Shown here: positions 1 to 64,000 of the stretch, piece after piece
How positions within the stretch are numbered: the stretch's first letter is position 1
Layout of the letters: each line of letters begins with the position of its first letter
Source: Aestuariivirga litoralis
GTDB taxonomy: Bacteria; Pseudomonadota; Alphaproteobacteria; Rhizobiales; Aestuariivirgaceae
Reading direction: 5' to 3'
DNA length: 64,000 nt
NCBI RefSeq assembly: GCF_015714715.1
Contig: NZ_WAHS01000001.1
Coordinates: forward strand, 1,178,001-1,242,000
The notes under the pieces: generated by a model
Databases searched by the model: none
What the model was told of the DNA's origin: nothing
What the model saw: the letters and a program-made list of their open reading frames with translations, nothing else
Made by a program: the position numbers and the translations under genes

Positions 1-1943
1 TCGCGGTCATCCGGGAGATCAGGCTCGGCGAGGCCCGGCGTATATTTATCGACCTTGCAGGCGGTGCAATCGCGCGTGTCATGGCGGTAGATGGTGCGGC
101 CAAATCGGTCCTGGATGCGGTCAATCAGCGTAGCATCCACCTTCTTGCCGCCATTGGCGATGACGGCATAGGCGGTGGTCATCTTGAGGAGCGTGGTTTC
201 GCCAGCACCCAGCGCCATCGCCAGTTCATGCGGCATGCGGTCATAGATGCCAAGGCGCTCGGCCAAGTCAGCCACCTTGGTGATGCCCATGGCGTCGGCC
301 AGGCGCACCGTCATGGTGTTACGGGATTGCTCGATGGCGCGGCGCAACGTTGAGGGGCCGAAGAAATCCTTTTCATAATTCTTCGGCTTCCACACTTCGC
401 CATGCGGCATCTTGATTTCCAGCGGCGCGTCGAGCACCACCGAAGCCGGCGAATAGCCATTGTCGAGGGCGGCCGCGTAGACGATCGGTTTGAAGGATGA
501 GCCCGGCTGGCGCATGGCCTGCACTGCGCGGTTGAACTGGCTCTGGCCATAAGAGAAGCCGCCCACCATGGCGAGCACGCGGCCAGTATGCGGGTCCATC
601 ACCACCATGGCGCCCTGCACATCGGGCAGCTGCAAGAGGTGATATTCATTGCCATTGCCGGATGGGGCGACATAGATCACGTCACCCGGCTGGAGCACAT
701 CCGTAGCTTTCTTGACTTCGGGGCCCAGCTTGACGCCATCGACATATTTGCGCGCCCATTGCACGAGATTGAGCGGCACGTAGCCCTGATCGCGTTCCGG
801 GCCCCATTTGCCATCGGCCATGACTTTGGGCTGCAGGCCCACATTAGCACCCGCCTCATCGACCTGCAGCACCACGGCCACGCGCCACGGCTGCTGGTCA
901 GGAGGAATATGATACTTCTCAAGATAACGTTCCCAATCACCACTCAAATCGGTGACATGAGTCAGCGGCCCGCGCCAGCCACGCCGGCGGTCAAAGCCAA
1001 TGAGGCCACGGGCCACAGCCTGCCTGGCAAAAATCTGCAGCTTGGGATCAAGCGTGGTGCGCACCGAATAACCGCTGCGCTCCAATTCATCCTTGCCATA
1101 TTTGGCAATCAGTTCGCGGCGCGCTTCTTCGGCAAAGCTTTCGGCGGAGAACAGCTGGGCGCCGAAGGGCCGCGGATTCACCTTCAGCGGCTTGGCGATG
1201 GCGGCATTCAGCTGGTCCTGCGAAATGTAACCGTTTTCCAGCATTTGGTTCAGCACATAATTGCGCCGTTCGATGGCCCGGTCGTAGTGCGTGAAGGGAT
1301 TGTAGTTGTTCGGGCCCTTGGGCAGTGCGGCGAGATAGGCCACTTCTTCCAGCGAAAGCTCATCCAGCGGCTTGCCGAAATAATTGAGCGAGGCTGCGGC
1401 TATGCCGTAAGAATTGAAGCCCAGGAAAATATCATTGAGGTAAAGCTCAAGGATCTGGTCCTTGCTGAAGCTTGTCTCGATGCGCTGCACGATCAGCGCT
1501 TCTTTCAGCTTGCGCGACATGGTGCGTTCATTGGAGAGCAGGAAGTTCTTGGCGACCTGCTGGGTGATGGTCGATGCGCCGACCACCTGGCCATGGCCCG
1601 ACAGCTTGACCTGCACATAGCGGATGGCGGCCTTGGCGATGCCGTGCCAGTCAAGCCCCGCATGGGTATAGAAATTTTTGTCTTCGGCTGAAACATAAGC
1701 CTCGATCACCAGCTTTGGGATCAGGTTGACGGGCACGAACAGGCGGCGTTGCTGGGCATACTCAGCCAGCAAGGAACCATCCGAAGCGTGCATGCGCGTC
1801 ATCACCGGCGGCTCCCAGGAGGCGAGCGCCTTGTAATCCGGCAGGTCCTTGGAGACATCCCAGATGATGTAAAGCGCCGCACCCGCAAGTGCGATCGCTA
1901 TGACAAAGGCTGCGCCAAAAAGCCAACCGAAGAACCGGAGCAT
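1..1943 (-). CDS. mrcA: Penicillin-binding protein 1A (class A PBP), C-terminus cut by window edge
   Basis: Bifunctional peptidoglycan glycosyltransferase/transpeptidase anchored in the inner membrane, polymerising and crosslinking murein in the periplasm. The ATG at 1943 is followed by a single hydrophobic N-terminal segment (LFGAAFVIAIALAGAALYII). The glycosyltransferase domain shows EDKNFYTHAGLD (catalytic Glu motif EDxxFxxHxG) and GASTITQQVAKN. The transpeptidase domain shows the active-site SSFK (SxxK) in RQPGSSFKPIVYAA and the SRN (SxN) motif. The frame stays open to base 1, so the KTG box and the C-terminus lie outside. It stands alone, 124 nt downstream of the amidase gene on the same strand. 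Family identity is clear; assignment to 1A rather than another class A PBP rests on overall pattern. Confidence 0.95.
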   Translation of the reverse strand, partial: MLRFFGWLFGAAFVIAIALAGAALYIIWDVSKDLPDYKALASWEPPVMTRMHASDGSLLAEYAQQRRLFVPVNLIPKLVIEAYVSAEDKNFYTHAGLDWHGIAKAAIRYVQVKLSGHGQVVGASTITQQVAKNFLLSNERTMSRKLKEALIVQRIETSFSKDQILELYLNDIFLGFNSYGIAAASLNYFGKPLDELSLEEVAYLAALPKGPNNYNPFTHYDRAIERRNYVLNQMLENGYISQDQLNAAIAKPLKVNPRPFGAQLFSAESFAEEARRELIAKYGKDELERSGYSVRTTLDPKLQIFARQAVARGLIGFDRRRGWRGPLTHVTDLSGDWERYLEKYHIPPDQQPWRVAVVLQVDEAGANVGLQPKVMADGKWGPERDQGYVPLNLVQWARKYVDGVKLGPEVKKATDVLQPGDVIYVAPSGNGNEYHLLQLPDVQGAMVVMDPHTGRVLAMVGGFSYGQSQFNRAVQAMRQPGSSFKPIVYAAALDNGYSPASVVLDAPLEIKMPHGEVWKPKNYEKDFFGPSTLRRAIEQSRNTMTVRLADAMGITKVADLAERLGIYDRMPHELAMALGAGETTLLKMTTAYAVIANGGKKVDATLIDRIQDRFGRTIYRHDTRDCTACKVDKYTPGLAEPDLPDDR

Positions 1944-2067
1944 CTTATCCCTTAAAGTTCCACCTGACGCGCCAACTAGCACGATTCAACCGCAGGCAAA
2001 ACTTAATTGCCCACGATTGTCCAAGGCCTGAATGTCGGCAGAATGTGGCGAAGACGTGTTCGGGAAA

Positions 2068-3324
2068 TCAGGGCGTGACGGCGGCGGTGGCGTCTTGCTT
2101 GAAATAGCCGATGACAGCCTTGGTCATCGACTCCGACATTTCCTTGCGCCACTGATTTGACGTCAGCATGCCCTTGTCGGCAGTATTTGAAAGATAGCCG
2201 AGCTCAATCAGTACGGAAGGTACGTCCGGCGCCTTGAGGACTGCGAAATTGGCAGCTCGCATCGGCTGGCCGGTGAATTCCGTCACGGGGCGGATGGCGC
2301 TGACCGTGAGCTTGGCAAAATGCAGGGCCTGCGCCTTGCTCTCGCGCTGCATCAGATTAATGAGGGTGGAGGCCACTTCCTCTTTCTGTTTGCCCAGATC
2401 AACGCCAGCCAAAAGATCGGCGCGGTTTTCCTTCTGGGCCAAGGCTTCAGCCACATCGTCGGAAGCTTTGTCAGAAACGGTATAGACCGTGGTGCCGCGC
2501 ACCGATTGGTCACGCAGCATGTCGGCATGGATGGCGACGAAGAGATCGGCCTTGTGATCGCGGGCGAATTTCACCCGGTCTTCAAGCTTGATGAGTTTGT
2601 CGTCGTCACGGGTCAAGAGGACGTCAAAGCGGCCGGTTTCAGTAAGGGCTGCCTTGAGTGACTGGGCATAGGCGAAGACCACGTCCTTTTCCTTGACCCC
2701 ATCATGGCTAACGGCACCACCGTCAATGCCGCCATGGCCGGGATCGAGCACGATCACATGCTTGGGCAAGCTGGGCGCAGCCGGTGCTTTCGTGACTGAG
2801 CCGGTCTGCAGGTCATCGGCCTTTTTGATATCCAGCGTGGCATCGGCAGCCACCAGGTCGAGCATCAGGCGGGGCGATTTGCCGGGTTCGGCGGGCTTTA
2901 CAGTGGACCAGGAGATCACCGTAGGAGTGCGGGTCTCGAGAATGATCCGCGCCTTGCCATCGGGTGCCTGTTGATAGTGATAGGACGACACAATGCCTGC
3001 GCCAGTGCCGCCCGCCCCAGGCGCCACATCGGTATCGAGCTTGGGCAGATCAATGATCACGCGCCCTGGGTTGTTCACCACCATCGCGCTGAAGCTGACG
3101 GGTTCTGAGACCGCCACTTCAAACTTGGTGTGACCCTTGGCCACTGCAAAGGCAGCTTCCTTCAGCCGCAATTCAGCGGCCAAAGCCATAGACATCATTG
3201 AAGTAATGGAAACCAGCAAAGCAGCGCCCTGGACCATAGCCCTGCGAAAGGCAGGGGCGCGGCCAAATGAATTGGTGGACAACACACAAACAGACGCTGA
3301 CTTGAACACCGGGACACAACTCAC
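2068..3324 (-). CDS. amiC: N-acetylmuramoyl-L-alanine amidase (AmiC type, AMIN + Amidase_3)
   Basis: Periplasmic zinc amidase that cleaves the bond between MurNAc and the stem peptide during daughter-cell separation. An N-terminal hydrophobic stretch ending SMALA-AEL looks like a Sec signal peptide. It is followed by a beta-rich AMIN-type domain (about residues 50-150) and an Amidase_3 domain (about 190-410). Zinc and catalytic motifs are visible: VLDPGHGG (His), the Glu in VKEKDV, AIHAD (His) and LIELGYLSN (catalytic Glu). The 3324 start is a GTG. An ATG at 3237 is possible but would remove the basic residues RAPAFRR that precede the signal core, so the longer form is kept with low certainty. 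The gene is divergent from rne, a common alphaproteobacterial arrangement. Confidence 0.92.
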   Translation of the reverse strand: MSCVPVFKSASVCVLSTNSFGRAPAFRRAMVQGAALLVSITSMMSMALAAELRLKEAAFAVAKGHTKFEVAVSEPVSFSAMVVNNPGRVIIDLPKLDTDVAPGAGGTGAGIVSSYHYQQAPDGKARIILETRTPTVISWSTVKPAEPGKSPRLMLDLVAADATLDIKKADDLQTGSVTKAPAAPSLPKHVIVLDPGHGGIDGGAVSHDGVKEKDVVFAYAQSLKAALTETGRFDVLLTRDDDKLIKLEDRVKFARDHKADLFVAIHADMLRDQSVRGTTVYTVSDKASDDVAEALAQKENRADLLAGVDLGKQKEEVASTLINLMQRESKAQALHFAKLTVSAIRPVTEFTGQPMRAANFAVLKAPDVPSVLIELGYLSNTADKGMLTSNQWRKEMSESMTKAVIGYFKQDATAAVTP

Positions 3325-3812
3325 AAACAGGCATCCAACCTAGCCGCACATGGTTAAGAGAGGGTTGAATCGGTTGGCATTTACTGCGCCACCAAGCGGC
3401 TGCTTGCATTAGCGGCGGGAAGCGCCTAGTTATTAATCGTCCGTGCGCAGACTCAAGATTGAACTCTTAGATTGCAACGGCGACAGTTTCGCGCTTTTCA
3501 GGTCTCCGGTGCGTTTACCCACTTGAAAAGATTGCGTTTTCACCGGCCCTAGTGGCTTATGAAGTTTGGCATGGCCAAACGCTTTAACCGCCCTTCACTG
3601 GGCAAAGGTCAACTTCGACGTGTCCACGGCAACAGCGCCCCATGGAAGACAGGTTACCCGCGACAGCGGCACCGGTTTTACGGCCCTGTGTCAGATGCCA
3701 TCAGGCACACGTCCACAATCGCTCCCAATTCCACTGAACATCATGTTGCGCCGGTTCCGGAGGGCATGCGCATGATCGGACATTGCGAATTGAGCCAAGG
3801 ATTACACCCATC
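3325..3812. other. Long divergent intergenic region / probable structured rne leader
   Basis: About 490 nt separate the amidase start from the RNase E start. No convincing gene is seen; open frames here lack family features and overlap rne. A perfect hairpin GTTTGGC-ATG-GCCAAAC lies at 3564-3580, and a smaller GCCC/GGGC hairpin follows near 3589-3604. A long, hairpin-containing leader fits the known feedback control of rne mRNA by RNase E in other bacteria, but that function is inferred. Promoters for both flanking genes must lie here; I could not place them with confidence. Confidence 0.45.
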
Positions 3813-6566
3813 ATGGGCTCAAAAATGCTCATCGACGCGAGCCAGCCGGAAGAAACCCGGGTTGTCGTTGCTCGCGGAAACAAGCTTGAAGAATTCGATT
3901 TCGAAAGCGCGTCCCGCCGCCCTCTAAAGGGCAATATCTATCTCGCCAAAGTGACCCGTGTGGAGCCTTCGCTCCAGGCTGCCTTTGTTGAATATGGCGG
4001 CAATCGGCACGGCTTCCTGGCCTTCGCCGAAATCCATCCCGACTATTATCAGATCCCCATCGCCGACCGCATGGCGCTTCTTGCCGAGCAGGAAGCTGAA
4101 GAGGCGGAAGAAGATGATCATGATGAAGAAGATCATCACGACGATCATCATGAAGCAGACGAAACGCATGATCATGATCATGATCACCACGACCATGATC
4201 ACGCCGAGGGCGAGGATCATCACGACGACGCTGTAGAAGCCTCCGCCGCTGAAGAAGCGCAAGAGGAAGTGGCATCGGAAGACGAAATGCCTTCCGAGAT
4301 GCCGATGTTGGCTGAGCCGGAACCGGTGCTTGCTTCGGAACCCGTCGAAGAAGCCACAGTTTCTGCCGCTGAAGACCACCCTGCTCCCGAGGCCGCCCCT
4401 TCAGGCGAACTCGTCGAGGTGGAAATTGATGCTGAAAGCCAGAAGGTTGAAACCATTGGCGAAGGCGAAGACGATGCTCTGGAAGAAGTGCCGAAGCGCC
4501 GCAGCAGCCGGAGCAACCGCCCGCGCCGCCGCCATTACAAGATCCAGGAAGTCATCAAGCGCCGGCAGATCCTGCTGGTGCAGGTGATCAAGGAAGAACG
4601 TGGCAACAAGGGTGCTGCGCTCACTACCTATCTCTCACTCGCTGGCCGTTATTGCGTGTTGATGCCCAACACTGCGCGCGGTGGCGGCATTTCCCGCAAG
4701 ATCACTGACGCGGGTGACCGCAAGCGCCTGAAGGAAGTGACCAAGGACGTCGAAGTGCCGAAGGGCATGGGCGTCATTGTGCGCACCGCGGGCGCGCAAC
4801 GCACCCGCACCGAAATCAAGCGCGACTTCGATTATCTGATGCGCCTGTGGGAAAGCGTGCGCGAGATGACGCTGCAATCCCAGGCGCCTTGCGTGGTCTA
4901 TGAAGAAGGCAATCTGATCAAGCGTTCTATCCGCGACCTTTATACCAAGGATGTGGACGAGATCATTGTGGACGGCGATGCCGCCTACAAGGATGCCAAA
5001 GACTTCATGAAAATGCTGATGCCTTCACATGCCAAGAATGTGAAGCTCTACAAGGACCCCAAGCCACTGCTTCAGCGCTATCAGCTGGAAGGCGCGCTTG
5101 ACGCGTTGTATTCGCCCACGGTGAACCTGCCATCAGGTGGTTACCTGGTGATCAACCAGACGGAAGCTTTGGTGTCGATCGACATCAATTCCGGCAAGGC
5201 GACGCGCGAACACAATATCGAAGACACGGCGACGAAGACCAATCTCGAAGCCTGCGATGAAATTGCCCGCCAGTTGCGCCTGCGCGACTTGGCCGGCCTC
5301 GTGGTCATCGACTTCATCGACATGGAAGAAAACCGCAACAACCGGTCGGTTGAGCGGCGGATGAAGGACGCGCTGAAGAATGACCGCGCCCGCATCCAGG
5401 TGGGACGGATCTCGCATTTCGGCCTGCTCGAAATGTCGCGCCAGCGCCTGCGTCCGGGCCTGATCGAAGGCACGTTCCGCCCCTGCCCGCATTGCGAAGG
5501 CAAAGGCATCGTACGCTCGGTTCCGTCTTGCGGCCTTGGTGTTTTGCGCCAGATCGAAGACTATCTGCAGAAAGGCCGTTCGGAAAACCTTACCGTCAAA
5601 TGTGCGCGTGATGTGGCCTTCTATCTGCTCAACGAAAAGCGCGACAGCTTGCTTGAGCTTGAAACGCAATATGGCATTTCGATCTTCCTCGTCCCTGGCG
5701 GCGAAGATGTGAAGGGCACGCAAGCCATGATCGAGCGCGCGCCTGACCGTGGCCAGATCAAGCGCCGCGTGACCGCTGCTGCCGTTCAGATGGACTCTGC
5801 TTTCACTACTGAAGAGGAAGTGGAAGAAGAGGTCATCGAAGAAGAGGTTGAAGAAACCGAAGAGTCCGCAGAAGCCAATGGCGAAGAACGGGCTGAAGGC
5901 GGTGATGGAGATGGCCAGCGCCGTGACGGCAATCGTGGCCGCCGCCGCAGACGCGGCCGCCGTGGCCAGCGTTGGGAAGAACGTGGTGACAAACCGCGTT
6001 CCGCTGATGGGCAAACCTCCGAAGACGAGGCTCCCTCAGTCTCTGAAGGCCAGCGTGACGCTTCGGCAGACCCGCAGGGCGACAATGACTTTGGCGGCGA
6101 CGACCAGGTGGAAACCATTGGTGGTTCCGGTGAAGGCGAAGAACGCGCTGAAGGTGATCGTGGCCCGCGCCGTGACCGCAATGACCGGAGCGACCGCGGC
6201 CGTGGTGGCCGCCGCCGTGGCAAGTTCGGCCGTGGCCGTGGTCCGCGTGAAGGCGGTGCCAATGGCAGCGAAGAGACCAATGGCAGTGAACCGCGGGGTG
6301 AGTCATCCGAGCAGCCGCACGGCGAAGGCGAACCCGAGCAACGCCGCGAACGTGAACCTCGCCGTGAACGTGAGCCACGGCGTGAACGCGAACCGCGCCG
6401 CGACCGCGAGCCCCGTGAACAGACAGCGCCTGCTCCCGCCCCGGTGGTGATCAATATTCCTGATTTCATCCCTGAGCCGGAAGTCCGCAAGTGGCAGCCG
6501 CCGGCACCCACGGTTGCACCCGCTGAACCCGCCGCGCGCAAGGGCGGCTGGTGGAGCAAGAAATAA
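3813..6566 (+). CDS. rne: Ribonuclease E with His/acidic insertion in the S1 domain
   Basis: Endoribonuclease for mRNA decay and rRNA/tRNA processing; scaffold of the RNA degradosome. The start at 3813 gives MGSKMLIDASQPEETRVVV, matching the usual alphaproteobacterial N-terminus; a TTG 30 nt upstream is less likely. The S1 domain (about residues 35-300) is interrupted at about 92-235 by a very acidic, His-rich insertion with runs such as HDHDHDHHDHDH. Catalytic-domain motifs are VSIDINSGKAT and VVIDFIDMEENRNN (Mg-binding Asp residues) and the Zn-link CPHC (C558, C561). The C-terminal third is Arg/Gly/Glu-rich and repetitive (RREREPRRERE type), expected to be disordered and RNA-binding. It ends in GGWWSKK, like the GWW motif that binds PNPase in Caulobacter RNase E. 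Length 917 aa is typical for the order. Confidence 0.97.
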   Translation: MGSKMLIDASQPEETRVVVARGNKLEEFDFESASRRPLKGNIYLAKVTRVEPSLQAAFVEYGGNRHGFLAFAEIHPDYYQIPIADRMALLAEQEAEEAEEDDHDEEDHHDDHHEADETHDHDHDHHDHDHAEGEDHHDDAVEASAAEEAQEEVASEDEMPSEMPMLAEPEPVLASEPVEEATVSAAEDHPAPEAAPSGELVEVEIDAESQKVETIGEGEDDALEEVPKRRSSRSNRPRRRHYKIQEVIKRRQILLVQVIKEERGNKGAALTTYLSLAGRYCVLMPNTARGGGISRKITDAGDRKRLKEVTKDVEVPKGMGVIVRTAGAQRTRTEIKRDFDYLMRLWESVREMTLQSQAPCVVYEEGNLIKRSIRDLYTKDVDEIIVDGDAAYKDAKDFMKMLMPSHAKNVKLYKDPKPLLQRYQLEGALDALYSPTVNLPSGGYLVINQTEALVSIDINSGKATREHNIEDTATKTNLEACDEIARQLRLRDLAGLVVIDFIDMEENRNNRSVERRMKDALKNDRARIQVGRISHFGLLEMSRQRLRPGLIEGTFRPCPHCEGKGIVRSVPSCGLGVLRQIEDYLQKGRSENLTVKCARDVAFYLLNEKRDSLLELETQYGISIFLVPGGEDVKGTQAMIERAPDRGQIKRRVTAAAVQMDSAFTTEEEVEEEVIEEEVEETEESAEANGEERAEGGDGDGQRRDGNRGRRRRRGRRGQRWEERGDKPRSADGQTSEDEAPSVSEGQRDASADPQGDNDFGGDDQVETIGGSGEGEERAEGDRGPRRDRNDRSDRGRGGRRRGKFGRGRGPREGGANGSEETNGSEPRGESSEQPHGEGEPEQRREREPRREREPRREREPRRDREPREQTAPAPAPVVINIPDFIPEPEVRKWQPPAPTVAPAEPAARKGGWWSKK

Positions 6567-6573
6567 CAGCCAT

Positions 6574-6601
6574 GGTGATGCCGCAATCGCGCGGCATCAC
6601 C
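6574..6601 (+). terminator. Strong hairpin after rne, no U-tract
   Basis: A perfect 11-bp stem GGTGATGCCGC / GCGGCATCACC with loop AATCGC starts 7 nt after the rne stop codon. No T-run follows (next bases TGCTCC), so this may be a 3'-end stabilising or processing hairpin between rne and the M48 gene rather than a true intrinsic terminator. Confidence 0.5.
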
Positions 6602-6622
6602 TGCTCCAGTTATAGGGGCGTG

Positions 6623-8005
6623 ATGAGAAAATCTTTCCTGCGCGGCGTGGCTTTGGTCTGCGGCATCGTTCTAACGGTGCAGTCGGGGATGGCTGTTCCT
6701 GACCAGAGCGACAAGCGCAACCGGAACCAAGGCCCCGCCGTCATCCGTGATGCTGAGATCGAAGGCCTCCTGCGGATTTACTCGGGGCCGATTTTCAAGG
6801 CCGCCGGCATCAATTCAAAAGCGGCCAAGGTGGTGGTGATCGGTGACCCGTCCATCAATGCCTTCGTCGCTGGTGGCCAGCGCATCTTTGTCAATGCCGG
6901 TTTGATCACCCGCGCCCCCAACCCCAACACAGTGATCGGCGTTCTGGCACATGAATCCGGCCACATCGCGGGCGGGCATCTGGCGAAAATGAATAGCGCC
7001 ATGGCAGAGGCCAGCACCAACGCCATCATCGGCACCATCTTCGGCATTGCCGCCATGGTGGGCGGTGCGATGGCGGGCAGCACCACCGCAGCACGCGCCG
7101 GCCAAGGAGTGATCATGGGCTCGCAGGGTGCCGCGCAACGCTCCTTCCTGGTTTATGCCCGCGCGATGGAATCCACCGCCGATGAATCGGCGATGCGTTA
7201 TCTCGAAGCCACGCATCAAAGTGCAAAGGGCATGCTCGATCTATTCCGTGTGCTGGCCAATGAATCCCTGGCCTCCACCACCGGCGCTGATCCTTATGCG
7301 TATTCGCATCCGATGCCGTTTGACCGTATCCGCACGCTGGAGGCCACGGCCCAGGCCTCGCAATGGTATAACAGGCAGGATGATGCCGCGCTGATGCTGC
7401 GGCACAAGCTGGCGCAGGCCAAGCTGATCGGCTTCCTGCAGCCGCAGCAGGTGTTCCAGAAATATCCCTCCTCCGACAATTCGCTGCCTGCCCGCTATGC
7501 GCGCGCAATTGCGTTTTTCCGCCGCGGCGATCTGGCATCCGCCATTCCGGTGATCGACAGCCTGACGGCGGAAGTCCCGCAGGACCCGTATTTCTGGGAA
7601 TTGAAGGCTCAGGCCTATCTTGAAAATGGCAAGGCGGCACAGGGCCTGCCCTTCATCCAGAAAGCGCGCGCCATATTGCCGAATAATGGCCTGCTGCAAA
7701 TCCTCAATGCCCAGATCCTGCTGGGCACTGAGAACCCCGCCATGGCGGACCAAGCGATCACCCTGCTCAAGCAGGCCCGCATGAGTGAGGGCCAAGAACC
7801 CAGCATCTACAAATTCATGGCTCAGGCTTACGGCGCCAAGAACGACATTGCCCGCGCCGAGCTTGCCACGGCCGAATATGCCTATGCCACCGGCGATGCA
7901 AAGTTGGCCGGAGAAAAGGCTGCGGTGGCCATGAAATACCTCAAGAAAGGCACGCCCGAATGGTTGCGCGCCAGCGACATTGCGAGCTTTTCCGCCAAGA
8001 AATGA
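6623..8005 (+). CDS. M48 family metalloprotease with C-terminal TPR-like repeats (BepA/YfgC-like)
   Basis: Predicted periplasmic zinc protease of the BepA/YfgC/LoiP type, which takes part in outer-membrane protein quality control. The ATG at 6623 gives a signal peptide (MRKSFLRGVALVCGIVLTVQ...). An upstream in-frame start at 6551 would overlap rne and add an unlikely N-terminus. Zinc motif HESGH is at H110-E111-H114, followed by GGHLAKMNSAMAEA and a Gly/Ala-rich hydrophobic stretch. The third zinc ligand is probably the Glu in MESTADESAMRY. The C-terminal half (about residues 270-460) has repeated helical units with Ala/Leu/Tyr patterns typical of TPR. It follows rne on the same strand by 56 nt. 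The precise substrate cannot be read from the sequence. Confidence 0.92.
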   Translation: MRKSFLRGVALVCGIVLTVQSGMAVPDQSDKRNRNQGPAVIRDAEIEGLLRIYSGPIFKAAGINSKAAKVVVIGDPSINAFVAGGQRIFVNAGLITRAPNPNTVIGVLAHESGHIAGGHLAKMNSAMAEASTNAIIGTIFGIAAMVGGAMAGSTTAARAGQGVIMGSQGAAQRSFLVYARAMESTADESAMRYLEATHQSAKGMLDLFRVLANESLASTTGADPYAYSHPMPFDRIRTLEATAQASQWYNRQDDAALMLRHKLAQAKLIGFLQPQQVFQKYPSSDNSLPARYARAIAFFRRGDLASAIPVIDSLTAEVPQDPYFWELKAQAYLENGKAAQGLPFIQKARAILPNNGLLQILNAQILLGTENPAMADQAITLLKQARMSEGQEPSIYKFMAQAYGAKNDIARAELATAEYAYATGDAKLAGEKAAVAMKYLKKGTPEWLRASDIASFSAKK

Positions 8006-8084
8006 TCACCATTTCGTACGAGCAAATGGGCTTGTGCCGAGGCCCCCAGTTGCGGCACAATGAAAATAATTCTGGAGTTTGGCT

Positions 8085-8840
8085 ATGAAGCGTATTCTGA
8101 TCAGTCTTGGCGCCTTTTTGCTGGCGTCGGTTGTTGCCGCCGCCGCCTTTGCCGGTTCTTTTTCCGATGACCAGAAAAAGGAGATGGAAGACATCATCCA
8201 CAGCTACCTGATGGAGCATCCGGATGTTCTCAAGGAAATGGTGGCGAAGCTCGACGCAGCGGACAAGCAGGCTGCCGATGAAGCGCGCGGCAATGTGTTG
8301 TCATCCGCTTCGAAAGATATCTTCCACAACGCGCTGGACGGTGTGGCCGGCAACCCCAAGGGCGATGTGACCGTCGTCGAATTCATGGATTACAATTGCG
8401 GCTGGTGCCACAAGAGCGTGACTGAGATGCAAGCCGTCATCGGCAAGGACAAGAATGTACGCCTGGTGCTGAAGGAATTCCCGATTTTCGGTGAAGGTTC
8501 CGAATATGCCGCCCGCGCCGCCATGGCATCGCAAAAGCAAGGCAAGTACTGGGAATTCCATCAGGCGATGTTTGCCACCAAGGGCAAGATCGACGCTGCG
8601 GTGACCGACAAGGTGGCGCAGTCCGTAGGACTCGACATCACCAAGCTGAAGGCCGACATGAAGGACCCGGAGATTAACGCCAATATCGACAAGACGCAGG
8701 CGCTGGCCAAGTCTCTGCAATTCACGGGCACACCGGGCTTCATCGTGGGCGACAAGATTTTCCCGGGCTTTACCCAGCAGGACAATATCATCGCCAGCAT
8801 CGCGGCGACCCGGGCCGAGGGCGGCTGCAAGTTCTGCTGA
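8085..8840 (+). CDS. DsbA-family thiol:disulfide oxidoreductase (secreted)
   Basis: Thioredoxin-fold periplasmic protein, likely a disulfide oxidase or isomerase. The ATG at 8085 is chosen because GGAG lies 8 nt upstream and a signal peptide follows (MKRILISLGAFLLASVV...AFA-GSF). The redox motif CGWC is at C105-C108 in FMDYNCGWCHKS. The cis-proline region FTGTPGFIVGDKIFPGF is present, as is a helical N-terminal extension (about residues 25-75) like that of the BdbD/ScsC-like group. Two further Cys sit near the C-terminus in GGCKFC, which is unusual and could form a second disulfide. It follows the M48 protease by 79 nt, consistent with an envelope-protein quality-control role for both, which is inference. 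Confidence 0.9.
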   Translation: MKRILISLGAFLLASVVAAAAFAGSFSDDQKKEMEDIIHSYLMEHPDVLKEMVAKLDAADKQAADEARGNVLSSASKDIFHNALDGVAGNPKGDVTVVEFMDYNCGWCHKSVTEMQAVIGKDKNVRLVLKEFPIFGEGSEYAARAAMASQKQGKYWEFHQAMFATKGKIDAAVTDKVAQSVGLDITKLKADMKDPEINANIDKTQALAKSLQFTGTPGFIVGDKIFPGFTQQDNIIASIAATRAEGGCKFC

Positions 8841-8911
8841 TCAACAGCTGAATTAACACTGCCCCAATCGTCTGTTTTCAAAGCAGGCTTGCGTGGCTAT
8901 AAGTTGCGGCC

Positions 8912-9361
8912 ATGACAGTCATCTACATCCTGAACGGGCCCAATCTGAATTTGCTGGGCCAGCGTGAGCCTGAAGTCTATGGCCATGACACATTGGCATC
9001 GATTGAAGCCATGTGCCGTGCCAAGGCCAAGGGCCTGGGATTGGATATCGTTTTCCGCCAGACCAATATTGAAGGCGAACTGGTGAACCACATCCATGAG
9101 GCGCGCGAAAAAGCCAAGGGGCTCGTCATCAATGCCGGGGCCTATACCCATACATCGGTGGCTTTGCATGACGCGGTGAAAGCGGTTGGCCTGCCTACCA
9201 TCGAAGTGCATCTCAGCAATGTTTACAAGCGTGAGGCTTTCCGCCATCACAGCTATCTCTCGCCGGTGGCGGAAGGCGTCATCTGCGGCTTTGGCCCGCA
9301 ATCCTATGAGCTGGCCCTGGAAGGGCTGGCTGCCATCTTGAAGAAAAAGGGAAAGGCATAA
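8912..9361 (+). CDS. aroQ: 3-dehydroquinate dehydratase, type II
   Basis: Cytoplasmic shikimate-pathway enzyme converting 3-dehydroquinate to 3-dehydroshikimate. At 149 aa it has the usual size for type II. Motifs are [20 protein letters not shown] (active-site loop with Arg and Tyr), [33 protein letters not shown] and the C-terminal [11 protein letters not shown]. The stop codon TAA shares its last base with the ATG of accB, so the two are translationally coupled. The order aroQ-accB-accC is widely conserved in alphaproteobacteria. Confidence 0.97.
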
Positions 9362-9858
9362 TGCCCGCAAAGAAGAAGCCCGCAGCAGCGGCACCGTCAG
9401 AATCCGCCGAGCTCAGCCTCATCCGCAAGCTGGCTGAAATCCTAAATGATACCGGCCTTTCCGAGATCGAGCTGGATCACAAAGGTGCCAAGGTGCGCGT
9501 CAGCAAGACGCTGCATGCTGCCCCGATGGTGCATGTGGCTGCCCCTGCGCATCACGCCCCCTCCTCGCCCACGCCGCATAGCCATGCTGCAACGGCAGCG
9601 CCTGTTGCTGCCGTTGAAATGGCTGGTACGCCGCTGAAATCACCAATGGTAGGCACAGCCTATCTGTCGCCCTCGCCCGAAGCGCCCGCTTTTGCCGCTA
9701 TCGGTTCGATGGTGAAGCAAGGTCAGACCTTGCTGATCATCGAAGCCATGAAGACGATGAACCAGATCGCGGCACCGAAATCCGGCAAGCTGGTGCAAGT
9801 GATGGTGGAGAATGCCCAGCCGGTTGAATTCGGCGAAGTGCTGATGGTGATTGAATAG
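9361..9858 (+). CDS. accB: Biotin carboxyl carrier protein of acetyl-CoA carboxylase
   Basis: Carries the biotin cofactor between biotin carboxylase and carboxyltransferase in the first step of fatty-acid synthesis. The N-terminal region (residues 10-55) is helical and charged, followed by an Ala/Pro/His-rich linker (about 55-85) with several histidines. The C-terminal biotinyl domain has the motif EAMKTMN with biotinyl-lysine K131 (most AccB proteins have EAMKMMN, so Thr replaces Met). PMVGTAYLSPSPEA and PVEFGEVLMVIE are also typical. Length is 165 aa. It lies in an operon with aroQ (1-nt overlap) and accC (3-nt gap). Confidence 0.97.
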   Translation: MPAKKKPAAAAPSESAELSLIRKLAEILNDTGLSEIELDHKGAKVRVSKTLHAAPMVHVAAPAHHAPSSPTPHSHAATAAPVAAVEMAGTPLKSPMVGTAYLSPSPEAPAFAAIGSMVKQGQTLLIIEAMKTMNQIAAPKSGKLVQVMVENAQPVEFGEVLMVIE

Positions 9859-9861
9859 GCG

Positions 9862-11208
9862 ATGTTCGACAAAATCCTCATTGCCAACCGGGGTGAAATT
9901 GCGCTGCGCGTGCTGCGCGCGGCCAAGGAACTCGGCATTCAGACTGTGGCGGTACATTCCACCGCCGATGCCGAGGCCATGCATGTGAAGCTGGCGGATG
10001 AAAGCGTGTGCATCGGCCCGCCGCCTGCCAAGGATTCCTATCTCAATGTCGCGGCGATCGTTTCGGCCTGCGAAATCACCGGGGCAGAAGCGGTGCATCC
10101 GGGTTACGGCTTTCTCTCGGAGAATGCCAAATTCGCCGACATCCTGAAAGCGCACAACATCAAGTTCATTGGCCCCTCGCCCGAGAACATCCGCACCATG
10201 GGTGACAAGATCGAGGCCAAGCGCACGGCAAAAGCTTTGGGCATTCCGGTTGTTCCGGGTTCCGAAGGTGGCGTGGCTGACGTGGCCACCGCGCGCAAGG
10301 TGGCCAAGGACATTGGCTATCCGGTGATCATCAAGGCCACGGCAGGCGGCGGCGGTCGCGGCATGAAAGTGGCGCTGAACGAATCTGAACTCGAGATTGC
10401 CGTTTCGACAGCGCAAAGCGAAGCCAAGGCCGCCTTCGGCAATGGCGAAGTTTATATCGAGAAATATCTGCAGAAGCCGCGTCATATCGAAATCCAGGTT
10501 CTGGGTGACGGGCAAGGCCGTGCGGTGCATCTGGGTGAACGCGATTGTTCGCTGCAGCGCCGCCACCAGAAAATCTGGGAAGAAGCGCATTCCCCTGCCC
10601 TCAACGCCGCCCAGCGCGATGAGATTGGTGGCCGCGTGGCGCGTGCCATGCAGGAGATGAAATATGAAGGTGTGGGCACCATCGAGTTCCTCTACGAGAA
10701 CGGCGAGTTCTATTTTATTGAAATGAACACCCGCCTGCAGGTGGAACATCCGGTGACGGAAGCAATCACCGGGCTTGACCTCGTACAAGAACAGATCCGC
10801 GTGGCTTCGGGCGCAGCGCTGCCTTATGAGCAGAGTGATATTCAATTCTCCGGCCATGCCATTGAGTGCCGCATCAATGCGGAAAACCCGATGACCTTTG
10901 TGCCCTCGCCGGGCCGGGTTGACTCGGTGCATTTCCCCGGTGGGCTTGGCGTGCGTGTCGATAGCGCACTTTATTCCGGCTACCGCATTCCGCCCTATTA
11001 TGACTCGCTGATCGGCAAGCTGATCGTCTCGGGAAAGTCACGCTCGGAATGCTTGATGCGCCTGCGCCGCTGCCTGTCTGAATTTGTGGTCGATGGGGTG
11101 GAAACCACCATTCCGCTGTTCCAGAAATTGCTGGGCGAGCGGGACATCATCGATGGCCATTACGACATCCACTGGCTGGAGAAATACCTGGCCAAGCTGC
11201 AAGCATAG
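9862..11208 (+). CDS. accC: Biotin carboxylase subunit of acetyl-CoA carboxylase
   Basis: ATP-grasp enzyme that carboxylates biotin on AccB using ATP and bicarbonate. Length 448 aa is standard. Visible motifs are ILIANRGEIALRVLRAAKELGI at the N-terminus, HPGYGFLSENAKFA, the Gly-rich ATP loop KATAGGGGRGMK, EKYLQKPRHIEIQ, ERDCSLQRRHQKIWEEAHSP, and FIEMNTRLQVEHPVTE with catalytic Glu/Asn/Arg residues. The start ATG is 3 nt after the accB stop. The gene is followed 12 nt later by aat. Confidence 0.98.
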   Translation: MFDKILIANRGEIALRVLRAAKELGIQTVAVHSTADAEAMHVKLADESVCIGPPPAKDSYLNVAAIVSACEITGAEAVHPGYGFLSENAKFADILKAHNIKFIGPSPENIRTMGDKIEAKRTAKALGIPVVPGSEGGVADVATARKVAKDIGYPVIIKATAGGGGRGMKVALNESELEIAVSTAQSEAKAAFGNGEVYIEKYLQKPRHIEIQVLGDGQGRAVHLGERDCSLQRRHQKIWEEAHSPALNAAQRDEIGGRVARAMQEMKYEGVGTIEFLYENGEFYFIEMNTRLQVEHPVTEAITGLDLVQEQIRVASGAALPYEQSDIQFSGHAIECRINAENPMTFVPSPGRVDSVHFPGGLGVRVDSALYSGYRIPPYYDSLIGKLIVSGKSRSECLMRLRRCLSEFVVDGVETTIPLFQKLLGERDIIDGHYDIHWLEKYLAKLQA

Positions 11209-11220
11209 CGGCTTCTCGCG

Positions 11221-11877
11221 ATGACGGTGATCACGCCACAGGTTCTGCTCAAGGCCTATTCTGTGGGCGTGTTCCCGATGGCGGAGAGTGCTGATGATCC
11301 ATCACTCTATTGGGTAGAGCCGGACGAGCGCGGGCTGATCCCGCTGGATGCCTTTCACATCTCACATTCGCTGAAGAAATCCGTACGCCATGCCGGATTT
11401 GAAATCCGCATAGATACGTCATTTGAACAGGTGATGCGGCGCTGTGCCGAGAAAACGCCGGACCGCGACGAGACCTGGATCAATGAGCGCATCCTCAAGC
11501 TCTATACCCAGCTGCACAGGATGGGCTGCTGCCATTCGGTTGAGGCGTGGCGTGAGGGCGAATTGGTGGGCGGGCTTTATGGCGTGCGCTTGGGCAGCGC
11601 GTTTTTTGGAGAAAGCATGTTCAGCCGTGCCACTGATGCGTCCAAAGTGGCTCTCGTGCATCTGGTTGCACGGCTCAACGCCGGCGGCTTCAACCTGCTG
11701 GATGCGCAGTTCCTGAATTCACATCTGCAGCAATTCGGCTGCTACACACTGAAGAAGCCGCAATACCGCGAGCTGCTAGATCAGGCGATGGATGGCACTG
11801 CGGATTTCTTCGCGTTCAAATCAGATCGTGATCCTGAGGCGGTACTGGCTTTGGCCGCACCGAAAAACCCGGCTTAG
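11221..11877 (+). CDS. aat: Leucyl/phenylalanyl-tRNA--protein transferase
   Basis: N-end-rule enzyme that adds Leu or Phe from aminoacyl-tRNA to proteins with N-terminal Arg or Lys, marking them for ClpAP via ClpS. At 218 aa it has the family size. Motifs include YSVGVFPMAES, WVEPDERGLIPLDAFHISHSL, the central CHSVEAWREGELVGGLYGVRLGSAFFGESMFS and LDAQFLNSHLQQFGCY. It completes the aroQ-accB-accC-aat run and ends in a 4-nt convergent overlap with the DUF2155 gene on the other strand. Confidence 0.97.
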   Translation: MTVITPQVLLKAYSVGVFPMAESADDPSLYWVEPDERGLIPLDAFHISHSLKKSVRHAGFEIRIDTSFEQVMRRCAEKTPDRDETWINERILKLYTQLHRMGCCHSVEAWREGELVGGLYGVRLGSAFFGESMFSRATDASKVALVHLVARLNAGGFNLLDAQFLNSHLQQFGCYTLKKPQYRELLDQAMDGTADFFAFKSDRDPEAVLALAAPKNPA

Positions 11878-12326
11878 TCTGGCGGGGCTTGATCGGCGCT
11901 GTCGTCTTCAGGCGTCTTGCTCGGATCCGGTGGTTGTTCCACTGGCGGCGGCGGCGCGTTCGGGTCGCGGCAGCCGGTCAGCCACACGTCATAGAGCGGG
12001 TGCTCCACCGCGTTGAGGCCGGGGCTTTCGGCAAACATCCAGCCTGAGAAAATACGCTTCCTTGAACCGTCGGTGCGTTCTTCATCGACTTCTACGAAGG
12101 CGACTGTCTTGGGGTCTTCAGTGATCGGGCGCGTGTCACAGGTTTCAGCCTTCACCACCAGACTACCGAATTTCTTTTCTTCGCCAATGTTGGCGTCAAA
12201 GCTTGTCGTCTGGCCCATGATCTTGTCGAGGCCAGAGAACACAGCAATCGGGTTCTGGATGATTTCGGCTGCGGCCGGCCCCGTCAACAGAGCCAGTAAC
12301 GCCAGCGCGCCGGCTTTTGCTTTCAT
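11874..12326 (-). CDS. DUF2155 domain-containing secreted protein
   Basis: Alphaproteobacterial protein of unknown function. It has a signal peptide (MKAKAGALALLALLTGPAAA-E) and a conserved core with VFSGLDKIMGQTTSFD, FGSLVVKAETCDTRP, FVEVDEE, IFSGWMFAESPGLNAVEHPLYDVWLTGC. Two Cys (in AETCDTRP and LTGCRD) could form a disulfide in the periplasm. The C-terminal 30 residues are Pro/Asp-rich and low complexity. Its ATG overlaps the mlaD stop by 4 nt, so it is co-transcribed with NDUFA12 and mlaD. The gene order here is common in Rhizobiales. No function should be assigned beyond envelope localisation. Confidence 0.92.
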   Translation of the reverse strand: MKAKAGALALLALLTGPAAAEIIQNPIAVFSGLDKIMGQTTSFDANIGEEKKFGSLVVKAETCDTRPITEDPKTVAFVEVDEERTDGSRKRIFSGWMFAESPGLNAVEHPLYDVWLTGCRDPNAPPPPVEQPPDPSKTPEDDSADQAPPD

Positions 12327-12940
12327 TGCTTGGGTGGCGTCCCAGAATCTTGGCCATTGTCTTGACCGGCGGCCGGGGCGTCACCCTTCCCCGGAGCTGC
12401 ATCTGGCGCAGGAGCATCAGGTGCAGGTGCAGGTGCGGTCGCATCAGGCGCCGGAGCTGGAGCAGCAGGTGCTGCGCCATCGGCAGGCTTGGAACTGCCC
12501 TTGGACGAGAACATCGCCTGGCTGATAAGCGACCAGATATCGACAGCACCCTGGGTGTAAGAAATCTCGCCACCGTCAACAAGCTTGGTATCTGAGCCAC
12601 CTGGATCGAGAGCCACGAATGTCGCGCCCAACAGACCTTCAGAGGTGACCTTGGCTGACGTATCATCAGCCAGCTGCACGTTAGGCTGCAACAACATGTC
12701 CACGCGGGCCTGATAGGATTTAGGGTCCAGCGTCTGGCTGACAACCGTGCCTACCTTGATACCCGCCACGCGCACATCAGTGCCGACATTCACGCCCGAC
12801 GCATTGTCGAATTGCGCCAGCACATGATAGCCGCCACCCGGCCCGCCAAGGCCTGCGCCATGATAGGCGAAGAAAAAGAAAATCGCCGCCACGGCAATCA
12901 CCGCAGCGCCTACCAGCGTCTCTAAGGCATTGGCCTTCAT
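12323..12940 (-). CDS. mlaD: MlaD-family (MCE domain) lipid-transport protein
   Basis: Membrane-anchored MCE-domain protein of the Mla pathway, which moves phospholipids between the outer and inner membranes. A single N-terminal transmembrane helix (ETLVGAAVIAVAAIFFFFAYHG) precedes the MCE domain (about residues 38-120) with FDNASGVNVGTDVRVAGIKVGTV and SEGLLGATFVALDPGG. The last 60 residues are an Ala/Pro/Asp low-complexity tail (APAPDATAPAPAPDAP type), unusual for MlaD and probably disordered. It overlaps both neighbours by 4 nt. The ATPase (mlaF) and permease (mlaE) are not in this window, as is usual when this gene sits beside NDUFA12. Confidence 0.93.
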   Translation of the reverse strand: MKANALETLVGAAVIAVAAIFFFFAYHGAGLGGPGGGYHVLAQFDNASGVNVGTDVRVAGIKVGTVVSQTLDPKSYQARVDMLLQPNVQLADDTSAKVTSEGLLGATFVALDPGGSDTKLVDGGEISYTQGAVDIWSLISQAMFSSKGSSKPADGAAPAAPAPAPDATAPAPAPDAPAPDAAPGKGDAPAAGQDNGQDSGTPPKQ

Positions 12941-13335
12941 TCCGGGCGCCAGGCCTTGTAGTCAGGCACGCGCTTCATCGGCTTGCCGCCCACAGCGATA
13001 GAGCCCGGCGGATGATAGGCACCAGATGTGCCCGTCAGATTTTCCTGATGCGGCTTCTGCCACTCACGCGGTGCGTAATTTTCCTGCACGGGAGCAACAT
13101 CGACGCGGTGATGCAGCCAGCCATGCCAGCCGGGGCCGACCTTGGAGCCATCGGAATAGCCCTTGTAGATCACCCAGCGGCGTTCCGGAATCGAGTCCGG
13201 CACGGCGGACTTGGCCTTGTAGTAACGGTTGCCCAGTTCGTCTTCACCGACGAAGGTTCCCTTACGCCACGTATAGAAGCGGGTGTTCAAGCTTTGGCCG
13301 TTCCACCAGGTGAAAATCTGCTTCAAAAACTGCAT
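12937..13335 (-). CDS. NDUFA12/B17.2-type accessory subunit of NADH:ubiquinone oxidoreductase
   Basis: Supernumerary complex I subunit shared by alphaproteobacteria and mitochondria, peripheral at the matrix or cytoplasmic arm. At 132 aa it shows the family signature: NTRFYTWRKGTFVGEDELGNRYYK, RRWVIYKGYSDGSKVGPGWHGWLHHRVDVAP and the Pro-rich NYAPREWQKPHQENLTGTSGAYHPPGS. It is first in the NDUFA12-mlaD-DUF2155 transcription unit. The other nuo genes are elsewhere, as normally found. Its presence is one of the best indicators that the host is an alphaproteobacterium. Confidence 0.96.
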   Translation of the reverse strand: MQFLKQIFTWWNGQSLNTRFYTWRKGTFVGEDELGNRYYKAKSAVPDSIPERRWVIYKGYSDGSKVGPGWHGWLHHRVDVAPVQENYAPREWQKPHQENLTGTSGAYHPPGSIAVGGKPMKRVPDYKAWRPE

Positions 13336-13390
13336 GCGAGGGACTCTGTTGATTGCGCCGCAATATGCCGGAAGGCAGGCTCAAGTTCAA

Positions 13391-15394
13391 TCAGGATTTG
13401 GGCCTCAATATGGTCACCACCTGCCCGCCCACGCTCAATGAACCTACCGTTTCCACGCGCGGATCGGCCTTCAACTTGTCGATCATCGCCTGCACATCAG
13501 CAGGCGCTGCGGCACGGTCGCTGGGCACCGCAAACAGGCCCACGCTGCGTTTCACAGATTCGTGGGTAATGCCCACCAGATAGACGCGGTAATTGCCGGT
13601 CGTGTCAGTGACCACAGTGTTGGACTGGAAAGCGCGCAGCACGTTGCGGGTGTTTGGCACGGTTGGATCCGGCACGCTCGCCGTCATCTTGGCGCGCAAG
13701 CCTTCATGCACGGCAGGATTTGGGGCGAGTGCGTCCAGCTGCGAGTCCGGGCTCAAGTAAGGCAAAGCATCTTTCCAGCCCCAGCGGTTCCACACCGTGT
13801 AATTTTCGCCTGCGATAATGTCTTGCAAGGCGGCCACTGGGCCTATCCAATGCAGCACAAAAATATCGCTGGGCCGGCCCGCCAGATTGATGCGCTGGCC
13901 GGGCACATTGGTCCAACCCTTGGCCATGTAATCTTCAATCGAATAGGTCGCGATCTTGTTGACCGGCTGGTAGCGTTCCAGGCGGCGTTCAAAGCCGCGG
14001 TCGCTGTCAATGCCAGTAGCGATCAGCAAGGTCGCCACCGAAACCGCAAGCAGCGCCAGCGGGCGAAAGCGACCAAAGGAAATGGTGGTCACTGCCACTG
14101 AGAACAGCACCACAATGATGCTGGCGATCAGTATGCCGCCCAGAATATCGCTCAGCCAATTGACGCCCAGATAGAGTCTGGAAAAGGCAATGGCGATCAC
14201 CAGCATGGCAAGGCAGGCGGCGATCAGCGCCTGCGTCCAGCGCTGCAAGCCGCGCGAGGTGATGACGGCGAGCGTGCCGAACACTGTGCCCGCCATCAAG
14301 ACATGTGGCGAGGGAAAGCGAAAATCAGATCGCAGTGAACCCAACCCCGGTGCGGGCGTGCCAAAAGAAAACGCCAATGTGACGATCTTGGCCGCCACGA
14401 CCGCGGCCAACATGGCAGCGGCGGCGCGCCAGTTGCGGCGAAACGCCATCCACAGGATGGGAACCAGAGCCACCGCATAGAGCACATATTCATCGCCCAG
14501 CATGGTGACGCGCACGAAGATTTCATCGCCGGGCACCGAGCGCAGTTCACTGAAGAAATTGAATAGCGCAAAATCAAAATCACCCACCGCATGGCGGATC
14601 AACAGGCCGGAGACCAAATCGATCAGGCCCACAATGGCGGCGAGGCCCAGAATGATGAAGAGCAGTAGAAGCACGGAGTTGGGATTGTCTGGCGCCATTA
14701 CGCGGCCGAAGCGGCGCACCGAACGGAAGCGGCTCTCTCCCGCCCAACCAGCAATCTTGCGCTGCACCGCCTTGCGATAAGGCGTGAGGCTTTGTGCCAG
14801 CAGGCGCACCAGCCAGCCCGCAACAGCGAGAATGGCAAGCAGAACGAGCAGCACCACAAGCAGGCGCCCACTGAGTTCACCTGCCAGCGACAATGCATGG
14901 CCGAGGAGAACGCCAGGCAACAGATGCATCAGCGACCAGAAAATGCCCGAGGTGATATTGACCATCAGGAAGAACGCTTCGCCCATGCCCAGCATGCCGG
15001 CGATTCCTGGCACCACGGCTTTAACGCCGGGCACGAAGCGGCCAATGGCAATGGATTTGCCGCCATGCTGCTTCACGTAGGCTTCGCCCTTGGCCAGCAA
15101 TTGCGGATAGTTCTTGAGCGGCCACATGGTTTTCAGCCGGTCACCAAAAAACCGCCCGGCCCAGAAAGACAGCTGGTCACCCACAATGCAACCGAGTGTC
15201 GTGGCGGCCATAACGGGCCAGAAATCCAGCTTGCCGGCACCCACCAGCGTGCCCGCACCTACGAGGACAGCAGTTGAGGGCACGAACAGCCCGATCACCA
15301 GCAGGGCTTCACCCATGGAGATCAGGAAGACGATAATGAGAGCCCAGCTGGGATGCTGCGCGAAATAATCGAGATAGGGCTGAATCTGGTCCAT
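13391..15394 (-). CDS. DedA / PAP2-like / LssY-C fusion membrane protein with degenerate PAP2 motifs
   Basis: Large (667 aa) polytopic inner-membrane protein. Residues 1-200 are a DedA (SNARE-associated) domain: GEALLVIGLFVPSTAVLVGAG, GDQLSFWAGRFFGDR, GRFVPGVKAVVPGIAGMLGM. Residues about 240-440 follow the PAP2 phosphatase layout, but key residues are changed. The usual GRPRP is FGTPAP, PSGH is PSPH, and SRxxxxxHxxxD is SRLYLGVNWLSD, with Asn412 in place of the nucleophilic His. Residues about 465-667 match an LssY_C-type domain (ATYSIEDYMAKGW..., VLHWIGPVAALQDII, NVLRAFQSNTVV). DedA-PAP2-LssY fusions are known, possibly in lipid transport and dephosphorylation. This copy is likely inactive as a PAP2 phosphatase, though the DedA part may still work. 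Confidence 0.88.
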   Translation of the reverse strand: MDQIQPYLDYFAQHPSWALIIVFLISMGEALLVIGLFVPSTAVLVGAGTLVGAGKLDFWPVMAATTLGCIVGDQLSFWAGRFFGDRLKTMWPLKNYPQLLAKGEAYVKQHGGKSIAIGRFVPGVKAVVPGIAGMLGMGEAFFLMVNITSGIFWSLMHLLPGVLLGHALSLAGELSGRLLVVLLVLLAILAVAGWLVRLLAQSLTPYRKAVQRKIAGWAGESRFRSVRRFGRVMAPDNPNSVLLLLFIILGLAAIVGLIDLVSGLLIRHAVGDFDFALFNFFSELRSVPGDEIFVRVTMLGDEYVLYAVALVPILWMAFRRNWRAAAAMLAAVVAAKIVTLAFSFGTPAPGLGSLRSDFRFPSPHVLMAGTVFGTLAVITSRGLQRWTQALIAACLAMLVIAIAFSRLYLGVNWLSDILGGILIASIIVVLFSVAVTTISFGRFRPLALLAVSVATLLIATGIDSDRGFERRLERYQPVNKIATYSIEDYMAKGWTNVPGQRINLAGRPSDIFVLHWIGPVAALQDIIAGENYTVWNRWGWKDALPYLSPDSQLDALAPNPAVHEGLRAKMTASVPDPTVPNTRNVLRAFQSNTVVTDTTGNYRVYLVGITHESVKRSVGLFAVPSDRAAAPADVQAMIDKLKADPRVETVGSLSVGGQVVTILRPKS

Positions 15395-15498
15395 TAAAAA
15401 CGCTAGGCTTGCTTCTTATTCGTGGTTGACGTCATAGGTAGGTGAGAATTGCGGCAATTTCCATCCTTACCTTTTAGACATCTGATTGGAGTGTTTTC

Positions 15499-16257
15499 GT
15501 GGAGCTTTGGACGGTGGCCCTACTGATTGTGGCAGGCATATTGGGCGGGCTTGCCAATTCAATGGCAGGTGGTGCTTCGCTTTTCACTTTTCCAGCGATG
15601 CTGTTCATCGGCCTGCCCCCGGTCACCGCCAATGCCACCAACAGTTTTGCATTATTGCCCGGCAATTCACTCGGTGCGATTGCGGACCGTGAAAGTTTTC
15701 CACCCCGCACGGCGCTGTTCTGGGCAGCAATCGCGTTGGCGGTTGCAGGTGGGCTATGTGGTGCGATTCTTTTGCTCGCAACATCGGCGCGCGTGTTCGC
15801 CCTGCTGGTCCCTGCCCTGATCGGTGCCGCGACCTTGATCTTCACTTTCTCCAAGCAGATTCGCTTGGGGCTTTCGGCCTTGATGGAGGGTGAGGCACAT
15901 CCGACGCTGCGGCTGGTGCTGCTGTTCATCGCCGCAATCTATAATGGCTATTTCGGCGCTGGCGTGGGCGTCATCTTCCTTGCCACGCTGGCCGCCACTG
16001 GGCATGAAACTTTACGCACAACCAATGCCTTCAAGAATGCGCTGACCTTCATGTCGAATATCGGCGGTGTGGTGATCTATCTATTTTCCGGTGCGATTTC
16101 GTTTCATCACGGGCTGATCATGATGATCGGTGCCGGTATCGGCGGATTGTCGGGCGGCAAGCTTGTCAAAGTGCTGCCGCCGCAACTGGTGCGTGGCATC
16201 ATCACCGCCTGCGGCTGTGTGATGACGCTGGTTTATGTTTATCGTTTCTGGCTGTAG
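15499..16257 (+). CDS. TauE/SafE (TSUP) family membrane transporter
   Basis: Predicted anion exporter or permease of the sulfite exporter TauE/SafE family; substrate unknown (sulfite, sulfoacetate and related organosulfur compounds are transported by relatives). GTG start at 15499 with GGAG 8 nt upstream. At 252 aa it shows seven to eight hydrophobic helices. The two repeats of the family carry GGLANSMAGGASLFTFPAM near the N-terminus and IYNGYFGAGVGVIFLATLAATG in the middle. It stands alone, and its 3' end overlaps the 3' end of psuG by 19 nt. No sulfur-metabolism neighbour helps to name a substrate. Confidence 0.9.
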   Translation: MELWTVALLIVAGILGGLANSMAGGASLFTFPAMLFIGLPPVTANATNSFALLPGNSLGAIADRESFPPRTALFWAAIALAVAGGLCGAILLLATSARVFALLVPALIGAATLIFTFSKQIRLGLSALMEGEAHPTLRLVLLFIAAIYNGYFGAGVGVIFLATLAATGHETLRTTNAFKNALTFMSNIGGVVIYLFSGAISFHHGLIMMIGAGIGGLSGGKLVKVLPPQLVRGIITACGCVMTLVYVYRFWL

Positions 16258-17150
16258 GCCACGGCGATCCGCGCCGCCACAACGGCGTTGTTTTCCACCA
16301 AAGCGATATTAGCCTTCAGCGAACGGCCCTGGGTGGCCTCGGCCAGATGCTTGAGCAGGAAAGGCGTGGTTTCCTTGCCGGAGATGTTCTTGCGCTTGGC
16401 CGCAGTGAGAGCTTTCTCAATCACCGGCGAGATTTCGGATGACGGAATTTCCGCTTCAGCCTGAATGGGGTTGGCGACGACGACACCGCCCTGCAGGCCC
16501 ATCTTCCATTTGGCCTTCATCAACTGGGCCACTTCCTTGGGCGAGTCCATCCGCATCGGAACCTTGAAACCGGATTTGCGCGAATAGAAGGCAGGAAATT
16601 CATCGGTGCCATAGCCCACAACGGGAACGCCCAATGTTTCGAGCTTTTCCAGCGTGAGGCCGAGATCCAGAATCGCTTTGGCGCCCGCCGTCACCACCGC
16701 CACATTGCTGGTGGCAAATTCGGTGAGATCGGCGGAAACGTCGAAAGTTTCTTCAGCACCGCGATGCACACCGCCAATGCCGCCCGTCGCAAACACCGCG
16801 ATGCCCGCCAGTGCGGCAATGCACATGGTCGAGGCGACGGTCGTCGCACCGCTCATGCCCTTGGCCACGACAAAAGGCAGATCACGGGTGGAGACTTTCA
16901 TCACCTCGGTACCGTGCTGCGACAGATGGATCAATTCTTCGAAGTTGAGGCCTGCGCGCAATTCGCCGTCGATAATGGCGATGGTAGCCGGCGTTGCGCC
17001 ATTCATCTTGATCAGCGCTTCGACCTTTTCGGCCATTTCCAGATTCTGCGGAAAGGGCATGCCATGGGCGATGATGGTCGATTCGAGCGCCACGACGGGA
17101 CCTCCGCGTTGCAAAGCACTTTTTACGGGCGCGCTGAATTTGACTTTCAT
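16239..17150 (-). CDS. psuG: Pseudouridine-5'-phosphate glycosidase
   Basis: Cytoplasmic enzyme that cleaves the C-C glycosidic bond of pseudouridine 5'-phosphate to uracil and ribose 5-phosphate, using Mn2+. At 303 aa it has the family length and motifs: GPVVALESTIIAHGMPFPQNLEMA, IAIIDGELRAGL, KVSTRDLPFVVAKGMSGATTVASTM, FATGGIGGVHRGAEETFDVSADLTE, VGYGTDEFPAFY and VVANPIQAEAEI. Its start overlaps the psuK stop by 4 nt (ATGA type), so the kinase and the glycosidase are co-translated and form the full pseudouridine degradation route. Confidence 0.97.
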   Translation of the reverse strand: MKVKFSAPVKSALQRGGPVVALESTIIAHGMPFPQNLEMAEKVEALIKMNGATPATIAIIDGELRAGLNFEELIHLSQHGTEVMKVSTRDLPFVVAKGMSGATTVASTMCIAALAGIAVFATGGIGGVHRGAEETFDVSADLTEFATSNVAVVTAGAKAILDLGLTLEKLETLGVPVVGYGTDEFPAFYSRKSGFKVPMRMDSPKEVAQLMKAKWKMGLQGGVVVANPIQAEAEIPSSEISPVIEKALTAAKRKNISGKETTPFLLKHLAEATQGRSLKANIALVENNAVVAARIAVAYSQKR

Positions 17151-18013
17151 GGTCCCACCAATGTTGAAAACTCTGACGCGATGACCTGCGCGGCCGCGCG
17201 CTGACCGAGTGCTGCGGCTTCAGCCAAAGAAAGGTTCTGCATCAAACCAGCGACCAGACCTGCGGTCGCGGCGTCCCCTGCCCCTGTCACGTCAACAATT
17301 CCCCTTGCCTGACTGGGTACATGATGCATCACGCTGCCGTCAAATGCATAAGCACCTTTGGCTCCATGGTGAATGATCAAGCTTAAGAGCCCGGCGCGCT
17401 GCAGCGCTTGCGCGGCGGCCAGCGGATCGGATTTTCCGGTCAATGCGATCATCTGGTCCAGGTTGGGCGTGGCGAGAAAAATCTCATGGGCTTCAAGAAG
17501 TGCCGTGAGCTTCTGGCTCTTTGAAACCGACACAGGTTCAACGATCATCTTGCCGCCTGCCATGCTGGCAATCGCATCCAATGTATCGAGTCGGAGATTG
17601 CAATCCGCCACAATGTAGCGGCTGGCGGCAAGGCTTTCTGCGTGCTTGGCGATCACTGCAGGTGTGAGCTCTTCGAGGGCGGCCATATCTGAAGCGGCAG
17701 TGACCAATTCACCGGAGGTGTCCAGCACGGCGAGGTAAACGCCGGTCGGGCCTTCCAACTTAATGACGGGAGAGACATCGACGCCCATGACCTTCGTCGC
17801 CGCCAATACGGTCTCGCCGTGGGCATCATTGCCGATCACACTGAGAAGGCGCGTCGGCACGCCGAGTACCGCAAGGTTATGTGCGATGTTGCGGCCCACA
17901 CCGCCGGGCTTCGAACTGATCAGCGCCGGATTCGAAGTCGCGGCAACATGGGGGCCAAGTGTCTTGGCCTTGATATCCAAATTGATGCCCCCGATCACCA
18001 GAACGCCGTCCAT
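17147..18013 (-). CDS. psuK: PfkB-family carbohydrate kinase, probable pseudouridine kinase
   Basis: Ribokinase-fold kinase expected to phosphorylate pseudouridine to pseudouridine 5'-phosphate, the substrate of PsuG. PfkB signature 1 region: SKPGGVGRNIAHNLAVLGVPTRLLSVIGNDAHGE. Signature 2: VDVTGAGDAATAGLVAGL, with the GAGD anion hole and catalytic Asp. N-terminus VLVIGGINLDIKAK is the sugar-binding lid region. Length 288 aa. Function as a pseudouridine kinase is taken from the overlapping psuG gene, since PfkB members are hard to tell apart by sequence alone. The ATG at 18013 lies directly downstream of a strong hairpin. Confidence 0.93.
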   Translation of the reverse strand: MDGVLVIGGINLDIKAKTLGPHVAATSNPALISSKPGGVGRNIAHNLAVLGVPTRLLSVIGNDAHGETVLAATKVMGVDVSPVIKLEGPTGVYLAVLDTSGELVTAASDMAALEELTPAVIAKHAESLAASRYIVADCNLRLDTLDAIASMAGGKMIVEPVSVSKSQKLTALLEAHEIFLATPNLDQMIALTGKSDPLAAAQALQRAGLLSLIIHHGAKGAYAFDGSVMHHVPSQARGIVDVTGAGDAATAGLVAGLMQNLSLAEAAALGQRAAAQVIASEFSTLVGP

Positions 18014-18034
18014 GGGTTGTGATCCTAGCGCAGA

Positions 18035-18067
18035 ATTCCTTCCGGTGGTATGACTACCGGAAGGAAT
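18035..18067 (-). terminator. Strong hairpin between mttB-like gene and psuK
   Basis: Perfect 12-bp stem ATTCCTTCCGGT / ACCGGAAGGAAT with a 9-nt loop, 24 nt after the stop codon of the upstream minus-strand mttB-like gene and 22 nt before psuK. Read on the minus strand only two T follow the stem; on the plus strand CTTTTT follows. It probably separates the mttB-like transcript from psuGK. Confidence 0.6.
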
Positions 18068-18090
18068 CTTTTTATTTCAACAGGTTGGAC

Positions 18091-19644
18091 TTAGAAGTCG
18101 GTGGGGGCGCCGCCTTCGCGCTTGCGGCGCTCGACGAAATCCTTCAGCGCTTCGTGCACGCCTTCATCCATGGGCGGCTTCACATACTCGTTAAGTGCCT
18201 GTTTATAAACCTGATTGGCCTTCTTGTAGGCATCGGGCGAACCAGCGGCGACCCATTGCTGGTTGTTGCGCCAGTCCGAGATCAGCGGCGAATAGAAGGC
18301 ATTGGTGTAGCGGTTCAATGTGTGCTGCGTGCCAAAGAAGTGGCCACCAGGACCGACATCCTTGATGGCTTCGAAGCCGAGTGCATCTTCATTGATTTCA
18401 AGTGGTTGAAGGAACTCTGTGACCATTTGGATGAGGTCCACGTCGAGCACGAATTTCTCGAAGCTGGCCACAAGCCCGCCTTCCAGCCAGCCGGCGCCAT
18501 GCATGATGAAATTGCCGCCGCCCTGTGTCAGGCCCCACAGTGAGAACACGCTTTCATACGCGGCCTGTGCATCCACCGTGTTGGCGGCGTTGGTGTTGGA
18601 GGTGCGGTACGGCACTTTGTAGCGTCTTGCGAGCTGTCCGCCGACAATTTGCGCCTTCATATATTCCGGCGTGCCGAAAGCTGGCGCACCTGACTTCATG
18701 TCCACATTGGACGTGAAGCCACCATAGATGACCGGGGCACCCTTCTTGACCAATTGGCAGAAAGCGATGCCCGCGAGAGCTTCGGCGTTCTGCAATACGA
18801 GCGCGCCTGCCATCGTCACCGGAGCCATGGCACCCGCCAGCGTGAACGGAGTCACGCAGACAATCTGGCCCGCGCGGCAGAAACGCAACATGCCATTCAG
18901 CATGTTGAAATCAAGCTTCAGCGGCGAGTTGGTGTTGACGATGGTCATCACCGATGGTTCGCGGTGGAACTGCTCATCATCAATGCCACGCATCAGCTTG
19001 GCAATCATCAAAGCATCCTGGGTGCGCTCCTCGCCCAGTACATAAGCGGTGAGCGGCTTGTCCATGATGGTAGCCATGTCATAGAGCGCATCGAGATGGC
19101 GGATCGAGGCGTGGATATCCACCGGCTCCACAGGGTAACCAGCGGAGAAATTGATCGTGTTGAAATACTGGCCGAGCCTCAGGAAGTTCTGATAGTCGGC
19201 GCGGTTGCCGGTGCGGCGGCCGCCTTCCATGTCATGGGCGTTGGGCGGCGAGCCCACCGTGCCATACATGATGTTGTTGCCGCCGATGACACGGCTGTGG
19301 GCCGGGTTGCGGGCGTGAAGCATGAAGGTTTCCGGCGCGTGGGCGACCAATTCCTCGATCATGGCCGGGTCAAAGCGCACGCGCTCCCCATCAATCTGCG
19401 CGCCCGCCGCCTTCAGCAGCGCGTGGGCTTCCGGATGGTTGAAATCCATGCCGATCTCGGAGAGCACTTTCAGCGAGGCGCGGTGGATCGATTCCAGCTC
19501 ATCGGCTGAAATAATCTCGGTGGGCGCAAAGCGGCGCTGCACTTTACGCTCGGGCAATTGCTGCAAGCCGGATCCGCCGCCTGCACCAGGATTGGCGCGA
19601 GCTCCGCCCCGGCGGCGGCGTGGTTCAGTTTCCAAAGTACTCAT
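18091..19644 (-). CDS. MttB-family (trimethylamine methyltransferase-like) corrinoid methyltransferase, copy 1
   Basis: TIM-barrel methyltransferase of the MttB superfamily. The start ATG at 19644 has GGAGG 8-9 nt upstream; the frame extends further but without a ribosome site. The N-terminus is Arg/Gly-rich and low complexity (RRRRGGARANPGAGGG). The core shows IHRASLKVLSEIGMDFNHPEA, FMLHARNPAHSRVIGG, MYGTVGSPPNAHDMEGG, PFTLAGAMAPVTMAGALVLQNAEAL and DVGPGGHFFGTQHTL. The frame contains no in-frame UAG, so it is a non-pyrrolysine member like MtgB (glycine betaine), MtpB (proline betaine) or MtcB (carnitine). Substrate therefore is probably a quaternary amine or betaine, but this is inference. 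It overlaps the LysR gene by 4 nt and faces a divergent paralogue. Length 517 aa. Confidence 0.9.
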   Translation of the reverse strand: MSTLETEPRRRRGGARANPGAGGGSGLQQLPERKVQRRFAPTEIISADELESIHRASLKVLSEIGMDFNHPEAHALLKAAGAQIDGERVRFDPAMIEELVAHAPETFMLHARNPAHSRVIGGNNIMYGTVGSPPNAHDMEGGRRTGNRADYQNFLRLGQYFNTINFSAGYPVEPVDIHASIRHLDALYDMATIMDKPLTAYVLGEERTQDALMIAKLMRGIDDEQFHREPSVMTIVNTNSPLKLDFNMLNGMLRFCRAGQIVCVTPFTLAGAMAPVTMAGALVLQNAEALAGIAFCQLVKKGAPVIYGGFTSNVDMKSGAPAFGTPEYMKAQIVGGQLARRYKVPYRTSNTNAANTVDAQAAYESVFSLWGLTQGGGNFIMHGAGWLEGGLVASFEKFVLDVDLIQMVTEFLQPLEINEDALGFEAIKDVGPGGHFFGTQHTLNRYTNAFYSPLISDWRNNQQWVAAGSPDAYKKANQVYKQALNEYVKPPMDEGVHEALKDFVERRKREGGAPTDF

Positions 19645-20543
19645 TCTTTTATTGCCTCCAAGGCGGGGTCGGCAGCAACCTGCTTCACCAGCCAGTCTTC
19701 GAATCTCTTGATCTTGTTCTTGTTGCGGTTCGCCGTTGAGCAGGCAAAATACCAATTGTGCTTGTGCGGAACGCGTAAGGGAAAGGGCTGCACCAGGCGG
19801 CCCAGTTTGATTTCTTCGGCGGCATAGGGGCCGATGGTCATGGCGGCACCACGGCCTTCAACTGCAGCTTCCTGAGCCAGGATGTAGCTGTCCACGGTGA
19901 GGCGGTTGGCGGGTTTCACGCCCGTGACCCCTGCCCCTTCGAGCCAGATGTGCCAGTCTTCCTCGGCGGTATAGACGTCAATCAATTTGGCATTGGCCAG
20001 GTCTTGCGGCTTGGTCAGCTTCATCTTGGGCGAACAGACCGGCACGAGATAGGATTTGAAGAGCGGGCGGTAATAATGGCCGGGCAGCTTGGTGCGGGCG
20101 AGGATGATGCCGACATCGACATTGCGCTCGTCGAAGTTCCAATCGAAGTATGATGTTGAGAGGCGTACCTTCACATCCGGGAAGCGGCGCTCGAAATCAT
20201 GCAGGCGCGGAATTAGCCATTTCAATGCCACGGTCACATAGACCTGGATGGTCAATTCCTTGTCGGTATTCGCGGGCCTGAGGGCGCGGGTCTGCGCTTC
20301 AATCTGGTCGAAGGCTTCGCGCACGGCGGGGAAATAGCTTTGGCCATGGGTGGTGAGTTCGGCACGGCGCGCATCACGGCGGAACAGCTGCACATCGAGG
20401 CGCTGCTCCAAAAGCTTGATCTGGTGGCTGACGGCAGATCGGGTGATGCCCAGTTCACCGGCCGCCATGCGGAAAGAACCCAAGCGTGCAGCGGCCTCAA
20501 AGGCAGTCAACGCGCGGAGCGGCGGCAGATCACGACGGGCCAA
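19641..20543 (-). CDS. LysR-family regulator, GcvA-like
   Basis: DNA-binding transcription factor. The N-terminal helix-turn-helix (residues 6-65) reads LPPLRALTAFEAAARLGSFRMAAGELGITRSAVSHQIKLLEQRLDVQLFRR, the GcvA/AmpR/TrpI-like form starting LPPLRAL. The rest is a periplasmic-binding-like effector domain. It lies between two mttB-like genes: translationally coupled to copy 1 (4-nt overlap) and divergent from copy 2 with 164 nt between starts. That arrangement is classic for a LysR protein controlling the divergent gene from the shared region 20544-20707, with the effector probably a substrate of the methyltransferases. No operator could be read with confidence. Confidence 0.93.
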   Translation of the reverse strand: MARRDLPPLRALTAFEAAARLGSFRMAAGELGITRSAVSHQIKLLEQRLDVQLFRRDARRAELTTHGQSYFPAVREAFDQIEAQTRALRPANTDKELTIQVYVTVALKWLIPRLHDFERRFPDVKVRLSTSYFDWNFDERNVDVGIILARTKLPGHYYRPLFKSYLVPVCSPKMKLTKPQDLANAKLIDVYTAEEDWHIWLEGAGVTGVKPANRLTVDSYILAQEAAVEGRGAAMTIGPYAAEEIKLGRLVQPFPLRVPHKHNWYFACSTANRNKNKIKRFEDWLVKQVAADPALEAIKE

Positions 20544-20707
20544 GGAAATTCACCAATCACAAGTTCAGGGACGGGATTAGCATAGATTTTGTGCAGCTAA
20601 GCCCGCAAGGGGGTGGTGACATTTTTTAACCACGGATGAAGCATGGCATCTTGGCAAACTGCCCGCCGCTGGCGCAAACTAACACCATTCCAAGGGAGTT
20701 CAAGATC

Positions 20708-22270
20708 ATGAGTCTGGCCGAAAATCAAAGCCGCAGGCGTGGTGGCCGCGAGGCCAGGCAAGCAATGCGTGCAAAGCCAGTTCCCCTCGCTGAAGGTGCA
20801 GTGCGCCCAGGCATGGTGGGTGGGCAATACAAGCCCCTTACCCAACTGGATATGGAACGCATTCATGAAACAGCGCTGAAACTTCTGGAAACAGTTGGTT
20901 TCGGCTCGCCTATCCCGTCGTGTATTGAAGCACTGACCGCCAAGGGCGCCTTCCTCAAGAATGGCAGATTGTGCCTGCCGCGCACTCTGGTGGAAGATAC
21001 GATTGCCAAGGCCGCGCGCCACTTTCCGCTTTATGCCCGTGACCCGAAACATGACCTCGAGCCATGGGGCAACAAGGTTTACTTCGGCACTGCGGGTGCG
21101 GCCGTTCATGTGGTGGATATCGAGAAGCGCGAATACCGCGAATCCTTCCTCGCTGACCTTTACGATGCAGCGCGCATCGTCGACACCTGCGAGCACATCC
21201 ACTTCTTTCAGCGCGTGCTGACGGCGCGCGACATGATCACGGGTCATGACCTCGACATCAACACGCTTTATGGCAGCATTGCAGGCACCACCAAACATGT
21301 GGGCACCTCGATGGTGGATCCCGTGCATGTGGAAGAATGCCTGAAGATCCTGCATCTGGTTGCCGGCGGTGAAGACAAGTGGCGCGAGCGCCCCTTCGTT
21401 TCGCAATCCAATTGTTTTGTGGTTCCGCCGCTGACATTTGCCGAGGACGCCTGCAAGTGCCTCGAAGTCGCCGCACGCGGTGGCATGCCCGTGCTGTTGC
21501 TCTCGGCAGCGCAAGCGGGTGCCACGGCGCCGGCAGCGCTTGCCGGCACTGTGGTTCAGGCGGTCGCTGAATGCCTGATGGGCCTTTGCTACATCAATGC
21601 GGTCGTGCCGGGTGCGAAAGCGATCTGGGGACCCTGGCCCTTCGTTTCTGATTTGCGCACCGGTGCAATGAGCGGCGGCTCGGGTGAACAGGCGCTGATC
21701 ACATCGGCCTGCGCACAGATGGGCCATTTCTATGATCTCACCGTGGGCTCTGCGGCCGGCATGTGCGATTCAAAGATGCCAGACATCCAGGCCGGTTATG
21801 AAAAAGGTGTCACCGCCGGCATCTCGGCGATGACGGGCATCAACCTGATGTATGAATCAGCCGGCATGCATGCTTCGCTGCTCGGCTTCTGCCTTGAGAG
21901 CCTGCTGATCGACAATGACATGCTGGGCTCGATCAACCGCAATGTGCGCGGCATCGAAGTCAATGACGCAACCTTGTCTTTCGAGGTGATCTCGGATGTG
22001 TGCCTGGTTGGGCCGGGACATTATCTGGGCAGCGACCAGACGCTTTCCATGATGCAGAGCGAATATATGTATCCCAAGCTGGGCAACCGCATGAGCCCGA
22101 AAGAATGGAACGAGGCCGGCAAGCCCGACATTCTGGAACGCGCCATCGCCAAGAAAAATGAAATCCTGAGCACGCATTTCCCGGAGACGATCTCCAGGGA
22201 AATTGATGATCTGATCCGCGCCAACCACGACATCAAACTGCCGCGTTCCTACATGCAGCCGAAGGGCTGA
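20708..22270 (+). CDS. MttB-family (trimethylamine methyltransferase-like) corrinoid methyltransferase, copy 2
   Basis: Second MttB-superfamily TIM-barrel methyltransferase (520 aa). ATG at 20708 with AAGGGAG about 10 nt upstream. Its N-terminus is Arg-rich like copy 1 (SRRRGGREARQAMRAK). Core motifs are MERIHETALKLLETVGFGSP, YARDPKHDLEPWGNKVYFGTAGAAVHVVD, LYGSIAGTTKHVGTSMVDP, PPLTFAEDACKCLEVAARGGMPVLLLSAAQAGATAPAALAG and DVCLVGPGHYLGSDQTL. No in-frame UAG, so no pyrrolysine. It differs clearly from copy 1, suggesting a different substrate or a heteromeric role rather than recent duplication. It begins a plus-strand run with the iron-sulfur, homocysteine-methyltransferase-like and GFA genes. 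Confidence 0.9.
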   Translation: MSLAENQSRRRGGREARQAMRAKPVPLAEGAVRPGMVGGQYKPLTQLDMERIHETALKLLETVGFGSPIPSCIEALTAKGAFLKNGRLCLPRTLVEDTIAKAARHFPLYARDPKHDLEPWGNKVYFGTAGAAVHVVDIEKREYRESFLADLYDAARIVDTCEHIHFFQRVLTARDMITGHDLDINTLYGSIAGTTKHVGTSMVDPVHVEECLKILHLVAGGEDKWRERPFVSQSNCFVVPPLTFAEDACKCLEVAARGGMPVLLLSAAQAGATAPAALAGTVVQAVAECLMGLCYINAVVPGAKAIWGPWPFVSDLRTGAMSGGSGEQALITSACAQMGHFYDLTVGSAAGMCDSKMPDIQAGYEKGVTAGISAMTGINLMYESAGMHASLLGFCLESLLIDNDMLGSINRNVRGIEVNDATLSFEVISDVCLVGPGHYLGSDQTLSMMQSEYMYPKLGNRMSPKEWNEAGKPDILERAIAKKNEILSTHFPETISREIDDLIRANHDIKLPRSYMQPKG

Positions 22271-22286
22271 AACTCTAAAAGGCGGT

Positions 22287-22913
22287 ATGGAACATCCGAT
22301 CCTCAACCGCATCCGGCAGGAGAGTTTCGCTCCGCTCGGCTGGTTTGAGCCGAAGGGGATGGATGACACGCGCTTTGTGATCCTGATCGGCAATGCCGGA
22401 CCCGACATGTTCCGCCGCTTCACCCGTGATGGCGGCGGCGTGATGGATGACTGGACGCGGCGTGTGGTGGCGCCGCTGGCGGACGATCTGGGCGCGCGGG
22501 CCGTTTATCCTTTCGAGAAACCTTACCAGCCGTTCCAGCAATGGGCGCGGGCGGCTGGCGTGGGGCATCAATCGCCTCTGGGCCTGAATGTGCATAACAC
22601 TTACGGCCTGTGGCACGCCTTTCGGGCGGCACTTTTATTCCCGGTGGCGTTTGATCTGCCGCGTGCCTCTGCTGGTGCTCACCCTTGCGAGACTTGTGAG
22701 GGCAAGCCCTGCCTGCATGCTTGCCCGGTTTCGGCCTTTGATGGCACGCATTATGATGTGGAGGCCTGCGCCACGCATATTCATGGCGATAACACCTGCA
22801 TGGAAAACGGCTGCAAGGCGCGGCTTGCCTGCCCGGTTGGTGTGCGCTACCGCTATCAGCCTGCGCAGATCCAATTCCACATGAAAGCCTTCAAGGACGC
22901 CCACCCGATATGA
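22287..22913 (+). CDS. Small 4Fe-4S protein resembling the QueG / cobalamin-binding reductase fold
   Basis: A 208-aa protein I cannot name with certainty. The C-terminal part has a ferredoxin-like set: CETCEGKPCLHACP (CxxCxxxxCxxxCP) and a second group with CMENGCKARLACP, eight Cys in all, enough for two clusters. The segment before it (AAGVGHQSPLGLNVHNTYGLWHAFRAALLF) follows the pattern of QueG-like proteins (AGLGxxGKxxLLxxxxYGxWxxxxALL), whose fold binds cobalamin in epoxyqueuosine reductase and is shared with reductive dehalogenases and CblC. The start is 16 nt after mttB copy 2, and its stop overlaps the next gene by 4 nt. In this setting it could reduce or carry a corrinoid for the MttB proteins; this is a hypothesis. 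Confidence 0.7.
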   Translation: MEHPILNRIRQESFAPLGWFEPKGMDDTRFVILIGNAGPDMFRRFTRDGGGVMDDWTRRVVAPLADDLGARAVYPFEKPYQPFQQWARAAGVGHQSPLGLNVHNTYGLWHAFRAALLFPVAFDLPRASAGAHPCETCEGKPCLHACPVSAFDGTHYDVEACATHIHGDNTCMENGCKARLACPVGVRYRYQPAQIQFHMKAFKDAHPI

Positions 22914-23821
22914 GTTACGCCTTCATTGCCGAAAAACTGAAAGCCGGATTACCGATCATCCTGGATGGTGGCACGGGCACTGACATCGAGCGGCGCGGTG
23001 CGCCGATGAGCACGGCCACCTGGTGTGCGGATGTCAACGCCACCCATGGCAATATCGTGCGCGAGGTTCATGCGGATTATGTGAAGGCGGGGGCCGACAT
23101 TATTGCTGCGAATACCTTTGCCACCTCCATGCTGTCCTTTGATGCCTATGGCCGTGCTGACGAAGCCTTGGCGCTGGACGCGGTGGCGGTCGGCTTTGCC
23201 AAAGAGGCTGCTAAGGGTCGCAAGGTTGCGGTGGCGGGATCATTCTCCACCCAGCGTCCAGTGATTGCCGGGACTGACCGCACCAATATGAGCCGAAGCT
23301 GGACGCGCGATGAGGCCAAGGCGCTGTTCAAGCGTAAGGCCGATAATCTCAAGGCACTCGGCGTTGATCTCATCATGATGGAAATGATGCGCGATACGGA
23401 TTACTCGCTCTGGGCCTGCGAGGCGGCGATGGAGATGGGCCTGCCCGTGTGGATCGGCATTTCGGTGGAACGTGTTGAGGGCGAGTTGGTAGGCTTTGGC
23501 CGCACCGATCAGAAGCTCTCCGAAATTGCCCCTGCCCTTGCCGCGCTGAAACCTGCCGCCATGTGCATCATGCACACATCCGCCAATGACACGGATGAGG
23601 CGCTGCAGATTTTGCGCAAGAGCTTCTCAGGTCCTATCGGCGCCTATCCGGAATGCGGCTATTACAAAGCGCCCAACTGGGTGTTTGAAGATGTAATTTC
23701 GCCAGAGGACCTGATTGCCAAGTCGCATGACTGGCAGAAGCTTGGTGCTTCCATTTTTGGCGGCTGCTGCGGGATTGGGCCTACACATATTAAAGCGCTT
23801 GCTACGGAGTTTGCATCTTGA
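22910..23821 (+). CDS. Homocysteine S-methyltransferase family protein with altered first zinc ligand
   Basis: TIM-barrel protein of the BHMT/MmuM/MetH-N family (303 aa). The start region IILDGGTGTDIERRG, VHADYVKAGADIIAANTFATS, and the C-terminal GASIFGGCCGIGPTHI with the paired zinc Cys are clear. The usual third ligand, Cys of an (I)NC motif, aligns with His in AAMCIMHTS, with a Cys three residues earlier, so the zinc site may be built differently. The family moves a methyl group to homocysteine from betaine, S-methylmethionine or methylcorrinoid. Placed after two MttB-like genes and an iron-sulfur protein (4-nt overlap), it is a plausible methyl acceptor step to methionine. The substrate is not shown by sequence. 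Confidence 0.88.
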   Translation: MSYAFIAEKLKAGLPIILDGGTGTDIERRGAPMSTATWCADVNATHGNIVREVHADYVKAGADIIAANTFATSMLSFDAYGRADEALALDAVAVGFAKEAAKGRKVAVAGSFSTQRPVIAGTDRTNMSRSWTRDEAKALFKRKADNLKALGVDLIMMEMMRDTDYSLWACEAAMEMGLPVWIGISVERVEGELVGFGRTDQKLSEIAPALAALKPAAMCIMHTSANDTDEALQILRKSFSGPIGAYPECGYYKAPNWVFEDVISPEDLIAKSHDWQKLGASIFGGCCGIGPTHIKALATEFAS

Positions 23822-24195
23822 AGACTGGTTCCTGCCTGTGTGGCGCAGTGGCTTACGAAGTGCATGGCCCACTGGATGACATTCTGGTTTGCCATTGCAC
23901 CCAATGCCGCAAGCAGACCGGGCATTATTGGGCCTCGACCCATTGCACCGACAAGGATTTGAAGTTCGTCCGGCAGGACGGGTTGAAATGGTTTCATTCC
24001 TCTGACATGGCCAAGCGCGGGTTCTGCAAGGAATGCGGTTCCACCCTGTTCTGGAAGAAGCTTCCGGATGACGGCATCATCTCGATCAGTGCCGGCACGA
24101 TTGACGGCAAGACGGGCCTGCAGATCAGCGCGCATTTGTTCGAGGAAGACAAGGGCGATTACTACGAAATCGCGGCGGATGCACCGCGCCGATAA
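23818..24195 (+). CDS. GFA (glutathione-dependent formaldehyde-activating)/CENP-V family protein
   Basis: Small (125 aa) zinc protein. TTG start at 23818 overlaps the previous stop by 4 nt and has GGAG 8 nt upstream. Zinc ligands are visible: SCLCGAV (CxC), CHCTQC (CxCxxC) and CKECGS (CxxC). The founding member was proposed to help form S-hydroxymethylglutathione from formaldehyde, but most members have no proven function. If the upstream methyltransferases handle methylated amines, formaldehyde detoxification would fit, although this remains inference. It closes the run that begins with mttB copy 2. Confidence 0.9.
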   Translation: MKTGSCLCGAVAYEVHGPLDDILVCHCTQCRKQTGHYWASTHCTDKDLKFVRQDGLKWFHSSDMAKRGFCKECGSTLFWKKLPDDGIISISAGTIDGKTGLQISAHLFEEDKGDYYEIAADAPRR

Positions 24196-24346
24196 CGCCA
24201 GAGACGGAACAAGCGTCATAATCCGGCGTTTTCCACGGGCGTTTGCGCCTTAATTGTTGCCTTTGATCGCGCGAGCGAATTTGGCATAAGGCTTTCATGC
24301 GTTGCGTGATTTGGAGTTTCGCCAGGGTGAACTTTTGATCCCTTCT

Positions 24347-25900
24347 ATGGTCAATGACAGTGAGCGGCTGCATCTTGCCGCTTTTCCGCGGTGGCTGGGC
24401 TTTGCGGCCCTGTGCACGGGCATGGCCATGGCGATCCTGGACATCCAGGTGGTCGTCACCTCGCTTCCGGTCATCGAGCAGGCGCTGAATATCGGCGCGG
24501 ACCAGATGAGCTGGGTTCAGACTTCTTATTTGATTGCTGAAGTGATCGCTATTCCGCTCACTGGCTTGCTCACACGTGTATTTGGCCTCAAGCGTTTGCT
24601 GCTTGCCGCGTTGCTCGCTTTCACGCTGGCATCGATTGCTTGTGCGTTTTCCAGCAATTTTATTGAACTGCTGGTGGCACGCTCGATCCAAGGTGCGGCT
24701 GGCGGCGTGCTGATCCCGATTGTGTTTTCGGCGATCTTCTTTCTCTTTCCTCCTGGCATCCAGCAATCGGTTGCCACCACGCTGGCAGCGTTCCTTGCCG
24801 TGCTGGCACCCACGCTTGGGCCTTTGATTGGCGGTTGGCTGACTGATCATTATTCATGGCACTGGCTTTTCCTGATCAATATTCCGCCAGGCATTTTAGC
24901 CATGTTTGCGGGCCTGTGGGCTTTGCCATTTGTGGCAAAGAGGATGGAACTCTTTAAAGGTCTGGATTGGCTTTCGCTCGTGCTGCTCGCGGTTGGACTG
25001 GCAGCACTGCTGATCGGGCTTAAATATGCACCGAAAGATGGCTGGCTGCATCCCCTCGTGCTGTTCTGGTTTGCGCTGTCGCTGGGGTCATTGTTCTGGC
25101 TGTGGCGGCGGCCCAATCCGGCCATCATGTTTCATCTGCTGGAAGACCGTTCGCTGTTCTTTGGCTGTGTGCTCAGTTTCATCATTGGCTTTGCGCTTTA
25201 TGCCAATATCTATGTGATCCCGGTCTTCATGTCTTTCGTGCGCGGGCATACGCCGCTGGAAATCGGCATCACCACTTTGGTCATGGGCCTGTCGCAATTG
25301 TTCTTCGCGCCTTTTGCGGTGCAGATTGACCGCTGGTTCAATGCCCGTTGGCTGGCGGCGATCGGCTTTACCGCGTTCGGCATTGGCCTGTTCATGAATG
25401 CGCATCTGAATGTGAACTCTGACTATGACGCGTTTTTCTGGCCGCAGGTGCTGCGCGGCATCGCCTCCACCATGTGTGTGCTGCCACCGATCCGCATGGC
25501 GATGGCGCTTTTGCCGCTCGACAAGGTGAGCGAGGGCTCCGGACTCTTCAACGTGTCGCGCAATATTGGCGGTGCACTGGGGATTGCTGTTGTCGATACG
25601 CTGATTTTCTCGCGCACCCCCATTCATGCTGACCAGATCCTGGATTGGGTGAAGACTGCGCCGGACAAGGCGGCGGCCGCCATGCAGATTCCGGTGACAG
25701 ATGTGCCTGCGCCCGATGATGCCATGGCCTTTATGGGGATCTCGGATTTGGTGCAGTCGGCCGCTCTCACCTTTTCGATCAACGAATCATGGATCCTGCT
25801 GGGGATTGTTTCGCTGGTGGCCCTGCCGGTGATTCTGTGGATGGGCCCGGTCAAAAGTGCCTTGCCGGTGCGCAAACTCAACCAGAACCCTGAGGTTTAG
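24347..25900 (+). CDS. MFS transporter, DHA2 (EmrB/QacA-like) drug:H+ antiporter family
   Basis: Inner-membrane efflux permease with about 14 predicted helices (517 aa). Motifs include GMAMAILDIQVVVTSLPVIEQAL in TM1 (family motif D1 region), SWVQTSYLIAEVIAIPLTGLLTRVFGLKR (motif A/B area) and APTLGPLIGGWLTDHYSWHWLFLINIPPG (DHA2 motif C and WRWxFxINxP). The start is uncertain: ATG 24347 begins close to TM1, and a TTG at 24302 would add 15 residues. The gene follows the GFA gene on the same strand by about 150 nt, so it may or may not belong to that transcription unit. There is no adjacent membrane-fusion protein. Substrate unknown. Confidence 0.92.
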   Translation: MVNDSERLHLAAFPRWLGFAALCTGMAMAILDIQVVVTSLPVIEQALNIGADQMSWVQTSYLIAEVIAIPLTGLLTRVFGLKRLLLAALLAFTLASIACAFSSNFIELLVARSIQGAAGGVLIPIVFSAIFFLFPPGIQQSVATTLAAFLAVLAPTLGPLIGGWLTDHYSWHWLFLINIPPGILAMFAGLWALPFVAKRMELFKGLDWLSLVLLAVGLAALLIGLKYAPKDGWLHPLVLFWFALSLGSLFWLWRRPNPAIMFHLLEDRSLFFGCVLSFIIGFALYANIYVIPVFMSFVRGHTPLEIGITTLVMGLSQLFFAPFAVQIDRWFNARWLAAIGFTAFGIGLFMNAHLNVNSDYDAFFWPQVLRGIASTMCVLPPIRMAMALLPLDKVSEGSGLFNVSRNIGGALGIAVVDTLIFSRTPIHADQILDWVKTAPDKAAAAMQIPVTDVPAPDDAMAFMGISDLVQSAALTFSINESWILLGIVSLVALPVILWMGPVKSALPVRKLNQNPEV

Positions 25901-26382
25901 GGCCCGGCGCAACCTGTGGGACCCTTCGCGGCGCGCCACTATATTTTTGCATTCTGCCGCTTCCGGCTCTTGACGACAGAGTCAAGGCTCGCACCCCCTC
26001 CTCCACAAACAAACTTTGGCTGTGATTTTTAAGCGGAGAGTTCTTGAGCTTAAAGCCAGAATCGGATGAGTATGGACTTCACCGCAGGCTCGTATGGGCC
26101 GTTAACACAATATGTAGTGGTTAACCTTTCGTTTACACACTAAGTATTGACGTTTGAAGCGGCCTGCATTACCTTAGATTTCCAAGGTGTGCAGCGGGTT
26201 TTGCAGCGGTTTTTCCGCGAGAAAGCCCCGTTAGTGAAGACGCCACAGATACTTAAGGCGTCAACGCGTTGGGGGCGAGAACCTTCGCCAAACAGAAGAG
26301 TTGTCAAACACGGGGCTAGGCTACCCGTGCGTATTTTTGCGCGCGGGTGGAATTGGGCACATTTTATATCGGGACAAGGCAA
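25901..26382. other. Long upstream region of nrdJ
   Basis: About 480 nt without a credible gene. It holds a small inverted repeat CTTGAC/GTCAAG at 25969-25986, the NrdR box pair at 26105-26152, and then about 230 nt of leader before the nrdJ ATG. I looked for a cobalamin riboswitch B12 box and did not find one. Confidence 0.6.
26105..26152 (+). promoter_or_regulatory. Tandem NrdR boxes upstream of nrdJ
   Basis: Box 1 at 26105-26120 reads ACACAATATGTAGTGG, 14 of 16 matches to the NrdR consensus (acaCwAtATaTwGtgt). Box 2 at 26137-26152 reads ACACTAAGTATTGACG, weaker (about 11 of 16) but with the core C, A, T, T and G kept. Start-to-start spacing is 32 bp, the three-helical-turn spacing typical of NrdR-controlled ribonucleotide reductase promoters. 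This predicts repression of nrdJ by NrdR when dATP is high. A TTAA-N7-TTTA element lies between the boxes. Confidence 0.75.
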
Positions 26383-29300
26383 ATGCGGATTGAACGTTTC
26401 TACACCAAGGCAGGACAGGACGCTTACACAGGGCTGGATTTCCGCTCTGCGGTAAGTGAGATCAAGAACCCTGATGGCTCAATAGTATTTCGATTGGATG
26501 ACATCGAAGTGCCATCGGCCTGGAGCCAGGTGGCGACCGACATTCTTGCACAGAAATATTTCCGCAAAGCCGGCGTGCCCGCCGCTTTGAAGAAGGTTGA
26601 AGAAACCTCGATCCCGTCGTGGCTGTGGCGTTCGGTGGCTGATGATGAAGCCATGAAGGACCTGCCCGCGAAAGAGCGCATCATTGGCGAACGTTCCGCC
26701 AAGCAGGTGTTCAACCGTCTGGCCGGCACCTGGACCTATTGGGGGGTGAAGGGCAAATACTTCAACACCGAAGAAGACGCGCGCGCCTTCTATGATGAAA
26801 TGTGTTTCATGCTGGCCACCCAGCGCTGCGCGCCGAACAGCCCGCAATGGTTCAATACCGGCTTGCATTGGGCTTATGGCATCGACGGCCCGAGCCAGGG
26901 CCATCATTATGTTGATTTCGAAACCGGCAAGCTCACCAAGTCGAAGACGGCTTATGAGCATCCGCAGCCGCATGCCTGCTTCATCCAGTCCGTCTCAGAC
27001 GATCTGGTGAATGAAGGCGGCATCATGGACCTGTGGGTGCGTGAAGCTCGTCTGTTCAAATACGGCTCCGGCACTGGTTCCAACTTCTCTTTCCTTCGCG
27101 GCGAAGGCGAAAAGCTTTCGGGCGGTGGCCGTTCGTCTGGCCTGATGAGCTTCCTCAAGATTGGTGACCGTGCTGCGGGCGCCATCAAGTCGGGCGGCAC
27201 CACGCGCCGTGCGGCCAAGATGGTCGTCGTTGATGTCGATCATCCGGATATCGAAAACTATGTCGAGTGGAAGGTGAAGGAAGAGCAGAAGGTTGCTGCC
27301 CTCGTCACCGGTTCCAAGACGGTGAAGAAGCACCTCACCGCCATCATGAAGGCTTGCGTGAATTGCGAAGGCCCGGGCGGTGATTGCTACGAAATCGAAA
27401 AGAACCCGGCCCTCAAGCGTTCCGTCAAGGAAGCGCGTCGCGCCCAGGTTTCCGACAATTACATCAAGCGCGTCATCCAGTTCGCCAAGCAGGGCTATAC
27501 TGAAATCGAGTTCGACACTTATGACTCGGATTGGGATGGCGAGGCTTACCGCACGGTGTCGGGCCAGAATTCCAACAATTCAGTCCGCGTGACCGATGAC
27601 TTCCTGCGCGCTGTTGAACAAGACGGCGATTGGAACCTCACCGGCCGCATCACCGGCAAGGTGACCAAGACGTTGAAAGCCCGCGACCTGTGGGACAAGA
27701 TCGGCCATGCGGCCTGGGCCTCGGCTGATCCGGGCATCCAGTTCCACACCACGATCAATGACTGGCACACTTGCATTGGTTCAGGCGAGATCCGTGCATC
27801 AAACCCCTGCTCCGAATATATGTTCCTGGACGATACGGCCTGCAACCTCGCCTCGCTGAACCTCCTGCAGTTCCGCGATGCGGATACTGGCAAGTTCAAC
27901 ATTGCCTCGTTCGAACATGCCACCCGCCTGTGGACGATGGTTTTGGAAGTCTCGGTTCTCATGGCGCAGTTCCCGTCCAAGGAAATTGCCCGCCTGTCTT
28001 ATGAATACCGCACGCTCGGTCTGGGCTTTGCCAATATTGGCGGCCTGTTGATGAAGGCTGGTATTCCTTATGACAGCCATGAAGGCCGCGCCATTTGCGC
28101 TGCCATCTCGGCGATCATGACCGGCATTTCCTATGCCACCTCGGCTGAAATGGCCAAGGAACATGGCCCCTTTGCTGGCTTTGCCAAGAACCGCGAACAC
28201 ATGCTGCGCGTGATGCGCAACCATCGCCGCGCGGCTTATGGTGCTGCGGTTGGCTATGAAGGCCTGAATGTTGCTCCAGTGCCGCTGGACGACAATGACC
28301 TGACCGACAAGTCGCTGGCTGCTGCCGCCCGCAAGGCTTGGGACAAAGCCGTAGAACTGGGCGAAGCCCATGGCTACCGCAATGCGCAAGCCACCGTGGT
28401 TGCTCCGACCGGCACGATCGGCCTCGTCATGGATTGCGACACGACTGGCATCGAGCCTGATTTTGCTCTGGTGAAGTTCAAGAAGCTGGCCGGTGGCGGC
28501 TATTTCAAGATCATCAACCAGGCCGTGCCGGATGCTTTGCGCACGCTGGGCTACAATGCCGAACAGATCGAAGAGATCATCAATTACGCTGTGGGCCATG
28601 GCTCGCTGGCTGACTCGCCCGCACTCAACCATGCCCAACTGAAGTCCAAGGGCTTTGGCGATGCGGAAATTGCCAAGGTTGAAGCTGGTTTGGCGTCGGC
28701 CTTCGACATCAAGTTCGTGTTCAACAAGTTCGTGCTGGGCGAAGAGTTCTGCAAGAACGTCTTGAAGCTGTCGGATGATCAGCTCAATGATTTCAGCTTT
28801 GACCTGCTGGGCTCGCTGGGCTTCTCCAAGGCTGATGTTGACCGCGCAAATATCCATGTCTGCGGTGCGATGACACTGGAAGGCGCACCTGGCCTGAAGG
28901 AAGAACACCTGGCGGTTTTCGATTGCGCCAATCCTTGCGGACGTATCGGCAAGCGTTACCTGTCGGTGGAAAGCCACATCCGCATGATGGCTGCCGCGCA
29001 GCCCTTCATCTCGGGTGCGATTTCCAAGACCATCAACATGCCCAATGATGCTACAGTAGAAGAGTGCTCCGAGGCGTATATGCTGTCGTGGAAGCTGGCC
29101 ATCAAGGCCAATGCTCTCTACCGCGATGGTTCCAAGCTCTCGCAGCCTTTGTCTTCGCAGCTCATCGCCGATAATGACGATGATGCGGATGATGCGGTGG
29201 ACACGCTGGTCGCCAAGACCATCCCGAACCGGGTGGAAACTGTTGTCGAGCGCATCGTGGAACGCATCATTGAGCGTGAGCATGCGCGTGACAAACTTCC

Positions 29301-30090
29301 GGGCCGCCGCAAGGGCTATACCCAGAAGGCGATCGTGGGCGGGCACAAGGTTTACCTGCGCACCGGCGAATATGAAGACGGCAAGCTGGGCGAAATCTTC
29401 ATCGACATGCACAAGGAGGGCGCTGCCCTTCGCGCCATGATGAACAATTTCGCCATCGCGATCTCCGTCGGCCTGCAATATGGCGTTCCGCTGGAAGAGT
29501 TCGTCGATGCCTTCACCTTCACCAAATTTGAGCCTGCGGGCATGGTGCAGGGCAATGACTCGATCAAGAACGCAACCTCGATCCTCGATTATGTGTTCCG
29601 CGAACTGGCTGTGTCCTATCTGGGCCGCCATGACCTGGCGCATGTCGAACCTTCGGAATTGCGCTTTGACTCGCTGGGCCGTGGTGAGAATCCTGAAGAA
29701 GCCCCGAAGCCAACCGCTGCTCCGGCCCAACGCTTTGTTTCGACCGGCTTTGTGCGCCGGCAGAACATGGCCAATGTGGTGGTGATGCCGCAAGGTGCGA
29801 TGGGCCAGGGTGGCTCACCCGCCCATGCCTTGCAGATGCGCGCAGCTGAGCATGTTTCAGCAGCACCCGTCATGGTGCATGGCGCATTGGCGGAAGCCCC
29901 TGCTCCGGTGATCACTTCGGCACTTGCTTACGAGCCTGCCAAGCCGGTGAAAGCCATGGATGCGCGGATGGAAGCACGCCTCAAGGGCTATGAAGGCGAA
30001 AGCTGCTCGGAATGCGGTAATTTCACCATGGTGCGCAACGGCACCTGCCTGAAATGCGACACCTGCGGTTCGACGAGCGGTTGCTCGTAA
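26383..30090 (+). CDS. nrdJ: Adenosylcobalamin-dependent (class II) ribonucleoside-diphosphate reductase
   Basis: Reduces ribonucleotides to deoxyribonucleotides using a thiyl radical generated from coenzyme B12; oxygen-independent. ATG 26383 (AAGG 5 nt upstream) gives [20 protein letters not shown], the usual N-terminus; a start 36 nt upstream is less likely. The length of 1235 aa is typical of the large alphaproteobacterial form. Visible motifs are [23 protein letters not shown] and the radical-site NPCSE (N474, C476, E478). A TSCPD domain is at about 985-1090 ([33 protein letters not shown]...). A C-terminal Cys-rich tail ([16 protein letters not shown]) should form a zinc site and redox thiols for reactivation. 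Regulation by NrdR is suggested by the upstream boxes. Confidence 0.98.
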
Positions 30091-30111
30091 GCGTCTCTTA
30101 CTAAAAGTTGC

Positions 30112-30138
30112 AAAGGCCGGGAGACATCCCGGCCTTTT
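30112..30138 (+). terminator. Intrinsic terminator of nrdJ
   Basis: Perfect 11-bp stem AAAGGCCGGGA / TCCCGGCCTTT with a GACA tetraloop, followed by a T-rich run (TTGATTTTG), 21 nt after the nrdJ stop. Confidence 0.9.
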
Positions 30139-30167
30139 GATTTTGAAGCGCTGCATGATAACCTCGG

Positions 30168-31805
30168 ATGGAGATGATCCGAAAAACGAAAGCACGAGAG
30201 AAGGCCATCACGGGCATTCCCCGCATCATCCATCAAACCTGGAAAACGCGTGACCTTTCCCAAACGAAGGGTGACGTGAAAAGTTGGCGACGCCTCAACC
30301 CGGACTGGGATTACAGGTTCTGGACCGACGCCGATCTTGAAAATTTCATGCAGGCCGAATTTCCGGAACTGATGGAGATCTACCGCGGCTATCCCAACCC
30401 TGTGCAGCGGGCCGATCTTGCCCGCTACTGCCTGCTGAGGCGTTTCGGCGGCGTCTATGCCGACATCGACACCATTTGCCTCGCTTCGCTTGAGCCATTG
30501 GCTGGCGAGACACGCATTGTTGTGTGTGAAGAGCCGCCTGAACACGCCAAGGGCGCCAAAAGGCGCGGCCTTCCCTTCCTCCTCTTCAACGGCACCATGG
30601 CGAGCCCTGCGCAACATCCCTTCTGGGATGATGTCATTGCCAAATGCGTCGCCATGTATCCGCGCAAAAATATAGAGGTGTTGGACAACACCGGGCCATT
30701 CCTGATGACGGCGGCGATTGTACAATGGCCTGACCAGCAGCAGTTCTCGATCAATTCCTGTCATCTCTTTGCACCGGTGAACTCACATCACTGGAAATCC
30801 AAGGCCAGGCTTTATGGAGACCATAGCCATCTGCGGCTTTCGGAACATCTTTGGCAGGGCAGCTGGTTTGAACCGTGGAAGAGGCGCCCGCTTCCCATCG
30901 CCATTGCTCGTGCGATGCGCAACGCGATCAGCACTTTATATCAAAGACGCGGCGAGACGCTGGCGCGTATCAAATCCCGCATCGATCTGGAGCTTTTATC
31001 AAAACCATTGGCAAACAAGAAAAAACCGTCCGTCACCATCCTCATTCCGGTGCGCGATGGAGAAGCATATCTTCCGCATTGCTTTGCAGCCCTGCTCAGT
31101 CTCGATTATCCGCGCCAGAACTTGCGCATTCTCTTCGGAAACGGGGACAGCCAAGATGGCACTGCGAAGCTCATCCAGGACTTTATCGCCACGCAAGGCT
31201 CCTCCTTCTGTGAAGTGGCGTTGATCAACATTACAAAAAATGCACCCCGCCTGGCGCGTAACGTGCGGTGGAAAGCAAAATACCAACTCAAGCGCCGCGC
31301 CGGCTTGGCTTTGGCACGCAACGAACTGCTGGCTGCAGGACTTTCACGCAATGCCGACTGGTTTTTGTGGATTGATTCCGATGTGGAGCACTATCCAGCT
31401 TCCGTGCTGCGCGATCTCCTCGCTCTACGCGAAAAGATTGTGGCTCCGCATTGCGTGAAGGAGGCAAATGGCGAGACTTTTGATCTCAACACATTTCTAT
31501 ATGCCGTCGATCCGAAAGCTGAAGAATTACGGCCGCATCTTTCCTACGGCCTTTATCAACCTCCCAAGAATCACTGGGTCAGACGTCATTTGCAGGATTT
31601 GCGCTATCTTCAGCGCGTACCATTGCACGGTGTAGGCGGTACGATGCTCCTGGTGGATGCGAATGTGCACCGTGCCGGCGTTGTTTTTCCAGCAACGCCC
31701 TATCGTTTCCTCATTGAGACGGAAGCCTTCGGCCTGCTAGCGCGAGATCTCGGCGTCGTGCCCGTCGGCGTGCCCAATATCGAGATCATTCATCCCGACA
31801 GGTGA
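30168..31805 (+). CDS. Two-domain glycosyltransferase: GT32 (Och1-like) fused to Anp1-like (GT62-like) domain
   Basis: 545-aa cytoplasmic-looking protein without signal peptide or membrane helix. The N-terminal half (about residues 15-210) is a Gly_transf_sug/GT32 domain: IPRIIHQTWKTRDLS, NPDWDYRFWTDADLENF, NPVQRADLARYCLLRRFGGVYADIDTI, with the DxD motif D99-x-D101. The C-terminal half (about 285-545) starts like a GT-A fold (VTILIPVRDGEAYLPHCF). It then follows the Anp1 pattern: RRAGLALARNELL, DWFLWIDSDVEHYP (second acidic motif, D403-S-D405), a KIVAPHC segment and an acceptor region VGGTMLLVDANVHRAG. In yeasts Och1 and Anp1 families build N-glycan mannan. The bacterial product and sugar donor are unknown. 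It is isolated between the nrdJ terminator and a 430-nt gap. Confidence 0.82.
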   Translation: MEMIRKTKAREKAITGIPRIIHQTWKTRDLSQTKGDVKSWRRLNPDWDYRFWTDADLENFMQAEFPELMEIYRGYPNPVQRADLARYCLLRRFGGVYADIDTICLASLEPLAGETRIVVCEEPPEHAKGAKRRGLPFLLFNGTMASPAQHPFWDDVIAKCVAMYPRKNIEVLDNTGPFLMTAAIVQWPDQQQFSINSCHLFAPVNSHHWKSKARLYGDHSHLRLSEHLWQGSWFEPWKRRPLPIAIARAMRNAISTLYQRRGETLARIKSRIDLELLSKPLANKKKPSVTILIPVRDGEAYLPHCFAALLSLDYPRQNLRILFGNGDSQDGTAKLIQDFIATQGSSFCEVALINITKNAPRLARNVRWKAKYQLKRRAGLALARNELLAAGLSRNADWFLWIDSDVEHYPASVLRDLLALREKIVAPHCVKEANGETFDLNTFLYAVDPKAEELRPHLSYGLYQPPKNHWVRRHLQDLRYLQRVPLHGVGGTMLLVDANVHRAGVVFPATPYRFLIETEAFGLLARDLGVVPVGVPNIEIIHPDR

Positions 31806-32237
31806 CGCGATTGAGGCCTCAATCACCACGACAGAGCTTGCCCAAAACCTGCAAAATCACTCTGTTGTGGACTTCGATGCAAATATTTTTGGACGAAGCA
31901 TAGATGCAATGCCCGCTTCGAGCGCCCCAGTGGAGACGTTTCCTGCTTAATCAGTATACTGATCAATTCGATTTTCCGCCGTTTTATAAGGATATTTTGA
32001 ATTTTGAAATTGATCCGTCTACGGACGATACTTTCAACCGCCAATTCATTTGTATTTTGTTAACCGCGCTGCGGCCATACACAACATATGGTTCGACATA
32101 TTGCCGAATCACACAATGAGGTTCACAAGAACCAATCAGTTACGGGTGGAAATAAAAAAATAAATTTGTTGAAGCCTGTTCCTGTCAGTCGGGCCCGCGT
32201 TGTGGGGCATAACAAATCAATTTTGGAGAACACCACT
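31806..32237. other. Gene-poor, lower-GC intergenic region
   Basis: About 430 nt with visibly more A/T than its surroundings, especially 31960-32220. Short frames on both strands lack ribosome sites or family features. It must contain the promoter and leader of the small Lys/Ala peptide gene; a GGAG ribosome site is at 32225-32228. Confidence 0.6.
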
Positions 32238-32315
32238 ATGGCTGCTAAGAAAGCTGCAAAGAAGACCGCCAAGAAGGCCGCTAAGAAGGTCGCTAAGAAG
32301 GCCAAGAAGAAGTAA
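32238..32315 (+). CDS. 25-residue Lys/Ala-repeat (histone H1-like) micro-protein
   Basis: ATG at 32238 with a good GGAG site 9 nt upstream and TAA at 32313-32315, followed by an intrinsic terminator. After Met the product is made only of Ala, Lys, one Thr and one Val in repeated (K)AAKK units, 14 Lys in 25 residues. This composition resembles the C-terminal tails of bacterial histone H1-like proteins (AlgP, Hc1/Hc2-like), so nucleic-acid binding is plausible. The frame extends upstream, but the ribosome site and composition change argue for this start. Translation is not proven; the complete gene layout (site, stop, terminator, solitary position) supports it. Confidence 0.7.
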   Translation: MAAKKAAKKTAKKAAKKVAKKAKKK

Positions 32316-32346
32316 CTCACTTCTTCTTCAGTTTCAAAACTGAATC

Positions 32347-32377
32347 AAACCCCAGTCGGCCCTCGCCACTGGGGTTT
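32347..32377 (+). terminator. Intrinsic terminator after the Lys/Ala peptide gene
   Basis: 10-bp stem AAACCCCAGT / ACTGGGGTTT with an 11-nt loop, followed by ATTGTTTTT. On the minus strand it also ends in T-rich sequence (TTTGATTC), so it may serve the convergent L,D-transpeptidase gene too. Confidence 0.85.
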
Positions 32378-32410
32378 ATTGTTTTTGGGGTTTATTGTTG
32401 TGAAGACGCC

Positions 32411-33082
32411 TTACTGAAGAACGATGACCTTGGCGCCGATCTTCACGCGGTCATAAAGGTCGATCACATCGGCATTCATCATGCGGATGCAGCCAGAAGA
32501 AACCTCGCCGCCAATTGATGCTTCATTGTTGGTGCCATGGATGCGGTACATGCGCCCGCCCAGATACATGGCACGCGCGCCCAAGGGATTGCCCGGACCG
32601 CCATCCATATGCGGTGGAATGATGTGGCCCTTCTTGGCTTCACGCGCGATCATTTCAGCAGGCGGTGTCCAACCCGGCCATTCGGCCTTGGCTGCTACTT
32701 TCGACGTGCCGCTCCACTGGAACCCCTCGCGGCCTACGCCCACTGCATATTTCAGCGCCGTGCCATCGCCCTGTACATAATAGAGTGCGCGTTCAGGCGT
32801 GCGCACGATGATGGTGCCGGGTTTATATTTTGTATCGGTCCACTCCACCGTTTCGCGGCGCGATAGGCCGGAGAGTACGGGCTGATCAGGCGATTGTGAG
32901 GCCACTTGCGGCTGGGCTTGCGGTGCGTAGCCACCCGGCGGCTCCAATCCGCGGTGCCTGCCATTGAAGAGGCAGCCGAAGAAATCGGCGCATTGGCCCG
33001 GCCGGTTCTGCGCGGCCTCGGCAGGCAAGATGGAAGTGAAAGCCAGAGCGGCTGCAGCGGCAAACAGGAAAACTTTACGCAT
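32411..33082 (-). CDS. L,D-transpeptidase (YkuD domain), periplasmic
   Basis: Peptidoglycan-modifying enzyme that makes 3-3 crosslinks or attaches proteins, using a catalytic Cys. ATG 33082 with GAGG upstream gives a signal peptide (MRKVFLFAAAAALAFTSILPAEA-A); a longer form is less likely. The YkuD domain lies at about residues 90-223. It shows YKPGTIIVRTPERALYYV, GREGFQWSG, the Pro-rich WPGWTPPAEMI segment, and the active site HGTNNEASIGGEVSSGCIRMMN with catalytic Cys in SSGC. Length 223 aa. WPxWxPP is characteristic of the ErfK/YbiS-like subgroup common in Rhizobiales, which rely heavily on L,D-crosslinks. Confidence 0.95.
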   Translation of the reverse strand: MRKVFLFAAAAALAFTSILPAEAAQNRPGQCADFFGCLFNGRHRGLEPPGGYAPQAQPQVASQSPDQPVLSGLSRRETVEWTDTKYKPGTIIVRTPERALYYVQGDGTALKYAVGVGREGFQWSGTSKVAAKAEWPGWTPPAEMIAREAKKGHIIPPHMDGGPGNPLGARAMYLGGRMYRIHGTNNEASIGGEVSSGCIRMMNADVIDLYDRVKIGAKVIVLQ

Positions 33083-33124
33083 GATACGGACCTCGCGAGA
33101 AGCCCGCATCATTCAGCGTAAAAC

Positions 33125-34930
33125 TTAATCCGCATTTACCTTCGTCGTTTTAGCTTCCGGTAAGTTTAACCGAATGTGAAGTTCACGCAGCTGCTTCGGG
33201 GTCGGATCAGACGGTGCGCCCATCAGCAAGTCTTGCGCCTGCTGGTTCATCGGGAACAAAGTAATCTCGCGCAGATTGGTGGCGCCGACGAGCAGCATCA
33301 CCAAGCGGTCCACACCAAAGGCCATGCCGCCATGCGGCGGTGCGCCATATTGGAAGGCGCGGTACATGCCGCCGAATTGTTCTTCCACTTCGGCCTTGCT
33401 CTTGCCCGTCAGTTCGAAGGCTTTGACCATGGTATCTGGTGAATGGTTACGGATCGAGCCTGAGGCAATCTCATAGCCATTGCACACCATGTCGTACTGG
33501 AAGGCCTTGATGGTCAGCGGGTCCTGGCTGTTCAGCGCGTCGATCCCGCCTTGCGGCATCGAGAATGGGTTATGCGCGAAATCCACCCGCTTTTCTTCCT
33601 CGCTCCATTCATAGAAGGGGAAATCCACAATCCAGGCGAAAGCGAATTCGTTTTCGTTGACGAGGTTCAGCTCCTTGCCCACCAAAATGCGCGCGTCGCC
33701 GGCGAAGCGGTAGAACTTCTCCGGGCGGCCAGCCACGAAGAAGCAGGCATCGCCAACGCCAAGGCCCATCTGCTTCTTGATGGCTTCAGTGCGTTCGGGT
33801 CCGATATTCTTGGCGATGGGGCCAGCGCCGCCTTCTTCGCCGTCACGCCAGAACACATAGCCGAGGCCGGGCTGGCCTTGGGTCTGCGCCCAGCCATTCA
33901 TCCGGTCGCAAAATGCGCGGCTGCCGCCCTTGGGTGCGGGCAGCGCCCAGATTTCGACCTTCGGATCATTGGCGATCATGCCGGCGAAAACCTTGAAACC
34001 GGAGCCGGCAAAATGCTCGGTGACCGCCTGCATTTCGAGCGGGTTGCGCAGGTCGGGCTTGTCGGAGCCGTATTTGCGGATGGCTTCGCTGTGCGGAATG
34101 CGCGGCACTGAAGCGCGCACGCTCTTGGTGCCCTTGAAGGTGTTGAACACGTCGAGGATCACGGGCTCCATGGTGGCGAAGAGATCATCCTGCGTCACGA
34201 AGCTCATTTCAAGATCGAGCTGATAGAACTCGCCCGGCAAGCGGTCGGCGCGCGGGTCTTCATCTCGGAAGCATGGGGCGATCTGGAAATATTTGTCGAA
34301 GCCAGCCACCATCATCAGCTGCTTGTATTGCTGTGGGGCCTGCGGCAGGGCGAAGAACTTGCCGGGGTGAATGCGCGACGGCACTAGGAAGTCGCGTGCG
34401 CCTTCAGGCGATGATGCCGTGAGGATCGGGGTTGAAAATTCGTTGAAGCCGATGCCGTTCATCTTATTGCGCAAGGCGGCGACTACCTTGGTGCGCGTCA
34501 TGATGTTCTTGTGCAGCGTTTCGCGGCGCAGATCGAGGAAGCGGTATTTGAGGCGGGTGTCTTCCGGATAATCCGGCTCGCCGAATACCGGCAGCGGCAA
34601 TTCGGCTGCCTGGCCCAGCACTTCGATCTCGGTGGCATAGACTTCGATCAGGCCCGTTGGCATGTCCTTGTTTTCGGTGCCGGCGGGGCGCGCGCGCACG
34701 CTGCCATCCACGCGGATCACCCATTCGGAACGCACTTTTTCAGCGGCCTTAAAGCAGGCTGAATCCGGATCGGCCACCACCTGGGTGATGCCGTAATGGT
34801 CGCGCAGGTCGATGAACAGCACGCCGCCATGGTCGCGCACGCGGTGCACCCAGCCCGAAATGCGGGTGGTGCCATTCGCATCGGTGTCGCGAAGCTGGCC
34901 GCAGGTGTGGCTGCGATAGGCGTGAGTCAT
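33125..34930 (-). CDS. aspS: Aspartyl-tRNA synthetase
   Basis: Class IIb synthetase charging tRNA-Asp (possibly also tRNA-Asn in organisms using GatCAB). ATG 34930 with AGGAC upstream gives [17 protein letters not shown]; a TTG two codons upstream is weaker. The anticodon-binding OB domain is at about residues 1-110 ([29 protein letters not shown]). The catalytic core has motif 1 around [24 protein letters not shown], motif 2 [24 protein letters not shown], a bacterial insertion domain, and motif 3 [14 protein letters not shown]. Length of 601 aa is normal. Confidence 0.98.
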
Positions 34931-34980
34931 CGTCAAAGTCCTCAGATTTTGGCGCTAAAGGCCACGGATGTGGCGGTTTG

Positions 34981-36204
34981 TCAAGAAAGGGCCAAAAGGC
35001 CCTTCTTCAGCCGTTCCAGCGCTTTTTCGATATCGGCTTCGCTGGCGGCGAAGGACAGGCGGATCGAGGCGGGGGAACCGAAGGCCGTGCCGGGCACCAC
35101 CGTAACGCCCTGCTCTTCCAGCAGCCAATCACAGAGCTGGTCCGTCGTGTCGATTACATGATTGCCGGCCTTCTTGCCGAGGAAGGACGAGACATCCGGG
35201 AAGGCATAGAAGGTGCCGGGGATGGGGCCGATTGTGACGCCGGGAATGGCCTTCAAACCAGCCAGCACCATGTCGCGGCGCTTTTGATAGGCCTTGCGCA
35301 TCATTTCCACATCGTCGCGATGGCCCTTGAGGGCGGCGACGGCGGCGTGCTGCACGAAGGAATTGGCACCCGCACTGACGATGGATTGCATGCGGCCCAT
35401 CGCAACGGCGACGGGCAGCGGTGCTGCCGCATAACCCAGGCGCCAGCCGGTCATGGCGAAGCCCTTGGAAAAACCGTTGAGCGTGATGGTGCGTTCAAGC
35501 ATGCCGGGCAAGGAGCCGAAGCTGACATTCTCGCCTTCAAAAAGGATGTATTCGTAGATCTCGTCCGACAGCACCATCAGCTTCGGGTGCTTGCGCACCA
35601 GTTCGGCCAGTGCCTCAAGCTCTTTGCGCGTCCAGACGGCACCCGTGGGATTCGAAGGTGAGTTGAGGAAGATCAGCTTGGTGGCGGGCGTTATGGCGGC
35701 GGCGATGCGCTCAATCGGCGGCTTGTAGTTCTCCGCCACCGAAGCGGTGACGAAGACGCATTTGCCGCCGGCGAATTTCATGCTGGCTTCATAGGCCACC
35801 CAGTAAGGGGCCATGATGATGGCTTCGTCGCCGGGCTCTATCAGCGCCAGCAGCGCATTGTTGATGGCCTGCTTGGTGCCGTTGGCCAGCACGATGTTGG
35901 CGGGTTTGTAATCCAGCTTGTTTTCCACCCGCAGCTTTTCAGCCAAGGCCTCGCGCAGTTCCGGAATGCCAGCCACGGGCGCATAGTGGGTGAGACCCTT
36001 GTCCATCGCCTGCTTGGCTGCGTCGCGGATGTTTTCCGGCGTGTCAAAATCCGGCTCGCCCAGCGAAAGCGATACCACGTCATGGCCCTTGGTGCGCATC
36101 TCGCGGGTGCGCTGGGACAGGCGGATAATGGCGCCCTCGTCGGCCGCATTGGCACGAGACGAAAGAAGGGCGGAAGCGTCAAATTTCGAAGCGTTTTCAG
36201 TCAT
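34981..36204 (-). CDS. aatA: Aspartate aminotransferase, class I beta (AatA-like)
   Basis: PLP enzyme converting aspartate and 2-oxoglutarate to oxaloacetate and glutamate; class I-beta relatives in alphaproteobacteria can also use prephenate. 407 aa. Visible: IIRLSQRTREMRTKGHDVVSLSLGEPDFDTP, YAPVAGIPELREA, NGTKQAINNAL, FLNSPSNPTGAVWTRKE, DEIYEYILFEG, the PLP lysine in LNGFSKGFAMTGWRLGYA and the C-terminal Arg in SIRLSFAAS. It stands 50 nt downstream of nothing on its strand and 60 nt from the divergent lipoprotein gene. Substrate range cannot be settled by sequence. Confidence 0.94.
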   Translation of the reverse strand: MTENASKFDASALLSSRANAADEGAIIRLSQRTREMRTKGHDVVSLSLGEPDFDTPENIRDAAKQAMDKGLTHYAPVAGIPELREALAEKLRVENKLDYKPANIVLANGTKQAINNALLALIEPGDEAIIMAPYWVAYEASMKFAGGKCVFVTASVAENYKPPIERIAAAITPATKLIFLNSPSNPTGAVWTRKELEALAELVRKHPKLMVLSDEIYEYILFEGENVSFGSLPGMLERTITLNGFSKGFAMTGWRLGYAAAPLPVAVAMGRMQSIVSAGANSFVQHAAVAALKGHRDDVEMMRKAYQKRRDMVLAGLKAIPGVTIGPIPGTFYAFPDVSSFLGKKAGNHVIDTTDQLCDWLLEEQGVTVVPGTAFGSPASIRLSFAASEADIEKALERLKKGLLALS

Positions 36205-36263
36205 GGTTCCCCTATGCCATCTTCTGCTTGCGCCGCCAAGTCTGAGAGGCTTAAAGCCGCGTC

Positions 36264-36617
36264 ATGAAGCTGACTCGCGTTGTTCTCATTGTTCCTCTTT
36301 TCCTGGCCGCTTGTTCGCAGGACCCGTCGGGGGTGCGCCTCACGCGCGATTCCGTGCCGCAGGATGTGAAGGTGAATGCGCGGGTTGAACCGGTCTTCTA
36401 TAACGGCAAAACCTATCAGGTGAGCATTACGCCTTCGGGCGATGGCGCGATGAATCTCAGCATCGCGGGCATGAGTGCCGGCCAAGGCAAGGATGCCACG
36501 GCAATGTCGTCTTCCGTGCTGCATCACTTCGCCTGCAAGGACAGCCAGAAGGCGATGATGAGCGGCCCTGCCACATTCGATGGTGGCGCCTGGAAGACCA
36601 GCGGCCGCTGCGGGTAA
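36264..36617 (+). CDS. Small predicted lipoprotein of unknown function
   Basis: 117-aa protein with a type II signal peptide: MKLTRVVLIVPLFLAACSQ, lipobox LAAC with the lipidated Cys at position 17. The mature part is about 100 residues with two further Cys (HHFACKDS and the terminal SGRCG), possibly a disulfide. I do not recognise a family. It is divergent from aatA and lies upstream of the CFA synthase genes, with 120 nt between; the relation to those genes is unclear. Confidence 0.78.
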   Translation: MKLTRVVLIVPLFLAACSQDPSGVRLTRDSVPQDVKVNARVEPVFYNGKTYQVSITPSGDGAMNLSIAGMSAGQGKDATAMSSSVLHHFACKDSQKAMMSGPATFDGGAWKTSGRCG

Positions 36618-36737
36618 TCCAACCCAGCTGAGCAAACTCCACGCAACCCTTGCTTTTTCTGCATGCCGGGCATGCTGATGTTGGTTAACGATAAATGAAG
36701 GCGGGCATTGTCGCTCCTGCGCGGCGGTGCTTATCTT

Positions 36738-38075
36738 ATGGCCATGCTGGTACATGGCATCCTCAAGAAGCTCATCGCCCGGGGCGACCTGACCTTGACC
36801 GATTGGAAGGGGCGCCAGTCGCATTATGGCGACGGCACGGGCCCCAAAGTCCATATCGAAATCACCTCTGCCTCCGCCGCGCGCAAGATAGGTCTCGACC
36901 CTGATCAGTATCTCGGCGAAGCGTTTACCTCGGGTGAATTCAAGATGCGGCGTGGGCGCATTTATGATTTCCTGGCGATCGCGCTGGAGAATATGGGGGC
37001 CAGTTCTGCTACGATGGGCAAGACCCATTTCATGCACAATTTGCTTTACAAAAGCCGCATCGCGCTGCGCCGTTTGGACCAGCGCAATTCGCTGACACGC
37101 TCGCGGCACAATGTGCACAGCCATTATGACCTTTCGGGCGAGCTTTATGACCTGTTCCTCGACAAGGACCGGCAATATTCCTGCGCCTATTTCGAGAGTG
37201 ACGATCAGACGCTCGAGGAAGCGCAGCTGGCCAAGAAGCGCCACATCGCCGCCAAGATGAATATCAAGCCCGGCATGAAAATCCTCGACATTGGCTCGGG
37301 CTGGGGCGGGATGGGGCTTTATCTCGCCGAGATGTATGGTGCGGATGTTACCGGTGTGACCCTATCGGATGAGCAATTCGCTCTCTCGAATGCGCGCGCC
37401 AAAGACCGCGGGCTGGCCCACCGGGTGCGCTTCCTGCTGGAGGACTACCGCACGCTGACGCAGAAGTTTGACCGCATCGTTTCGGTGGGCATGTTCGAGC
37501 ATGTGGGCGTGGGGCACTTCCCGGAATTCTTCAAGAAATGCTCCGAGCTGTTGAAGCCGGATGGCACCATGCTGCTGCATTCCATCGGGCGCTCGGATGG
37601 GCCGGGGGCCACCAGTGCCTGGACCAAGAAATACATTTTCCCGGGCGGCTATATCCCTGCCCTTTCCGAAGTGATGCCGCAGCTTGAGCGGCATGGGCTT
37701 TACGTCACCGATATTGAAATCCTGCGCTTGCATTATGCCAAGACGCTGCGGCACTGGCTAGACCGATTCATGGCCAACCGCGACAAAGCCGCAGCGCTGT
37801 ATGACGAGCGGTTCTGCCGGTTGTGGGAGTTCTATCTGGCGTCGTCGGAAACGGCTTTCCGGTTCCTCGGCATGAACAATTTCCAGATCCAGTTCGGCCG
37901 TGACCAGCACTATTTGCCCTTCACCCGCGATTACATCATGGCGGAAGAAGCGCGGCTGCGCTTACTGGAGGCGAAGTCGAAATACTATAATGCCAAGGCC
38001 ATCATGCCACCCGTGGCCGAAGCGCCGCGTAAACGCATCGCACTCAAACCGCACCGCAAACTTGAAACAGCCTGA
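36738..38075 (+). CDS. cfa: Cyclopropane-fatty-acyl-phospholipid synthase paralogue 1
   Basis: SAM-dependent enzyme adding a methylene group across the double bond of unsaturated acyl chains in membrane phospholipids. Start 36738 (MAMLVHGILKKL); the paralogues suggest the next Met, 6 nt later, as an alternative. SAM motif LDIGSGWGGMGLYLAEMYGADVTGVTLS; substrate-side residues RQYSCAYFES (Cys), VGMFEHVG (Glu), LLHSIGRSD (His, Ile) and LRLHYAKTL (Tyr) match the E. coli bicarbonate/active-site set. The C-terminus has a basic tail (RKRIALKPHRK). First of three tandem paralogues in one direction with gaps of about 70 and 50 nt. Activity likely; division of labour unknown. Confidence 0.94.
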   Translation: MAMLVHGILKKLIARGDLTLTDWKGRQSHYGDGTGPKVHIEITSASAARKIGLDPDQYLGEAFTSGEFKMRRGRIYDFLAIALENMGASSATMGKTHFMHNLLYKSRIALRRLDQRNSLTRSRHNVHSHYDLSGELYDLFLDKDRQYSCAYFESDDQTLEEAQLAKKRHIAAKMNIKPGMKILDIGSGWGGMGLYLAEMYGADVTGVTLSDEQFALSNARAKDRGLAHRVRFLLEDYRTLTQKFDRIVSVGMFEHVGVGHFPEFFKKCSELLKPDGTMLLHSIGRSDGPGATSAWTKKYIFPGGYIPALSEVMPQLERHGLYVTDIEILRLHYAKTLRHWLDRFMANRDKAAALYDERFCRLWEFYLASSETAFRFLGMNNFQIQFGRDQHYLPFTRDYIMAEEARLRLLEAKSKYYNAKAIMPPVAEAPRKRIALKPHRKLETA

Positions 38076-38144
38076 TCATCACACTTACGTGTTCGGCGGA
38101 ACATGCAAGCCCACCCTCGCGTTATAGCGTGATTGGGTGGGCTG

Positions 38145-39404
38145 ATGATCTGGAAAAATGTACTTAAAAAACTGATTAAGAAGGGTGATCTGACGGTCAC
38201 CGACTGGAATGGCCGGATTTCGAAATTCGGCAATGGCGGCGCCCCCAAATCCCATGTGAAATTTGGGTCTCTCACCGCCACGACGAAAGCAGCACTCGAT
38301 CCCGACCTGCGCCTTGGCGAAGCCTATATGTCCGGCGATCTCGAAATTCTGTACGGCACGCTTTATGACTTTCTGGAATTGATCCTGATCAATACCGGCA
38401 ATGGCATGCGCAATGTGAATGGCACAACGCTCATGCACAAGATGGCCTATCAGGCGCGCATCGCAGGCCGCAAGCTGACCCAGCACAATATCAAAATACG
38501 CTCGCGGAAAAATGTGCAGGTTCACTACGATCTTTCCGGAAAGCTCTATGACCTGTTTCTTGACAAGGACAAGCAATATTCCTGCGCCTATTTCGAGAAT
38601 GACACCGCCACGCTTGAACAGGCGCAGCTCGCCAAGAAGCGCCACATCGCAGCGAAGCTTGATATCAAGCCCGGCATGAAAATCCTCGACATTGGCTCTG
38701 GCTGGGGCGGCATGGGGTTTTATCTGGCGGAAATGTATGGTGCCGATGTCACCGGTGTCACGTTATCGGATGAGCAAGTAGGCGATGCTAATGCGCAAGC
38801 CAAGGCGCTGGGCGTTTCAGACCGCGTGCGCTTCCTTTTGGAAGACTACCGGGCGCTTGACCAGAAGTTTGACCGGATCGTGTCTGTCGGCATGTTCGAG
38901 CATGTGGGCGTGGGCCACTTTGCCGAGTTCTTCAAGAAAGTTTCGCATCTACTGAAGCCCGATGGCACGGCACTTCTGCATTCCATCAACCGCGCAGATG
39001 GGCCGGGAGCAACGGGCGCGTGGATGAATAAATACATCTTCCCCGGTGGCTATGCGCCTGCCCTCTCTGAAGTGATTCCGCATCTCGAACGCAACGATCT
39101 TTATGTGACCGACATTGAGATCCTGCGTACACATTATGCCCGGACGTTGCGGGAGTGGACGACTCGCTTCATGGCGCACCGGGAAGAAGCCAAGGCGCTC
39201 TATGACGAGCGCTTCTGCCGGATGTGGGAATTTTACCTCGTCGGTGCCGAGCTTACTTTTCGTTACATGAGCGCCAATAATTTCCAGATCCAGTTCGGGC
39301 ATGACCAGCATTTCCTGCCCGTCACCCGCGACTATATGGTGGCCGAGGAAGCCCGTTTGAGGAAACTTGAACGCAAGTCGCCTCAATACAAGTCCATAGT
39401 CTAA
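38145..39404 (+). CDS. cfa: Cyclopropane-fatty-acyl-phospholipid synthase paralogue 2
   Basis: Second of the tandem set, 419 aa. ATG 38145 gives MIWKNVLKKLIKKGDLTVTD, aligning with the other two N-termini. SAM motif LDIGSGWGGMGFYLAEMYGAD; KQYSCAYFEN, VGMFEHVG, LLHSINRAD and LRTHYARTL keep the expected Cys, Glu, His-x-Ile and Tyr. It is closest to paralogue 1 in the GSGWGG form and to paralogue 3 in the N-terminal NTGNGxRNxNGTTLxHK segment. It lacks the basic C-terminal tail present in the other two. No hallmark of decay is visible. Confidence 0.94.
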   Translation: MIWKNVLKKLIKKGDLTVTDWNGRISKFGNGGAPKSHVKFGSLTATTKAALDPDLRLGEAYMSGDLEILYGTLYDFLELILINTGNGMRNVNGTTLMHKMAYQARIAGRKLTQHNIKIRSRKNVQVHYDLSGKLYDLFLDKDKQYSCAYFENDTATLEQAQLAKKRHIAAKLDIKPGMKILDIGSGWGGMGFYLAEMYGADVTGVTLSDEQVGDANAQAKALGVSDRVRFLLEDYRALDQKFDRIVSVGMFEHVGVGHFAEFFKKVSHLLKPDGTALLHSINRADGPGATGAWMNKYIFPGGYAPALSEVIPHLERNDLYVTDIEILRTHYARTLREWTTRFMAHREEAKALYDERFCRMWEFYLVGAELTFRYMSANNFQIQFGHDQHFLPVTRDYMVAEEARLRKLERKSPQYKSIV

Positions 39405-39455
39405 AAGCTGAATCACCCGCTTGATGATTGATCTTGGCAGTGCTTTAAGCACGCC

Positions 39456-40766
39456 ATGATTTTGAACAATGTCCTCAAAAAGCTGGTCAAGACCGGCGAC
39501 CTCACCGTCACTGACTGGAAGGGCCGCGTAGCCCATTATGGCGACGGCACCAAGCCCAAAAGCCATGTGAAATTCAACAGTTTCGGCGGCGCGATGAAGA
39601 TCGCCATGGACCCTGATCTGCAGCTGGGCGAAGCCTACATGTCAGGCGACCTCCAGGTGCTGGAAGGTTCGCTCTACGATTTCCTTGAGCTGCTGCTGAT
39701 CAATACCGGCAACGGTTCGCGCAACATCAATGGCACTACGCTGGTACACAAGTTGGCTTATGGTGCGCGCGTGGCCACAAGGCGCATCACCCAGCGCAAT
39801 ACCGAGACGCGCGCCAAGAAGAACACGCAAGTTCACTATGATCTTTCGGGTGATCTCTACGAATTGTTCCTGGACAAAGACAAGCAATATACTTGCGCCT
39901 ATTTTGAGAATGACAAGTCCACGCTGGAAGATGCGCAGCTGGCCAAGAAGCGCCATGTGGCGGCCAAGCTGGACATCAAGCCCGGCATGACGGTGCTGGA
40001 TATCGGCTGCGGCTGGGGCGGGCTGGGGCTTTATCTCGCAGAAGTTTGCGGAGCCAAGGTGACCGGCGTTACGCTGTCTGAAGAACAACAGGCTGTCGCA
40101 GTGGCGCGTTCAAAAGAGCGCGGCATGGAAAAGACTGCACAGTTCAAATTGATGGACTACCGGCACGTTACCGAGAAGTTTGACCGTATCGTTTCCGTCG
40201 GCATGTTTGAGGCTGTGGGCATTGGGCATTTTGAAGAGTTCTTCAAGAAATGCTCCGAGCTGTTGAAGCCCAATGGCACAGTGCTGATCCACTCCATCAA
40301 CCGGGCCGACGGGCCGGGTGCTACCGGCGCGTGGATCAACAAATATATTTTCCCGGGCGGCTACATCCCCGCCCTTTCGGAAGTGATTCCGCATCTGGAG
40401 CGCCACGGGCTTTACATCACCGACATTGAAATTTTGCGCATGCATTACGCACGCACGCTGCGCGAATGGACCAAGCGCTTCATGGCCAATTGGGACAAGG
40501 CCAAGGCGCTGTATGATGAGCGCTTCTGCCGGATGTGGGAATTCTATCTGGTCAGTTCAGAACTTTCGTTCCGCTATATCAGCATGAACAATTTCCAGAT
40601 TCAGTTTGCGCATGATCAGCACTATCTGCCGATCACTCGTGATTACATGATCGCCGAGGAAGCCAGGCTGGCCAAGATCGAGGCCAAGTCAAAGCATTAT
40701 AATGCCAAGGCGATTTATCCGGATCCGGTGAAGCCGGTGAAGAAGGCAGCGAAGAAGAAGCGCTAG
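39456..40766 (+). CDS. cfa: Cyclopropane-fatty-acyl-phospholipid synthase paralogue 3
   Basis: Third of the tandem set, 436 aa. N-terminus MILNNVLKKLVKTGDLTVTD. SAM motif LDIGCGWGGLGLYLAEVCGAKVTGVTLS is the E. coli-like GCGWGG form, whereas copies 1 and 2 have GSGWGG. The glutamate motif reads VGMFEAVG, with Ala in place of the His found in copies 1, 2 and E. coli. Other residues (KQYTCAYFEN, LIHSINRAD, LRMHYARTL) are kept. The C-terminus is Lys-rich (VKPVKKAAKKKR). Its 3' end overlaps the convergent FAD oxidoreductase by 4 nt. The differences suggest it may act on another substrate or partner. Confidence 0.94.
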   Translation: MILNNVLKKLVKTGDLTVTDWKGRVAHYGDGTKPKSHVKFNSFGGAMKIAMDPDLQLGEAYMSGDLQVLEGSLYDFLELLLINTGNGSRNINGTTLVHKLAYGARVATRRITQRNTETRAKKNTQVHYDLSGDLYELFLDKDKQYTCAYFENDKSTLEDAQLAKKRHVAAKLDIKPGMTVLDIGCGWGGLGLYLAEVCGAKVTGVTLSEEQQAVAVARSKERGMEKTAQFKLMDYRHVTEKFDRIVSVGMFEAVGIGHFEEFFKKCSELLKPNGTVLIHSINRADGPGATGAWINKYIFPGGYIPALSEVIPHLERHGLYITDIEILRMHYARTLREWTKRFMANWDKAKALYDERFCRMWEFYLVSSELSFRYISMNNFQIQFAHDQHYLPITRDYMIAEEARLAKIEAKSKHYNAKAIYPDPVKPVKKAAKKKR

Positions 40767-42118
40767 TTAAACTTCCGGTCGATCCAGTCGCGACTGCGGA
40801 AATAGGCGCCGAGCAGCGGCAGGAACCAGGTGTTGCCCGTGTAAAGCGGATGCGTGGGGAATTCGTCCCTGTCGTAAGCGCAGATTCGGTTGCTCTTGCG
40901 CAGGATTTTCAGACCGGTCTGGTGGCCGAGATAACTCAGCATGGCGATGCCGGAGCCATTGCAGGCCAGCGCATAGTGCATGCCCCTGAGCTTGCCCATG
41001 TGAGACATTTCATCGAGGCCGAAAGCCACATTGCCAGTCCATGAATGGGTGATTTTGGTGCCCTTCAATTGCGGATATCGGTCAATCATGAATTGATAGA
41101 GCAAGGGTGCTGTTTCGCGCGGATCAGTGAAGCCGAACTTCGCCCTACCTCCAAAGATCAGCCGCTTTCCATCGGGTGACAAGCGATAATAAGTCAGCAC
41201 GCGGCGGCTATCTGCAAAGGAGCGGTTCTTGGGTGACAGCGATGCCGCGAGATCAGGCGAAAGTTCCTCGGTGGCGATGATGTAAGAGCCGATGGGAACC
41301 ACGCGGCGTTTGAATTCCGGCGTGGCGTTGCCAGTATAGCCATTGGTGCACACAATCACGTCGCGGCAGCGCAATTCGCCGCGCGAGGTTTTCAGCGTCC
41401 AGCTTTCATCGGCATTCTGGCTCATGGATTCGAGCGCCGTCTTCGCCGCGATTTTCACACCGGCCTTGGTTGCGAGATCGAGCAGGCCCTTGAAATAGAG
41501 TGCGGGATGCAAATGCGCGGCGCGCTCCACCACCATGCCGCCATGATAGTAATCAGAACCAATCTGCTCGCGCTGCTGTTCACGTGGCACGACATAAGAG
41601 CCCGAGCCGGCCTCGGCGTTGAGCAGCGCAACCTTCTTCGCCATGTTCTTGTAATGCGCTTCGCACCAGGCGCCCTGGAAGGTGCCCATCTTGTGCCAGC
41701 CGCAATCGATCTTGTGCTGCGCAATCAGGTTTTCAACATGTGCGAATGCATCCGATGCGTCGTTGAGGAAGGGTACGGCCTCTTCGTCGCTCATGGCCTT
41801 GGTGAAATAGCGCTTGCCGACATTCACACCACCCGAAACCATACCGCCGGAACGGGTGGAAGCGCCGAAGCCGGGCTCGGCGGCATCCAGCACCAGCACA
41901 TCAACCCCGCCCTTGGCCAATTCGAGGGCCGCACTCAGGCCCGCATAGCCAGCGCCGATCACAGCCACAGACACGTCCTTAGGAAGCGCTGTTTCGGGCA
42001 GACTTTGGGGCTTGTAGGCCTCCCACCAGAAGGGTTGCAGTTTGAAATCACTATGAAAAATGTTTTGCATGGCCGACACGAGTGAAAACCGTCCGTATTT
42101 CTTGCCCAAGGATGACAT
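40763..42118 (-). CDS. FAD-dependent amine/amino-acid oxidoreductase (DAO family, PuuB/OrdL-like)
   Basis: Flavoprotein with N-terminal dinucleotide fold VAVIGAGYAGLSAALELAKGGVDVLVLDAAEPGFGASTRSGGMVSGG, typical of the D-amino-acid-oxidase family group that includes gamma-glutamylputrescine oxidase and related polyamine or glycine oxidases. The C-terminal FAD contact GLDEMSHMGKLRGMHYALACNGSGIAMLSYLGHQ is present. The substrate is unknown. The start is uncertain: ATG codons at 42151, 42118 and 42070 are in frame and none has a good ribosome site. 42118 is a compromise that leaves room for the divergent gene, while 42070 would begin just before the conserved FHSDFKLQPFWWEAYKP. No polyamine genes are adjacent. 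Confidence 0.87.
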   Translation of the reverse strand: MSSLGKKYGRFSLVSAMQNIFHSDFKLQPFWWEAYKPQSLPETALPKDVSVAVIGAGYAGLSAALELAKGGVDVLVLDAAEPGFGASTRSGGMVSGGVNVGKRYFTKAMSDEEAVPFLNDASDAFAHVENLIAQHKIDCGWHKMGTFQGAWCEAHYKNMAKKVALLNAEAGSGSYVVPREQQREQIGSDYYHGGMVVERAAHLHPALYFKGLLDLATKAGVKIAAKTALESMSQNADESWTLKTSRGELRCRDVIVCTNGYTGNATPEFKRRVVPIGSYIIATEELSPDLAASLSPKNRSFADSRRVLTYYRLSPDGKRLIFGGRAKFGFTDPRETAPLLYQFMIDRYPQLKGTKITHSWTGNVAFGLDEMSHMGKLRGMHYALACNGSGIAMLSYLGHQTGLKILRKSNRICAYDRDEFPTHPLYTGNTWFLPLLGAYFRSRDWIDRKFN

Positions 42119-42169
42119 AAGGTTTATGGGAGTGCCAGCAGGGGACGACATTTTTTGCGGGAGATTCCA

Positions 42170-43006
42170 TTGGCTTTCATCAATAACTTCAAGCGGGCCG
42201 TCCTGGCATCTGCAGTACTGGCTTTGAGTGCTGGCGCAGGCTTTGCCATGCAGGTCGATATCGTCGTCGACAAGGTTGCCCAGCACATGCATGTGAAGGT
42301 CGACGGCGTCGAAAAATATAACTGGCTGGTTTCGACCGGCGGTCCCGGCCATGAAACACCGTCAGGTAAGTTCCATATTTTCCGTTTCGACAAGAACCAT
42401 TTCAGCAAGGAATGGGACGATGCGCCGATGCCGAACGCGATGTTCTTCACGGCACTTGGCCATGCCATTCACGGCTCGTCACATATCAGCCGCCTCGGCA
42501 CCCCGGCCAGCCATGGCTGCGTGCGTTTGGCCCCTGAAAATGCCGCCATCCTGTGGGACCTCGTCACCGAGGCCGGAATCAAGAACAATACTGTTTCGAT
42601 CAAGGGCGGGCTTTTCGACAGCCAGAACCTGACCACCGCCGACACATTCAAGATGTCGTCGGATGACCTCAGGCAAACCGCCTCCTACGATCCAGGCCCC
42701 CGCAAGAGCCTGTTCTGGTGGGTGAAGCCGCAGAAGCGCCAGGAGGTAGACGACCAGCCTTCGGCATTCTCCAAGAAAAAGGTGGCCAAGGATGAGCCAT
42801 TCTCGATCTTCGGCAAGAAAAAGCCGGTAAAGAAGGTTGTTGTCGAGAAGAAGCCAACTGACAAGAAAGCTGTTGCCATCAAAAAAGTGGTGACCGACAA
42901 GAAGGTGGCTGATAGCGAAAAGCCGGCCGCTGCCGTGAAGAAGCCGATCGTCAAGGACGTGAAGAAGAAGAAATTGGTCCCCGCAACTGGCGGAGCCGAA
43001 GGCTGA
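42170..43006 (+). CDS. L,D-transpeptidase (YkuD) with long Lys-rich C-terminal tail
   Basis: Second periplasmic L,D-transpeptidase of the window. TTG 42170 is chosen because GGGAG lies 6-7 nt upstream; an in-frame TTG at 42155 would overlap that site. A signal peptide (AFINNFKRAVLASAVLALSAGAGFA-MQ) is followed by the YkuD domain (about residues 27-145) with STGGPGHETPSGKFHI and active site HAIHGSSHISRLGTPASHGCVRL. Residues about 190-278 form a low-complexity region of Lys, Val, Ala and Asp (KKVVVEKKPTDKK and similar), unusual for an exported enzyme; it might bind acidic envelope polymers. A clean terminator follows. The divergent FAD gene starts about 50 nt away. Confidence 0.93.
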   Translation: MAFINNFKRAVLASAVLALSAGAGFAMQVDIVVDKVAQHMHVKVDGVEKYNWLVSTGGPGHETPSGKFHIFRFDKNHFSKEWDDAPMPNAMFFTALGHAIHGSSHISRLGTPASHGCVRLAPENAAILWDLVTEAGIKNNTVSIKGGLFDSQNLTTADTFKMSSDDLRQTASYDPGPRKSLFWWVKPQKRQEVDDQPSAFSKKKVAKDEPFSIFGKKKPVKKVVVEKKPTDKKAVAIKKVVTDKKVADSEKPAAAVKKPIVKDVKKKKLVPATGGAEG

Positions 43007-43030
43007 GTTTCAGTCTGGTTTGAAAAGTTC

Positions 43031-43054
43031 AAGGGCGGGATTTCTCCCGCCCTT
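43031..43054 (+). terminator. Intrinsic terminator after the second L,D-transpeptidase
   Basis: 10-bp stem AAGGGCGGGA / TCCCGCCCTT with a TTTC loop and a following T-rich stretch (TTTATTTG), 24 nt after the stop codon. It lies just before the convergent RND permease stop and may act on both sides. Confidence 0.88.
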
Positions 43055-43087
43055 TTTATTTGTAGAAGTCGATGAGAGCGCTTCGCC

Positions 43088-46000
43088 CTACTCTGCCGCT
43101 GTCTTGAACTTGGTCACACTGCCTGATGGCTTCGATATGAGTTTCTGCAGCTTTTCTTCCAGCGTGTCGATCTTGGCAGCCAGGCCATCGACCTCGGTGC
43201 CGACATGCTCGACCTTGGCATCCACCGCGGCCAGTGCCGGGTCCTGGATCGCTGGCTCGTCCGTCTTGCCGACGAATCGGCCGAAGATCCAACCGAACAA
43301 GCGGGCTATGTCGTCCATCACGATATAATAAGACGGAACAAAGATCAGGCTGAGGAAGGTGGACACGATCAGGCCGCCGATCACGGCCGTTGCCATGGGC
43401 GAGCGGAATGAACCACCCTCACCGATGCCAAGCGCTGTCGGCAACATACCGGCACCCATGGCGATGGTGGTCATCACAATGGGCCGGGCGCGCTTGAGGC
43501 CAGCGTCAATCACCGCCTCCACGCGTTCCATGCCGTGCTTTTTGCGCTCTACCGCGAAGTCCACCAGCATGATGGCGTTCTTGGCCACGATGCCGATGAG
43601 CATCAGCATGCCGATGAATACCGGCATGGAGAAGGCCTGGTGCGTGAGCAAAAGTGCCAGCACCACGCCACCCAAAGACAGCGGCAGCGAGAGCACGATC
43701 GACAATGGCACGAAGAAGTTGCCGAGCAGAAGGATCAGGATCACCAGCATCAGCAACACGCCAAAGCCACCGGCTTGCGCAAAGCCAGCACCCACTTCGG
43801 CCTGGATTTCAGCGTCGGCACCGGCCTGAATCTTCACCGATTTGGGGAAGTTCATTTTCAACGCGGTGTCTTCGATGATCTTGGTACCGTCGCCCAGTTC
43901 CACGCCTTCGGGCAAATCGGCACCGATGGTGGCCTGGCGTTGGCGATCATAGCGGCGGATCGAAGCCGGGCCTTCCGACAGTTTCACTTCCGCAACCGAG
44001 CTCAAGGGCACGGTTGTCGGCGCTGCGGTGAGTCCGCCCTGCACCGGAATGCGCAGATTGGCGAGTTGCGAGAAGGAGGAGCGTTCGCTTTCCGGAATCT
44101 GCACGCGGATCGGCACCTGGCGCCCATCCACCGAGAATTTGGCCAGCAGCGGGTCAAAGTCACCAATGGTGGCCACACGCACGGCTTGCGAGATTTGCGC
44201 CGCAGTGATGCCGAGGGCAGAAGCCTCAGCCGTCTTTGGCGTGATCTGGATTTCCGGGCGATTCAAGGCACCCTGCGCTTCCGGCGCACGGAGTTTGGGG
44301 TTCTTGCGCAATTCGGCCACAAGGTCAGCGGCGGCATTGGTCAGCGCCACGCCGTCATTGGACAGCATGTTGAACTGCACCTCGCGGTCACCGCGCGGAT
44401 TGATCTTGGCCCATTGCACATCGGCAATGCCGGAGAGCTTGGGCAAGATTTCACCTTCCACCGCAGACTGCGGCAGGATGCGGCCATGCCACGCGAATTG
44501 CGGCAGATGCAGCAGGCTGGCAAGCGGGTTCCACAGATTATGCGTCAGCTCCACGTCGCGGTGGCGCAGGTTCACGAAGATGGCGGCGCGGCGCGCCTCC
44601 ACCGTGCCGGTGGGCGATGAACCGCCAAGCACGAAAACCTGGGTCACTTCCTTATTGTCGCGGATGATGTCTGCCATCGTATCGGTGGCCACACGCGTTT
44701 GATCAAGCGTGGCACCCGGCGGCAACTCCACCGACAGCACAAAGCGCGAGCTATCATCCTTCGGTATGAAGCCCGATGGCAGGAAGCCGAAGCCGAACAC
44801 CGACAGAGCCACAATGGCAAACGAACCAAAGACCGTCACATAGCTCATCAAGTTCGGACGGAACTTGCCGATCTTGATGGTGTGGTTGAGGATATGCAGC
44901 AGCCCGATATAAGTGCGCATCAGGAAGCCCGGCACATGTTCTTCATGCGGGATGGGCTTCATCAGATAGGCGGCCATCATCGGGGTGATGAGGCGCGCGA
45001 CGATCAATGAGAAAAAGACCGCGATCGCCACCGTCATGCCGAACTGCTTGAAATATTGTCCGGCGATGCCGCTCATGAAGGACACGGGCGCAAAGATCGC
45101 GATAATCGAGAAGGAGATGGCAATCACGGCGAGGCCGATTTCGTCAGCTGCTTCCATCGCGGCCCGGTATGGCGTTTTGCCCATGCGCATGTGGCGCGCA
45201 ATGTTTTCGATTTCCACAATCGCGTCATCGACGAGAATACCCGTCGCCAACGTGATGGCGAGGAAGGACACGAGGTTGAGTGAAAAGCCCAACTGATACA
45301 TGATCCAGAAAGCCGGGAAAGCCGAGAGCGGAAGGGATATCGCGGAAATCATGGTGGCGCGGAAATTGCGCAGGAACACAAACACCACGATCACGGCCAG
45401 GACGGCACCCTCGATCAGGCCTTCCATCGCAGCCTTGTAGTTGCCGTAGATGAAATAGACCGTGTCATCGACCAGCGTAAAGCTGGCCGCACCTTTCGAG
45501 GCTGCGGTGATTTCGGCAATCTTGTTCTGCACACGGGTGGCGGTGTCGGTGGAGCTCGCACCCTTGGCACGGAACACCGAGAAGGACACAACGCTCTGGC
45601 CATCGGCGCGTGCGAAGGTGCGCTGCTCGGCGGCGCTATCCACCACATCACCGAGGTCAGACAGTTTTACAGCCTGGCCATTGGAGAGCAGGATTTTCGT
45701 GGCCTTGAGATTTTCAAGGCCGCGTGCACCACCCAAAGTGCGGATGGCCTGTTCCTGGCCGCCAACATTGCTTTTGCCCGCACCCGTATCGGTGTTGGTG
45801 GCAGCAATCTGCGCGTTGACCTGGGCTGCCGTCACGCCAAAGGCGCGCAGTTTCAATGGATCAAGGTTGATACGGATTTCGCGCTCAACGCCGCCGTAGC
45901 GTTCTACCCGGCCCACGCCGGCGGTGCCCTGCAGCCCACGCTTCACGGTGTCATCGACAAACCATGACAGCTGCTCGAGCGTCATGCCCGGGGCTTTCAC

Positions 46001-46429
46001 GGCGTAGGTCTGAATGGCCTGGTTTTCCACATCAACGCTGGAGATCACTGGTTCATCAACGCCAGCGGGAAGCTGGCTTCTGACCTTGGTGACGGCGTCT
46101 TTGGTGTCCTGCAGCGCCTTGGCGGTGGGCACTTCGAGACGGAATTCAATGGCCGTGACCGATCTGCCGTCCGACATGGTGGACGTGATGTGTTTCACAC
46201 CCGAGACACCCGCAATGGAATCCTCAATGATTTTCGTGACCTGGGATTCAAGCTCAGCAGGTGTAGCACCCGCTTCAGAGACGGTGACGGCGATCACCGG
46301 CACGTCAATATTGGGGAACTGCTCGATAGCCATGGAGCGGAAGCTCACCAGGCCCAAAAGAAACAGCACGATGAATCCGAGAACGGCGGGCACCGGATTT
46401 CTGATTGAGAAGGCAGAGAAATTGAACAT
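43088..46429 (-). CDS. RND efflux permease (HAE1/AcrB-like)
   Basis: Inner-membrane proton-driven efflux pump, 1113 aa. N-terminus FSIRNPVPAVLGFIVLFLLGLVSFRSMAIEQFPNIDVPVIAVTV is typical. Proton-relay Asp pair in TM4: ATGILVDDAIVEIENI; the conserved Lys of TM10 is in LIGIVAKNAIMLVDF. Twelve predicted helices and two large periplasmic loops. The last 60 residues extend the usual end with a short predicted coiled coil (VDAKVEHVGTEVDGLAAKIDTLEEKLQKL), which is not standard. It forms an operon with the adaptor gene (11-nt gap) and a PadR regulator. No outer-membrane factor gene is adjacent, so a TolC-like protein from elsewhere must serve. Substrate unknown. Confidence 0.95.
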   Translation of the reverse strand: MFNFSAFSIRNPVPAVLGFIVLFLLGLVSFRSMAIEQFPNIDVPVIAVTVSEAGATPAELESQVTKIIEDSIAGVSGVKHITSTMSDGRSVTAIEFRLEVPTAKALQDTKDAVTKVRSQLPAGVDEPVISSVDVENQAIQTYAVKAPGMTLEQLSWFVDDTVKRGLQGTAGVGRVERYGGVEREIRINLDPLKLRAFGVTAAQVNAQIAATNTDTGAGKSNVGGQEQAIRTLGGARGLENLKATKILLSNGQAVKLSDLGDVVDSAAEQRTFARADGQSVVSFSVFRAKGASSTDTATRVQNKIAEITAASKGAASFTLVDDTVYFIYGNYKAAMEGLIEGAVLAVIVVFVFLRNFRATMISAISLPLSAFPAFWIMYQLGFSLNLVSFLAITLATGILVDDAIVEIENIARHMRMGKTPYRAAMEAADEIGLAVIAISFSIIAIFAPVSFMSGIAGQYFKQFGMTVAIAVFFSLIVARLITPMMAAYLMKPIPHEEHVPGFLMRTYIGLLHILNHTIKIGKFRPNLMSYVTVFGSFAIVALSVFGFGFLPSGFIPKDDSSRFVLSVELPPGATLDQTRVATDTMADIIRDNKEVTQVFVLGGSSPTGTVEARRAAIFVNLRHRDVELTHNLWNPLASLLHLPQFAWHGRILPQSAVEGEILPKLSGIADVQWAKINPRGDREVQFNMLSNDGVALTNAAADLVAELRKNPKLRAPEAQGALNRPEIQITPKTAEASALGITAAQISQAVRVATIGDFDPLLAKFSVDGRQVPIRVQIPESERSSFSQLANLRIPVQGGLTAAPTTVPLSSVAEVKLSEGPASIRRYDRQRQATIGADLPEGVELGDGTKIIEDTALKMNFPKSVKIQAGADAEIQAEVGAGFAQAGGFGVLLMLVILILLLGNFFVPLSIVLSLPLSLGGVVLALLLTHQAFSMPVFIGMLMLIGIVAKNAIMLVDFAVERKKHGMERVEAVIDAGLKRARPIVMTTIAMGAGMLPTALGIGEGGSFRSPMATAVIGGLIVSTFLSLIFVPSYYIVMDDIARLFGWIFGRFVGKTDEPAIQDPALAAVDAKVEHVGTEVDGLAAKIDTLEEKLQKLISKPSGSVTKFKTAAE

Positions 46430-46440
46430 GGGGTTCGGCC

Positions 46441-47481
46441 TTACTGTGTGAGCGGAACGGGGGTGACAGGGTCACCGTTGCGAACGAATGAGCCGGCGCG
46501 GGCCACGAAAGTTTCGCCCTCGGCGACGCCGGAGACGATCTGAATCGTGCTGACGCCAACAAGGCCGGTCTTGACCTTGCGTTCTTCAACCTTGCCGTCC
46601 TTGACGACCTGCACAGAGGGGCCGCCGTCTCCAAAGGTCACAGCGGTCATCGGCAAAGCAATGCCTTCAGCGGCAGCCAGCGCCACCTTAGCGCGGCCAA
46701 AGGCACCGATGGGCAGGCGCTGGCCACTGGTCACTTCAATATGAGCCAGACCAATGCGGGTCTGCTGATTCACTTCCGGAGAAATCAATTTCACTTCGCC
46801 GGTAATGGGTTCGTTGTAGCCATTGATGGTGATGTCAGCCTTCTGCCCCAGCTTTACGCGTGGCAAGTCTGCTTCCGGCACTTCGGCCACGAGTTCAACC
46901 TTGCCATCGAGCACGATCTGATAGAGCGGGCCCTTGGCAGCCGAAGCGATCTGGCCGATCTGCAAGGTGCGCGAGGCGATATAGCCATCGACCGGAGACT
47001 TGATTTCGGTGCGGGCCTTGGTGAGCTTCAACGCATCAAGCTGCGCCTGGGCCACGTCATTGGCGGCCTTGAGCTGGTCGATGGTGGCCTTGGTGGCGAT
47101 GCCGGTTTCAATCAATGTGTTGGCACGGGCCAGATCGGCCTTGGCTTTGTCCACATTGGCCTGCTGTTGCCTGATCTGAATATCAATGGCGGCGGCGTTG
47201 AGATGAACCAGAACCTGGCCCTTCTTCACATCGTCGCCTTCCTCGGCCTGAAAGTCAGTAATGGCGAGACCTTCGGTCTCGTTGCTGACCAAAACCATTT
47301 CGCCAGCGGCGATGCTTCCCGTCACGTCCAGGTCTTCAGCAATCGCCTGCTTCTGGGCCACGAGGACCGAGATCGAAGGCGGTGCCGCGGCAGGCGCCGG
47401 TGCCGCATCTTCAGCGAAGGCCTTGCTCGTGCTGGCCAACAAGGCTGCAGCAAAAAGGCCGGTGATCAATTTCTGTTTCAT
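46441..47481 (-). CDS. RND periplasmic adaptor (membrane-fusion) protein
   Basis: Links the RND permease to the outer-membrane channel. ATG 47481 is chosen (AGGGG 7 nt upstream); another ATG two codons earlier has no room for its site. A signal peptide (MKQKLITGLFAAALLASTSKAFA-ED) precedes an Ala/Pro-rich linker, a lipoyl-like half domain (GSIAAGEMVLVSNETEGLAI, EEGDDVKKGQVLVHL), a helical hairpin (about 95-160, IQIRQQQANVDKAKADLARAN) and a beta-barrel with SPVDGYIASRTLQIGQIAS. About 346 aa. It lies between the padR gene and the permease gene in one transcription unit. Confidence 0.93.
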   Translation of the reverse strand: MKQKLITGLFAAALLASTSKAFAEDAAPAPAAAPPSISVLVAQKQAIAEDLDVTGSIAAGEMVLVSNETEGLAITDFQAEEGDDVKKGQVLVHLNAAAIDIQIRQQQANVDKAKADLARANTLIETGIATKATIDQLKAANDVAQAQLDALKLTKARTEIKSPVDGYIASRTLQIGQIASAAKGPLYQIVLDGKVELVAEVPEADLPRVKLGQKADITINGYNEPITGEVKLISPEVNQQTRIGLAHIEVTSGQRLPIGAFGRAKVALAAAEGIALPMTAVTFGDGGPSVQVVKDGKVEERKVKTGLVGVSTIQIVSGVAEGETFVARAGSFVRNGDPVTPVPLTQ

Positions 47482-47491
47482 CTGCATACCC

Positions 47492-48037
47492 CTATTCCGC
47501 AGCCTTGATTTTTGATTTCTTCAAACGAGGGCATTGCGCCTCGAGAAATTCCACCGCCGCGCGCAAAATGCTCTCGGCGTAACCCATTACGAATCTCGGC
47601 CCTTCCCCGATCTGGTCGCAGCCGCCCTTGAGCACCCGCTTTTCCGCAATGCGCGCCAGATCCTCGGTCAAATCGGCATGCTGTTTGTCGATTGCAAGGT
47701 CGACATGGTCCGGAGTCAAAATTTCCTGGAACAGCATTTCAAAGAGAAATTCGCTTTTGAATTTGTCGCGGGCCGGAATCACCGAAAGGTTTTTGGCCAG
47801 TGCAGCCTTGCCAGCTTCGGTGATCGCATAAACTTTTTTGTCGGGTCTGCCTGATTGTTCCTCAGCGCGCACCGACAGCAGGCCTTCCGCATTCATCTGG
47901 GTAAGGGCCGGGTAAATCGAGCCGAAACTGGCCTCCACGAAGTGGCTGAATTTGCCGTCTTCGAGTTCTTTTTTGATTTCATAGCCAGAGGCTTCCCTCA
48001 TCGAGAGGATGCCGAGGCACAGCGTGCGGATGTTCAT
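47492..48037 (-). CDS. PadR-family transcriptional regulator of the adjacent RND pump
   Basis: 181-aa winged-helix regulator. N-terminal HTH (about residues 1-85): CLGILSMREASGYEIKKELEDGKFSHFVEASFGSIYPALTQMNAEGLLSVR, then RPDKKVYAITEAGKAAL, the PadR signature. The C-terminal helical region provides dimerisation (subfamily-2 like length). It is first in the operon padR-adaptor-permease with an 10-nt gap to the adaptor, so it probably autoregulates the pump. A direct repeat just upstream (48064-48087) is a candidate operator. Confidence 0.93.
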   Translation of the reverse strand: MNIRTLCLGILSMREASGYEIKKELEDGKFSHFVEASFGSIYPALTQMNAEGLLSVRAEEQSGRPDKKVYAITEAGKAALAKNLSVIPARDKFKSEFLFEMLFQEILTPDHVDLAIDKQHADLTEDLARIAEKRVLKGGCDQIGEGPRFVMGYAESILRAAVEFLEAQCPRLKKSKIKAAE

Positions 48038-48063
48038 CTTAAAGGATCAGCCTATTCCAACTT

Positions 48064-48087
48064 GATATATGCTAAATCGATATATGC
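48064..48087. promoter_or_regulatory. Direct repeat, candidate PadR operator
   Basis: Two exact copies of GATATATGC start at 48064 and 48079 (15-nt period), 27-50 nt upstream of the padR start codon and overlapping where its promoter should be. Each copy contains the near-palindromic ATATAT. AT-rich ATAT-type operators are known for PadR proteins, though usually as inverted repeats. Confidence 0.45.
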
Positions 48088-48274
48088 CGGATTGTTATAG
48101 GCTATGTTGCGCTGCGTCAAGAGGCAGTCAGGCTCAAAAGTTGGGCATGGAACGCAGCGCGATCAACAATGTACCACTTGTCATCACCCCGATCCTTGGT
48201 TATGCCTAGTATGAGCCCTGAGCATAACAGGGACGAAAATACGTGGGCAACTAACAGAGTAAAAGGGGGCCGCA

Positions 48275-49210
48275 TTGGAGTATTTCCTCCAGCAGCTGAT
48301 TAACGGGTTAACTCTCGGTTCCATTTATGGATTGATCGCCATCGGCTATACGATGGTTTACGGCATCATCGGCATGATCAACTTTGCCCATGGTGACGTG
48401 TTCATGGTGGGTAGTGTCACTTCATTCATTGTGGTCCTGATGCTGGGCCTGACCGGGGGCTCAGGTGTGTTCTGGATCATCCTGGCCCTGGCTCTGGTCG
48501 TCGTAATCGCGATGTTTATCGCCGCGACCTACAATTGGACCATTGAGCGGCTGGCCTACCGGCCCTTGCGCGGTTCGTTCCGCTTGGCACCGCTGATTTC
48601 AGCCATCGGCATGTCCATCGTGCTGCAGGAATTCGTGCGTATTGCGCAGGAAGGCCGCCCGAAGCCCATCCAGCCGATCATTACGGGCAATATTCCAATC
48701 ATGTCGAAAATGGTGGGCGACCAGCAATTCGTCGTCACTCTCTCTTACATGCAGATCATGATCATCCTGTCCACGCTGGCCCTGATGACCGTCTTTACCC
48801 TGATCATCCAGCGCACTTCGTTGGGCCGCGCCCAACGCGCTTGCGAACAGGACACCAAGATGGCCTCGCTGCTGGGCATCAATGTGGACCGCACGATTGC
48901 CATCACCTTCATTCTCGGTGCGGCTCTTGCGGCTTTCGCCGGCATGATGTTCTTCCTTTATTATAACGTGACGGACTTCTTCATCGGCTTTGCAGCCGGC
49001 ATCAAGGCATTCACGGCTGCGGTTCTGGGCGGCATCGGTTCCATCCCCGGCGCAATGCTGGGAGGAATGATGATCGGCCTTATCGAAGTGATGTGGTCAG
49101 CCTATTTTTCAGTGGAATACAAGGACGTTGCCTCATTCGGCATCCTCGTATTGGTGCTGATTTTCATGCCGCAAGGCCTTCTGGGCAAGCCCGAAACCGA
49201 GAAAGTCTGA
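48275..49210 (+). CDS. livH: Branched-chain amino-acid ABC transporter permease LivH
   Basis: Inner-membrane permease of the high-affinity leucine/isoleucine/valine (HAAT) ABC system. TTG start at 48275 with GGGGG 6 nt upstream; MEYFLQQLINGLTLGSIYGLIAIGYTMVYGIIGMINFAHGDVFMVG is the family N-terminus. The permease-ATPase contact region ACEQDTKMASLLGINVDRTIAITF (EAA-like loop) is clear, and the C-terminus GIKAFTAAVLGGIGSIPGAMLGG is typical. 311 aa with about eight helices. First gene of the liv operon, 3 nt from livM. Confidence 0.96.
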   Translation: MEYFLQQLINGLTLGSIYGLIAIGYTMVYGIIGMINFAHGDVFMVGSVTSFIVVLMLGLTGGSGVFWIILALALVVVIAMFIAATYNWTIERLAYRPLRGSFRLAPLISAIGMSIVLQEFVRIAQEGRPKPIQPIITGNIPIMSKMVGDQQFVVTLSYMQIMIILSTLALMTVFTLIIQRTSLGRAQRACEQDTKMASLLGINVDRTIAITFILGAALAAFAGMMFFLYYNVTDFFIGFAAGIKAFTAAVLGGIGSIPGAMLGGMMIGLIEVMWSAYFSVEYKDVASFGILVLVLIFMPQGLLGKPETEKV

Positions 49211-49213
49211 TCC

Positions 49214-50854
49214 ATGTCCGCACCCGTCAAAAATTCATCGTCGGTCGATTCCGAGAAGAAGCCACTTGATACCTTCGGAATCTTGAAGGACCTGTTCTTC
49301 ACCGCCATCATCACACTTCTCATTCTGACCCCCATCGTGATCATCCGCACCAAGCTCGACCAGGGTTCGTTGACCTGGCATTGGCGCGTGGACAAGGCCG
49401 CCCTCATTCTAGCCGGCGTCTTGCTGTTCCGCGGGTTCATGCACGTCTTTGTGTGGAGCCCCTCGCCTGCTGCCAAGGGCGTTTCAGACGTCGTCAAATC
49501 CATCTGGACGACCCTCGTTCCGGTATTCCGGTGGATGGGCCGCGTGGCTTTCTGGTTCGCGCTGCTTTTCTTCATCGTCTTGCCAATCATCCGCCCCCTG
49601 CTTCCGGAAATTGATGTTTCTTATGAAGCGCTGGCTGTCATTCCCCTTGCTATTGCCGCAGAATGGCTTGCCGGGCATTTCTCGCTGGGCCAGAAGTATT
49701 CTCGCCTGACCGGAAGCCAGGGCAAAGACGGCGAACAGCGTGTTGCATCAACGCTGCTGATTTTAGCTTTGGCGCTCCCGTTCATCCTGCTGCTGATCGG
49801 CAACAAGTCGGGTCTCTTCCCTGGCTGGGACAAGCGCGGCATCGACTTCGCGATCACCATCCTGATTTACGTCATGTTGGGTTGGGGTCTTAACGTCGTG
49901 GTGGGCCTCGCCGGCCTGCTCGATCTGGGCTACGTCGCCTTCTACGCCGTGGGTGCCTATGCCTACGCCCTGCTCTCGACGGTCTATTTCCCAATGTGGT
50001 TCGGCCCCGGCATTGTGCCCTGGGCCTTCTATATCACCTTGCCGGTGGCTGGTTTGCTGGCGGCGACATGGGGGATCATACTTGGATTCCCGGTACTACG
50101 ATTGCGTGGTGACTATCTCGCCATCGTGACGCTGGCTTTCGGTGAAATCATCCGCCTGGTGCTGATCAACTGGTTCTCTTTTACCAATGGTCCACAGGGC
50201 ATCAATGTGCCGAAGATCACTTTCTTCGGCCTGCCGTTCAAGGATGGTGAAGGTAGCTTCTCGTCATTCTTCGGTCTCGAATACAATCGTATTCACTCTT
50301 ACATCTTTCTCTATTTCGTGATCCTTGCCCTCGCGCTCCTCACTTATTTCGTGACGCGCAAGCTGCGCCGGCTGCCCATTGGCCGCGCTTGGGAAGCTTT
50401 GCGTGAAGATGAAATTGCCTGCCGTTCGTTGGGTATCAACACCACCTCGACGAAGCTGACAGCCTTCTCCATCGGCGCATCCTTCGGCGGTCTGGCTGGT
50501 TCATTCTTCGCCGCCCGCCAGGGCTTCGTCTCGCCGGAAAGCTTTGTCTATATCGAGTCTGCGCTGATCCTCGCCATCGTGGTGCTGGGCGGCCTTGGTT
50601 CACAGATCGGCATTGTGTTCTCTGCCCTCGCCATCATTGGCGCTTTCGAGTTGTTCCGTGAAATGAATTTCCTTACCTACATATTGCCGGATGGCACCGA
50701 GCCCGTGCAGTTCCGCATGCTGGCCGTGGGCCTTGCGATGGTGCTGATGATGCGCTTCCGTCCGCGCGGCTTCGTCACCAAGCGTGAACCGACTGTGTTC
50801 CTCAAAGAGAAGAAGTCCATCTCGGGCGATCTCGTTGCGCAGGGTCACGGCTGA
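49214..50854 (+). CDS. livM: Branched-chain amino-acid ABC transporter permease LivM, long form
   Basis: Second permease of the Liv system. The C-terminal 350 residues carry the family signature: [98 protein letters not shown]. The N-terminal about 190 residues are additional, with several extra hydrophobic segments and a charged start, making it longer (546 aa) than most LivM proteins (about 320-460). Such extensions occur in Rhizobiales. It overlaps livG by 1 nt. Confidence 0.95.
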
Positions 50855-51879
50855 TGGCAACTATGTGGGACAGCAACGCTGAGCTGGAAGTTCAGCACCT
50901 CACCATGCGCTTTGGCGGCTTGACCGCCATCGGCGATCTCTCTTTCAATGCGGCGCGGAAACAGATCACCGCACTGATCGGTCCTAACGGTGCCGGCAAG
51001 ACCACGGTGTTCAACTGCATCACAGGTTTCTACAAGCCTACGGAAGGCATGCTGAAGCTCACGCACGAAGACGGCAAGACGTTCCTGCTGGAACGCATGG
51101 CCGACTTTCTGGTGAACCGTGATGCCAAGGTGGCGCGTACCTTCCAGAACATCCGCCTGTTCTCCGGCATGACGGTGGTGGAAAACCTGATGGTGGCCCA
51201 GCACAACGAGCTGATGCGTGCCTCCGGCATGACCTTCGGCGCCCTGCTCGGCATGGCCGGTTACAAGCGCGCCGCTGCGAGTGCCCTTGAGACTGCCAAA
51301 TACTGGCTCGACAAGGTGGGCCTTACTGATCGTGCTGATGATCCGGCTGGTGATCTTCCTTACGGTGCCCAGCGCCGCCTGGAGATTGCGCGTGCCATGT
51401 GCACCAATCCACGCCTGCTCTGCCTCGACGAGCCGGCAGCTGGTTTGAACCCGCGTGAATCAGACGAACTCAACAAATTGCTGCTGTCGATCCGCGATGA
51501 TCACAACGTGGCCATCCTGCTGATCGAGCATGACATGAGCGTGGTGATGGGCATTTCCGACCATGTGGTCGTTCTCGATTACGGCCGCAAAATTGCCGAC
51601 GGTACACCTGCCGAAGTGCGGGCTGACCCGGCGGTGATCCGCGCCTATCTCGGCGTGGATGAAGATGATGAAGACGTGGCTGAAGGTGCTGCGGCAGAGG
51701 CCGTGGTGAAGGAAGCCATTGACCATAAGCCGGTGTCCGCAGCTGCGCTTGATGCCGCCATGGAAACACCCGGCTTGAAGAAGGCTGCTGCAACCAAAAA
51801 GGCTGCGCCCAAGAAAGCGCCGCCTCCGCCGCCGAAGAAGGCCGCTAAAAAGGCTGTTAAAAAAGGAGGCCGTAAATGA
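50854..51879 (+). CDS. livG: Branched-chain amino-acid ABC transporter ATPase LivG with Lys/Ala-rich tail
   Basis: Cytoplasmic ATPase of the Liv system. Walker A GPNGAGKTT, signature region LPYGAQRRLEIARAM, Walker B LLCLDEPAAGLN, and H-loop LLIEHDMSVVMGISD are intact; the LivG C-terminal region with GTPAEVRADPAVIRAYLG follows. After about residue 270 an acidic stretch (DEDDEDVAEGAAAEA) leads into a Lys/Ala/Pro tail (KKAAATKKAAPKKAPPPPPKK) of about 45 residues not found in standard LivG, so the protein is 341 aa rather than about 255. It overlaps livF by 4 nt. Confidence 0.96.
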   Translation: MATMWDSNAELEVQHLTMRFGGLTAIGDLSFNAARKQITALIGPNGAGKTTVFNCITGFYKPTEGMLKLTHEDGKTFLLERMADFLVNRDAKVARTFQNIRLFSGMTVVENLMVAQHNELMRASGMTFGALLGMAGYKRAAASALETAKYWLDKVGLTDRADDPAGDLPYGAQRRLEIARAMCTNPRLLCLDEPAAGLNPRESDELNKLLLSIRDDHNVAILLIEHDMSVVMGISDHVVVLDYGRKIADGTPAEVRADPAVIRAYLGVDEDDEDVAEGAAAEAVVKEAIDHKPVSAAALDAAMETPGLKKAAATKKAAPKKAPPPPPKKAAKKAVKKGGRK

Positions 51880-52595
51880 GCATCCTCCTGCAAGGCCAAG
51901 GCGTTGAAACCTTCTATGGCAAAATCCAGGCGCTGAAGGGTATCGACTTCGAAGTGCATCAGGGCGAAATCGCCACGGTGATCGGCTCCAACGGTGCCGG
52001 CAAATCTACCTTGATGATGACTATATTTGGCACGCCCCGCGCGCGCGCAGGCAAGATCATTTTCGACGGCAAAGACATTACCCAGAAACCGACTTATGAA
52101 ATCGCGCATCTGGGCATCGCGCAGTCACCTGAAGGCCGTCGCATTTTCCCGCGCATGACGGTTTATGAAAATCTGCAGATGGGTGCCACCGTCAACCAGC
52201 TGAAGAATTTCGCGGAAGACCTGCCAAAGATCTTCAAGCTGTTCCCGCGCCTTGAAGAACGCAAGGACCAGCGCGCCGGCACATTGTCGGGCGGCGAACA
52301 ACAAATGCTGGCCATTGGCCGCGCCATGATGGCCCGCCCGCGCCTCCTCCTGCTGGATGAGCCGTCATTGGGTCTCGCACCGATCATCGTGTCGCAGATT
52401 TTCTCGGCCATCAAGATGCTCAACAAGGAAGAAGGCACAACCGTACTGCTGGTTGAACAGAACGCTTTCCATGCCCTGAAGCTGGCGCACCGCGCCTATG
52501 TGATGGTCAACGGCAAGATCACCATGTCGGGCACAGGCCAGGAATTGCTGAAGCGGCCTGAAGTGCGCGCTGCCTATCTGGAAGGGGGCCACTAA
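51876..52595 (+). CDS. livF: Branched-chain amino-acid ABC transporter ATPase LivF
   Basis: Second ATPase of the Liv system, 239 aa, standard length. N-terminus VETFYGKIQALKGIDFEVHQGEIATVIGSNGAGKSTLMMTIFG (Walker A GSNGAGKST), LSGGEQQMLAIGRAMMARPRLLLLDEPSLGLAP (signature and Walker B), LLVEQNAFHALKLAHRAYVMVNGKI. The stop codon shares its last base with the next start codon. Confidence 0.97.
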   Translation: MSILLQGQGVETFYGKIQALKGIDFEVHQGEIATVIGSNGAGKSTLMMTIFGTPRARAGKIIFDGKDITQKPTYEIAHLGIAQSPEGRRIFPRMTVYENLQMGATVNQLKNFAEDLPKIFKLFPRLEERKDQRAGTLSGGEQQMLAIGRAMMARPRLLLLDEPSLGLAPIIVSQIFSAIKMLNKEEGTTVLLVEQNAFHALKLAHRAYVMVNGKITMSGTGQELLKRPEVRAAYLEGGH

Positions 52596-52936
52596 TGTCG
52601 TTGTTTATCGAAGGAAGCCCCTACGTATTCCTGTGCATCACCATCATCCTGGGCGGGGGCGCAGCCTTCCTGGCCGGGCGCTCGCTGGCTCGCGGGTGGA
52701 AATCGCCGATCCTGCTGTTCTTCTACATGCTGATCTTTACAGCTGGCATCCGCTTCCTGCATTTTGCGCTGTTCCAGGCCCAGCTTACTTCGTTGCATTA
52801 TTACCTGAGCCACGGCCTGGTCGTGATGATCTTCGCCTTTGTCGGTTACCGCACGACGCTGGCCAAGCAGATGACCGAAAAGTACCCCTGGCTCTATGAG
52901 CGGACCAGCCCACTGAGCTGGCGGCAGAAAGCATAA
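52595..52936 (+). CDS. DUF6867-like small membrane protein in the liv operon
   Basis: 113-aa protein with three predicted helices (YVFLCITIILGGGAAFLAGRSLA, ILLFFYMLIFTAGIRFLHFALF, LHYYLSHGLVVMIFAFVGYRTTLA) and a conserved charged C-terminus MTEKYPWLYERTSPLSWRQK. Similar small proteins are found after livF in Rhizobiales liv operons, and I believe this is the DUF6867 family; no function is known. Its 1-nt overlap with livF and position before livK suggest a transporter accessory or assembly factor, but this is inference. Confidence 0.82.
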   Translation: MSLFIEGSPYVFLCITIILGGGAAFLAGRSLARGWKSPILLFFYMLIFTAGIRFLHFALFQAQLTSLHYYLSHGLVVMIFAFVGYRTTLAKQMTEKYPWLYERTSPLSWRQKA

Positions 52937-52980
52937 TTATCGAAATTGGCGGAGGGAATGTCGATTTTTCCTTTCCAATC

Positions 52981-53015
52981 CTATCCCTTTTGGGCAGTAT
53001 TTGCCCAAGGGGTAG
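52981..53015 (+). other. Hairpin between the DUF6867-like gene and livK
   Basis: Stem CTATCCCTTTTGGGCA (52981-52996) pairs with TGCCCAAGGGGTAG (53002-53015) with two bulged T and loop GTATT. A second small hairpin GGCCA/TGGCC is at 53025-53040. No T-run follows, so this is likely an mRNA-stabilising or processing element giving higher livK expression rather than a terminator. Confidence 0.5.
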
Positions 53016-53067
53016 CGAACCCCCGGCCATAAACCTGGCCATTGTCACAGTAAGGGAGACATCATCT

Positions 53068-54183
53068 ATGAAGAAACTCATCCTCACCGGGATTGCATTC
53101 AGCTTTGCTGCTGCCCTCTCGGCACACTCGGCCCTGGCCGACATCACAGTAGCCACCGCCGGCCCGATCACCGGCCAGCTCGCTGCTCTGGGTGAACAGT
53201 ACAAGCAAGGCGCAACGATGGCAGTGAATGACATCAACGCTGCCGGCGGCGTCAATGGCGAAAAGCTCGTCCTTGAAATCGGCGACGACGCTTGCGATCC
53301 GAAGCAGGCTGTGGCCGTTGCCAACCAGCTCGCTTCCAAGAAGGTCCAGTTCGTTGCTGGCCATCTGTGCTCGGGCTCCTCGATTCCTGCTTCCAAGGTT
53401 TACGAAGAAGAAGGCATCCTGCAGATCTCGCCTGCTTCGACCAACCCCAAGTTCACCGATGAAGGTGGCTGGAACGTGGCTCGCGTTTGCGGCCGTGACG
53501 ACGCTCAAGGCCTCGTGGCTGGCAGCTTCCTCGCCAAGCATTACGCCGGCAAGAAGATCGCCATCGTTGACGACAAGTCGGCTTACGGCAAGGGTCTGGC
53601 TGATGCCACCAACGCTGCTGCCAAGGCCGCTGGCCTTGAAGCTGCCGTTGTTGAATCGATCAACCCCGGTGAAAAGGACTACTCAGCTCTCGTTTCGAAG
53701 CTGAAGGAAGCCGGCATCGAAGCCATCTATTTCGGTGGCTATCATCCGGAAGGCGCCCTGATCCTGAAGCAGCTGCGTGAGCAGGGCTCGAAGGCTCAGA
53801 TGCTCTCGGGTGACTCGATGAACAACGTCGAATTCTGGACGATCGCTGGCGAAGCTGCCGATGGCATGATCTTCACCTTCGCTCCGGAACCCCGCACGAA
53901 CCCGGCCGCCAAGGAAATCGTGGCCAAGTTCAAGGCTGCTGGTTATGACCCAGAAGGCTACACGCTCTACACCTATGCTGCTTTCCAGATGTACAAGGCT
54001 GCCGCTGAAGGCACCAAGTCCACTGACCCGAAGAAGCTGGCTGAGTGGCTGCGCGCAGGCAACACCACCAAGACGGTGCTGGGCGACATCACGCTGGACA
54101 AGAAGGGCGACCTCGTTGGCGCCAAGTATGTCTGGTACAAGTTCCACGGCGGCAACTATGCCGAAGACGATTCAATCAACTAA
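53068..54183 (+). CDS. livK: Branched-chain amino-acid ABC transporter substrate-binding protein LivK
   Basis: Periplasmic solute-binding protein delivering branched-chain amino acids to LivHM. ATG 53068 with AAGGGAG about 9 nt upstream; a longer frame from 52990 is unlikely. Signal peptide MKKLILTGIAFSFAAALSAHSALA-DI. Domain motifs: VATAGPITGQLAALGEQYKQGATMAVNDINAAGGVNGEKL, DDACDPKQAVAVANQL, GHLCSGSSIPASKVYEEEGILQISPASTNPKFTDEG, AIVDDKSAYGKGLAD, and the Cys pair of the Leu-binding type. 371 aa. It is last in the operon and followed by a strong terminator. Codon choice is visibly more uniform than its neighbours, suggesting high expression. Confidence 0.97.
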   Translation: MKKLILTGIAFSFAAALSAHSALADITVATAGPITGQLAALGEQYKQGATMAVNDINAAGGVNGEKLVLEIGDDACDPKQAVAVANQLASKKVQFVAGHLCSGSSIPASKVYEEEGILQISPASTNPKFTDEGGWNVARVCGRDDAQGLVAGSFLAKHYAGKKIAIVDDKSAYGKGLADATNAAAKAAGLEAAVVESINPGEKDYSALVSKLKEAGIEAIYFGGYHPEGALILKQLREQGSKAQMLSGDSMNNVEFWTIAGEAADGMIFTFAPEPRTNPAAKEIVAKFKAAGYDPEGYTLYTYAAFQMYKAAAEGTKSTDPKKLAEWLRAGNTTKTVLGDITLDKKGDLVGAKYVWYKFHGGNYAEDDSIN

Positions 54184-54208
54184 GATTTTCAACTTCGGTT
54201 GAAATGAG

Positions 54209-54234
54209 CCCCCGCGAAGGAAACTTCGCGGGGG
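54209..54234 (+). terminator. Intrinsic terminator of the liv operon
   Basis: 11-bp GC-rich stem CCCCCGCGAAG / CTTCGCGGGGG with GAAA tetraloop and following TCTTTGTTTG, 25 nt after the livK stop. Confidence 0.93.
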
Positions 54235-54343
54235 TCTTTGTTTGTGGCTGGTGCGCGAAGTTGGGGAAGAATGCTCATTCCCCTCCCCATCGTCGTCTAG
54301 CGAAAACGACGTGGGCAATGAAAACGAAAAAGTGCTTTTGGAA

Positions 54344-55219
54344 CTACAGCCCGAACGCTTTCCAGATCCAGCTGGTGTTGTTGCCCACTGGTGCCTGGCC
54401 GTCAGTGGAGACCAGCTGGTAGGCGTCCTTGTACCAGCTTGAGCGCGGGAAGTTGTGGCCCAGCACGGCGGCCGCCGTTTGCGCTTCCGAGCGAATACCC
54501 AGCGCCATGTAGCCTTCCGTCAAACGGTAGAGCGCTTCTGGTGCCTGCGAGGTTTGCTGATAGCCAGTGATCACCGTCTTGAAGCGGTTGATGCCGGCCA
54601 TCCAGTCGCCCTTTTTGAAATAGTAACGGCCGATTTCCATTTCCTTGCCGGCCAGATGGTCACGCGCCAGCAATGCCTTTTGCCCGGCATCGGCGGCATA
54701 ACGTGATTGCGGGAAGCGGCGCTGCACTTCTTCCAATGCATCAAGCGCTTCCTGCGTCGGCTTCTGGTCGCGGGTGATGTCGTTGATCTGCTCATATTGC
54801 GAGAGGGCGACCATGTAATAAGCATAGTCGATATTCTCGTGGCCCGGATGCAGCGTGATAAAGCGCTGGCAGGCATCAATCGCATCGGCATATTTGTTGG
54901 ACTGATAGAAGGAAAAACCCTGCATCAGAATGGCCTTGGTGGCCCATTTTGAATAGGGATGCAGACGCTCCACTTCAGCGAACTTTTTGGCAGCATTGTT
55001 GTAATTGCCCTTGGTCATCTGATCGAGGGCGCCGTTATAAAGGGCGGCAACCTGCTGATCGTCAGAGCGGCCGAGATCAGGCGAGAGCGCATCATCCTGT
55101 TTCTTCTTGCCAAGACCCAAGAAGTCAAACATGCCAGCCTGGGCTGGCACGGCAGAAAATACCATGACAGCGGCAAGCGCAGTTGTAACGAAAGCTTTGG
55201 GAACAGACAGTTTCAGCAC
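54344..55219 (-). CDS. bamD: Outer-membrane assembly factor BamD without a lipobox
   Basis: TPR protein of the BAM complex that inserts beta-barrel proteins in the outer membrane. TPR repeats are visible from about residue 60: ALYNGALDQMTKGNYNNAAKKFAEVERLHPYSKWATKAILMQGFSFYQSNKYADAIDACQRFITLHPGHENIDYAYYM, then RRFPQSRYAADAGQKALLARDHLAGKEMEIGRYYFKKGDW, the BamD signature. 291 aa, normal size. Unusually, the N-terminus (MLKLSVPKAFVTTALAAVMVFSAVPAQA-GM) has a signal-peptidase-I type site and no Cys where BamD is normally lipidated. It lies downstream of ftsZ as in other alphaproteobacteria, but without lpxC in between. Confidence 0.93.
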   Translation of the reverse strand: MLKLSVPKAFVTTALAAVMVFSAVPAQAGMFDFLGLGKKKQDDALSPDLGRSDDQQVAALYNGALDQMTKGNYNNAAKKFAEVERLHPYSKWATKAILMQGFSFYQSNKYADAIDACQRFITLHPGHENIDYAYYMVALSQYEQINDITRDQKPTQEALDALEEVQRRFPQSRYAADAGQKALLARDHLAGKEMEIGRYYFKKGDWMAGINRFKTVITGYQQTSQAPEALYRLTEGYMALGIRSEAQTAAAVLGHNFPRSSWYKDAYQLVSTDGQAPVGNNTSWIWKAFGL

Positions 55220-55295
55220 GGAACGATTGACCCTTAATTCGTCAGCCTCATAGCACTAGGCCCCGGAGGCAGGTAGCCCCCGATTCAAACAAAAA

Positions 55296-55319
55296 CCCGG
55301 CAGAACTGTGGCTGCCGGG
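55296..55319 (-). terminator. Intrinsic terminator of ftsZ / dcw cluster
   Basis: Minus-strand stem CCCGGCAG / CTGCCGGG with an 8-nt loop, followed on that strand by TTTTTGTTTG, 34 nt after the ftsZ stop. It separates ftsZ from bamD. Confidence 0.9.
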
Positions 55320-55352
55320 CGTCTTGTCGATCCACTTGTATCAGTGGGGAAA

Positions 55353-56870
55353 TCAACCTGCTGCCTGGCGGCGCAGGAAAGCGGGAATGGCCAATTGATC
55401 GTCATCGTAGCTGGCTTCCGGCTGCATGGGTGCCGGTTCCTGATAGGCAGGTGCCGGAGTGCGCTGGATGCGGGGTTCGGCGCGGCGGCTGGGCGCTTGC
55501 GGTGCGGCTTCGGTTTCAATCTGCGGCTCGCTGCGGCGGCCAAGGCCAACATTGGCAAGGCGGTCAAAAATGCTGCGCTTCTTGTTGGCCTGGGTGGCAA
55601 TCTCGCTGATGCGCTGCTGTTGGGCGGCCACCTGCTCCTGGGCGATGCGCGGAAATTGTTCAATCGGCGGAATGCGCGGATTGGCGCGCGATGCTGGCAC
55701 ATGGGCGACAGGTGCTTCTTCCTGCTCCATTTCGGCTTCGTGGGTCTCTTCCATCGCCGCTTCTTCCAGTTCCATCATCGGCGGAATGGGATTGGCGCGC
55801 ATGTTGGCGCGGGCCTGTGAGGATGGCTGCGGAATGCTGTAGGTCTTGCGCTCGGCCTTCACCGGCTCAGCGATTTCTTCGCGCACCGGAGCATGGGCCA
55901 TGGCTTCGATATTGAGGCCGGTGGCGACCACGGAAACCCGCATCGTGCCTTCCAGCGTTTCATCGAAAGTAGCACCGAGGATGATGTTGGCGTTGGGGTC
56001 AACTTCTTCGCGGATGCGCGTTGCGGCTTCATCCACTTCATAAAGGGTGAGATCAGGTCCGCCACAGATCGAGATCAGCAGGCCGCGTGCGCCGCGCATC
56101 GACACATCATCAAGCAGAGGGTTGGAGATCGCTGCTTCCGCAGCTTCGATGGCACGGCGGTCGCCCGAGGCTTCACCGGTGCCCATCATTGCCTTGCCCA
56201 TTTCGCTCATGATGGCGCGGACGTCGGCGAAGTCGAGATTGATCAGGCCTTCCTTGGTCATCAATTCAGTGATCGATGCAACGCCCGAATAGAGCACCTG
56301 GTCAGCCATCGCGAAGGCGGCGGCGAAGGTGGTTTTTTCGTTGGCGACGCGGAACAGGTTCTGGTTCGGAATGACGATCAGCGTATCGACATAACGGGCC
56401 AGTTCTTCGATGCCGGCTTCAGCGGTGGATTGACGGCGCACGCCTTCAAAATGGAACGGCTTGGTGACGACACCGACAGTCAGGATGCCCTGCTCTTTCG
56501 CGGCGCGCGCGATGACAGGTGCAGCACCCGTGCCGGTGCCACCGCCCATGCCGGCGGTGATGAAAGCCATATGTGAGCCAGCAAGGTGATCGACAATTTC
56601 CTGCAGTGCTTCTTCAGCGGCAGCAGCACCAATTTGCGGATGCGAGCCAGCGCCGAGGCCTTGCGTCAGCGCAGTTCCCATCTGGATGCGCCGGGTGGCT
56701 GCGTTTTGCAGCAGGGCTTGTGCATCAGTGTTGGCGACGACGAATTCCACCCCTTCAAGGCGGCTTTCGATCATGTTGTTGACTGCGTTGCCACCGGCCC
56801 CGCCGACACCAAAAACGGTGATCCGCGGCTTCAATTCTGAGAGGTTGGGCACGGTGAGCTTGATTGTCAT
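55353..56870 (-). CDS. ftsZ: Cell division GTPase FtsZ
   Basis: Tubulin homologue that forms the Z ring. ATG 56870 ([20 protein letters not shown]); a TTG two codons upstream is less likely. GTPase core: [23 protein letters not shown], signature [42 protein letters not shown]. After the core (about residue 320) comes a long Pro/Ala/Glu/Arg-rich linker, typical of alphaproteobacteria, then the C-terminal peptide IPAFLRRQ for binding FtsA and other partners. 505 aa. Last gene of the cluster in the window, with its own upstream region of 123 nt after ftsA, and a terminator behind it. Confidence 0.98.
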
Positions 56871-56928
56871 GGTCAATCCAAACGCTGAGTTGAGATTGCC
56901 CGACTTTCTTACCCAAACCTTAAAAACT

Positions 56929-56946
56929 GGTTAACGAAAGCTAACC
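56929..56946 (-). promoter_or_regulatory. Inverted TTAACC-type element upstream of ftsZ, candidate CtrA site
   Basis: GGTTAACGAAAGCTAACC (plus strand) is an inverted GGTTA/TAACC repeat 59 nt upstream of the ftsZ ATG. CtrA in Caulobacter binds TTAA-N7-TTAA type sites and represses ftsZ; read on the minus strand this gives GTTA-N7-TTAA, a partial match. Suggestive only. Confidence 0.35.
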
Positions 56947-56993
56947 ATTACACTCGCGATTCGACGAAATTTGTTCCGAATTGAATCAGCGGG

Positions 56994-58316
56994 TTAAAGA
57001 GCCTCTTTCAACCATCGGCCCATGCGGCGGGCAAAGCCCACCTGTTGGCGCGCCAAGGCATCTTGGGTTTCCTGTGGGACGGCATAATTTACATCGGGTT
57101 TTGCAGCATGAACCAGAGCTCCGGTGGCCACGGCAAAGCCGCCATGGCGCTGGTATTCATTAATACCGTTCAGCGATGCGCTGGCCCCCACCCGCACCTG
57201 GCGCTGGAGGATATGCGAGGCGAGATCGGCCACGCCATGCAGTTGGCTGGTGCCGCCGGTCAACACCACGCGCATGCCAGCGCTGGCGGCAAATGGGCCC
57301 TGCGCCAGATCCTTGGCGCAATGTTCAAGGATTTCCTCAAGACGCGCCCGCAAGATATTGGTCAGATGGGCTTTTGGGACCCGGGTAACGGCATCGGTGC
57401 CGCGTTCGCCGAGCAGTGGAACCGCCAGCATTTCACGGTCGCCATGGCCACCTGGAATGCAGGAGCCCCAGAGGGTTTTCATGCGTTCGGCATGTGCCAC
57501 AGAGGTCGCAAGGCCTTGCGCAACGTCGTTGGTCAGGTGGTGGCCGCCGAGATTTGTCGACCTGGCCGCAACCAAACGGTCGCCGCGAATGAAGGCGCAG
57601 GAGGTGACAGCACCGCCCATGTCGATGACGACGGCGCCCAAAGCGCGCTCGTCCGGCGTCAAGGCAGATTTGCCAGCTGCATAGGGAGCCAGGACAAAGC
57701 CGGAGATACCCAGATGGGCACGTTCCACGGCATGGCAGATGTTGCGCAGATAGGCGGGTGCCACGGTGGTGACGCCGACATCGATCTGCAGCTCTTCGCC
57801 ATGCAGGCCAAGTGGCTGGCCGATGCCTGATACGCCATCGAGCGCGTGATCGACCGGGCTCAAATGCAGGATCTTACGGTTGCCCATATGCACTGAGGCC
57901 AGAGCCTCGGCGACGGCGAAATCGAGATCGAAGGGGCCGACCACACCTGTCTGGGTGCGCACGCGGCCGGAAATGGTGGCGGATGATGGCCGGCCGCCAG
58001 AGATCGCAACGATGACTTCCGAGATCGAAGTTTGCGCGCCACGTTCAGCGGCATCTACGGCGATGCGAATGGCGCATTCGGCTTCATTGACGTCGATCAC
58101 GGCCCCTGCACGCACACCACGCGCGGCGGTCTGGCCAAGCCCGATCACTTTCAGAAGCTGGCGCGGATCTTGGGGGCCACGGGTTTTCGGGGCCTGCAAT
58201 TCGGCAATGAGGCAGGAAATCTTGCTGGAACCAATGTCCAGGGCTGCAATGATTTTTGACGGCTGAAGCGGGCTCGCCAATCGGTTTTGCCGGCCTGCCA
58301 AATGCACAACATTCAT
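56994..58316 (-). CDS. ftsA: Cell division protein FtsA
   Basis: Actin-like membrane tether of the Z ring. ATG 58316 (MNVVHLAGRQNRLASPLQPSK), a TTG upstream being less likely. ATPase fold: IAALDIGSSKISCLIAEL (phosphate 1), SEVIVAISGG, VVIDMGGAVTSCAFIRGDRLVAARSTNLGGHHLTNDVAQGL (phosphate 2), VVLTGGTSQLHGVADLASHIL (adenosine), and a C-terminal amphipathic helix RQQVGFARRMGRWLKEAL for membrane binding. 440 aa. ftsQ is 52 nt upstream on the same strand. Confidence 0.97.
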   Translation of the reverse strand: MNVVHLAGRQNRLASPLQPSKIIAALDIGSSKISCLIAELQAPKTRGPQDPRQLLKVIGLGQTAARGVRAGAVIDVNEAECAIRIAVDAAERGAQTSISEVIVAISGGRPSSATISGRVRTQTGVVGPFDLDFAVAEALASVHMGNRKILHLSPVDHALDGVSGIGQPLGLHGEELQIDVGVTTVAPAYLRNICHAVERAHLGISGFVLAPYAAGKSALTPDERALGAVVIDMGGAVTSCAFIRGDRLVAARSTNLGGHHLTNDVAQGLATSVAHAERMKTLWGSCIPGGHGDREMLAVPLLGERGTDAVTRVPKAHLTNILRARLEEILEHCAKDLAQGPFAASAGMRVVLTGGTSQLHGVADLASHILQRQVRVGASASLNGINEYQRHGGFAVATGALVHAAKPDVNYAVPQETQDALARQQVGFARRMGRWLKEAL

Positions 58317-58368
58317 AGTCTTACGCAACCCTACTCAACTCACTCACCCTACGCAGATAGCGCGGTGA

Positions 58369-59202
58369 TTACTGTTTTACTCCGGACGCAGGAAGCGGAC
58401 TTCCTGAAGCGTCAGCAACCGCGACCTGCACCGTCATCTGCCCCGGTACCCGCATGTCAATCATGCTGATACCTTTTTCGAAGAGACCTTGAGACTGATC
58501 CAATCCCCAAGCCGTCTTCAGCGCTTCCGGTGCGCCTTGCTCCGGAAGTGCCACTTTCACCCCGTTGTCGAGGTAGAGCGTCCAACGCCGCATGCCCACA
58601 CGGGCCGCTGCACTTACTTTCTTAGTTAACTCAGGAAAGGCTGACATCAGGTTAATAAAGTCAGCTACGGACAAGTTTGCGCCCTCGCCCGTCACCAATG
58701 GCAGCTGCCGTGTGGCCACCAGTCCGGGCTGGCCCATGGTCACGCCGGAGGCATCGATGAGATCGGTGGCACCACTATGCTGCCAGATGGCCACGGCCAC
58801 ACGTTCACGAATGCTGATCTTCAGAACGTTAGGATATTCGCGCGCGACAGATGCGCTTTCCAGCCAAGGCAAAGTGGCCAAGGTCTTGCGCGCCACATTG
58901 GCATCAAAACCCAGCATGGGTTTGCCTGGCCGGATCGCCAGCACGGAAAGAACCTCGGAGGCGTCATGCTGGCTGAGGCCGGAGATCTGAATATCGTCAG
59001 CAGCAAGACCTACCACACTGGCCACCCGGCCCGGCAGGCTGAACCACGGGCTGTTCTCATCTTCGAAAGCGCCGCTGCGGGTCGCGCCATGCAGGATGGT
59101 CATGCCCACCAAAGTGAGCGCACCCAGCCGCGCGAGATTGCGGATGAAAAAACCATCCAGCGCATTCAACACGGAAAGCCCAATTTTCTTTGCGTCTCTC
59201 AT
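58369..59202 (-). CDS. ftsQ: Cell division protein FtsQ
   Basis: Bitopic inner-membrane protein of the divisome core (FtsQLB). One N-terminal helix (LARLGALTLVGMTILHGA) follows a short basic cytoplasmic part. The POTRA domain (VVGLAADDIQISGLSQHDASEVLSVLAIRPGKPMLGFDANVARKTLATLPWLESASVAREYPNVLKISIRERVAVAIWQ) then leads to the beta domain. 277 aa. It overlaps ddl by 4 nt, and sits in the expected order ddl-ftsQ-ftsA-ftsZ. Confidence 0.96.
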   Translation of the reverse strand: MRDAKKIGLSVLNALDGFFIRNLARLGALTLVGMTILHGATRSGAFEDENSPWFSLPGRVASVVGLAADDIQISGLSQHDASEVLSVLAIRPGKPMLGFDANVARKTLATLPWLESASVAREYPNVLKISIRERVAVAIWQHSGATDLIDASGVTMGQPGLVATRQLPLVTGEGANLSVADFINLMSAFPELTKKVSAAARVGMRRWTLYLDNGVKVALPEQGAPEALKTAWGLDQSQGLFEKGISMIDMRVPGQMTVQVAVADASGSPLPASGVKQ

Positions 59203-60143
59203 CTGTCCACCGAAGCGTCATTGACCATCCAGGTCACCAGTTCTTCAAATGTATGGCCGGCGTGGCGCGCCATGTCGGGCACCAGCGATGTGCCGGTCAT
59301 GCCCGGCTGCGTGTTGATTTCAAGCAGCACCAATTCGCCCTTGTCTTTAGCTGTGTCGTCGTAACGGAAATCGCAGCGCGAGACGCCACGGCAGCCCATG
59401 GCAATATGCGCCATCAACGCAAACTTCTGGCACTTCCGATAAATATCGGCGGGAATCTGCGCGGGCAGAATATGGTCAGAACCGCCCTCTGAATATTTGG
59501 ATTCATAGTCGTAGAAGTTGCCCTTGTTGGACACGATGTCGATCACACCGAGCGCCACGTCACCCATCACCGCACAGGTGAGTTCACGGCCAGGAATGAA
59601 GCGCTCAACCATGGCTTCATCACCAAAAATATCACGTTCATCGAGAATGCTGGCAGCCGGACCATTGGCAGTGGTGCGCACGATATGCACGCCCACGCTG
59701 GAGCCTTCGGCCACCGGCTTCACCACGTAAGGAGGCGCCATGACGTGGCGCGTCGCTGCGTCTTCAAGCGGCACCACAAGGCTTTCGGCCAAGGGAATGC
59801 CTGCAGCCTGAAACACCAGCTTGGATTTCTGCTTGTCCATGGCGATGGCGGAGGGCAGCACGCCGGAATGCGTATAGGGAATGCGCATGGTTTCAAAAAT
59901 GGCGGCGGCCTTGCCGTCCTCGCCCCATTTGCCATGCAGCGCATTGAAGATCACATCGGGCTTCAGATCGGCCAGCACGCCGAACAAGGTTTCGCGCTTG
60001 GGATCAACCATCACGGCCTTGAAGCCGGCGTTGATCAGCGCCTTATAGCAGGCTTCGCCCGATGACAGCGACACGTTGCGCTCCGCCGACCAGCCGCCCA
60101 TCAAGACGGCAACAGTCGTTTGCTCAGGAATGCGCTTCATCAT
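59199..60143 (-). CDS. ddl: D-alanine--D-alanine ligase
   Basis: ATP-grasp ligase making D-Ala-D-Ala for peptidoglycan precursors. Start at 60143 ([26 protein letters not shown]) overlaps the murB stop; ATG 60140 is equally possible. Motifs: [83 protein letters not shown] and [22 protein letters not shown]. 314 aa. Cytoplasmic. Confidence 0.97.
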
Positions 60144-61063
60144 GCTGATGCCGGGATACCGATGCGCTTGATTTCCCAATCGAGCTGGATACCGGAGGTT
60201 TCCAGCACGCGGGCGCGGATCGTTTCGCCCAGTTCTTCGATCTGCGCGGCAGTGGCGCCGCCTTCATTGATCAGGAAGTTGCAATGCTGTTCCGACACTT
60301 TGGCGGGGCCGACATTGAAGCCGCGCATCCCTGCCTTGTCGATCAATTGCCAGGATTTGTTGTTCGGCGGGTTCTTGAACGTGGAACCGCCGGTTTTGGA
60401 TTTGATCGGCTGGGTCGCTTCGCGGCTGGCGGTGATCTTGTCCATCGCCGCAATGATCTCGTCCTTGTTGCCGGGCTTGCCTTGCAACAATGCAGACGTG
60501 AAGATCAGGTCCTCAGGCGCGCCGCAATGACGGTAGGTATATTTCATATCCGCATTGGAGAGCACTTTGAGTTCGCCTTTCCGGTTGAAGCCGCGGGCCT
60601 CGACCAGCACATCCTTGGTTTCACCGCCATAGGCGCCACCATTCATGCGCAGCGCGCCGCCTATCGTGCCGGGGATACCTCTCAGAAAGGTTAATGCATC
60701 GATACTATTGTCTGCCGCAAAGCGGGCCACGCGCACATCGAGTGCGGCAGTGCCGGCGCGGATGCGGTTCTCGCCTTCCAGCACGGCATCCATGAAGGCG
60801 CGGCCCATGCGGATCACCACGCCGGGCACACCTCCATCACGCACCAGAAGATTGGAGCCAACGCCGATCACATAGACCGGCACATCTTCAGGCGTGCCCT
60901 TCAGGAAGGCACCGAGATCTTCTTCATCCGCGGGCGCAAACAGAACTTCCGCCGGGCCGCCGACGCGGAACCAGGTGAGATCCTGCAGCGGTGCATTTGC
61001 GTCCAAGCGGCCACGAACCGTGGGGAGTTTCTTGAGCAGGCTTGTCCCATCCAGCTTCGTCAT
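60140..61063 (-). CDS. murB: UDP-N-acetylenolpyruvoylglucosamine reductase
   Basis: FAD enzyme reducing UDP-GlcNAc-enolpyruvate to UDP-MurNAc. ATG 61063 lies 4 nt after the murC stop (a longer frame would overlap murC). FAD-binding signature [48 protein letters not shown], and catalytic [11 protein letters not shown] (Ser proton donor), with Glu in [14 protein letters not shown]. 307 aa. It overlaps ddl by 4 nt. Confidence 0.97.
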
Positions 61064-61067
61064 CGCG

Positions 61068-62477
61068 TCAAGCCTTGTCGATATCGGCCAATTGGCCGGG
61101 CAAGGCATAGGCCCATTGGGTGATGGTACCTGCGCCGAGGCACACTACGATATCACCCGGCTTCACCATGCCGCGCACCAAAGGTGCGAGCTGATCCGGA
61201 TTGTCGATCTTGTTCACCGCACGGTGGCCGTGGCTACGCAGGCCTTCGGCCAGGCTATCATGGCTGATGCCTTCGATCGGGGCTTCGCCAGCGGCGTAAA
61301 CCGGAGCGACGATCACTTCATCCGCATTGTTGAAGCACGTACAGAAGTCATTGAAAAGGCTTTGCAAACGGGTGTAACGATGCGGCTGCATGACAGCGAC
61401 GACCTTGCCTTTGGTGACGCGGCGCGCGGCGGACAGCACAGCCGAGATTTCAACCGGGTGGTGGCCGTAATCATCATAGACAGTCACGCCATTATGTTCG
61501 CCCGTGCGGGTAAAGCGGCGTTTGACGCCTTCAAAGTCAGCCAAGCCCTTGCGGATGGCGTCATCGCCGATGCCAAGCTCACGCGCCACGGCGAGTGCCG
61601 CAGCAGAGTTCAGCGCGTTGTGATCACCTGGCATGCCGAGCGCCAGCTTTTCGATCTCATGCACTTTGCCAGTGCGCCGGTCAGTGACGCGCACCGAGAA
61701 ACGGGTTGCACCATCCACAAAATCTCCACCCAGCAGGCAATAATCAGCCTGCGGGCTACGGCCATAAGTGACGATGCGGCGGTCCTTCACATGGGCGATC
61801 AGATCCTGCACGACAGGGTGATCGATGCACATCACAGCAAAACCGTAGAAGGGAATGTTTTCGACAAAACGCAGGAAGGCTTCCTTGGCCTTGTCGAAGG
61901 TGCCGTAATGATCGAGATGCTCGGGATCGATATTGGTGACGATCACCACGTCGGCGGGAAGCTTGACGAAGGTGCCGTCAGACTCGTCGCTTTCCACCAC
62001 CATCCACTCACCCTTGCCGAGGCGCGCGTTGGTTCCATAGGCGTTGATGATGCCGCCATTGATGACGGTGGGATCGAACTTTCCGGCGTCGAGGAGCGAG
62101 GCCACGAGCGAGGTCGTGGTTGTCTTGCCATGGGTGCCGCCGACAGCCACGCAGGATTTGAAGCGCATCAGCTCGGCCAGCATTTCGGCGCGGCGCACGA
62201 TGGGCAGCGCATGGGCTCGGGCTTCCATCAGTTCCGGATTGTCGGACTTCACCGCGGAAGACACCACGACAACCGAGGCATCCTTTACGTTTGCGGCTGA
62301 GTGCCCGATCATCACTTCGATGCCGGCCTTGCGCAGGCGGGCCACATTGTAATTGTCGGAAATATCCGAGCCCTGCACCTTGTAGCCCAGCGTTGCCATC
62401 ACTTCGGCAATGCCGCTCATGCCAATGCCGCCCACGCCGATGAAATGGATGGGGCCAACGTCGCGTGGCAATTTCAT
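61068..62477 (-). CDS. murC: UDP-N-acetylmuramate--L-alanine ligase
   Basis: Adds L-Ala to UDP-MurNAc using ATP in the cytoplasm. Motifs are [32 protein letters not shown] (N-terminal UDP-binding), the P-loop [13 protein letters not shown], the ESDGTFVKL region, [26 protein letters not shown] and [10 protein letters not shown]. 469 aa, a normal length. It lies 14 nt after murG and directly before murB. Confidence 0.98.
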
Positions 62478-62491
62478 AGTGTCATCTCTCC

Positions 62492-63595
62492 TTATGCCGC
62501 CTGCAGCGACAACTCTTCCACCAGATTGGCCAAGCGCTCGGCGGCATCCGGAACGCCCTGTTTCAGGGCTTGGTCGGCGGCCTTCTTAAGGCCTGCGCCA
62601 TCCGCCATCAACCGTGACAAAAAGGACGCAAATTCAAGCGGCTGAAGCTCCCATTGGGGGAACACCCAGCCTGCCCCGGCGGTTGAAAAAGCCTGGGCAT
62701 TTTTCAGCTGGTCATTGTCGATGGCGTGCGGCAGCGGCACCAGCACGGCGGGCCGGCCGATGACGCCCAATTCAGCAATCGATGATGCACCCGAACGGCA
62801 GACAACTAGCTGCGCATTGGCGAGGCGCTTGGGCATATCGGAAAAGAAGGAATGCAATTCCGCAGTGAGGCCCAGCTTGTCATAAGCGGCTTGTACGGAT
62901 TTCACATCTTCCGTGCGGCATTGCTGCACGAGGCGCAGGCGTTTGCGCGAATCCGGCGTCATCCCCGCAGCAACCTGCGGCATGAATTCCGAGAAAAATT
63001 TCGCACCCTGGCTGCCACCGAAGACAACAAGTTGGAAGGGGCCATATTCCTTGGGCACCGTGTAAGGGCTTGCGGCTTCGGCCATCGCGATGGCACGCAC
63101 CGGGTTGCCAGTATAGGTGACTTTGTCCTTGGCCGCTTCCGCAATGCCCTGCACTTCTTTGAAAGATGTGGCGATGGCGTTGACGCGCGCGGCTAGGAAG
63201 CCATTGGCCCGGCCCATGACGGCGTTCTGCTCATGCACCGCCGTTGGAATTTTCAAACTCCGCGCAGCGAGCAGCGGCGGAAAGGATGGATAGCCTCCAA
63301 AGCCAATCACCGCGACAGGCTTTAAAGCCGTCAGCGCGCGCTTGGCCGCTTGATAGCCATTGTACAGCCGCAGCATCCGCATGGGCAGGAGCCATGGCTT
63401 GGAGAATGATGGGCTTGCCGAAGGGATCACATGCACTTGCTCGGCAGGAAAATCCTTGCCGTAGCCACGCACGCGCTCATCAGTCATCAGGTGAACGTGA
63501 AAGCCACGCTTCACTAGAACTTCGGCCAGCGCCTGGGCGGGAAACAGATGGCCGCCGGTACCGCCGGCCGCCAGAACAACAATACCCCTGCTCAT
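62492..63595 (-). CDS. murG: UDP-GlcNAc:undecaprenyl-pyrophosphoryl-MurNAc-pentapeptide transferase
   Basis: Peripheral inner-membrane GT28 enzyme that makes lipid II from lipid I. N-terminal [22 protein letters not shown] (G-loop 1), [55 protein letters not shown] (G-loop 2), [42 protein letters not shown]. 367 aa. It overlaps ftsW by 4 nt. Confidence 0.98.
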
Positions 63596-64000
63596 GCGTA
63601 AGCGACGCCTGATGCTTCGCGCGCAGCTACAGTGTGATGATCACGCCGCGCCAAAGCCAGCACGAAGCCCATGGCCAGAGCCGTGCCGAGCAGTGATGAA
63701 CCGCCATAAGAGATAAACGGCAGCGTCATGCCCTTGGCCGGGAGAAGCCCGACATTCACGCCCATATTGATGCAAGCCTGGAAGGCGAACATCGACACAA
63801 GGCCGGTCATGGCCAAGGACGAGAATGCATCCTCGCCTGCCTTGGCGCGTTTCAGCACGCGCATGATGATGAAGATGAAAAGCGCCATCAGGCCCAGGCA
63901 GGCAATGAGCCCATATTCCTCGCCCACAACGGCGAAGGCAAAATCGGTATGCGCATCTGGCAGCACCATCTTGGCGGTGCCGCCGCCCGGCCCTGCCCCC
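63592..64000 (-). CDS. ftsW: FtsW (SEDS peptidoglycan glycosyltransferase), C-terminal part only
   Basis: Only the C-terminal about 135 residues lie inside the window; the frame is open to the right edge. Visible: GPGGGTAKMVLPDAHTDFAFAVVGEEYGLIACLG, ACINMGVNVGLLPAKGMTLPFISYGGSS, the SEDS signature shared by FtsW and RodA. The linkage to murG by a 4-nt overlap points to FtsW rather than RodA. It ends with a cytoplasmic tail [19 protein letters not shown]. Confidence 0.96.
   Translation of the reverse strand, partial: GAGPGGGTAKMVLPDAHTDFAFAVVGEEYGLIACLGLMALFIFIIMRVLKRAKAGEDAFSSLAMTGLVSMFAFQACINMGVNVGLLPAKGMTLPFISYGGSSLLGTALAMGFVLALARRDHHTVAAREASGVAYA

Follow-up and report, generated by a model that had tools for sequence, protein, structure and literature searches.

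A gene block in Aestuariivirga litoralis with two MttB-type methyltransferases and a small iron-sulfur protein of predicted B12-handling fold, by gene content a satellite of the aerobic Mtg system

Among aerobic bacteria, MtgBCD-type demethylation has been reported as a major route of marine glycine betaine turnover in a study on Ruegeria pomeroyi (PMC12478193), whose genetics and proteomics show that betaine demethylation and methionine synthesis share MtgC and MtgD and suggest a role of the several MtgB paralogues in the use of other methylated compounds. Such demethylation needs cobalamin to be kept as reactive Co(I) in cells that live in air. The aerobic MtgBCDE/split methionine synthase and the genome analyzed here have in common PF06253 MtgB paralogues, one B12-binding MtgC, a pterin-binding MtgD, a homocysteine-binding MtgE as well as RamA-like and DUF1638 reactivators. 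Compared with this system, the block described below adds a divergent second MttB (MttB2), an iron-sulfur protein with a predicted B12 fold (FeS), a second homocysteine S-methyltransferase-like protein with an apparently altered zinc site (HMT) and a GFA-family protein.

The block is located in a stretch of 64,000 nucleotides, the whole of which is referred to as the window. The block consists of the first six features listed, followed by the two conserved neighbors of MttB1 and by the MtgC gene, which lies outside the window.

18091..19644, minus strand: MttB1, MttB/MtgB-superfamily methyltransferase (PF06253, 652 bits)
19641..20543, minus strand: LysR-family regulator, GcvA-like (HTH_1 and LysR_substrate)
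20636..22270, plus strand: MttB2, divergent MttB-superfamily methyltransferase (PF06253, 348 bits)
22287..22913, plus strand: FeS, small protein with an MMACHC/QueG/RdhA fold in the predicted structure and eight conserved cysteines
22910..23821, plus strand: HMT, homocysteine S-methyltransferase-like barrel with a putative variant zinc site (PF02574, 159 bits)
23818..24195, plus strand: GFA-family small protein (PF04828, 79 bits, cut-off 24.3)
17147..18013, minus strand: PfkB-family kinase (PF00294, 144 bits)
16239..17150, minus strand: PsuG-like protein of the Indigoidine_A family (PF04227, 434 bits)
C1:1271833-1272528: MtgC (PF02310, 97 bits; PF02607, 57 bits)

A reading made from the sequence alone had placed six genes here, including the divergent MttB1 and MttB2 and the GcvA-like LysR regulator; all of its coordinates were confirmed and five of the six genes matched the Pfam families proposed. 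The tight run that it described from MttB2 to GFA was also found, with a gap of 16 nt between MttB2 and FeS and overlaps of 4 nt at both FeS-HMT and HMT-GFA. The regulator scored 284.5 bits against the GcvA model PRK11139, just below the cut-off of 288. The listed open reading frame of MttB1 extends to 19755, but its most likely start is the ATG at 19644, where it overlaps the stop codon of LysR in the sequence ATGA. MttB2 probably starts near 20708 rather than at 20636, since there is a methionine at residue 25 and the lengths of homologues agree with this start. The PsuG-like and PfkB neighbors of MttB1 gave no usable pointer to a substrate.

Five PF06253 genes are encoded in the genome, two of them in the block. 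MttB1 is 26-40% identical to its own-genome paralogues and the MttB of Sinorhizobium meliloti, and MttB2 is 25-26% identical to its four own-genome paralogues. At the position aligned with pyrrolysine, MttB1 carries asparagine and MttB2 methionine (M376), the latter in all 40 alignment rows. A cysteine considered for this position in MttB2 was rejected, the aligned residue being methionine; the cysteine that adjoins it is also present in the paralogue at 1554 kb and in S. meliloti MttB.

The 208-residue FeS protein had no Pfam match at an E value of 0.001. Its AlphaFold model (pLDDT 91.9) has the cobalamin-binding fold of MMACHC, QueG and RdhA: all 50 of the 147 Foldseek matches that were listed were QueG, MMACHC/CblC or RdhA, and the same three groups filled ranks 1-30 of the 50 listed by VIA-align. 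Profile searches pointed weakly to the B12 fold at the sequence level, with QueG as the best match (E 0.0076) and an MMACHC-like profile at E 0.067. Compared with MMACHC (CblC), FeS scored 13.4 bits against the Pfam model PF16690, under its cut-off of 27, and has eight conserved cysteines suited to Fe-S clusters; 23 of 25 FeS homologues matched PF16690 at E 1 or better, the best at 0.0042. Assignment as the epoxyqueuosine reductase QueG itself was rejected, as this short protein did not match TIGR00276 at E 0.001 and a separate true QueG (436 bits) is encoded elsewhere in the genome. Closer examination of the alignment revealed that C134, C137, C142, C146, C161, C171, C176 and C182 are invariant in 62 rows, which would leave room for two [4Fe-4S] clusters. 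G35, G38, P79, P82, G99, G107, W109, H110 and R113 are likewise invariant. In the structure comparison the MMACHC-like domain was matched by approximately the first 120 residues, within an aligned range of 1-205. As judged from the model, FeS appears to be a so far undescribed representative of a protein fold that handles vitamin B12, and may be an overlooked component of MttB-type systems. A literature search covering few subscription journals and no preprints found no small Fe-S protein of MMACHC/QueG fold described with MttB. The words ferredoxin, iron-sulfur and 4Fe are absent from the main text of PMC12478193, and the split methionine synthase of Phaeobacter inhibens, in the part of PMC5764234 that describes it, comprises five genes, none of them FeS-like.

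The sequence-only reading had seen no recognizable corrinoid protein or activator here and had suggested methyl transfer to homocysteine by another carrier or one encoded elsewhere, with GFA dealing with formaldehyde. Within the window the absence of a corrinoid protein holds: no such family was matched in the block, and both PF02607 matches of the genome are located outside the window. Genome-wide it does not, as the search for MtgC-like and RamA-like proteins that had been proposed yielded one MtgC, the only MtgC-like match, and one RACo/RamA-like protein (RACo_C_ter, 311 bits), along with a DUF1638 protein (95 bits), MtgE (208 bits) and MtgD (107 bits). The second PF02607 match (C2:512095, 23.1 bits, cut-off 23) is a 585-residue ORF that by eye resembles a membrane transporter. 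The corrinoid protein and activator that, if regulated together with the block, would mark an ordinary MttB system are present elsewhere in the genome, and a system without a corrinoid protein is rejected or at least much weakened. MtgC is encoded 71 kb from FeS, so that no corrinoid gene is near the block in this genome; such a gene is usual near the block in many cases, not in all, and the genes are scattered in R. pomeroyi (PMC12478193). With PF06253 MtgB-type enzymes in the block and MtgC, MtgD, MtgE, RamA-like and DUF1638 proteins in the genome, the block is, judged by gene content, a satellite of the known Mtg system, and its methyl carrier is most likely a vitamin-B12 protein whose gene lies in another part of this genome.

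We consider it probable that the block belongs to the aerobic Mtg corrinoid system as a satellite module, with FeS serving the cobalamin of MtgC. Small methylated amines would be demethylated by MttB1 and MttB2, which differ in their active-site residues, and the methyl groups would be placed on the cobalamin of the only MtgC, encoded at a distance; the RamA-like protein and DUF1638 would hold this cobalamin in the reduced state. From MtgC the methyl group could be passed on to tetrahydrofolate by MtgD, to homocysteine by MtgE or to a zinc-bound thiol by the local HMT. FeS, as a small B12-fold protein, would most likely reduce, dealkylate or load cobalamin for MtgC. If so, it would be an overlooked Mtg component whose gene recurs beside MttB, S. 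meliloti and Paracoccus included, and would represent in bacteria the fold of MMACHC, the human B12-processing protein.

Of the 150 FeS relatives found, 80 loci were kept, and 41 of these contain MttB2; the latter lean toward near relatives, and some of their contigs are short. Within these 41 loci the partners LysR (38), HMT (39), GFA (37) and MttB1 (35) were largely retained, the outer neighbors PfkB (23) and PsuG-like (25) less often, and the corrinoid-system genes DUF1638 and MtgC were present in 26 and 21, respectively. This conservation of gene content and order in relatives bears out the functional unit of MttB type that the sequence-only reading had proposed; the other carrier it had invoked may conceivably be FeS with its modelled cobalamin-binding fold. 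The frequent presence of MtgC and DUF1638 near the block in relatives further argues against a corrinoid-free route with formaldehyde removal by GFA, which we regard as extremely improbable.

An MttB gene directly precedes FeS in 47 of the 80 loci (37 of MttB2 and 10 of the 1554k type) and HMT directly follows it in 44. This consecutive MttB-FeS-HMT order, together with the fold of methylcobalamin-binding proteins such as MMACHC in 3sc0 that FeS is predicted to have, would suit a self-contained unit independent of MtgC. FeS would here be an autonomous CblC/QueG-fold carrier whose bound cobalamin is methylated by MttB2 and re-reduced by its own Fe-S clusters before HMT passes the methyl group to a thiol. 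Such a unit would be a corrinoid methyltransferase with a carrier other than the usual MetH/MtgC B12-binding domain. However, 43 of the 49 family genomes with FeS also encode MtgC, within 10 kb of FeS in 24 of the 43, and the remaining six, in which no close MtgC was found, are drafts of 66-96% completeness, the most complete two (G006 and G019; 96% and 92%) being split into about 350 and 470 contigs; no family genome has thus come to light in which MttB2-FeS-HMT is retained and MtgC demonstrably missing. In addition, other lineages have FeS after MttB with MtgC nearby and no HMT (L115, L117, L118, L129, L137 and L138), and the FeS-HMT-GFA locus of Taklimakanibacter lacteus (L081) contains neither MttB nor a corrinoid gene, yet in the genome with the same coordinates (G054) MtgC is located 14 kb away. 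An autonomous carrier is thus unlikely.

The satellite reading is also consistent with more distant loci. Direct adjacency of FeS and MttB was observed in Aestuariivirgaceae, Tepidamorphaceae, Sinorhizobium and Paracoccus, and in the Paracoccus cluster FeS directly follows MttB beside MtgC, DUF1638, MtgD and RamA. In the mtg region of S. meliloti (CP090106.1, L150), RamA, MtgD, DUF1638 and MtgC are divergent from an MttB directly followed by an FeS homologue, with bmt and cobalamin genes farther on. In contrast to the block described here, neither HMT nor GFA follows FeS, and the MttB of this locus is closest to the A. litoralis paralogue at 1554 kb (67% identity), compared with 24% to MttB2. 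The S. meliloti homologue is annotated as 'ferredoxin', the eight conserved cysteines would fit two clusters, and in one locus (L136) FeS is directly upstream of a RamA-like gene, all of which would agree with a common ferredoxin that supplies RamA or MtgC with electrons, binds no cobalamin and owes its fold match to common ancestry only. A plain ferredoxin would, on the other hand, have no need of the MMACHC-like region with its invariant non-cysteine residues, and a relative of FeS is the last gene of a cobalamin-synthesis run in Methylibium. We regard the ferredoxin role as doubtful, although somewhat less so than an autonomous carrier.

As for the methyl exit proposed for the satellite module, HMT reached the PF02574 gathering score and has the barrel fold. 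Homocysteine S-methyltransferases of the MtgE/Bmt type have three zinc-binding cysteines, and this full set was not found in HMT: C286 and C287 are kept in 44 of 45 sequences, while the third cysteine aligns with the invariant H222 in two alignments and is shifted in another. One zinc ligand therefore seems to differ, which makes homocysteine uncertain as the methyl acceptor and also counts against the corrinoid-free route. Aligned by eye with rat BHMT, whose betaine-binding residues are W44, Y77 and Y160, HMT keeps the tryptophan, whereas the two tyrosines are not evidently kept. The proposed handling of formaldehyde by GFA rested on the family name, and a formaldehyde enzyme is rejected or much weakened by its score of 19 against the S-(hydroxymethyl)glutathione synthase model TIGR02820 (cut-off 234.55). 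Methyl transfer onto a corrinoid yields no formaldehyde.

Co-occurrence was analyzed in a class sample of 240 genomes, where the first pass scored at most 13 FeS and 6 MttB candidates per genome, so that absences may include misses. MttB was present in every one of the 44 genomes whose MtgC reached an identity of at least 72%, and in 7 others without such an MtgC. Among the 50 genomes with FeS, 37 had MttB (odds ratio 36) and 31 had MtgC (odds ratio 22), in Fisher tests that ignore shared ancestry. Alternatively, FeS could have no connection with Mtg and be an enzyme of general cobalamin handling, or another enzyme of the B12 fold, that merely travels with MttB in some lineages: 13 of the 50 FeS genomes have neither MtgC nor MttB, and FeS is rarely beside MtgC in this sample (of the 31 genomes that contain the two, 2 have them within 10 kb of each other and 25 on different contigs). 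As a point against the satellite reading, 13 of the 44 MtgC genomes lack FeS. Neighborhoods were covered for 17 of the 19 FeS genomes without MtgC, with FeS called in 11 of the 17, and by eye FeS is found beside housekeeping-like genes, namely ffh (L159 and L168) and alaS (L165), all three without MtgC and MttB, as well as secA (L154) and ftfL (L170). In favor of the satellite reading, the neighbor of FeS is MtgC in L172 and resembles MtgC in L162. The strong co-occurrence with MttB and their direct adjacency in the four groups named above nevertheless argue against a general enzyme, which we consider improbable. In a tree of 65 FeS proteins, linked and unlinked members are interleaved, as such an enzyme would predict, with at least 3 of the 11 changes of the label 'linked to MttB or corrinoid genes' forced by starred branches; in favor of the satellite reading, however, shuffled labels required 18.1 changes, and 0 of 500 shuffles were as low as 11.

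All six genes named by the sequence-only reading were located, and their families agreed with its assignments except for that of the iron-sulfur protein (FeS), which had no Pfam family match at E 0.001. The block consists of:

18091..19644, minus strand: MttB1, MttB-like protein
19641..20543, minus strand: LysR-type regulator
20636..22270, plus strand: MttB2, MttB-like protein
22287..22913, plus strand: FeS, small iron-sulfur protein with a predicted MMACHC/QueG/RdhA cobalamin-binding fold
22910..23821, plus strand: HMT, homocysteine S-methyltransferase-like protein
23818..24195, plus strand: GFA

The tight run reported for MttB2-FeS-HMT-GFA was confirmed, with one 16-nt gap and two 4-nt overlaps measured, and LysR and MttB1 share an ATGA overlap, provided that MttB1 starts at 19644. 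PfkB and then PsuG follow downstream on the strand of MttB1. This PfkB kinase and PsuG-like gene pair (16239-18013), the latter of the Indigoidine_A/pseudouridine-phosphate glycosidase family, is conserved after MttB1 in 23 and 25, respectively, of 41 loci with MttB2, and a 15-pair hairpin lies in the MttB1-PfkB interval (18035-18067). Farther downstream of the block, a large gene (26347-30090) resembles, by eye, a B12-dependent class II ribonucleotide reductase and is possibly another cobalamin user.

The sequence-only reading saw no recognizable corrinoid protein or reactivator in the block and allowed for a carrier encoded elsewhere; a genome-wide check found both a corrinoid protein and a RamA-like activator outside the block. 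The genome encodes five PF06253 genes, two PF02607 matches (one clear 232-residue corrinoid protein, the other at the cut-off), one RACo/RamA-like protein, two PF00809 genes, one of them MtgD-like, and two PF02574 genes, whose frames (340 and 342 residues) are both too short to be MetH. DUF1638 adjoins the corrinoid protein gene mtgC. This gene set corresponds to the split methionine synthase/MtgBCDE set reported from P. inhibens (PMC5764234) and R. pomeroyi (PMC12478193). By gene content and genomic association, the block can be placed in an already known type of system, the corrinoid protein gene of which lies elsewhere in the genome. FeS and MtgC are 70,923 bases apart in this genome. Of the 43 family genomes with both (two MtgC rows being fragments at contig ends), 24 have them no more than 10 kb apart, 6 have them at a greater distance on a single contig, and in 13 they are on separate contigs. 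In L077 and similar relatives GFA is followed by a DUF1638-MtgC-(cysteine-desulfurase-like) stretch, the desulfurase being named by eye; in the genome studied here this stretch is found at L008, not after GFA. Among 240 class genomes, MtgC (at least 72% identity) was present in 44, all of which carried MttB, and MttB in 51, seven of them without MtgC of at least 72% identity.

The block is a unit, as had been proposed, and its gene content and order are conserved in relatives. FeS was detected in 50 of 69 family genomes, of which 49 are clear, since the match in G031 reached E 4.6e-4 only. The same order was mostly kept in 20 family stretches around FeS; the exceptions were L060 (MtgC at the MttB2 position), L061 (MttB2 and FeS separated by other genes), L067 (FeS by itself) and several in which no GFA was called. 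A search of named genomes found 150 FeS relatives, including some from Aestuariivirga and Taklimakanibacter (Aestuariivirgaceae, Hyphomicrobiales), the family to which the window probably belongs. MttB2 was present (tblastn) in 41 of the best 80 of 150 loci, a set biased toward near relatives and with some short contigs, accompanied by HMT (39/41), LysR (38/41), GFA (37/41), MttB1 (35/41), DUF1638 (26/41), MtgC (21/41) and MtgE (13/41). Five loci (L070, L072, L074, L075 and L120) carried two M16-type-peptidase-like genes, judged by eye, between HMT and an MFS gene; GFA was called only in L120.

MttB2 shared 25-26% identity with four paralogues of its genome and scored nearly equally against pyrrolysine MttB (188 bits) and glycine betaine methyltransferase (201 bits). 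At the position aligned with pyrrolysine, all 40 MttB2 rows examined have Met, whereas MttB1 has Asn; two of the paralogues share Leu there with S. meliloti MttB, and the fifth MttB-like protein of the genome has His. These differences suggest that MttB1, MttB2 and the paralogues may act on different substrates.

The FeS protein is the new element of the block, and no published description of it was found in the literature searched. Judging from its fold, neighbours and co-occurrence, it would handle cobalamin for MtgC. Among the 240 class genomes, FeS was present in 50; MttB accompanied it in 37 of them (odds ratio 36, p 4e-21) and MtgC in 31 (odds ratio 22, p 5e-16), both uncorrected for ancestry. 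Counting against the association, 13 genomes had FeS but neither MtgC nor MttB, and 13 had MtgC without FeS, numbers that may include misses because a limited number of candidates was scored per genome. Where FeS and MtgC were both present, they lay within 10 kb in 2 genomes, farther apart on one contig in 4 and on different contigs in 25. FeS was called at 11 of the 17 sites inspected among the 19 FeS genomes without MtgC, and five of these 11 had a housekeeping- or C1-like neighbour by eye (secA, alaS, ffh twice and ftfL). On a tree of 65 FeS sequences, built by a quick method and with 26 of 62 inner branches weak, linkage to MttB or corrinoid genes changed 11 times versus 18.1 in shuffles, with at least three changes forced. 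FeS is thus a broader B12-fold family, repeatedly tied to MttB but not confined to it.

In the best 80 of 150 loci, FeS was directly preceded by MttB2 (37), a 1554k-type MttB, named for the paralogue at 1554 kb (10), or MtgC (1), and directly followed by HMT (44) or RamA (1). Eight plasmid records matched FeS, and the context was examined for four. In S. meliloti and Paracoccus, MttB-FeS is divergent from MtgC, with DUF1638, MtgD and RamA close by; the Shinella stretch carries no annotation, and a cobalamin-synthesis run on the Methylibium plasmid terminates in a FeS relative. The annotated Methylibium relative (L152:7932-8552) is short and without the second Cys motif, and the tblastn match there falls into two pieces, which may point to a disrupted gene or one with a divergent end. 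At L162:6178-9375, a FeS homologue is followed by an MtgC-like corrinoid gene, a UroD-type-methyltransferase-like gene (by eye) and DUF1638, possibly a further corrinoid system using FeS.
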